From: a virus
DNA: 25,946 nt
Strand: one strand, 5' to 3'
IMG/VR virus record: IMGVR_UViG_3300008110_000815
Coordinates: 1 to 25,946 of that record
The position numbers and the translations under genes are program-made. The notes below the pieces were generated by a model that saw only the letters and a program-made list of their open reading frames with translations, did no database searches and was not told the DNA's origin. Positions 1 to 25,946 of the stretch are shown piece by piece (the first letter of the stretch is position 1; each line of letters opens with the position of its first letter).

Positions 1-1
1 C

Positions 2-391
2 AAATCAAGTGGATCAAGTGGAAGTAGCGGTACAACCGGTGCAACTACAACAGTTGGAAGTAGTGGATCAAGTGGAAGTAGCGGTGCAACTGGAAGTAGT
101 GGATCAAGCGGTAGCAGTGGTACAAGTGGTACAAGTAGTACTGACAAATCAAGTGGATCAAGTGGAAGTAGCGGTACAACCGGTGCAACTACGACTGCCG
201 GTGGTTCACAACCAAGTGGAAGTAGCGGTACAAGTGGAAGTAGTGGAACAAGCGGTAGCAGTGGTACAAGTGGCGGATCTGGAAGTAGTGGTACAAGCGG
301 AGCGGCTGGTAGTAGTGGTACAACAGGTACAAGTGGATTAAGCACAGCCGCGGGTACATCTGGTATATCAGGAACCAGTGGTGGTGGTACA
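2..391 (+). repeat. Gly-Ser/Thr-Ser triplet repeat tract with a 48-base direct repeat
   Basis: The DNA is built from variants of GGAAGTAGT / GGTACAAGT units encoding GSS and GTS. A perfect direct repeat of 48 bases occurs at 1-48 and 145-192, offset by exactly 144 bases, so expansion or loss of a unit stays in frame. Gly at every third residue is collagen-like in spacing, but there is almost no proline. Confidence 0.8.
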
Positions 392-847
392 GTTGGTAAT
401 TTTACTCTTAGTCCAAATTATTTGATTAAAAATACAGGTGCAGCTATAGTTGACAACGTTGCTTTTCTTACTGTAACAAACACTTCGCCTACTGGAACTT
501 TAACTGTAGCTGGTACAGTGAGTGCTACTACATTAACTGAAACTTCTACGAAAGAATCTAAGACTGATATTAGACCGTTAGTACCTCCTCATTTGTCTAA
601 GTTGATGCAATTGACACCTGTATATTTTAAGTATAAAAATACTGGAGATGAGTCTATTGGATTTATAGCTGAAGAGATGTTGAAAATATATCCTGAATTT
701 GTTAGTTATAATTCAGATGGTAAAATTGATGGTATTAATTATACTAAACTGACAGCTGTATTGGTACAGGGTATTAAAGAGTTGGTTACTATTGTTGATA
801 AACAACAGAATCAAATTGATATAATAAATAAGAAATTGGGGTTATAA
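2..847 (+). CDS. Tail fibre-like protein, Gly/Ser/Thr repeats plus C-terminal S74 chaperone (5' partial)
   Basis: Open from the first bases of the window, so the N-terminus lies upstream. Roughly the first 120 residues are low-complexity GSSG/GTSG triplet-type repeats with Gly at nearly every third position. They end in a short segment (GGGTVGNFTLSPNYL) leading to a beta-rich stretch and then a C-terminal domain that I read as the S74 intramolecular chaperone of endosialidases and tail fibres. Supporting motifs are IGFIAEE, a following PEFVSY segment, GINYTKLTAVLVQGIKELV, and a coiled-coil-like end (KQQNQIDIINKKLGL). In this family a Ser and a Lys five residues later drive self-cleavage; here the candidates are Ser at 545-547 and Lys at 560-562 (STKESKTDI). 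The chaperone would trimerise the fibre and be cut off. The ATG at 422 is internal, since the frame is open well upstream. Receptor-binding role is inferred. Confidence 0.8.
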   Translation, partial: KSSGSSGSSGTTGATTTVGSSGSSGSSGATGSSGSSGSSGTSGTSSTDKSSGSSGSSGTTGATTTAGGSQPSGSSGTSGSSGTSGSSGTSGGSGSSGTSGAAGSSGTTGTSGLSTAAGTSGISGTSGGGTVGNFTLSPNYLIKNTGAAIVDNVAFLTVTNTSPTGTLTVAGTVSATTLTETSTKESKTDIRPLVPPHLSKLMQLTPVYFKYKNTGDESIGFIAEEMLKIYPEFVSYNSDGKIDGINYTKLTAVLVQGIKELVTIVDKQQNQIDIINKKLGL

Positions 848-849
848 TA

Positions 850-857
850 TATTTATT
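850..857 (+). promoter_or_regulatory. Putative late promoter octamer TATTTATT
   Basis: TATTTATT followed by a 5-base gap and the ATG at 863. It belongs to a set of nearly identical octamers found before several genes in this window. No Shine-Dalgarno sequence separates it from the ATG. Confidence 0.5.
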
Positions 858-862
858 GATGT

Positions 863-1396
863 ATGGCAACGTTACAAGCAACAAAGATTACATCTTCTTT
901 ACAGGTTGATCAAAATACGTATATTAAATTGGGTAATGCGTATATTAGTTCTGGCGGACCATATGCTCATCTTGGTCAAAATAGTTATTTTAACGGAAGT
1001 GCATGGATTCTCGGAGGACCATCATTGCAATTGTTAGCCGGACCCACATTTAATTTCATAGCAAATACGACTTCATTTCCGCAGCCGCTTATAATGACAA
1101 GTACATTAGTTACAGTTGCGTCAACATCAACGTCTTTTATAACAAGTGGAGGTAATGGTAATACTAACAGTGCAGTAGGAATTGGAGCGGCTGCTTCAAC
1201 AGTCTCTACAGACGGCAAATTACTGATCAATTCAGGAGGCACAACTAAACCAGTATTAGAAGCGGTTAATTGTGCAGGTGATGCTAAAACAAATTCACAT
1301 TCAACTTTTAAAGGATGGTTAGCTGTAAAAATAGGTAGTAACGTTGGTGCGTCTGCGGCAACAACAGGTACTTGGTATATACAACTATGGTCTTAA
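863..1396 (+). CDS. Fibre-like structural protein, tandem paralogue 1 of 3
   Basis: 177 aa. It starts MATLQAT and shares the same order of blocks with the next two genes: an N-terminal AT.I..SL.VD.NTY.KLG block, then SSGG, a NGS(A)W block, a Thr/Ser-rich middle ending TSF, then NS.VGIGAA, a DGKLLIN-GG-T-KP block, a NCAGD block, and a C-terminal GWLAVKIGS.VGASA..TGTWYI.LW. No known enzyme motif, signal peptide or membrane segment is visible. The Gly/Thr/Ser-rich beta composition and the position behind an S74 fibre gene suggest a virion adhesin or fibre-associated protein, which is inference. The start is fixed by the TATTTATT octamer just upstream and by conservation of the N-terminus among the paralogues. 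Confidence 0.65.
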   Translation: MATLQATKITSSLQVDQNTYIKLGNAYISSGGPYAHLGQNSYFNGSAWILGGPSLQLLAGPTFNFIANTTSFPQPLIMTSTLVTVASTSTSFITSGGNGNTNSAVGIGAAASTVSTDGKLLINSGGTTKPVLEAVNCAGDAKTNSHSTFKGWLAVKIGSNVGASAATTGTWYIQLWS

Positions 1397-1405
1397 TACA
1401 ATTAT

Positions 1406-1945
1406 ATGGCAACATTACGAGCAACAACAGTCGCAACATCCTTGGATGTTGAATTTAATAAATACGCACGATTAGGGGATGCATATGTTAGTTCGGGTGG
1501 TTCACTTGCTAATTTTGGTTTTGGTTGTTATTTTACCACAACGTGGACTGGTACAGGTCCTGCTTTACAGTTGGATTCTACTGCTTTTAAATTCTTAAAT
1601 GTAACTGGACCCAGTACAACGACTACAATTTTTTCTATAACAAATACGTTGACCACGGTTTCATCAACATCAACATCTTTTATAACAGGTAGTGGTAATA
1701 ATACTACTAACAGTACGGTAGGAATTGGAGAAGCCGCTGGTACGGATGCCGCAGATGGTAAATTAAAAATTAATGCCGGCGGCACCGGCAAACCATTTTT
1801 AGAAGTTACTAACTGTGCCGGAGATTCTGCGTCGGCTACAAAAACGGTTCGTAGAGGGTGGTTAGCTATAAAAATAGGAAGTAGTGTAGGTGCAACGGCG
1901 GTAACTGCAGGTACGTATTATATAGAGTTATTTAACGCAACATAA
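1406..1945 (+). CDS. Fibre-like structural protein, tandem paralogue 2 of 3
   Basis: 179 aa, same architecture as the genes on either side (MATLRATTVATSLDVE start, SSGGSLANFG, VGIGEAAG, DGKLKINAGGTGKP, NCAGD, GWLAIKIGSSVGATA). It begins 9 bases after the previous stop and, unlike paralogues 1 and 3, has no TATTTAT octamer in the gap, so it is probably cotranscribed with paralogue 1. The middle of the protein is the most divergent part, while the N-terminal 20 residues and the C-terminal third are conserved. That is the pattern expected of duplicated proteins anchored at the ends and varying in an exposed part. Function unknown; a fibre or adhesin is my inference. Confidence 0.65.
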   Translation: MATLRATTVATSLDVEFNKYARLGDAYVSSGGSLANFGFGCYFTTTWTGTGPALQLDSTAFKFLNVTGPSTTTTIFSITNTLTTVSSTSTSFITGSGNNTTNSTVGIGEAAGTDAADGKLKINAGGTGKPFLEVTNCAGDSASATKTVRRGWLAIKIGSSVGATAVTAGTYYIELFNAT

Positions 1946-2331
1946 TATATTTATTATTATATGGCAAATTTACAAGCAACAACGGTTGCAACATCATTAA
2001 CTATAGATACAAATACGTATATGAAATTAGGCAGATCGTTTTTTAGTTCAGGTGGTTCACTTGCTAATTTTGCTTATAATGCGTATTATAATGGCAGTTG
2101 GAGTGCTATAGGTACGGCTTTGCAAGTAGATACGTCTGCTTTTAAATTTATAGATATCGGAGCGAGTGGTAACACTACGTATTTAACGTCAACAACATCA
2201 TTAACAACTATTGCTACGACATCTACTACATTTGGATCCGGTATTACTAATACGGTAGGAATTGGAGCAGCTGCGGGTGCGGCTACTACAGATGGTAAAT
2301 TATTAATTAATGCCGGCGGCACCGGCAAACC
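1771..2331 (+). repeat. Identical GC-rich 24-base segment shared by paralogues 2 and 3
   Basis: A 24-base stretch centred on GCCGGCGGCACCGGC is identical at 1771-1794 and 2308-2331, encoding the NAGGTGKP block in both genes. It stands out as a GC-rich island in AT-rich DNA and contains a small inverted repeat (GCCGG/CCGGC). It marks recent duplication or gene conversion between the paralogues. Confidence 0.6.
1948..1955 (+). promoter_or_regulatory. Putative late promoter octamer TATTTATT
   Basis: TATTTATT followed by a 5-base gap and the ATG at 1961, the same geometry as at 850-857. Confidence 0.5.
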
Positions 2332-2482
2332 TATTATAGAAGTTACTAATTGTGCGGGTAATGGATCTACCAACAGTGCATTTTATAGCAGTTTTAAAGG
2401 ATGGTTAGCTGTAAAAATTAATTCATCCGTCGGCGCATCTGCTGCCGATGTCGGTACTTGGTATGTAAAATTGTGGGGATAA
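1961..2482 (+). CDS. Fibre-like structural protein, tandem paralogue 3 of 3
   Basis: 173 aa. Closest in layout to paralogue 2: MANLQATTVATSLTID start, NTYMKLG, SSGGSLANF, NGSW, LQVDTSAFKF, a Thr-rich middle, TVGIGAAAG, DGKLLINAGGTGKP, NCAGN, and a C-terminal SSFKGWLAVKI.SSVGASA.DVGTWYVKLWG. It has its own TATTTATT octamer 5 bases before the ATG. No catalytic motif is seen. I regard it as a structural, probably host-contacting protein because it lies between an S74 fibre gene and a glycosyltransferase gene, but nothing in the sequence proves this. Confidence 0.65.
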   Translation: MANLQATTVATSLTIDTNTYMKLGRSFFSSGGSLANFAYNAYYNGSWSAIGTALQVDTSAFKFIDIGASGNTTYLTSTTSLTTIATTSTTFGSGITNTVGIGAAAGAATTDGKLLINAGGTGKPIIEVTNCAGNGSTNSAFYSSFKGWLAVKINSSVGASAADVGTWYVKLWG

Positions 2483-2485
2483 TTT

Positions 2486-2770
2486 ATGAATAATATTGAT
2501 TTTAAAATTCTAAGATATGCGGACCATTTGTATCGTGGTGAACCCGCTAAAATAATTGGTTTTAGTGTAATTAAAACGGATGATCCGTCTATGTCTGTGT
2601 ATCACGAAGTTGTTTTAACTTCGTCGGTATCAGCGTCACAATTTGTGGGAAAATCAACAGAAGGTTGTGTGGATGCAGCGTTTTATTTATTAAGTTCGTC
2701 TTTAGCTAAATCTGCAAATGAACTGCTTAAGACGCCTTCAGTTATAGGCAGTTTTTACATACCAAATTGA
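2486..2770 (+). CDS. Small protein of unknown function
   Basis: 94 aa, starting 3 bases after the stop of the third paralogue and overlapping the next gene at its stop codon. The sequence (MNNIDFKILRYADHLYR... ending GSFYIPN) has no motif I recognise. It looks soluble, with a Ser/Ala-rich C-terminal half and no signal peptide. Tight packing on both sides supports it as a real gene in the fibre/glycosyltransferase cluster. It could be a small fibre-assembly or accessory protein, but that is only a guess from position. Confidence 0.55.
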   Translation: MNNIDFKILRYADHLYRGEPAKIIGFSVIKTDDPSMSVYHEVVLTSSVSASQFVGKSTEGCVDAAFYLLSSSLAKSANELLKTPSVIGSFYIPN

Positions 2771-3789
2771 AAAATTTAACGTTAACTTCAAATTATAATT
2801 TTGTTTCTGGGTACGGTGAGCTATTGTCTACAATTTTGACTGAGTTGCCTTTATGTGATTATAATGTTGTACCAAGATCCTATAGTCCTATATATGACAA
2901 ATATATTAAATTTTTTGACAAACCGTTTGTTTACGACAATCGAATGGTAGATTTGTGTTTGTTGAACATGAATAATTTGATTGGTAATGAAAACGTTTTG
3001 ACACATTTAAAATTTGACAGGCCGCGAATTTTGTTAACCATGTGGGAGTGTACTAAAATTAATGATTTAATTGTTGAAATACTTAACAAATTCGTGCATA
3101 TAATTGTGCCTAATAATTATATTAAATCAAATTTAATAAATCAGGGATTGAATACTAAAATAGATGTTGTTCCATTGTTTTGTGACACTGATTTTTTTGT
3201 GTATAATGAACATATTATTAAAGATAAATTTGTGTTTGGAATATCAAACGAAGATCCACGAAAGAATTTAAATAGGGTCGTTAGATGTTTTCTTAAAACT
3301 TTTAAAAATGTTGAAAATGTTGAGTTACAAATTAAAACGTGCACTCCATTAGGTTCTAAAATTTCAGATTCTAAATTGAAGTACTTGAATCAGTATTATA
3401 CCAAATCCGAATTAAGAGACTGGTATTATAATTTGGATGTTTACGTAAGCGGGGCTACATGTGAAGGGTGGGGAATGATGCAACAAGAAAGTTTGTGTTG
3501 TGGTCGGCCAATTATATATACAAATTATGGCGGATTGAGTGAATTTGTATCAAATGAAGCTTCGTTTGAGATTGGCTACGATGAGGTGTATAGTACAGGT
3601 TGTTGGGGCGGATATGGTGGTAAATGGTCTGAATTTAAAGAAAATGACATGTCGAGTACAATGTTATTTTGTTATAATAATATCAATGAGGTAAAAATTA
3701 AAGGCAAACAGGCTAGTGTCGGCGTTCAAAAATTTAATAAAAATAATTTTATAAAAAATCTAAACAAAATATTGAATTACTATATATAA
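2767..3789 (+). CDS. GT4-type glycosyltransferase (GT-B fold)
   Basis: 340 aa. It transfers a sugar from a nucleotide-sugar donor; the acceptor is unknown and could be a virion protein, phage DNA or a host glycan. Seen in the sequence: an N-terminal Rossmann half beginning with a GYGELL loop, an interdomain VVPLFCDTDFF segment, then the donor-binding half with a NEDPRKNLNRV segment (about residues 161-170), and an EGWGMMQQESLCCGRP segment giving the EX7E pair Glu233 and Glu241 typical of retaining GT4 enzymes. Length fits the family. The start is a TTG overlapping the TGA of the previous gene (TTGA), so translation is probably coupled; no better ATG occurs near the N-terminus. A link to the neighbouring fibre-like proteins is plausible from position only. 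Confidence 0.8.
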   Translation: MKNLTLTSNYNFVSGYGELLSTILTELPLCDYNVVPRSYSPIYDKYIKFFDKPFVYDNRMVDLCLLNMNNLIGNENVLTHLKFDRPRILLTMWECTKINDLIVEILNKFVHIIVPNNYIKSNLINQGLNTKIDVVPLFCDTDFFVYNEHIIKDKFVFGISNEDPRKNLNRVVRCFLKTFKNVENVELQIKTCTPLGSKISDSKLKYLNQYYTKSELRDWYYNLDVYVSGATCEGWGMMQQESLCCGRPIIYTNYGGLSEFVSNEASFEIGYDEVYSTGCWGGYGGKWSEFKENDMSSTMLFCYNNINEVKIKGKQASVGVQKFNKNNFIKNLNKILNYYI

Positions 3790-3794
3790 TTGTT

Positions 3795-3995
3795 ATGCAA
3801 AACAATATAATATCATCCAAACCATTATTTGAATTTTCGGAGTTAGAACTCAAAGCTATTGGCTTTGAACACTACGAACATATAAAAAATTACGAGAATA
3901 GTTTAAATTTGATTAGAACCGAATTACATAGAAGACTTAATTCTCATGTGGTAACTACGGTTACTAATAACGATTTACAAAATAAAACAAGTTAA
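3795..3995 (+). CDS. Small protein of unknown function
   Basis: 66 aa (MQNNIISSKPLFEFSELELKAIGFEHYEHIKNY...), starting 5 bases after the glycosyltransferase stop. The middle looks alpha-helical (ENSLNLIRTELHRRL). No motif or membrane segment is recognised. It is the last gene before a 130-base regulatory gap. Support is its position, plausible amphipathic helix and lack of a competing frame. Confidence 0.45.
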   Translation: MQNNIISSKPLFEFSELELKAIGFEHYEHIKNYENSLNLIRTELHRRLNSHVVTTVTNNDLQNKTS

Positions 3996-3999
3996 GTAC

Positions 4000-4028
4000 T
4001 TGACTTACTGAATTATACAAAGTATAAG
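4000..4028 (+). promoter_or_regulatory. Sigma70-like promoter upstream of the HAD-nucleotidyltransferase gene
   Basis: TTGACT at 4000-4005 (5 of 6 to consensus) and TATAAG at 4023-4028 (5 of 6), separated by 17 bases. The predicted start near 4035 would leave a leader of about 90 bases before the ATG at 4126. This is a candidate early promoter, separate from the late-type octamer closer to the gene. Confidence 0.5.
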
Positions 4029-4056
4029 TATAGCAAGCGCTTTAGTTGCTTATTGA

Positions 4057-4099
4057 ACTTTAAATAATTAAATGCTTATATAAAGTTATTATTTAAAGT
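4057..4099 (+). repeat. Perfect 12-base inverted repeat in the leader of the fusion gene
   Basis: ACTTTAAATAAT at 4057-4068 and its exact reverse complement at 4088-4099, with a 19-base loop. It lies between the sigma70-like promoter and the ATG at 4126, so it could form an RNA stem or be an operator. The 130-base gap also holds an AAGCGCTT palindrome at 4035-4042 and three TGCTTATA-like repeats. There is no T-run after the stem, so it does not look like a terminator. Confidence 0.5.
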
Positions 4100-4113
4100 G
4101 CTTATAATGCTTA

Positions 4114-4121
4114 TATTTATT
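4114..4121 (+). promoter_or_regulatory. Putative late promoter octamer TATTTATT
   Basis: TATTTATT followed by 4 bases and the ATG at 4126. Together with the promoter at 4000-4028 it would give this gene both an early-type and a late-type start. Confidence 0.5.
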
Positions 4122-4125
4122 ATAA

Positions 4126-5295
4126 ATGATTAGTAACAATTACAAAATATATGTGGATATGGATGGTGTGCTTAGTGATTGGGAAGCTCAATTTAAGCGC
4201 TATAGTGGTGGAATACCTGTAGCTACTTATGATAGTTTATATGGCAAGAAGAATCGTTATAAGTTAGTAAATAAAAATAGTCCTAACTATTATGCTAATA
4301 TGCCATGGATGAAAGATGGTAAGTTGCTTTATAACTTTGTCAATAGTTTTCCAAATGTAGAAATATTAAGTCATGCACCTGATGCTAAATCAAAAGTTGG
4401 TAAACAACAATGGCTTACAGATAAAGGTATAACATTTGAAGCGAACTTAGTGTCTAATAGAAAAGATAAATCTAAATTTGCAACTCCTGATAGTATTTTG
4501 ATTGATGACCGTGAAGATGTCGTGAATGATTTTATAAATGCCGGTGGTAAAGCAATTCTTCATACTGATTCCATTAATACTATAAATCAATTAAAAGAAA
4601 TACTTGGAATCAAAGAAAAGCATAGAATTTATAATAGCATACTAAATCCAGCGATATGGTCTACTGAAGATAGTATTAAACCCGAAGTATTAAATTCACT
4701 TTTGAAGGTTGCTAATACATTTTATAAAGATACTGAATTGACTGCTCCATTGGAAGATATATATTTTCTTGGTAGTACTGCGGGATATAATTGGACTCCG
4801 ACCAGCGACATAGATTTACACTTGGTGGTAGATTTTGATAAGATAGGAGATGACGAGGAATTAGTAAAACAGTATGTTGATGGGTTGAAAAGTAAGTGGA
4901 ATCAATCACATGATATTAAGATAGGCAATCATCCTGTTGAGGTTTATATTCAAGATAAAAAAGAAGTTAATAAAAGTCAAGCTGTGTATAGTTTGATGAA
5001 AAATACTTGGATAAAAAAGCCAAAACACGAAGATATTGAAGTGGATAAAGAAGCTATTAAGAAGAAGTACAAACAGCTTGTGGAGTCAATTAATGCGGCT
5101 ATACAAGAACAAGATATTGACAAAATAAAGAAGTTAATTAAACGCATATATGATATGCGTCAAGCTGGTTTGGATAAGAGTGGGGAATATAGTACCGAGA
5201 ACTTAGTGTTTAAACTTTTAAGATCAACTGGGTATATAAACAAACTAAGAGATACAGTTACGCAATTAACTGACAAAGAATTATCCAAAATATAA
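4126..5295 (+). CDS. Fusion of HAD-type 5'-nucleotidase-like domain and nucleotidyltransferase domain
   Basis: 389 aa with two parts. The N-terminal part (about 1-155) carries HAD motif I (YVDMDGVLSDWE, Asp11 and Asp13) and a terminal acidic pair (ILIDDREDVVNDF) before an NAGG turn, as in NT5C-type deoxyribonucleotidases. The C-terminal part (about 195-389) carries a polymerase-beta-type nucleotidyltransferase core: GSTAGYNWTPTSDIDLHL with Gly216-Ser217 and the DxD pair Asp228/Asp230, plus a candidate third acid, Glu272 (VEVYI). A conserved-looking helical tail follows (RQAGLDKSGEYSTENLVFKLLR). Domain families are established; the substrate and the reason for the fusion are unknown. It sits just before the tail tube gene, unusual for a nucleotide enzyme. 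It could act in nucleotide or RNA-end metabolism or in countering host defence. No SD; the start is fixed by the octamer upstream. Confidence 0.75.
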   Translation: MISNNYKIYVDMDGVLSDWEAQFKRYSGGIPVATYDSLYGKKNRYKLVNKNSPNYYANMPWMKDGKLLYNFVNSFPNVEILSHAPDAKSKVGKQQWLTDKGITFEANLVSNRKDKSKFATPDSILIDDREDVVNDFINAGGKAILHTDSINTINQLKEILGIKEKHRIYNSILNPAIWSTEDSIKPEVLNSLLKVANTFYKDTELTAPLEDIYFLGSTAGYNWTPTSDIDLHLVVDFDKIGDDEELVKQYVDGLKSKWNQSHDIKIGNHPVEVYIQDKKEVNKSQAVYSLMKNTWIKKPKHEDIEVDKEAIKKKYKQLVESINAAIQEQDIDKIKKLIKRIYDMRQAGLDKSGEYSTENLVFKLLRSTGYINKLRDTVTQLTDKELSKI

Positions 5296-5324
5296 AAAAC
5301 TTTGTATAAAATCAATTTTTTTAA

Positions 5325-5332
5325 TATTTATA
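5325..5332 (+). promoter_or_regulatory. Putative late promoter octamer TATTTATA upstream of the tail tube gene
   Basis: TATTTATA lies 25 bases before the ATG at 5358. It is the only copy in the set that leaves room for a real leader. Confidence 0.5.
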
Positions 5333-5344
5333 TCTAGAACATAA

Positions 5345-5349
5345 TAAGG
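5345..5349 (+). promoter_or_regulatory. Shine-Dalgarno-like AAGGT of the tail tube gene
   Basis: AAGGT about 8 bases before the ATG at 5358 is the only convincing ribosome-binding site I see before a gene in this window. It belongs to the gene likely to need the highest protein output. Confidence 0.45.
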
Positions 5350-5357
5350 TATAATTT

Positions 5358-5849
5358 ATGGCAGAACTACTAAATCCAAACGAAATTTTTGCAACAGCAT
5401 TTGAACCAAAAGTTAAAAATAGGTTCATCTTGTACGCTGATGGCATTCCATCTTTCATCATCAAGAAAACTGATAGACCAAAATTGAGTCAAACAGCAAA
5501 AGAACTTGACCACATCAACATTCGTACCTTCTATAAAGGTAAGAGTATTTGGCAAACAATGGCGATGGAACTGTATGATCCAATTGTACCAAGTGGTGCT
5601 CAAGCTGTAATGGAATGGGTACGGTTACACCATGAATCTGTTACCGGTCGTGATGGTTACCAAGACTTCTATAAGAAGGATTTGACTGTCAATGTTCTAG
5701 GTCCGGTAGGCGACAAAGTAGAAGAGTGGAGTCTACGTGGATGCTTTATCACTGAAGCTAGCTTTGGTGAAATGGACTGGAGTGACGATGGTAGTGCTTT
5801 AACAATTAGTTTGACTATTCAACCAGACTATTGCGTGCTTCAATATTAA
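5358..5849 (+). CDS. 19: Tail tube protein, T4 gp19-like
   Basis: 163 aa, the same length as T4 gp19. The protein stacks as hexameric rings to form the inner tail tube through which DNA passes. Sequence features match the family: a short N-terminal helix (MAELLNPNEIFATAFEP), beta strands around NRFILYADGIPSFIIKK, a central WQTMAMELYDPIVPSG, and a C-terminal strand set ending LRGCFITEASFGEMDWSDDGS then LTISLTIQPDYCVLQY. There is a leader with an SD-like site and a strong terminator behind it, so it is transcribed as its own short unit. Codon choice is less AT-biased at third positions than in the neighbouring genes, consistent with high expression. Confidence is high because length, strand pattern and context agree. 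Confidence 0.9.
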   Translation: MAELLNPNEIFATAFEPKVKNRFILYADGIPSFIIKKTDRPKLSQTAKELDHINIRTFYKGKSIWQTMAMELYDPIVPSGAQAVMEWVRLHHESVTGRDGYQDFYKKDLTVNVLGPVGDKVEEWSLRGCFITEASFGEMDWSDDGSALTISLTIQPDYCVLQY

Positions 5850-5867
5850 TTTAACCTTATTAAAAAG

Positions 5868-5894
5868 AACCCCAGCAGAAACGCTGGGGTTTTT
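5868..5894 (+). terminator. Rho-independent terminator after the tail tube gene
   Basis: AACCCCAGC at 5868-5876 pairs with GCTGGGGTT at 5883-5891 across a 6-base loop and runs into a T-run ending at 5894. It is one of the strongest GC hairpins in the window. The next gene restarts with its own octamer immediately after. Confidence 0.9.
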
Positions 5895-5895
5895 C

Positions 5896-5903
5896 TATTT
5901 ATT
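5896..5903 (+). promoter_or_regulatory. Putative late promoter octamer TATTTATT
   Basis: TATTTATT directly behind the terminator and 5 bases before the ATG at 5909. A gene restarting straight after a terminator needs its own start signal, which strengthens the promoter reading of this octamer. Confidence 0.55.
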
Positions 5904-5908
5904 ACTAT

Positions 5909-6817
5909 ATGGATTTAGGCAAGAAAACATTTGTAATATACCCAGGCAGATTTCATCCTTTTCATAAAGGACATAAAGGGGTTTACAATTATCTAAGCAG
6001 CAAATACGGTGGCAAAGATGTTTATATAACAACAACTGATGTAGTTGAATTGCCTAAATCACCATTTAGTTTTGACGAAAAAGTCAAAATGATGACTTTG
6101 ACTGGGGTACCTTTAAACAAAATAATTAAAGTAAAAAACAATTATAACCTACAAAGTTTAGTTGGTCAAATTCCTATTGATATTAATCGTGATAGTATTA
6201 TATTTGCGGTTAGTGAAAAGGATATGGCTGAAGATCCAAGATTTAGTAGATTCACCAAAAAAGATGGTTCTCCAGCTTACTTACAGCCAATTCCCAAGAA
6301 TTTAGATAAACTACAACCCGCTATAACTCACGGGTATATTGACACTGTACCAACCACGGATTTTACAGTATTGGGTAAACCGGCTAGAAGTGCTAGTGAA
6401 TTAAGATCTCAATATGCTAAATTAAATCCTCAACAAAGAAAGTCTTTTATTACAGATTTGTTTGGTAAGTATGACGACGGTGTATATAACATTATGAATA
6501 ACAAATTAGCATCTGGTGGAAGTTTAACAGAAAAGCAAAAGAGTATATTAAAGAAATTGATTGTGGGTATGATGAAAGAGGATGAGTCCAAAGTCAAAAA
6601 CATGAAGAAGTTGGCTGATATGGCTTTATACAAACAAAGACAGGCTGAAGAAGACGATGCTAATGAAAAGTTAGATTCAGCTGAAGCTCAACAAGATGCT
6701 GCAGTTTCGGATGAAGATAAAAAGAGAACCGATGATGCTGTTAAAAAAGCTAAAGATATGGTAAAACGTGCTAATCTTATGTCACAGGCAGCAAAACATC
6801 AAGTACAATCTATTTAA
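5909..6817 (+). CDS. HxGH-type nucleotidyltransferase (NMN adenylyltransferase / cytidylyltransferase superfamily)
   Basis: 302 aa. The N-terminal two thirds is a Rossmann-type nucleotidyltransferase: YPGRFHPFHKGH places the HxGH motif at His19 and His22, and SASELR (about 161-166) matches the ISSTxxR-like second motif that binds the nucleotide triphosphate. The family joins a nucleoside triphosphate to a phosphorylated acceptor, releasing pyrophosphate; NMN adenylyltransferase (NAD+ synthesis) is the nearest general match, but the acceptor cannot be read from sequence. The last 90 residues or so are charged and helical (Lys/Glu/Asp/Ala-rich, KKAKDMVKRANLM), probably coiled coil, and are extra to the catalytic domain. 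It starts right after the tail tube terminator from its own octamer. Placement inside the tail gene block is odd for an NAD enzyme. Confidence 0.75.
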   Translation: MDLGKKTFVIYPGRFHPFHKGHKGVYNYLSSKYGGKDVYITTTDVVELPKSPFSFDEKVKMMTLTGVPLNKIIKVKNNYNLQSLVGQIPIDINRDSIIFAVSEKDMAEDPRFSRFTKKDGSPAYLQPIPKNLDKLQPAITHGYIDTVPTTDFTVLGKPARSASELRSQYAKLNPQQRKSFITDLFGKYDDGVYNIMNNKLASGGSLTEKQKSILKKLIVGMMKEDESKVKNMKKLADMALYKQRQAEEDDANEKLDSAEAQQDAAVSDEDKKRTDDAVKKAKDMVKRANLMSQAAKHQVQSI

Positions 6818-6857
6818 ATATAATTACTAAAAAGTTATATAAAGTTCTATATATTGT

Positions 6858-6863
6858 TATAAA
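6858..6863 (+). promoter_or_regulatory. Possible -10 element TATAAA before the gp26-like gene
   Basis: TATAAA lies 7 bases before the GTG at 6871, the same spacing seen at the polymerase and helicase genes. I find no convincing -35 element. The 53-base gap is AT-rich with repeated TATA.AAGTT units. Confidence 0.3.
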
Positions 6864-6870
6864 GTTATGA

Positions 6871-7587
6871 GTGACGAAATTTACATCCAACCCTTTATCA
6901 AAAGGTGTAGTTGAGATGAAATTTATGACTGCAAAAGAAGAAGATATTCTTACTAGTCCAAATTTGTTAAAAAAAGGATTAGCAGTTGATAAACTTCTTG
7001 AGTCACTTATAGTGGATAAGTCAATTAACTTGGATACATTATTATCAGGGGATAAAAATGCATTAATATTTGCTGCACGGCGTTTGGCGTATGGGGATAA
7101 CTACGGTCCCCTTGACATTCAATGTCCTAAATGTACAACTAAAAATAAAGTAAATGTAGATCTTGCGCAAATTCAGAACAAATCGACAGAACCTGAACTA
7201 ACCGTAGATGGTAACAATGAATTTACGTATACACTACCTGCAAGCAAGTTCGTGGTTACATTTAAACCATTAACTTCTGCTGACGAAAAATCGATTGAAC
7301 GAGACAATCTAGCTCTATCTAAGATAAAAAAAGATTCTTCTAGTGAAGTTACCGGTAGACTTAGATATATGATTACCAGCATTAACGGTGAACGAGACAA
7401 AGGTAAGCTTAAAGCTTTGATTGAGAATTTATTTGCAAAAGACAGCCTATCTTTAAGACAACATATTAAGTCGGTTACCCCAGATATAGACAGTAGTTTT
7501 AACTTTGTATGTGAACAATGTACACATGAAGAAAGGGTAGCCGTACCAATCACGGCCCAATTTTTTTGGCCTGACACCGGAGTATAG
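6871..7587 (+). CDS. 26: T4 gp26-type baseplate/tail assembly protein with Cys4 zinc-ribbon
   Basis: 238 aa. It matches the T4 baseplate family to which gp26 belongs: an N-terminal helical region with LLESLIVDKS and DKNALIFAARRLAYGDNYG, then a first cysteine pair CPKC (Cys85, Cys88), and a second pair CEQC (Cys214, Cys217), which together could bind zinc. The family acts in assembly of the tail hub and baseplate. The start is GTG at 6871; an ATG at 6867 is out of frame and stops after 15 codons. The gene ends TTTTTTT-GGCC...TAG, and the +1 frame stays open through the next small ORF, which ends just before the tape measure gene. That is the arrangement of tail assembly chaperones made by programmed frameshift, so this may be the short, unshifted product. 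Confidence 0.7.
   Translation: MTKFTSNPLSKGVVEMKFMTAKEEDILTSPNLLKKGLAVDKLLESLIVDKSINLDTLLSGDKNALIFAARRLAYGDNYGPLDIQCPKCTTKNKVNVDLAQIQNKSTEPELTVDGNNEFTYTLPASKFVVTFKPLTSADEKSIERDNLALSKIKKDSSSEVTGRLRYMITSINGERDKGKLKALIENLFAKDSLSLRQHIKSVTPDIDSSFNFVCEQCTHEERVAVPITAQFFWPDTGV
7561..7567 (+). promoter_or_regulatory. Candidate programmed +1 frameshift site (run of seven T)
   Basis: In the zero frame the codons read CAA TTT TTT TGG. A tRNA on the second TTT can re-pair perfectly with TTT one base forward. The +1 frame is then open from here to the TAA at 7793-7795, joining the two ORFs into one product of about 307 residues. Confidence 0.45.
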
Positions 7588-7594
7588 ACTCCAA

Positions 7595-7795
7595 TTGCAA
7601 GAAATAATCTTTGATATGTGTTATTATGGAAACGGTGCGTTTTCGCCTATCATAGTTTACTCTTTGCCTATCTATTTAAGAAACTTTTATTACAAAAAGC
7701 TTATCGACGTTAAGACCAAAGAAAATGATGCTGCAAAAAAATCAAGTCAGTCTCCTCAACGTTCTAACAAAATAGATAAGCCAAGTTTTAAATAA
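7595..7795 (+). CDS. Small ORF downstream of gp26-like gene; probable C-terminal extension made by frameshift
   Basis: 66 codons from a TTG, or 60 from the first ATG at 7616. The sequence is QEIIFDMCYYGNGAFS, then SLPIYLRNFYYKKLID, then a Lys/Ser/Asn-rich tail. It starts 7 bases after the TAG of the upstream gene, has no ribosome-binding site, and its frame is open back through the T-run at 7561-7567. It lies directly before the tape measure gene, as the T part of lambda-type G/GT tail assembly chaperones does. I therefore think it is mainly translated as a fusion with the Cys4 protein and helps chaperone the tape measure protein. The alternative is independent translation by reinitiation at TTG. 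Confidence 0.55.
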   Translation: MQEIIFDMCYYGNGAFSPIIVYSLPIYLRNFYYKKLIDVKTKENDAAKKSSQSPQRSNKIDKPSFK

Positions 7796-7801
7796 ACCGT
7801 A

Positions 7802-7809
7802 TATTTATA
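7802..7809 (+). promoter_or_regulatory. Putative late promoter octamer TATTTATA
   Basis: TATTTATA, 6 bases before the ATG at 7816 of the tape measure gene. Confidence 0.5.
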
Positions 7810-7815
7810 TAATAT

Positions 7816-10311
7816 ATGGCAGCAAATCCAAATAACGTAGATAATAGCATAAGTGACGCTATCAAGTCTCTAGAAAAATTACGTGGAAGTACACAGGCGT
7901 ATGTGGAGACTTGGGATGATGTAGGTAAGAAGATTAAAAATGCATTTAATCCTATTATTAATATAAATAAAAGTATCGAAGAATCACAGAAAAGACAAAT
8001 AGCTTTACAAGTTGAAATAACTAAGCTAGAAAAGAAGGTGAGACCAGGTGTTCTTGATAGCAATTCTTTAAAACTAAAAGGTGCAAAAGATCAATTAGCA
8101 AAAGAAAAATCCATTGAAGACAGCAAACACATACAGTCTCAATTGATAAAATTAACAATTGATGGTATTAAAATTTTATTGAAATATTATGATCGATATG
8201 ATGTATTATTAAGCGAAAACGCTAAATTACAAGGCACATCAAAGGACGAAATACACAATCAATACAAAGCCGTACAAACTCTTAATAAATCAATTGATTC
8301 AAATAAATTATCTAATCAAGAAATTTTATCAACTGTTACTGCTATACGTAAAAATTACGACGCAATCGCTTCAGACGCGTTGATAAAAATTGCAGACGGC
8401 GCAGCTGCAATATCTCGGGCAACTGGTTTATCTGCGGATGAGTCTGCCAAATTTTATGAAACAATGGCTGAAATCGGAGGCACTAGTCTTCAGTCACAAA
8501 AAAATATGGAAGGAATTGCTAACTTGGCAGCAAAAGCGGCGGGAGTTCCTCTTGGTAAGTTAATAAAAGATGTTGCGAGTGCATCGACGGGTGTACGTTT
8601 AATTTTTAAAGGAAATACAACCGAACTTATTAAACAGGCAGCCGAACTCAGAAAGATAGGATCTAGTTTAGATAATGCTGCTAAATCCGCTGAAAGTCTT
8701 TTGAGTTTTGAATCGTCAATTGGTTCTGAATTAAAGTTAAGTGCTTTATTGGGGCAAAATATTAATTTTAATGAATCTCGTAGACTCTTTTTTGCTGGTA
8801 AAGTTGTAGAAGCAGAAAAGGCATTACAAAAAGAATTAGAAAGAGTCGGCGATTTAGATAAATTAAATTATTTTCAACGTAAAACTTTAGCAGAAGCAAC
8901 AGGCAAAGACTTTTCAGAGTTACAAAAAATTCAAACACAGAAAAAGAGTCTTTTAGAAGCCGAACGTGAATTTCCGGAATTGGCAAAAGAAAGACTAAAA
9001 GCGGAAGATGATCTCGCTAAAGTACAAAAGTCGGCGTCTGAACAAAGAAAAGAAGAGCTTGCTTTGATTTTAAAAACGAAGATTGCAGAAACTCAGGTTA
9101 AACAAATAGAACAAGCTAGAGCCGAAATATTCTATAATTTTGGTCGTATACTGAAACCAATTGTAGATTCTATAACAAAAATAGAATTATCCGTATTGAG
9201 ATTTATTGGATCTATTACAAGTGCGGGTAATGATACTGAAAAATTAGCGTATATTATTATGGGAAGTGTTACTGTAATGATTGGTGCGTTTTTCTTATTA
9301 CAGAAAGGAGCTTCGGTCGCATTAAATGTTCTTTCTTCCGGTCTAGGAAATGCAGCTGCATCCGTTGGCACCGGAGTTGGAAACGGTTTGAGTAACGCTT
9401 CGCGTGGCATTAGTACATTCGGAAAGGTATTGGCTGGATTTCCTATGAGTGCAATTGGAAAACTAGCATTAATAATGGGAATTTTAACCGTGTCTGTTAT
9501 CGGAATGGCATATGCCTTTAGTTTACTAGGAAACACCAGCGTTGGCCAAATACTTGCATTTTCAGCCGCTTTAGTAATATTAGGAACTTCATTAGCCATT
9601 GCCGGTGCATTATTGACCGGTCCACAAATTGTAGGCGTATATTTGTTTGCTGGTGCATTAGTAGTATTAGGAGTCGCTGCAATGGAGATGGGATTTGCTA
9701 TGAAAATGGCAGGGCCGGCGTTAGAATCTATAGGTAAAACATTAAGTACATTGGCAAGTATCGTGGGTGGAGTAATTATAAAGGCATTTGATACCATGTT
9801 ATCGGTATTTCAATCATTGCCGTCTGTTATAACAAGTGTAGCTACAAGTTTGGTAACAATATCAAATATTGGATTTGTAAAATTAACAGCTGCAGCTGCT
9901 GGGGTGACATCTTTATCGACCTCAATAAAGTCTTTGGGTGAAAATCTTATAAATTTTCCAATAAGTCAACTTACTAATATGGTTTCACAATTAACATTAT
10001 TGAGTCAATCTGCAGATGGTTTGTCATTTGCTGTAAATTCTTTGAAAGACTTATCGGCCATGGATTTACCAAGTTTGGATATGAATCTAAAGGGCGCGGA
10101 AAGTTTATCAAAGTCAGCTGAATCTAAAGAAAAACAAACGAATGAACTAAAAGAAGGACTTGCGGTGGTTGCGCAAAAAATTGAATTATTAACATCATTA
10201 ATGTCAAATGGAGGTATTGCTGTAAATCTAGATGGTCAACGTGTTAACGCTGCTTTATCAAAAGTATCTTATAGATCAGGCGGATTTGGTCAATCAACAT
10301 CTCTAGCTTAA
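7816..10311 (+). CDS. Tail tape measure protein
   Basis: 831 aa. The tape measure protein sets tail length and is threaded inside the tube. The N-terminal half (about 1-470) is rich in predicted coiled coil (LEKLRGSTQAYVETW; ELAKERLKAEDDLAKVQK; KIAETQVKQIEQARAEI). The middle has a block of hydrophobic, Gly/Ala-rich segments near residues 477-497, 547-570, 578-600 and 606-630, as tape measures have for contact with the host membrane. A coiled-coil-like C-terminus follows (SKSAESKEKQTNELKEGL). Length, composition and position after the chaperone-like pair and before tube/baseplate genes all agree. It corresponds to T4 gp29 in role, though I cannot show homology by eye. No protease or lysozyme motif is evident. 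Confidence 0.75.
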   Translation: MAANPNNVDNSISDAIKSLEKLRGSTQAYVETWDDVGKKIKNAFNPIININKSIEESQKRQIALQVEITKLEKKVRPGVLDSNSLKLKGAKDQLAKEKSIEDSKHIQSQLIKLTIDGIKILLKYYDRYDVLLSENAKLQGTSKDEIHNQYKAVQTLNKSIDSNKLSNQEILSTVTAIRKNYDAIASDALIKIADGAAAISRATGLSADESAKFYETMAEIGGTSLQSQKNMEGIANLAAKAAGVPLGKLIKDVASASTGVRLIFKGNTTELIKQAAELRKIGSSLDNAAKSAESLLSFESSIGSELKLSALLGQNINFNESRRLFFAGKVVEAEKALQKELERVGDLDKLNYFQRKTLAEATGKDFSELQKIQTQKKSLLEAEREFPELAKERLKAEDDLAKVQKSASEQRKEELALILKTKIAETQVKQIEQARAEIFYNFGRILKPIVDSITKIELSVLRFIGSITSAGNDTEKLAYIIMGSVTVMIGAFFLLQKGASVALNVLSSGLGNAAASVGTGVGNGLSNASRGISTFGKVLAGFPMSAIGKLALIMGILTVSVIGMAYAFSLLGNTSVGQILAFSAALVILGTSLAIAGALLTGPQIVGVYLFAGALVVLGVAAMEMGFAMKMAGPALESIGKTLSTLASIVGGVIIKAFDTMLSVFQSLPSVITSVATSLVTISNIGFVKLTAAAAGVTSLSTSIKSLGENLINFPISQLTNMVSQLTLLSQSADGLSFAVNSLKDLSAMDLPSLDMNLKGAESLSKSAESKEKQTNELKEGLAVVAQKIELLTSLMSNGGIAVNLDGQRVNAALSKVSYRSGGFGQSTSLA

Positions 10312-10314
10312 TAC

Positions 10315-10322
10315 TATTTATA
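10315..10322 (+). promoter_or_regulatory. Putative late promoter octamer TATTTATA
   Basis: TATTTATA, 4 bases before the ATG at 10327, overlapping no coding sequence in the 15-base gap. Confidence 0.5.
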
Positions 10323-10326
10323 ATAA

Positions 10327-12915
10327 ATGGCAAATAGTCAAACATATGTAGATGGGTTTACACCCGAAGGTACACAGGTAACCACTTTATCGGATGTACA
10401 AGGATCTGGCTTGCGATTACCAACGCCAACGGCGCAATATATTAACATTAGATCGCCTGGTAAAATAGAAAGACTATTTAGTGCCCAAGGCAATTCGAAT
10501 GTACTATATACAACGAATAAACCCCAAGATTTATATCTTAAAGGTCCGGTAGCAAGTCAAATGTTTCAATATAGAAGTATTGAACAAGGACAACGAAATA
10601 AACTAACAACGGTATTTGAAGCTTCTCGTAGAGATGGTGATAGAGTAAGAAAATTTTTGGGAAGTTCAACTGGTACCAAGTTTATATTAAAACAACTTGT
10701 GTTACAAGGATTTCAACCACAAGATGAAACGAAAGTATACAATCCAGCATCGCCAATTATAGCTGCTTTAAGATTGGCTTCTTTTGGATTGATTGACAGA
10801 CCAACGAGACATTTAGACACAAGTAATGTGGTTGGGGGATTGTTAGGTGCTAGTGGACTAGGAAGTATTGCTAGAACAGTTGGTGGATTATTCGGTGGTG
10901 GAGGACCAGCTGTTCCAGCTCCCCCAAGAAGTAGCGTAGCCAGTGAAGCTAGTGGTGGATTGGGATTGTCTACATTTACATCTTTGTTAGGTGGCGCCGA
11001 CAGATCCGATCAAGTAGTTACAAAATTAGCAAGACCTGATGTTAGAGACTTATTAAGAGGACAAACTGCTACAAACGCTTACAATGCTCCCAGATACAGC
11101 AAATTAGTAGCTAGTGGTGGAGGTTCGTTTTTTAGTCGATTGTTAGGTGGCGTTGGTAAATTTTTACAAAACAACACTTTAATTGGTGGTATAATTCCAC
11201 CAAAACAACCATGGAAATCTAAGTATCGTGCGGACGAACAATCATACGATTTGTACTTAAATGCGGGTGGACTTTTTCAAACCGATGATATAACTCCAAC
11301 CAAAGATAATGGCAGTGGAATAATGAGTCAGATTGTATCTGGCCTTAAAAACGCAACTGGATTTGGTACGTCAACGAGTTTTTCTGGACAGAAAGTAAAT
11401 CAAAGATTTTACCACGGATCTATCAATAAAACAGAACCGTACAGAAAAGATAAGTTTGTTAATAGAAAAGGCAATAAATCTGTATCTCCAGAAGACGTAG
11501 GTATATTAGAGTTTAACGGTGGAAATTCTAGTGCAAATAATATAGTTACTCGTAAACTAACAAGTTTAACGCAAGAAGGTTTAGATAGATACGGAAATCC
11601 GATAATAGAAGGTGTTAGTGGAAAACCAGCTACACAGTTAAAATATACAGATGTAGTAAAAGCAGATAGAACAAATGGTACTAACACAGAAAGAAGTGAT
11701 CAGTTATTAAACTATAAAATATTAACTGCGGGTGCAAAAGATTTTGATGACACATTTGTCAATATTAACAATCAACCGATTAAAGATATTGCCACGAATT
11801 TGTCTGATAATTTAAATAAAATAATTAGTTACGGAAACAATTATGTTGCAACTCCTCGTATAAACAATGTTTCACCACAACAATTTGCGCAAGTTGATAT
11901 AAAAAGTAAACAATTTAAGAATGACAAAATCGGATTCAATTATTTAGCCAACTTATCAAAGGAAACTGTATACACCAGTCGTTTTAACGAAAATCGAGGA
12001 TTGCCAACTAGATTAGGTAAAAAAGATGGGGATAGATTCATACAACCAACAAATAATGTTGATTACGTAAATTCGTTAAACGTACTAAACGAAGAAGAAT
12101 TCAAAACCCAGTATGGAGATGATTCTAAATACGGGTCATCTGGACCTGACATTGTAAAATTTTTCTTCTATGATATAGTAAACCAAAAATACATACCGTT
12201 TAGCGCAACTGTAAAAGGAATACAAGACTCCAATACAGCTGAATGGGAACCTGTAGAGTATCTCGGAAGACCTGATAAACTATATTACTACAAAGGATTT
12301 ACAAGAGATGTCAGTTTCAATTTCGTAGTTAATGCACACAGTATAAAAGAACTATTACCTATGTGGACGCGAATTAATTATCTGGTCGGGTTAACTAGAC
12401 CGTCTAATTACACATTAGGTGCGGCCGGAGGATTCATGGTACCTCCAATGGTTCAACTAACACTCGGTGATTTTTATAAGAACCATTTTGTAGTAATAAA
12501 ATCTTGTAACGTAACAATACCAGACGATGCTTCTTGGGAAACACTTCCTGAAAAATCTTCTTATCCAAAAGATAATTGGTATTGGGGACCAGATCGTTCA
12601 ATTACTTGGTCAGATGATACCAATATAATAAATCCAAGAGGAGATAAATCCGATTCACAAAATAGATTTGCTCAATTTCCAAGAACAGCAGAAATAAATG
12701 TACAAATGAATATTCTTGAAAAAGACAGACCAAAAACGGGTAGAGCTATTTGGGGAGATTCTCCTGTCAAAACTAATTTACAATATATAGATCTAAATAA
12801 TCAATCTTATGTTGATATATTAACTGATAAATCATCTACAGATCTATCCAGAAATTCATTTTCACAGAACGTAAGAACCGATACATTAGTAGCTACCAGC
12901 CAATTCACAACATGA
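10327..12915 (+). CDS. Large baseplate / tail tube junction protein (gp48/gp54-type, tentative)
   Basis: 862 aa. The C-terminal third (about 600-830) looks like a tube-initiator domain: KFFFYDIVNQKYIPF, EWEPVEYLGRPDKLYYYKGF, SFNFVVNAHSIKELLPMW, a LVGLTRP segment, then PPMVQLTLGDFYKNHF and IPDDASWE. Such a domain caps the baseplate and starts the tube. The N-terminal part holds IRSPGKIERLF and VARPD-like tube segments interrupted by Gly-rich stretches near residues 169-200 and 262-278 (GGLFGGGG; SGGGSFFSRLLGG). T4 gp48 and gp54 are both under 400 aa, so this protein is more than twice their size. The next gene overlaps at ATGA, indicating coupling. The role is inferred from the C-terminal pattern and gene order. 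Confidence 0.5.
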   Translation: MANSQTYVDGFTPEGTQVTTLSDVQGSGLRLPTPTAQYINIRSPGKIERLFSAQGNSNVLYTTNKPQDLYLKGPVASQMFQYRSIEQGQRNKLTTVFEASRRDGDRVRKFLGSSTGTKFILKQLVLQGFQPQDETKVYNPASPIIAALRLASFGLIDRPTRHLDTSNVVGGLLGASGLGSIARTVGGLFGGGGPAVPAPPRSSVASEASGGLGLSTFTSLLGGADRSDQVVTKLARPDVRDLLRGQTATNAYNAPRYSKLVASGGGSFFSRLLGGVGKFLQNNTLIGGIIPPKQPWKSKYRADEQSYDLYLNAGGLFQTDDITPTKDNGSGIMSQIVSGLKNATGFGTSTSFSGQKVNQRFYHGSINKTEPYRKDKFVNRKGNKSVSPEDVGILEFNGGNSSANNIVTRKLTSLTQEGLDRYGNPIIEGVSGKPATQLKYTDVVKADRTNGTNTERSDQLLNYKILTAGAKDFDDTFVNINNQPIKDIATNLSDNLNKIISYGNNYVATPRINNVSPQQFAQVDIKSKQFKNDKIGFNYLANLSKETVYTSRFNENRGLPTRLGKKDGDRFIQPTNNVDYVNSLNVLNEEEFKTQYGDDSKYGSSGPDIVKFFFYDIVNQKYIPFSATVKGIQDSNTAEWEPVEYLGRPDKLYYYKGFTRDVSFNFVVNAHSIKELLPMWTRINYLVGLTRPSNYTLGAAGGFMVPPMVQLTLGDFYKNHFVVIKSCNVTIPDDASWETLPEKSSYPKDNWYWGPDRSITWSDDTNIINPRGDKSDSQNRFAQFPRTAEINVQMNILEKDRPKTGRAIWGDSPVKTNLQYIDLNNQSYVDILTDKSSTDLSRNSFSQNVRTDTLVATSQFTT

Positions 12916-13202
12916 GATATCAATTTACACCGGTTGAAAAAAGATGGGATGGTAAAAACGTTTATACAACAACGTATTATCCAAGTATACCCGAGTCGCC
13001 TGACGATTTTTATGTCACCGTGAGTGAAAGTGATTACTTAGATAGTTTAGCTAAACAATACTATGGTGACGAAACATTGTGGTGGATAATTGCAAGAGCA
13101 AATAATTTGCCAGGATATAAATTGTCAGTTACCACGAACAAACAATTACGTATTCCTGGAAACATATCGGTAATAATGAATAGATTAAAAGAATTAAATT
13201 AA
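12912..13202 (+). CDS. LysM-type baseplate protein (gp53/tail X-like)
   Basis: 96 aa overlapping the previous gene by ATGA. Residues 30-93 form a LysM-like domain of the kind found in phage baseplate proteins: FYVTVSESDYLDSLAKQYYGD, then LWWIIARANNLPG, and a hydrophobic end KQLRIPGNISVIMNRL. In phage tails this domain is found in T4 gp53 wedge and P2 gpX-type proteins and binds other baseplate parts rather than the cell wall. T4 gp53 is about twice as long, so only the LysM portion is comparable. It lies between the tube junction and hub-type genes. Confidence 0.7.
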   Translation: MRYQFTPVEKRWDGKNVYTTTYYPSIPESPDDFYVTVSESDYLDSLAKQYYGDETLWWIIARANNLPGYKLSVTTNKQLRIPGNISVIMNRLKELN

Positions 13203-13206
13203 TGTT

Positions 13207-16200
13207 ATGAGTAGAGATATAGCAGATACAGCACCGAAGTGGTGGGAAATACAAAATGTTCCTACTGAATGCATAAAAGAATTAAGAAGACGTAGCAATT
13301 CCGTCAATATAGGATTTAACATTCCACAACCATATATTCCAAATTCTTCTTTTAATTTTGATGCAAATTACGATAAGTACAAGGGTCCAATGACTCCTTG
13401 GGTTAGAATATTTTCAAATAGTACCGGTAAATCAATTAATGGACTTGTACCTAGAAGCGCATATCTAGATAAGAATTATGTACAAAAAGATTATAATGGA
13501 TTCGTATTAAAAGGCGGAGACGGATTCTATGACGCTTTTGGTTATGAACAAGGAAAACCACTAAATAGTAGATATGCAATTATAGGATATGAAGCCGACG
13601 GAACTCCACATTACATTGATAATATATATAGAAGTCAACTTGCTTATAACACAATTATAGATCCCAGATTTCCACAAAACAATCAAGTTTCATCAATCGT
13701 ACCACCGCCGGGTATTGTATCTGTGAACGTAAAACAAAGCAAAGATTTATTAACATATGCTGATTTTGAGTTTAAATGTTTTGGACTAGCTCAATTGGAA
13801 TATCTTACTCCGTTCTTTTTAACAGCCGGTATAAATTTAATAGTAGAATTTGGGTGGAATTTATTTAATCAAAAGTCTTTAATCAGTCTAAACGATTTAG
13901 ATGAATGCTGGAAAGTTACTAACGAACCACAAACAGCATTGGATAGAGCTAATTTATCAAACGGTAATTATGGATGTGTTACTGGTATAGTTACAAAATA
14001 TTCATTCAAAACACAAGATGGATTTGTGTACACTTGTAACGTTGAAATGATTTCAAGACAAGCATTGTATGCCGGTTTGAGAACCGAAAACAACACAACG
14101 GTCAAATTAAATTCAAATGACGATATAAATTTTGACAGAGAGTTTATTGATCTTAAAACTTTTGTTAGATTATATCTGACTGATATTAATGATGTAATAC
14201 AACAACCACGAACCATATCAGGCAATCCTTATAGTACAGGTGTAACAAATGTCAAATCTAATTTCTTAAATTACATATTAGACAAGATCAACAAGAATAA
14301 TGATACTAAAAAACAAAAAGATCAAAACGCACAACAAGAAGCTTTACAAAAAACGTTTGTAAGTGACATAAATACTTTGCAAAGTTTTAATAATCAGTAT
14401 ACTTTATTTTATGGCGGTAAAAGTGAAGACCGAGTATTTTGTGGCCGTAATTTTAAGAAAGCTTACGGTGCAGAAAAAAATCCTTCAAAAGATAATCCGG
14501 CAATATCATACGGTACCGTGAATACAAGTCCGCTGGACTTGACTACAAATACGAATATCGGCAAAGTAAATTACGATCAAATTTCATTCGCAGATAACAA
14601 TTTAGATTTTGACGTAAAAGATGGTGCAGACGAAGTATGGTTACAGTTAGACTTCGTGTTTGAGGTATTTAACTTGTTTATGTCCAATTTAGGCACAAAA
14701 CAATTTTATATTGATATAAATGATGTGATAGTTAATGCACATCCAAATTTAATATCATGTGATCAAAATGTACTTATACCAAATCCTGTTGCACCAAAAG
14801 TAAATATTGGAACTCCAAAATCAAAAATATCCGGTAAAGGTGGGTACTTAAAAGCTGAAAATGCTGAAACATTACAAACTATAAATACTTTTGGAGTAAA
14901 CATAAATAGAGAAACCGGAGAGGCCACGGCAAGTAATTTTGCTTTATTTCCAAGTAACGAAACCACCGGTAATCAATTTTTAAATCAAATAGCTGATATA
15001 ACAGTAAATAGAAATTCTAAAATAGAAGAAAAAATAAAATCAACACTTGAGTATTATAATTTAAGTGTAGAAGAAAGCTATTATTTAGCATGTAATGCCG
15101 CTAGAAACACTTTTAAAACAAGGGGTAGAGTGCGTGATGATTTGGATCGTGTAATCAATTATCTTTATTACAAATCAAACGCAAAAGGATCCGCTGCATT
15201 TCCATTTAAAGAAGATAAAACGATTGTGAGAAAAACAAAAAATGGTAGTGAAACTTCTGTAACTTATAAAAAATATTATTATGGTTATTTGAAACACATT
15301 TATATTAAAAAAAGCAAAATAATAGAACTTTGTAAGGCAGAAACAAAAGGTACTGATGCTTACAAAGATTTATTATCTTCGATATTAAATGTAGTAAACG
15401 AATCTGTAGGCAATTTTTGGAAATTTGAAATTGTACAAGGTGCAAGTGAAAATGGCAGATCCACTATATCTGTTGTAGATAAAAACACTATTAATTTTTC
15501 AATGTTGCAACAAATATACACGTTTGAGTTGGGTAGTACAAACAATGTGGTAAAAAATATAAATTTTGATGTAAGTTTAACCAACGAACAAACAACCAAC
15601 GTTTTATTTAGCAATCAAAACAGTGCATTGGTATCACAAGATCCTAGAACATTGATACAAACCGCTAAAACCGTAACAGATTTAAATGCAACTATAACTA
15701 CTTTAAACAATCTTCCGTTTTTAAAATTCGTTGATAGGCTTGACAAATATCAACTTGACAAATTGTACGAACAACAAAGTGGGTCTTTGGCAACATTAAC
15801 ACCTGGTGCTACGGCTGGAATTGAAAGTGAAAATAATGATATAGTTAATTTACAAGTATATGGTTCTAAAGAAAAAAATGGTGTGCTTTGTATGACATTT
15901 AAAAACATAGAAGGCAACGGTGATTTTGAAGACCCTCGGTTCAGAAATAACTATAAATATTTGTGTTTATCTTCGGGTATGAAAAGTAGATTAAGACAAA
16001 TGTTAGATGACGGCGATTTTAAAAATAACACTGCTAAGTACAGCGGAGTTGCTGATAATTTCCAGGTGTCTATCACTCTTGACGGAATATTTTCATTTAG
16101 AAATCTACAATGTTTTGCGATCAGCAACTTGCCAAAACCATATGTTCCGGGCAACGTAATATTCCAAGTTTTGGAAGTGGAACATAGAATTGAATCAGGC

Positions 16201-16272
16201 AAATGGGAAACTGTTGTAAACGCTTTGGTAAGATGTGTAGGTACTTCAAAAATTGAATATGTAACTGTATGA
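13207..16272 (+). CDS. Very large baseplate hub-type protein (tentative)
   Basis: 1021 aa, among the longest proteins here. The N-terminal region has TPWVRIFSNSTG, KGGDGFYDAFGYE, and PPGIVSVNVKQSKDLLTYADFEF followed by GLAQLEYLTPFFLTAGINLIVEFGWN, resembling the barrel domains of hub proteins such as gp27 that sit at the tail centre. The C-terminal end (SITLDGIFSFRNLQCFAISNL, then FQVLEVEHRIESGKWETVVNALVRCVGT) looks like another hub beta-barrel. The middle 400 residues are unassigned. No lysozyme, peptidase or membrane segment is seen. It starts 4 bases after the LysM gene and overlaps the next gene at ATGA, placing it in the same translation unit. The hub call rests on context and fold-like patterns; a baseplate wedge protein is the main alternative. 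Confidence 0.5.
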   Translation: MSRDIADTAPKWWEIQNVPTECIKELRRRSNSVNIGFNIPQPYIPNSSFNFDANYDKYKGPMTPWVRIFSNSTGKSINGLVPRSAYLDKNYVQKDYNGFVLKGGDGFYDAFGYEQGKPLNSRYAIIGYEADGTPHYIDNIYRSQLAYNTIIDPRFPQNNQVSSIVPPPGIVSVNVKQSKDLLTYADFEFKCFGLAQLEYLTPFFLTAGINLIVEFGWNLFNQKSLISLNDLDECWKVTNEPQTALDRANLSNGNYGCVTGIVTKYSFKTQDGFVYTCNVEMISRQALYAGLRTENNTTVKLNSNDDINFDREFIDLKTFVRLYLTDINDVIQQPRTISGNPYSTGVTNVKSNFLNYILDKINKNNDTKKQKDQNAQQEALQKTFVSDINTLQSFNNQYTLFYGGKSEDRVFCGRNFKKAYGAEKNPSKDNPAISYGTVNTSPLDLTTNTNIGKVNYDQISFADNNLDFDVKDGADEVWLQLDFVFEVFNLFMSNLGTKQFYIDINDVIVNAHPNLISCDQNVLIPNPVAPKVNIGTPKSKISGKGGYLKAENAETLQTINTFGVNINRETGEATASNFALFPSNETTGNQFLNQIADITVNRNSKIEEKIKSTLEYYNLSVEESYYLACNAARNTFKTRGRVRDDLDRVINYLYYKSNAKGSAAFPFKEDKTIVRKTKNGSETSVTYKKYYYGYLKHIYIKKSKIIELCKAETKGTDAYKDLLSSILNVVNESVGNFWKFEIVQGASENGRSTISVVDKNTINFSMLQQIYTFELGSTNNVVKNINFDVSLTNEQTTNVLFSNQNSALVSQDPRTLIQTAKTVTDLNATITTLNNLPFLKFVDRLDKYQLDKLYEQQSGSLATLTPGATAGIESENNDIVNLQVYGSKEKNGVLCMTFKNIEGNGDFEDPRFRNNYKYLCLSSGMKSRLRQMLDDGDFKNNTAKYSGVADNFQVSITLDGIFSFRNLQCFAISNLPKPYVPGNVIFQVLEVEHRIESGKWETVVNALVRCVGTSKIEYVTV

Positions 16273-16655
16273 TATACGATACTCCACTTGCTACGAGAAA
16301 TATTGTAGGATTGAATAACTATCAATATCTACAACCATCCACTTATTTACCTACAATTACACAAAAAGATTATGATGAAGGTTATATAAGTAGATTTTTT
16401 GCTGGGAGAATTAACTTTTTTGAAGTAATTGAAACCAACTACAAAGATTACAATATGATCGATTCCAATTATTTTACCAAAGTACAAATTAACTGGAAAA
16501 TAACAGGTGTTGAGTTTAATGTATATAATGGCAAAATGTTAGAAACTGTAGGTGTAGTTAATTACAACAAGTACCGTATACTAGAGGCACAAAAAGTAAT
16601 ACCTAAGATAGATCTTATATTAAATAACCCAAAACAATTTTGGCGAGGTTACTAG
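16269..16655 (+). CDS. Small conserved-looking virion/baseplate protein
   Basis: 128 aa, starting in an ATGA overlap with the hub-type gene. The pattern QYLQPSTYLPTITQKDYDEG, then ISRFFAGRIN, then VQINWKITG resembles small structural proteins I have seen beside baseplate genes in T4-like phages, but I cannot name its T4 equivalent. No signal peptide or membrane segment. As last gene of the overlapping tail block, just before a sigma70-like promoter, it is probably a baseplate or tail completion protein. Confidence 0.55.
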   Translation: MIYDTPLATRNIVGLNNYQYLQPSTYLPTITQKDYDEGYISRFFAGRINFFEVIETNYKDYNMIDSNYFTKVQINWKITGVEFNVYNGKMLETVGVVNYNKYRILEAQKVIPKIDLILNNPKQFWRGY

Positions 16656-16683
16656 TTGACAAATAAAAGTTTTATTGTATAGT
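16656..16683 (+). promoter_or_regulatory. Sigma70-like promoter of the polymerase gene
   Basis: TTGACA at 16656-16661 (perfect -35) and TATAGT at 16678-16683 (5 of 6), 16 bases apart. Seven bases after the -10 is the GTG start at 16690, so the predicted transcript would begin at or next to the start codon. Confidence 0.65.
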
Positions 16684-16689
16684 TAAGAT

Positions 16690-17988
16690 GTGAGGTATTC
16701 ATCTAAAATCTACTTAAAGTTAATAACCAGAGATAATAATTGCCATAATAAATGTGGAGATGTTATCGCTGCATTTATTTATGATTTTGGTACCGAGAAG
16801 AAACACTATTACAACTTTGGTCATTCTGATCTTGTAGTTGACTCTACTTTTAATGATATCAAAGATGAGATAGAAAATCGTAAATATAAGGTGTATGTAA
16901 AAAACAAGAAGGCATACAAGTATTGGATTGATTGTAATTTTGTAGATGTAAACCTTTTTGGTTTTATTGAAAACAATGAAACTCTAGATGATATTAGTTC
17001 GACTTGCAAAGATTATATTCAGAACAATTATCATACCGTCAAAGACTTTAACTTGATTGTGCCATTTGTTAAACATCAAGAATGTTTTGATGAAGAAGTT
17101 CAACAAATAGCTCATTTAAATGAAAAAGAAACGGATACATACTGTTTTAAGTTCTTCAATGATGTAATCACAAACACTTTGTATGATGTTGAAAAAAACG
17201 GTTTAAAGATCGATACTTCGTTGTTTAAACAACACTTTAAGGCACGTACATACGACGATTATGTATACACGAATTATAACATCTACAATCCAACTGGAAG
17301 ACCCAGCAATTCTTATGACAACGTAAATTACGTTGCTTTGAAGAAAGACGATGGGTGTAGAGCTAGCTTTGTATCAAGATACGTCAACGACGGTCATTTG
17401 ATGATGATCGATTTTACGGGGTTTCATCCATACATTGTAGCTAATTTAGTGGATTATAAGGTTCCTGAAGAAGAAACTATCTATGAACATCTGGCTAAAC
17501 AGTATTATAATACCGATTCTGTTGCGCCTGAGTTGCTTAGTAAAGCTAAGAAACTTACGATGGTCAATTTATACGGACAGATAAGTGATGCTTATATAGA
17601 CATTGAATATTTTAAAAAGACGGAAGAACTTAAAAACAAGTATTGGGATAAATTTACTAACAAAGGTTACGTAACAACTCCTATCTATAAACGTAAGATT
17701 ACAGATAAACATATTTTGGGTGCAAATAAGAACAAATTGTTTGCTTATATTATTCAGGCAGCTGAAACCGAATATGGTATTGACAGTTTGAGTAAGTGTA
17801 TTAAGTTTGTTAGCAACAAGAAAATTGTGCCAATACTGTATGTATATGATTCAATTGTATTTGACATTCATAATGATGTTGATCAACAAGATATAGTTGA
17901 TTTGATTGAAATATTCAAGAATAAACGGTTCAAAGTAAAGACTTATGTGGGAAATAATTATAATGATTTGAAATTAGTCCAGATGTAA
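16690..17988 (+). CDS. Compact family A DNA polymerase-like protein
   Basis: 432 aa. It follows Pol I polymerase motifs in order: LYDVEKNGLKID (start of the polymerase domain), NPTGRPSNSYDNVNYVAL (the TGR-to-QNIP segment), motif A MIDFTGFHPYIVANL with Asp241, motif B KAKKLTMVNLYGQ with Lys287 and Tyr295, and motif C YVYDSIVFDI with Asp387. Motif C reads YDS in place of the usual HDE. Both metal-binding aspartates and the motif B lysine are kept, so activity is possible. The domain is short, and the first 180 residues show no DxE exonuclease motif; a NETLDDISSTCKDYI stretch may be an exonuclease remnant. T4 uses a family B enzyme, so this is unusual in a T4-like phage. The start is GTG at 16690; an ATG at 16688 stops at once. 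Confidence 0.75.
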   Translation: MRYSSKIYLKLITRDNNCHNKCGDVIAAFIYDFGTEKKHYYNFGHSDLVVDSTFNDIKDEIENRKYKVYVKNKKAYKYWIDCNFVDVNLFGFIENNETLDDISSTCKDYIQNNYHTVKDFNLIVPFVKHQECFDEEVQQIAHLNEKETDTYCFKFFNDVITNTLYDVEKNGLKIDTSLFKQHFKARTYDDYVYTNYNIYNPTGRPSNSYDNVNYVALKKDDGCRASFVSRYVNDGHLMMIDFTGFHPYIVANLVDYKVPEEETIYEHLAKQYYNTDSVAPELLSKAKKLTMVNLYGQISDAYIDIEYFKKTEELKNKYWDKFTNKGYVTTPIYKRKITDKHILGANKNKLFAYIIQAAETEYGIDSLSKCIKFVSNKKIVPILYVYDSIVFDIHNDVDQQDIVDLIEIFKNKRFKVKTYVGNNYNDLKLVQM

Positions 17989-17991
17989 ATA

Positions 17992-18011
17992 TATTTATAA
18001 GTATATTTATA
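17992..18011 (+). promoter_or_regulatory. Two tandem TATTTATA octamers
   Basis: TATTTATA at 17992-17999 and again at 18004-18011, the second ending 4 bases before the ATG at 18016. The octamer is doubled only here. Confidence 0.5.
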
Positions 18012-18015
18012 AAGG

Positions 18016-20040
18016 ATGAACTTTAAATCACTAATTAACGATATTTGTTGTGACGGCCGTATTAAGGATGGTATTTTTGATTTTCAAAATCAAGAACACG
18101 TTTTTGTATTACAAGAATATCTTGAAAAGACCGGTTGTGATGTTAATTATGTAGTCGAGAAAACAGCGAACTTATTTGAAGCGGGTAGATTTCCTGAAAG
18201 ACAAGCATATAACAAGGACGGTATCCTTGTAACATTTCCAAGCAAAGAATATAAAGATCGTGCTGTAAATAAAGGTACACACTTTGCTGAAAATCCTAAA
18301 AAGTCAGATGCAAATATATTCACAACTCCTCCACCTGATGTAAAAGCCGGTGGTAGTGAGGATTCTATATACAACGCTGATGTAGAAAAGCCAAAAGATG
18401 TATCTATTGATCAAGAACTTTCTGATAAGAATGTAGATACACAAAAAGATGATAGAACTCCAAATGAAAAACAAGTAGATTCTAAGGGTGTAGAAGCTAT
18501 ATTGATTGGACAAACTCCTTTAGTAAATTATAGTGTAGACGAAGCTAAAAAGTGTGGCTTTTACAATAAAGGGTTCAATTGGTATAATACAGAGGGTGAA
18601 TTTATTGGAGAACAAATATTCGACGAAAAAAATGGCAAAACGATAATTCGTCCATTAATTGGAGAAGTCCGTACAAAAGAAGATAATGTTAATGTTGATA
18701 TTTTAAGAAAATTGGGATTGGAAAGATTTACAGATGAGGAAATAATTAACAATGCAAATCAAAATGTATCTTCTGTAACAATTTCTCCTGGTAGTAACAA
18801 TAAATACGGTCTTACAACTCCAATAAACTATATTGGTTTGGAAAACATATTAAAAAAAGAAGGCAAACTTGTAATTACATATTCGGGCACCGTTAAAAAA
18901 ATAAGAACAGATTCAAACATAAGAATAGCTGAGTGGTCTAATGCTAAATCTATTTCGAGTGCCGATTTTAAAAGAGCGATAATGGTATATCAATTTTATA
19001 TTAATAATAATGATAAGGTAGAATTGATAGCTAAACAAGCCCGTGGTATAGGTTATGAACAAATGCAAGTTCAAAATCTAAATAATTGGTTTATAAAAAA
19101 TGAGATTAACGTACCGATGAGACTTTACATCTCCGATGAGTTACATGAATTTAGAGATACAGGTGTCAGTGTAAATGGTGCCGAAAAATTAAGAGGCACT
19201 GGTAAAGCAGACTTAGCACTGACAGAAAATTCTACAGCAAAATTTTGGATATCTTATAAACACGGTAATTATTGGTCAGAAGAAGGATCTGCAAAAACTT
19301 TATCATCCGTTCCATTTCAACAATATGGAAGTATAAAAACTTTACATAGTAAACTTGGTAGTGAAAAAGGTAAATGGGCTGAGATCATATCAAACTTTTT
19401 AAGTAAACTCACTGAGACTCTACCGTCTGATTCAAAAACTACAATTCGTGCGGGTTATTCATTAGACGTTGATAACAAACAACGGAAAGTTAAAACCAAC
19501 GATACAAATGTATTATTTTCTCAACAAGAAGTTAATTTGATAAGCGCAAACGCTTCATCTGTACAGACAGTTTTTAAAAACAATCCTGGTTTAGACAAAG
19601 AATTATATTTTTTACCAAGAGGATTTTCAGTTTGGATGGACATGTTAGATGGTACCGAAGAATCCAAACAAATTGCTGGAATGACAATATATGGATTAGA
19701 TTTTAAACTCAATTCTACAAATTACGGACCAGAAAATGTACAATGCTTAATTCAAACCAATGAAATTTTAGATGTTGAATTTCACACGAATCAAGAAGAA
19801 GACCCAAATGGAATAAAAATTTCCACTGATAAAAGAGGACACATCTTATTCAATCCCAATCTTCCGGCTCCAAAAAACGCTGAGGATCCAATTTTACAAT
19901 ATCGACCTGTAATATACGCACGTTTTACTGAAGAAGAAAATTTTTCTTATACCAAAAAGGGTAAAGTTATATTGTTATTAGGATGTAGAATATTAGTAAT
20001 GCCTTACGGTAAATTATCAGGTACATCAATAGCATTATGA
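18016..20040 (+). CDS. Large protein with possible PD-(D/E)XK nuclease core
   Basis: 674 aa, not assigned to a T4 gene. Residues about 55-96 hold a GRFPERQAYNKDG, LVTFPSKEYKDRAV, KGTHFAENPKK pattern that looks like a conserved module. Residues 97-150 are a charged, Asp/Lys-rich linker. Around residues 375-420 are DELHEF, GTGKADLAL (Asp399) and FWISYKHG (Lys415), which fit the D...xXK signature of restriction-endonuclease-like folds, followed by hydrophobic strands. The usual (D/E)XK acid would be Ser413, so the fit is imperfect. The C-terminal part (LDGTEESKQIAGMTIYGLDF; YRPVIYARF) is unassigned. Translation of the next gene overlaps at ATGA. A nuclease acting on host or phage DNA is an inference; a virion protein cannot be excluded because the start has a late-type octamer. 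Confidence 0.5.
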   Translation: MNFKSLINDICCDGRIKDGIFDFQNQEHVFVLQEYLEKTGCDVNYVVEKTANLFEAGRFPERQAYNKDGILVTFPSKEYKDRAVNKGTHFAENPKKSDANIFTTPPPDVKAGGSEDSIYNADVEKPKDVSIDQELSDKNVDTQKDDRTPNEKQVDSKGVEAILIGQTPLVNYSVDEAKKCGFYNKGFNWYNTEGEFIGEQIFDEKNGKTIIRPLIGEVRTKEDNVNVDILRKLGLERFTDEEIINNANQNVSSVTISPGSNNKYGLTTPINYIGLENILKKEGKLVITYSGTVKKIRTDSNIRIAEWSNAKSISSADFKRAIMVYQFYINNNDKVELIAKQARGIGYEQMQVQNLNNWFIKNEINVPMRLYISDELHEFRDTGVSVNGAEKLRGTGKADLALTENSTAKFWISYKHGNYWSEEGSAKTLSSVPFQQYGSIKTLHSKLGSEKGKWAEIISNFLSKLTETLPSDSKTTIRAGYSLDVDNKQRKVKTNDTNVLFSQQEVNLISANASSVQTVFKNNPGLDKELYFLPRGFSVWMDMLDGTEESKQIAGMTIYGLDFKLNSTNYGPENVQCLIQTNEILDVEFHTNQEEDPNGIKISTDKRGHILFNPNLPAPKNAEDPILQYRPVIYARFTEEENFSYTKKGKVILLLGCRILVMPYGKLSGTSIAL

Positions 20041-20432
20041 ATGAACAAAAACAACTACTCTGTACATTTTCAAATAGTTCACAATATACCGAGGTCATAA
20101 AAGAAATATCGAACCAATATAATTTGATTGATAACAAGATCTTTATATTTGCAAATGAAAATAATTTGCGGGAATTGTATTTAACATTTAACGTAGAAAA
20201 ACGTGATCAAATTAATCGTTATAAAGGCACCATAAGTATTCATAGAAAAAAACAAACAAATACATTGTATACTCTTAATGCAATGAATAAGTTAATCGCT
20301 GACGAAAACAACGGCGTATTTGATAAAAGCTTTCAATTAAATTGGGAACTATATAAAAATAGCATCATACTAACCAATGATATTGGAGTAAAAATAGTTC
20401 CATTAAAGTTGTTTTCTATCCAAGAAATTTGA
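20037..20432 (+). CDS. Conserved unknown protein coupled to the nuclease-like gene
   Basis: 131 aa, beginning in an ATGA overlap with the 674-aa gene. The pattern CTFSNSSQYTEVIKEIS, then FIFANENNLRELYLTFNV, then TISIHRKKQTNTLYTLNAMN and WELYKNSIILT looks like a compact alpha/beta protein. I believe similar proteins occur in T4-like marine phages, with no known function. Coupled translation suggests it works with, or in fixed ratio to, the upstream product. No motif for catalysis, DNA binding or membrane insertion is visible. Confidence 0.6.
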   Translation: MNEQKQLLCTFSNSSQYTEVIKEISNQYNLIDNKIFIFANENNLRELYLTFNVEKRDQINRYKGTISIHRKKQTNTLYTLNAMNKLIADENNGVFDKSFQLNWELYKNSIILTNDIGVKIVPLKLFSIQEI

Positions 20433-20441
20433 TATATATTT

Positions 20442-20470
20442 TTGACTTGATTTCAGTCGATACATAGTGT
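20442..20470 (+). promoter_or_regulatory. Weak sigma70-like promoter candidate before gene 32
   Basis: TTGACT at 20442-20447 is a good -35, but the best hexamer 17 bases on, TAGTGT at 20465-20470, matches the -10 at only 3 of 6. A 5-base inverted repeat (CAGTC 20454-20458, GACTG 20472-20476) overlaps it. A start near 20477 would give a leader of about 80 bases. Confidence 0.3.
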
Positions 20471-20495
20471 AGACTGATTTTAGGTTGGTTATATG

Positions 20496-20555
20496 ACGAG
20501 TCGAGTGATTCGTTAAAATAATTAACAATTAAACACTTAAATAATTAAATAAATT
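20496..20555 (+). promoter_or_regulatory. Putative autogenous translational operator in the gene 32 leader
   Basis: A 7-base-pair stem (ACGAGTC 20496-20502, GATTCGT 20507-20513, one G-U pair, loop GAGT) is followed by an A/T-only single-stranded-looking tract up to the ATG at 20556. The tract holds four TTAAA units at 20513, 20529, 20537 and 20545. T4 gp32 represses its own mRNA by nucleating at a leader pseudoknot and spreading along an unstructured A/U tract; this leader has the same design. Confidence 0.45.
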
Positions 20556-21398
20556 ATGGCATTAGATATTAGTAAGCTAAAGAGCCGTTTGAACTCTCTT
20601 TCAAACACAAATCAAAAATCCAACTTGATTTGGAAGCCAAAGCCCGGCAAGCAAGTAGTTCGTATCGTTCCATATAAGTACGAACCAGATAATCCGTTCA
20701 TCGAACTAAAGTTCCATTATAACATCAACAACAAGACTTATCTATCTCCTGATAGTTTTGGTCGTCCAGATCCAATCGTTGAGTTTAGCAACCGTTTGAA
20801 GAAGACTGGTTCTAAGGAAGATTGGCAGATGGGTCGTAAGATGGAACCAAAGATGCGTACATTTGCTCCTGTAATTGTGCGTGGCGAGGAACACGAAGGA
20901 GTTAAGTTCTGGGGATTTGGTAAGCAAGTTTATCAAGAACTTCTATCAATCATCAGTGATCCTGACTTCGGTGATATTACCGATCTAACAAGTGGTCGTG
21001 ATATCGTTGTAGAATTCAAGACTGCTGAAGGCGGAGCTAGTTTCCCAGAAACCAGTATTCGTGTTAAGCCAAATGTTAGTGTTGCTGTTGATCCAAAGAA
21101 CTCACAGTTGCTTGAGGCACTAAAGTCACAAGTTAATATCTTGGATCTATTCCCAGAACTATCCTATGAAGAACTCAAGGAAGTTATGGATAAGTGGTTA
21201 AATCCTGACACAGAATCATCAGATACGTCAGTTCCAACTACCACAGCTGCAACTTCTGCTGCTGATGATGATGAAGCTCCATTTGCTACACCAGCTACAC
21301 CAACAAAGGCTGCTTCCACACCAGCCTCACCAACTGCTGCTAAAGCAAAAGGTAAGGATAGTGTAGAACAAGCATTTGATGACTTGTTTAACTCCTAA
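20556..21398 (+). CDS. 32: Single-stranded DNA-binding protein, T4 gp32-like
   Basis: 280 aa (T4 gp32 is 301). It coats ssDNA in replication and recombination and organises the T4-type replisome. The N-terminus MALDISKLKSRLNSLS matches the basic region for cooperative binding. A core of about 25-215 contains IWKPKPGKQVVRIVPYKY and KFWGFGKQVYQELLSIISDPDFGDITD. The C-terminus is Thr/Ala/Pro-rich and ends in an acidic tail (DSVEQAFDDLFNS) of the kind that binds partner proteins. The Cys/His ligands that hold zinc in T4 gp32 are absent, as there is no cysteine in the core. Codon use is less AT-biased than in neighbours, fitting high expression. Its leader and terminator suggest a separately regulated unit. 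uvsX follows directly. Confidence 0.9.
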   Translation: MALDISKLKSRLNSLSNTNQKSNLIWKPKPGKQVVRIVPYKYEPDNPFIELKFHYNINNKTYLSPDSFGRPDPIVEFSNRLKKTGSKEDWQMGRKMEPKMRTFAPVIVRGEEHEGVKFWGFGKQVYQELLSIISDPDFGDITDLTSGRDIVVEFKTAEGGASFPETSIRVKPNVSVAVDPKNSQLLEALKSQVNILDLFPELSYEELKEVMDKWLNPDTESSDTSVPTTTAATSAADDDEAPFATPATPTKAASTPASPTAAKAKGKDSVEQAFDDLFNS

Positions 21399-21410
21399 AA
21401 AATAAAAATA

Positions 21411-21443
21411 AGCCGGTGGAGTTTTTATACCCCACCGGCTTTC
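21411..21443 (+). terminator. Rho-independent terminator after gene 32
   Basis: AGCCGGTGG at 21411-21419 pairs with CCACCGGCT at 21432-21440, followed by a short T-run (TTTC). It separates gene 32 from uvsX, as a terminator does in many T4-like genomes. Confidence 0.85.
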
Positions 21444-21456
21444 TAGTTATATTCGT

Positions 21457-22479
21457 ATGGCAAAAAAGAACGTTACAAAAGAGTCTGGACAACGAGACGA
21501 ATTAGTTGAGTTGTTAGCAAATGAACTAAACAAAGCAAATAAAGACGGTGGCAAGATTGCTTATTTCCTAGATGAACAAGAAAACCCAGCGGAAATTAGC
21601 GATTGGATTAGTACAGGTTCTTCTATTCTGGATCTAGCAATTAGTAACCGTCCTCACGGAGGTTTGCCTGTTGGTAAGATGATTGAATTCAACGGATTGG
21701 AAGGAACCGGTAAAAGTCTAGTTTCTGCACACGTTGTTGCTGACACTCAAAGAAAAGGTGGAGTTGCGGTAGTAATTGATACTGAAAACGCAGCTGCACC
21801 TGAATTCTGGAAGAGTTTAGGAGTGGATCTATCTAAGCTATTATATGTTCAATGTGAAACCGTTGAAGATATTTTTGCTCAGATGGAGAAGATGATCGCA
21901 ATTGTTCGTAAGAGCAACAAAGATCGTATTCTAACAATCATTGTTGATTCTGTAGCAGCAGCATCAACAAAGGCAGAACTTGAGAGTGATCATGGTAAAG
22001 ATGGGTATGCTACTGGTAAATCAATTATTATCAGTAAAGCAATGCGTAAAATTACTACTATGATTGGTCGTCAAAAGGTTCTTACTGTATTCACTAACCA
22101 AAGGGGTGAGGAAATCATCGGCAATGAGTGTAAGGCTGTTGTTGTGAAGAACCGTATGGGACCGCCGCAACGTCAAGCAAATTTCGATATCTATTTTGAT
22201 AGCGGTATTGCTGACTATGGTAGTTGGGTTAAAGTTCTAAAAGAACAAGGTCTAATTAAACAAGGTGGTGCTTATTACACATACAAGAAGGACAATGGAT
22301 CAGAATGGAAGTTTCAATCCAAAGACTTTGTAACCACAATGCAGACTGACAAAGAATTGGGTGAAGAAATTTACTTGAAGATTTGTGATGCTGTAATTAT
22401 GAAGTACAAAGATCCTAATAGTCAAATCGTTGAGGATGCTGTAGTAGATACAGAAGAAGAGACTGCTGGCAACGAATAA
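21457..22479 (+). CDS. uvsX: UvsX-type recombinase (RecA family)
   Basis: 340 aa. It is the phage RecA homologue that forms filaments on ssDNA and drives strand exchange for repair and recombination-dependent replication. Walker A is GLEGTGKS at residues 80-87 (Lys86, Ser87); Walker B is TIIVDSVAA with Asp164. VAVVIDTENAAAPEFW and a C-terminal acidic tail (DAVVDTEEETAGNE) are further family traits. It is shorter than T4 UvsX (391 aa), mainly at the ends, but the ATPase core is complete. It starts 14 bases after the gene 32 terminator hairpin; TATATT at 21448-21453 may be a -10 element but has no clear -35. The flap nuclease gene follows 4 bases after its stop. Confidence 0.9.
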   Translation: MAKKNVTKESGQRDELVELLANELNKANKDGGKIAYFLDEQENPAEISDWISTGSSILDLAISNRPHGGLPVGKMIEFNGLEGTGKSLVSAHVVADTQRKGGVAVVIDTENAAAPEFWKSLGVDLSKLLYVQCETVEDIFAQMEKMIAIVRKSNKDRILTIIVDSVAAASTKAELESDHGKDGYATGKSIIISKAMRKITTMIGRQKVLTVFTNQRGEEIIGNECKAVVVKNRMGPPQRQANFDIYFDSGIADYGSWVKVLKEQGLIKQGGAYYTYKKDNGSEWKFQSKDFVTTMQTDKELGEEIYLKICDAVIMKYKDPNSQIVEDAVVDTEEETAGNE

Positions 22480-22483
22480 CAAT

Positions 22484-22933
22484 ATGAGTGGATTCAGTTC
22501 ATCTGAAAAGAAAAAACTGTTCTCCTTGTTTGAAAACATCAAGGAGGGTGTTGGAAATGAAGGACTTAAAAAGTCTACCAATTCTGACATCCTCCTTGTT
22601 GATGGCCTTAATACTTACATTAGAAGTTTTATGGCCATTCCTTCACTCAATGAAGATGGACTACATACTGGTGGTATTGCTGGATTTTTAAAGAGTATTG
22701 GATATGCAATTAAATTGCTTTCTCCTACCCGAGTTATTATTGTATTTGATGGTAAGGGTGGTAGCCAAAAACGCAGAAAGATTTATCCAGATTACAAAAA
22801 TGGTAGAAAGACAGATATTAAACTTAATCGTAATTATGAAGAATTATCTTCTTCACAAATTGAATCGGTTAATTTTAAGAAAGAATTGATTCGTACTGTA
22901 AATTATTTAGATACATTGAGTAATGGAAGGTGA
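22484..22933 (+). pseudogene. rnh: Flap endonuclease / T4 RNase H-like gene, N-terminal half
   Basis: 149 codons. It covers the first third of the 5'-nuclease family after a 30-residue N-terminal extension: ILLVDGLNTYIRSF with the catalytic-site Asp40, GGIAGFLKSIGYAIKLL, VIIVFDGKGGSQKRRKIYP with Asp89, and YKNGRK. In intact proteins this leads on to the central region carrying the EADD and SxDxDF motifs, which hold the remaining metal-binding acids. Here the frame reads VNYLDTLSNGR and stops instead. The matching C-terminal part follows in another frame with the centre missing. T4 RNase H removes RNA primers from lagging strands; this copy should be inactive as it stands. Confidence 0.75.
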
Positions 22934-23321
22934 TGTAAGTGATAATATTCCGGGATTAGATGGCGTTGGATTGAAAAGAGTTGTTAAAGCATTTCCTTTT
23001 CTTGCTAACGAAGATCAATCGTGTTTGCAGCGGATATACAATTATTCAGAAAATTACAAGAATAAATATAAGATTTATGAAACTGTATTAGACAATAAGT
23101 TATTACTCGCGCGTAATTATGAATTGATGCAGTTACATAATACACAAATTCAATCTTTTACACAACTTCGTGTAGAAGAGATTATCAATACTCCTGTCAA
23201 GAAGATTGATAAAATTAGTTTCTCTAAACTAATTACAGAAGACAAAATGTGGAATAATATCCCCAATTATCACATTTGGTTAAATGAGTGCTTTGGCAAA
23301 TTAAATAGTTTTGTAGAATAA
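22923..23321 (+). pseudogene. rnh: Flap endonuclease / T4 RNase H-like gene, C-terminal half
   Basis: 132 codons from ATG. It opens exactly at the helix-three-turn-helix motif of the 5'-nuclease family, GDVSDNIPGLDGVGLKR (Asp4, Asp7), and continues with KAFPFLANED, a helical YKNKYKIYETVLDNKLLLARN segment and a C-terminal tail. The frame is +1 relative to the N-terminal half and overlaps it by 11 bases. By comparison with the family, on the order of 100 residues between the halves, including EADD, are gone. Both halves read as well-conserved protein, suggesting a recent deletion or an assembly error rather than slow decay. The junction is about 22916-22922. Confidence 0.7.
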
Positions 23322-23341
23322 AAAATGTCGGTAAATAAAAG

Positions 23342-23370
23342 TTGAGTAACACTAAATTCAGTGGTATAGT
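23342..23370 (+). promoter_or_regulatory. Sigma70-like promoter of the helicase gene
   Basis: TTGAGT at 23342-23347 (4 of 6) and TATAGT at 23365-23370 (5 of 6), separated by 17 bases. The ATG at 23377 starts 7 bases after the -10, so the predicted transcript would begin at the start codon, as at the polymerase gene. Confidence 0.55.
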
Positions 23371-23376
23371 TGTTTT

Positions 23377-24759
23377 ATGGAAAATAAAAAAGTAATTGAT
23401 TCATTAATTAAATATGGTCGGGATTTTCAACTCAAGTGTATTTCATGCTTGATATCAGATCGTTCGTTTATCGAACGTATTAACGATATTATTGAAGTTG
23501 ACTTCTTTGAAAGTGATGCAAATAAATGGATCCTTAAGGAAAGTCTAGCATACTTTAATGAGTATAAAGATCTACCAACCTTGACAGTATTCAAGATTAA
23601 AATTGACAGTGTATCCGATGATGTTCTTAAGAAGAGCATTGTAGATAATCTAAAACTCATTTATCAAAAGGTAAATGACAATGATCTAAAGTTCGTAAAG
23701 GAACAGTTCCTAGAGTTTTGTAAAAATCAAAAGTTGAAGAACGCTATTATTGAAAGTGCAGATCTACTTGAAATCGGTCAATATGATAAGATTAAACATG
23801 TTGTAGATCAAGCTATGAAGGCCGGTATGGAACGTAATATCGGACATGATTATACTGAAGACGTTGAAAAACGAATGAGTGTAATGAGTCGTAATTGTGT
23901 TAAGACCAATTGGACTGAGGTCGATACAATCATGGATGGCGGTCTTGCTGGTGGTGAATTGGGTATTATTACGGCGTGTGCTGGTAGTGGTAAGAGCTGG
24001 GTATTATCCAAGTTGGGTGCTGAAGCAATGAAGCAAGGTAAAAATGTAGTTCACTTCACACTTGAATTGAACGAAAACTACGTAGGTCTACGTTACGATG
24101 CGTGTTTTACTGGAATTGATTTCCAAAACATCCGTAATAATGTGGATATCGTTCGACAGAAGATTGCTGATGTACCGGGTAAGCTAGTAATCAAGTACTT
24201 TCCAATTAAAACAGTTAGTGCTTATAGTCTAAAATCACATTGTGAAAGATTGGCAGTATTGGGTACCAAGGTTGACATGATTATTGTTGACTATGCTGAT
24301 ATTCTACGTCCATCACAGAGTGAACGTAACAGTAACAGTTATAGTGAAGCTGGTGGTATTTATGAAGAACTACGTGGTGTAGCTGGCGAACTACAAGTTC
24401 CAATTTGGAGTGCTTCACAAAGTAATCGTGCTGCTATGGATGAAGATATTATTCAGGCTAACAACATTGCTGATAGTTATCGTAAGATTATGACTGCTGA
24501 CTTTGTTATGAGTCTAAGTCGTAAAGTTAACGATAAACAAGCGAATACTGCACGATTCCACGTAATTAAGAATCGTTTCGGACCAGATGGTTTAACTTTC
24601 CCAAGTAAAATGAATGCTGGTTGTGGACAAATCGAAATTTATAGCGAGAATTCCAAGGAGGGTATGGGTATTCTTAATGAGATGATGGACGGTGAAAATC
24701 AAGTTAAGAAGGCATTAAAGTCTAAGTGGAATGTTCACAATAACGACGACGACGAATAA
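23377..24759 (+). CDS. 41: Replicative DNA helicase, DnaB / T4 gp41-like
   Basis: 460 aa (T4 gp41 is about 475). It forms hexamers that unwind DNA ahead of the polymerase and contact the primase. An N-terminal helical domain (about 1-165) is followed by the RecA-like motor: GGLAGGELGIITACAGSGKSW with Walker A Gly203-Ser207 (Lys206), a HFTLELNEN segment with a likely catalytic Glu, Walker B MIIVDYADIL with Asp305, and PIWSASQSNR (motif H4), then HVIKNRFGPDG. The acidic end (HNNDDDE) is probably a partner-binding tail. It has its own promoter-like site and no SD. The segment 24760-24861 behind it has no gene, only the nrdA leader. Confidence 0.9.
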   Translation: MENKKVIDSLIKYGRDFQLKCISCLISDRSFIERINDIIEVDFFESDANKWILKESLAYFNEYKDLPTLTVFKIKIDSVSDDVLKKSIVDNLKLIYQKVNDNDLKFVKEQFLEFCKNQKLKNAIIESADLLEIGQYDKIKHVVDQAMKAGMERNIGHDYTEDVEKRMSVMSRNCVKTNWTEVDTIMDGGLAGGELGIITACAGSGKSWVLSKLGAEAMKQGKNVVHFTLELNENYVGLRYDACFTGIDFQNIRNNVDIVRQKIADVPGKLVIKYFPIKTVSAYSLKSHCERLAVLGTKVDMIIVDYADILRPSQSERNSNSYSEAGGIYEELRGVAGELQVPIWSASQSNRAAMDEDIIQANNIADSYRKIMTADFVMSLSRKVNDKQANTARFHVIKNRFGPDGLTFPSKMNAGCGQIEIYSENSKEGMGILNEMMDGENQVKKALKSKWNVHNNDDDE

Positions 24760-24809
24760 TTTATAGTATGTAACAAACAAAAAACGCACAAATAAATTAT
24801 TAAAAAAGT

Positions 24810-24815
24810 TATAAT
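24810..24815 (+). promoter_or_regulatory. Perfect -10 element TATAAT before nrdA
   Basis: TATAAT with no recognisable -35 in the matching place. A start near 24822 would place the hairpin at 24830-24855 inside the nrdA leader. Confidence 0.35.
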
Positions 24816-24829
24816 CTAAACACAAAAAG

Positions 24830-24855
24830 AACTATCCAAAAGATAGTTATTTTTT
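24830..24855 (+). terminator. Hairpin with T-run just upstream of nrdA (terminator or attenuator)
   Basis: AACTATC at 24830-24836 pairs with GATAGTT at 24842-24848 across a 5-base loop, then ATTTTTT. The ATG of nrdA is only 6 bases further on. It can end the helicase transcript, but it may also regulate nrdA from a start at the TATAAT upstream. Confidence 0.7.
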
Positions 24856-24861
24856 ACCCAT

Positions 24862-25946
24862 ATGAATAAAGAAATTTTTATAAAGAAACGAAATGGTAAC
24901 ACTGAAAAGTTCAACGCAGATAAAATCAATAAGATTTTACAATGGGCTACAGAAGACGTAAAAGGTGTTGGTTTTGAAGAAGTAGCAATGAATGCACATT
25001 TGTCATTCTTTGATGGAATGACATCCAAGGACATTCACGCAATGTTAATTGAAGCTTCTGCAAATCTTATTACAGAAGAAAAGCCTAATTATCAATTTGT
25101 AGCGTCTCGTTTGTTGAATTATCAATTGAGAAAGAATGTTTGGGGTGGCAAAAATCCTCCTAAACTACATGATCTAGTTAAAACTAATATTGATGCATTG
25201 GTCTATGACTCATCTATTCTTGATTGGTATAGTAAACAAGAGTTTGATAAGCTAGATGAATATCTAAAGCATGATCGTGATTTTAATTTCACGTATGCCG
25301 GTATCAAACAGTTGTGTGATAAGTACTTGGTACAAAACAGAGTTACTAAAGTAATTTATGAAACACCACAGTTTGCTTATATGCTTATCGCAATGACCTT
25401 CTTTAAGGACTATAAAGAGAACCGTCTTGAATACGTAAAGAAAGCTTACAACTACTTTAGTAAACATAAGATTAATCTACCCACACCAATTATGGCTGGA
25501 GTAAGAACTCCAATGAAGAGTTATGCTAGTTGTTCACTATTCACAGTAGATGATGATCTACGTAGTATTTTCAGTAACAACAGTGCAGTTGGTTTTGCTA
25601 CTGCAAGTCGTTATGGTATCGGATTGAATCTATCAAGGCTACGTGCTACCAATGCTCCTATTCGTAATGGTGAAGTAGTACATACAGGTCCAATTCCATT
25701 TGCTAAAGCATTTGAATCTACTGTAAAGAGCTGCCATCAAAATGGTATTCGTGGTGGTAGTGCAACTGTAAACTTCGCTTGGTTCCATTATGATATTCTA
25801 GACATTCTTGTATTAAAGAACAATCAAGGTACTGATGATAATCGTGTTCGTAAACTAGATTATTGTGTGGGGTTAGATAAACTAATCTTTGAACGTTTCT
25901 TGAAGAATCAAGATGTAACATTGTTTAGCTATCACGAATGTCCAAG
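24862..25946 (+). CDS. nrdA: Ribonucleotide reductase class I large subunit, NrdA (3' partial)
   Basis: About 361 residues are present and the gene runs off the window (intact NrdA proteins are about 750). The enzyme makes deoxyribonucleotides for phage DNA synthesis with the NrdB subunit. An ATP-cone-like N-terminus (KKRNGNTEKFNADKI, then LLNYQLRK) is followed by the start of the ten-stranded barrel: SYASCSLFTVDD, where Cys224 corresponds to one of the active-site redox cysteines, RYGIGLNLSRLRA, RGGSATVNFAWFHYDILDI, and LVLKNNQGTDDNRVRKLDY. The second catalytic cysteine and radical-pathway residues lie outside the window. The start is ATG at 24862 with no SD, right behind a terminator-like hairpin. 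Confidence 0.93.
   Translation, partial: MNKEIFIKKRNGNTEKFNADKINKILQWATEDVKGVGFEEVAMNAHLSFFDGMTSKDIHAMLIEASANLITEEKPNYQFVASRLLNYQLRKNVWGGKNPPKLHDLVKTNIDALVYDSSILDWYSKQEFDKLDEYLKHDRDFNFTYAGIKQLCDKYLVQNRVTKVIYETPQFAYMLIAMTFFKDYKENRLEYVKKAYNYFSKHKINLPTPIMAGVRTPMKSYASCSLFTVDDDLRSIFSNNSAVGFATASRYGIGLNLSRLRATNAPIRNGEVVHTGPIPFAKAFESTVKSCHQNGIRGGSATVNFAWFHYDILDILVLKNNQGTDDNRVRKLDYCVGLDKLIFERFLKNQDVTLFSYHECP

Follow-up and report, generated by a model that had tools for sequence, protein, structure and literature searches.

In phage lambda, the tail proteins gpG and gpGT are made with a -1 frameshift (Xu 2004; PMC5009743), and a 2016 review of recoding describes G-T frameshifting as widely conserved 'except T4' (PMC5009743). 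The proteins gp26 and gp51 have since been published as tail assembly chaperones (Vladimirov, Gautam and Davidson 2022, Virology 566:9-15; via PMC10885494 and PMC12846349). According to these two citing papers, the 2022 study also reports that some T4-like phages have a short and a long gene rather than shifting, and that poly-T sequences are the -1 signals in T4-like genes for the short form (TAC-N). As the citing papers present it, both the assignment to this family and shifting by -1 are already known. The chaperone genes of the Vandenendeviridae and Andersonviridae, which have a GTTTTT motif, also shift -1 (PMC12846349). Shifts of +1 have been described in other phage structural and tail genes. 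For example, Listeria phage PSA shifts on proline codons in the genes for its capsid and its tail shaft rather than in that of a chaperone, and a tail gene of the haloarchaeal virus HSTV-2 is described as very likely +1 (PMC5009743).

The sequence considered here is a stretch of viral DNA of 25,946 nucleotides (IMG/VR record IMGVR_UViG_3300008110_000815, positions 1 to 25,946), referred to below as the window. All of the features of the chaperone locus are on the + strand. A gp26-like gene for the short tail assembly chaperone, TAC-N, is read in the zero frame at 6871..7587. Its product matches PF12322 (T4_baseplate, the gp26/gp51 family) from 2 to 219 of the 219 profile positions (E=1e-14), a significant match along the profile length that reaches E=2.6e-16 in the own-genome search, and it also matches phrog_150 (E=5e-17). 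The gene lies between a gp19-like tail tube gene (5358..5849; phrog_4542 tail tube, E=7e-26; PF06841, E=2e-4), the presumed partner of the T domain described below, and a long ORF (7816..10311), the presumed tape measure gene and chaperone client. The latter identity is presumed from position, length and gene order, and the ORF had no significant match in Pfam. The order tail tube, TAC, T and tape measure is the same in Flavobacterium phage immuto, where the next long gene is annotated as tail tape measure protein.

Some other features of the window and its relatives can be noted here. The window begins with collagen-like GSSGTSG repeats (1-345) of a tail-fibre-like protein that runs off its start, and a group 1 glycosyltransferase gene (PF00534, 2767-3789) is present within the tail gene region. 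The related contig L002 has, at about 975-1919, an extra HNH-type homing endonuclease-like ORF, recognized by eye from the translation, between its tail tube and cytidylyltransferase-like genes; this ORF is absent in the window. A 5'-3' exonuclease is encoded in two different frames that overlap briefly, its N-terminal part (PF02739) at 22484-22933 and its C-terminal part (PF01367) at 22923-23321; this is either a split gene or an assembly indel.

The gp26-like ORF ends with ...CAA TTT TTT TGG CCT GAC ACC GGA GTA TAG, the TAG of the short product being at 7585..7587. The stretch CAA TTT TTT TGG (7558-7569) includes a run of seven T (7561-7567), one of three such runs in the 26 kb. The +1 frame has a TGA stop at 7538..7540, which is the upstream limit for a shift in the window, and is open from 7541 through a small ORF to a TAA at 7793-7795. 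The part of it that would be read after the shift (7568..7795, GLTPEYRLQLQ...PSFK) is the C-terminal, T-like domain (TAC-C), which is homologous to a domain in the relatives; the domain, or the small ORF alone, gave no match in Pfam or PHROGs. The original prediction, made from this one sequence, was of a probable programmed +1 frameshift by which the gp26-like protein and the small ORF ahead of the tape measure ORF are fused. Its sequence details were confirmed by re-reading the letters, and the comparative evidence strongly supports a programmed shift. From the sequences compared, we predict with high confidence that a programmed +1 frameshift at YUU_Y makes the long tail assembly chaperone from the gp26-like gene and the T domain. 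The window resembles the Vandenendeviridae/Andersonviridae locus in having poly-T at the 3' end of TAC-N and a T-like ORF before the tape measure gene, but the predicted direction is +1, unlike the -1 of those families and of lambda. No sequence match between the lambda proteins and the window chaperone came up.

The comparison covered 305 loci with a recognisable gp26 gene, taken from 28 close relatives, four wider IMG/VR scans and phage records, and the frame of the downstream domain was assigned with a domain profile. By this profile, 210 loci encode the T domain in the +1 frame and 90 encode it in the -1 frame, and none was ambiguous. Five were unclassified: four are truncated at the end of a contig, and the other, Alishewanella phage Slicko, has no Phe-Phe site. 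The +1 type includes the isolate genomes Mel-JY01, immuto, SP-15 and LIS04. All 210 of the +1 loci have at the site a YTT codon with T or C as the next base, i.e., the RF2-type YUU_Y sequence on which a P-site tRNA can re-pair in +1. Its commonest form is TTT TTT TGG (163 loci), followed by TTC TTT TGG (18), TTT TTT TAC (10) and TTT CTT TGG (10), and the remainder are single variants, including TTT CTA, TTT CGT and TTT CAC. Phage immuto has the TTT CTT TGG form. Because the site and the overlapping frames are kept in all 210 relatives, the arrangement is not due to chance.

Removal of sequences more than 90% identical left 140 non-redundant +1 loci, in which the site is 3-6 codons upstream of the gp26 stop. 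The P-site codon is TTT in 130 and CTT in 10 (elsewhere in the genes, TTT and TTC make up 78% and 22% of the Phe codons), although the site finder picked YTT_Y by rule, so that the codon counts are slightly favoured and the codon bias figures are indicative only. The constant flanking TGG CCT and the distance to the stop indicate that the finder located one and the same place in every locus. The A-site codon is TGG in 126 of the 140 loci, and in these the 12-nt block TTT YTT TGG CCT, which is TTT TTT TGG CCT at 7561..7572 in the window, is near-invariant (93-100% per position). Gly-Leu is encoded right after the slip in all 126, upstream of nearly all of the possible starts. Stops in the relatives bracket the shift to 17 nt, with the upstream limit of the +1 frame no more than 5 nt from the P-site codon and the gp26 stop no more than 12 nt from it.

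Seven T are present in 117 of the 140 loci; 17 have runs of just three or four T, with both ORFs still in the +1 relation. The original prediction had rested on the T-run and expected that its loss, with both ORFs persisting, would count against a shift. The overlapping frames are conserved as expected, and the exact run is not. Those relatives that have lost the run all keep YTT followed by T or C, which redefines the site and does not refute it. Judged by these sequences, the seven-T run is the common form of the +1 site, not its essence. Immediately upstream of the P-site codon stands a TTT in 129 of the 140 loci, though a +1 slip does not need TTT there; weak E-site pairing at TTT 7561-7563 and its equivalents possibly aids the slip.

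The mechanism that we propose is as follows. Standard translation would produce the short chaperone (TAC-N, gp26-like). A minority of the ribosomes would shift instead: with YUU in the P site, bound by a Phe (or Leu) tRNA, and UGG in the A site, the P-site tRNA would slip +1 onto UUY; in the window, the tRNA on TTT 7564-7566 would re-pair on TTT 7565-7567. Reading would then continue in the +1 frame to give the long chaperone (TAC-NC), whose C-terminal domain is linked, through the -1 type, to the end of T4 gp51. If the lambda gpG/gpGT pair is a guide, the tape measure protein may be a binding partner of both forms, and the long one may bring in the tail tube subunits. The G/GT-type frameshift of the window TAC is seen at the sequence level, where the comparisons show the homologies, the conservation of the frames, and the place and direction of the slip; its occurrence and efficiency in cells, like a chaperone role for the products, are inferred.

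The proposed slip is like that of RF2 (prfB), where the P-site codon of CUU_UGA re-pairs +1 on UUY. However, RF2 has a stop codon in the A site and an upstream Shine-Dalgarno sequence, whereas the +1 loci have UGG (Trp) or UAC in the A site, and no Shine-Dalgarno sequence was seen: an SD-like motif at the RF2 spacing occurs in 10 of 126 loci, which is not above the background of 272 of 2520 (longer windows). Such motifs are seldom found ahead of the tape measure gene either, and SD sequences are scarce before the genes of the group generally. Downstream RNA structure is weak at the +1 loci (mean z -0.64 versus -0.23 for the control) and stronger at the -1 loci (mean z -1.73). More structure at the -1 loci than at the +1 loci or the controls would be expected if the mechanisms differ.

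The alternative that survives best, though we think it very unlikely, treats the small ORF as a gene in its own right, with a non-ATG start or with re-initiation after the gp26 stop. The earliest start-like codon of the window ORF, TTG 7595, is seven bases beyond the gp26 stop, and in two relatives, L295 and L301, a separate T ORF has its own ATG shortly after that stop (MENIDNLL... and MNIDRFL...), while the slip site is lost or unusable. However, 22 of the non-redundant complete T ORFs have no ATG, and seven have no ATG, GTG or TTG. In 61 of the 140 loci the first ATG is a Met 32 codons in, in the middle of the domain and inside a conserved motif, and the conserved T residues start upstream of the gp26 stop. 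An SD-like motif accompanies a nearby start-like codon in 2 of 50 loci (again, SD sequences are rare in this group anyway), and a separate gene leaves the conserved slip codons unexplained. A small ORF with its own ATG had been named beforehand as evidence against the frameshift; it was found in those two of about 300 relatives, where it is a derived exception, apparently a loss of frameshifting within the +1 clade. The example of L295 and L301 means that some lineages can dispense with a covalent fusion.

Two other explanations are less likely still, and about equally so. The original prediction had allowed for '+1 (or -2)', and a -2 shift of the kind reported for phage Mu, made on the T-run, would reach the same frame; the seven T of the 117 loci would let tRNA-Phe re-pair two bases back. 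The site variants TTC TTT TGG, TTT CTT TGG and TTT CTA favour the +1 half of that wording, since they fit a single P-site +1 slip and speak against both a -2 shift and transcriptional slippage; with the TTC TTT, AAC TTT and CTT sites, -2 is incompatible. Eight non-redundant loci (with TTC TTT TGG, AAC TTT CTA, TTC TTT CGT or GAG TTT TTT) have a non-UUY codon two bases back, and at the CTT sites a Leu tRNA would have to pair with UUC two bases back. In the other explanation, it is the RNA polymerase that slips, so that a base is added to or lost from the mRNA at the T-run; most loci offer a homopolymer of seven T for this. Bacterial transcriptional slippage usually requires longer runs than three or four T, yet the 17 loci with such short runs keep both ORFs in the +1 relation, with which this explanation is incompatible. 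As a cause of the frame change, a sequencing or assembly error within one continuous gene, which the apparent 95-base gap at the 5' end of this same gene might suggest, has a negligible probability, and the comparative data already refute it, the frame relation being the same in 210 independently assembled sequences, including the isolates Mel-JY01, immuto, SP-15 and LIS04.

As for that gap, about 95 bases are missing from the window at 6881/6882 relative to contig L001, which is 100% identical on either side, and a gap of the same length matches them in the alignments of L002 and L003. The missing bases include roughly the first 37 gp26 codons; their loss breaks the gene at its 5' end and shifts the ATG at 6867 into another frame, and the real start is therefore not 'GTG 6871'. 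The gap is either an assembly gap or a real deletion; the frameshift region is unaffected by it. A fusion of 307 residues, originally expected as the full product, is consequently too short, and the predicted products of L001 are 271 and 340 aa.

In 88 of the 90 loci of the -1 type, which is found in KVP40, cyanophages and jumbo phages, there is a slippery heptamer T_TTT_TTC (T_TTT_TTT in one); the other two are L295 and L301. The window does not have a canonical -1 heptamer (X_XXY_YYZ) leading into a T domain in the -1 frame, its T domain being in the +1 frame. Profile comparison links the T domain of the +1 type to that of the -1 type (96.8%, E 2.6e-10), and the latter to the C-terminus of T4 gp51 (92%, 6e-7). 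The direct comparison of the +1 T domain with the gp51 C-terminus was not significant, and the link runs via the -1 type. T4 gp26 and gp51 both belong to PF12322, which implies that the short form (gp26, TAC-N) and the long form (gp51, TAC-NC) are two genes in T4. The window and T4-like gp26/gp51 therefore share the PF12322 family and the short/long output. However, T4 has two paralogous genes and -1 shifting is what has been described for other T4-like groups, whereas the window lineage is +1.

The model of the L001 short protein (pLDDT 88) matches gp26-like viral proteins in a BFVD fold search, including those of SP-15 and Aeromonas phage 25 (gp26). PDB fold searches with the predicted short protein and with a T4-type gp51 gave no significant match; the HK97 tail chaperone 2ob9 was ranked sixth, with the highest probability in the list (0.30) but E=1.3, and is no more than suggestive. 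A PDB sequence search with the profile found nothing.

A tree of 49 gp26 domains, in which long branches are a caveat, places the window lineage together with Mel-JY01, immuto and LR756508 in one well supported clade (27 rows, 100/98). The +1 phages SP-15, LIS04 and SagM-GXN1, whose recorded hosts are Bacillus, Listeria and Streptococcus, respectively, are outside this clade and near the -1 jumbo phages. The hypothesis that all +1 phages form one clade is rejected (p-AU 4e-5, subject to the same caveat of long branches). Allowing for the long branches, the tree would require at least two changes of frameshift direction. Therefore, one conserved Phe-Phe site in the chaperone gene of the T4 superfamily has probably switched direction at least twice, being -1 at U_UUU_UUC in some lineages, and +1 at YUU_Y both in Firmicute phages and in a large clade that is mostly uncultured. 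Further departures would be the two paralogues of T4 and the separate T ORF of L295 and L301, with the long/short output retained in all except possibly the last two. A literature search, in which Vladimirov 2022 was represented by the papers citing it, did not find the +1 clade or the switching of direction described, and both the large +1 clade and the two or more switches appear to be new.

In conclusion, T4 has long been cited as an exception, and these results imply that its superfamily shares the logic of a short and a long chaperone, while the decoding route is changeable within it, from shifts of -1 or +1 to duplicated genes or a T domain on its own ORF. A practical consequence concerns annotation, since the T domain is missed, shortened or labelled hypothetical in Mel-JY01, immuto, SP-15 and LIS04. 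The near-identical natural sites would suit the study of what sets the direction of slippage. The set includes a +1 site without a stop codon or a Shine-Dalgarno sequence, and the known hosts of these phages include Flavobacterium.
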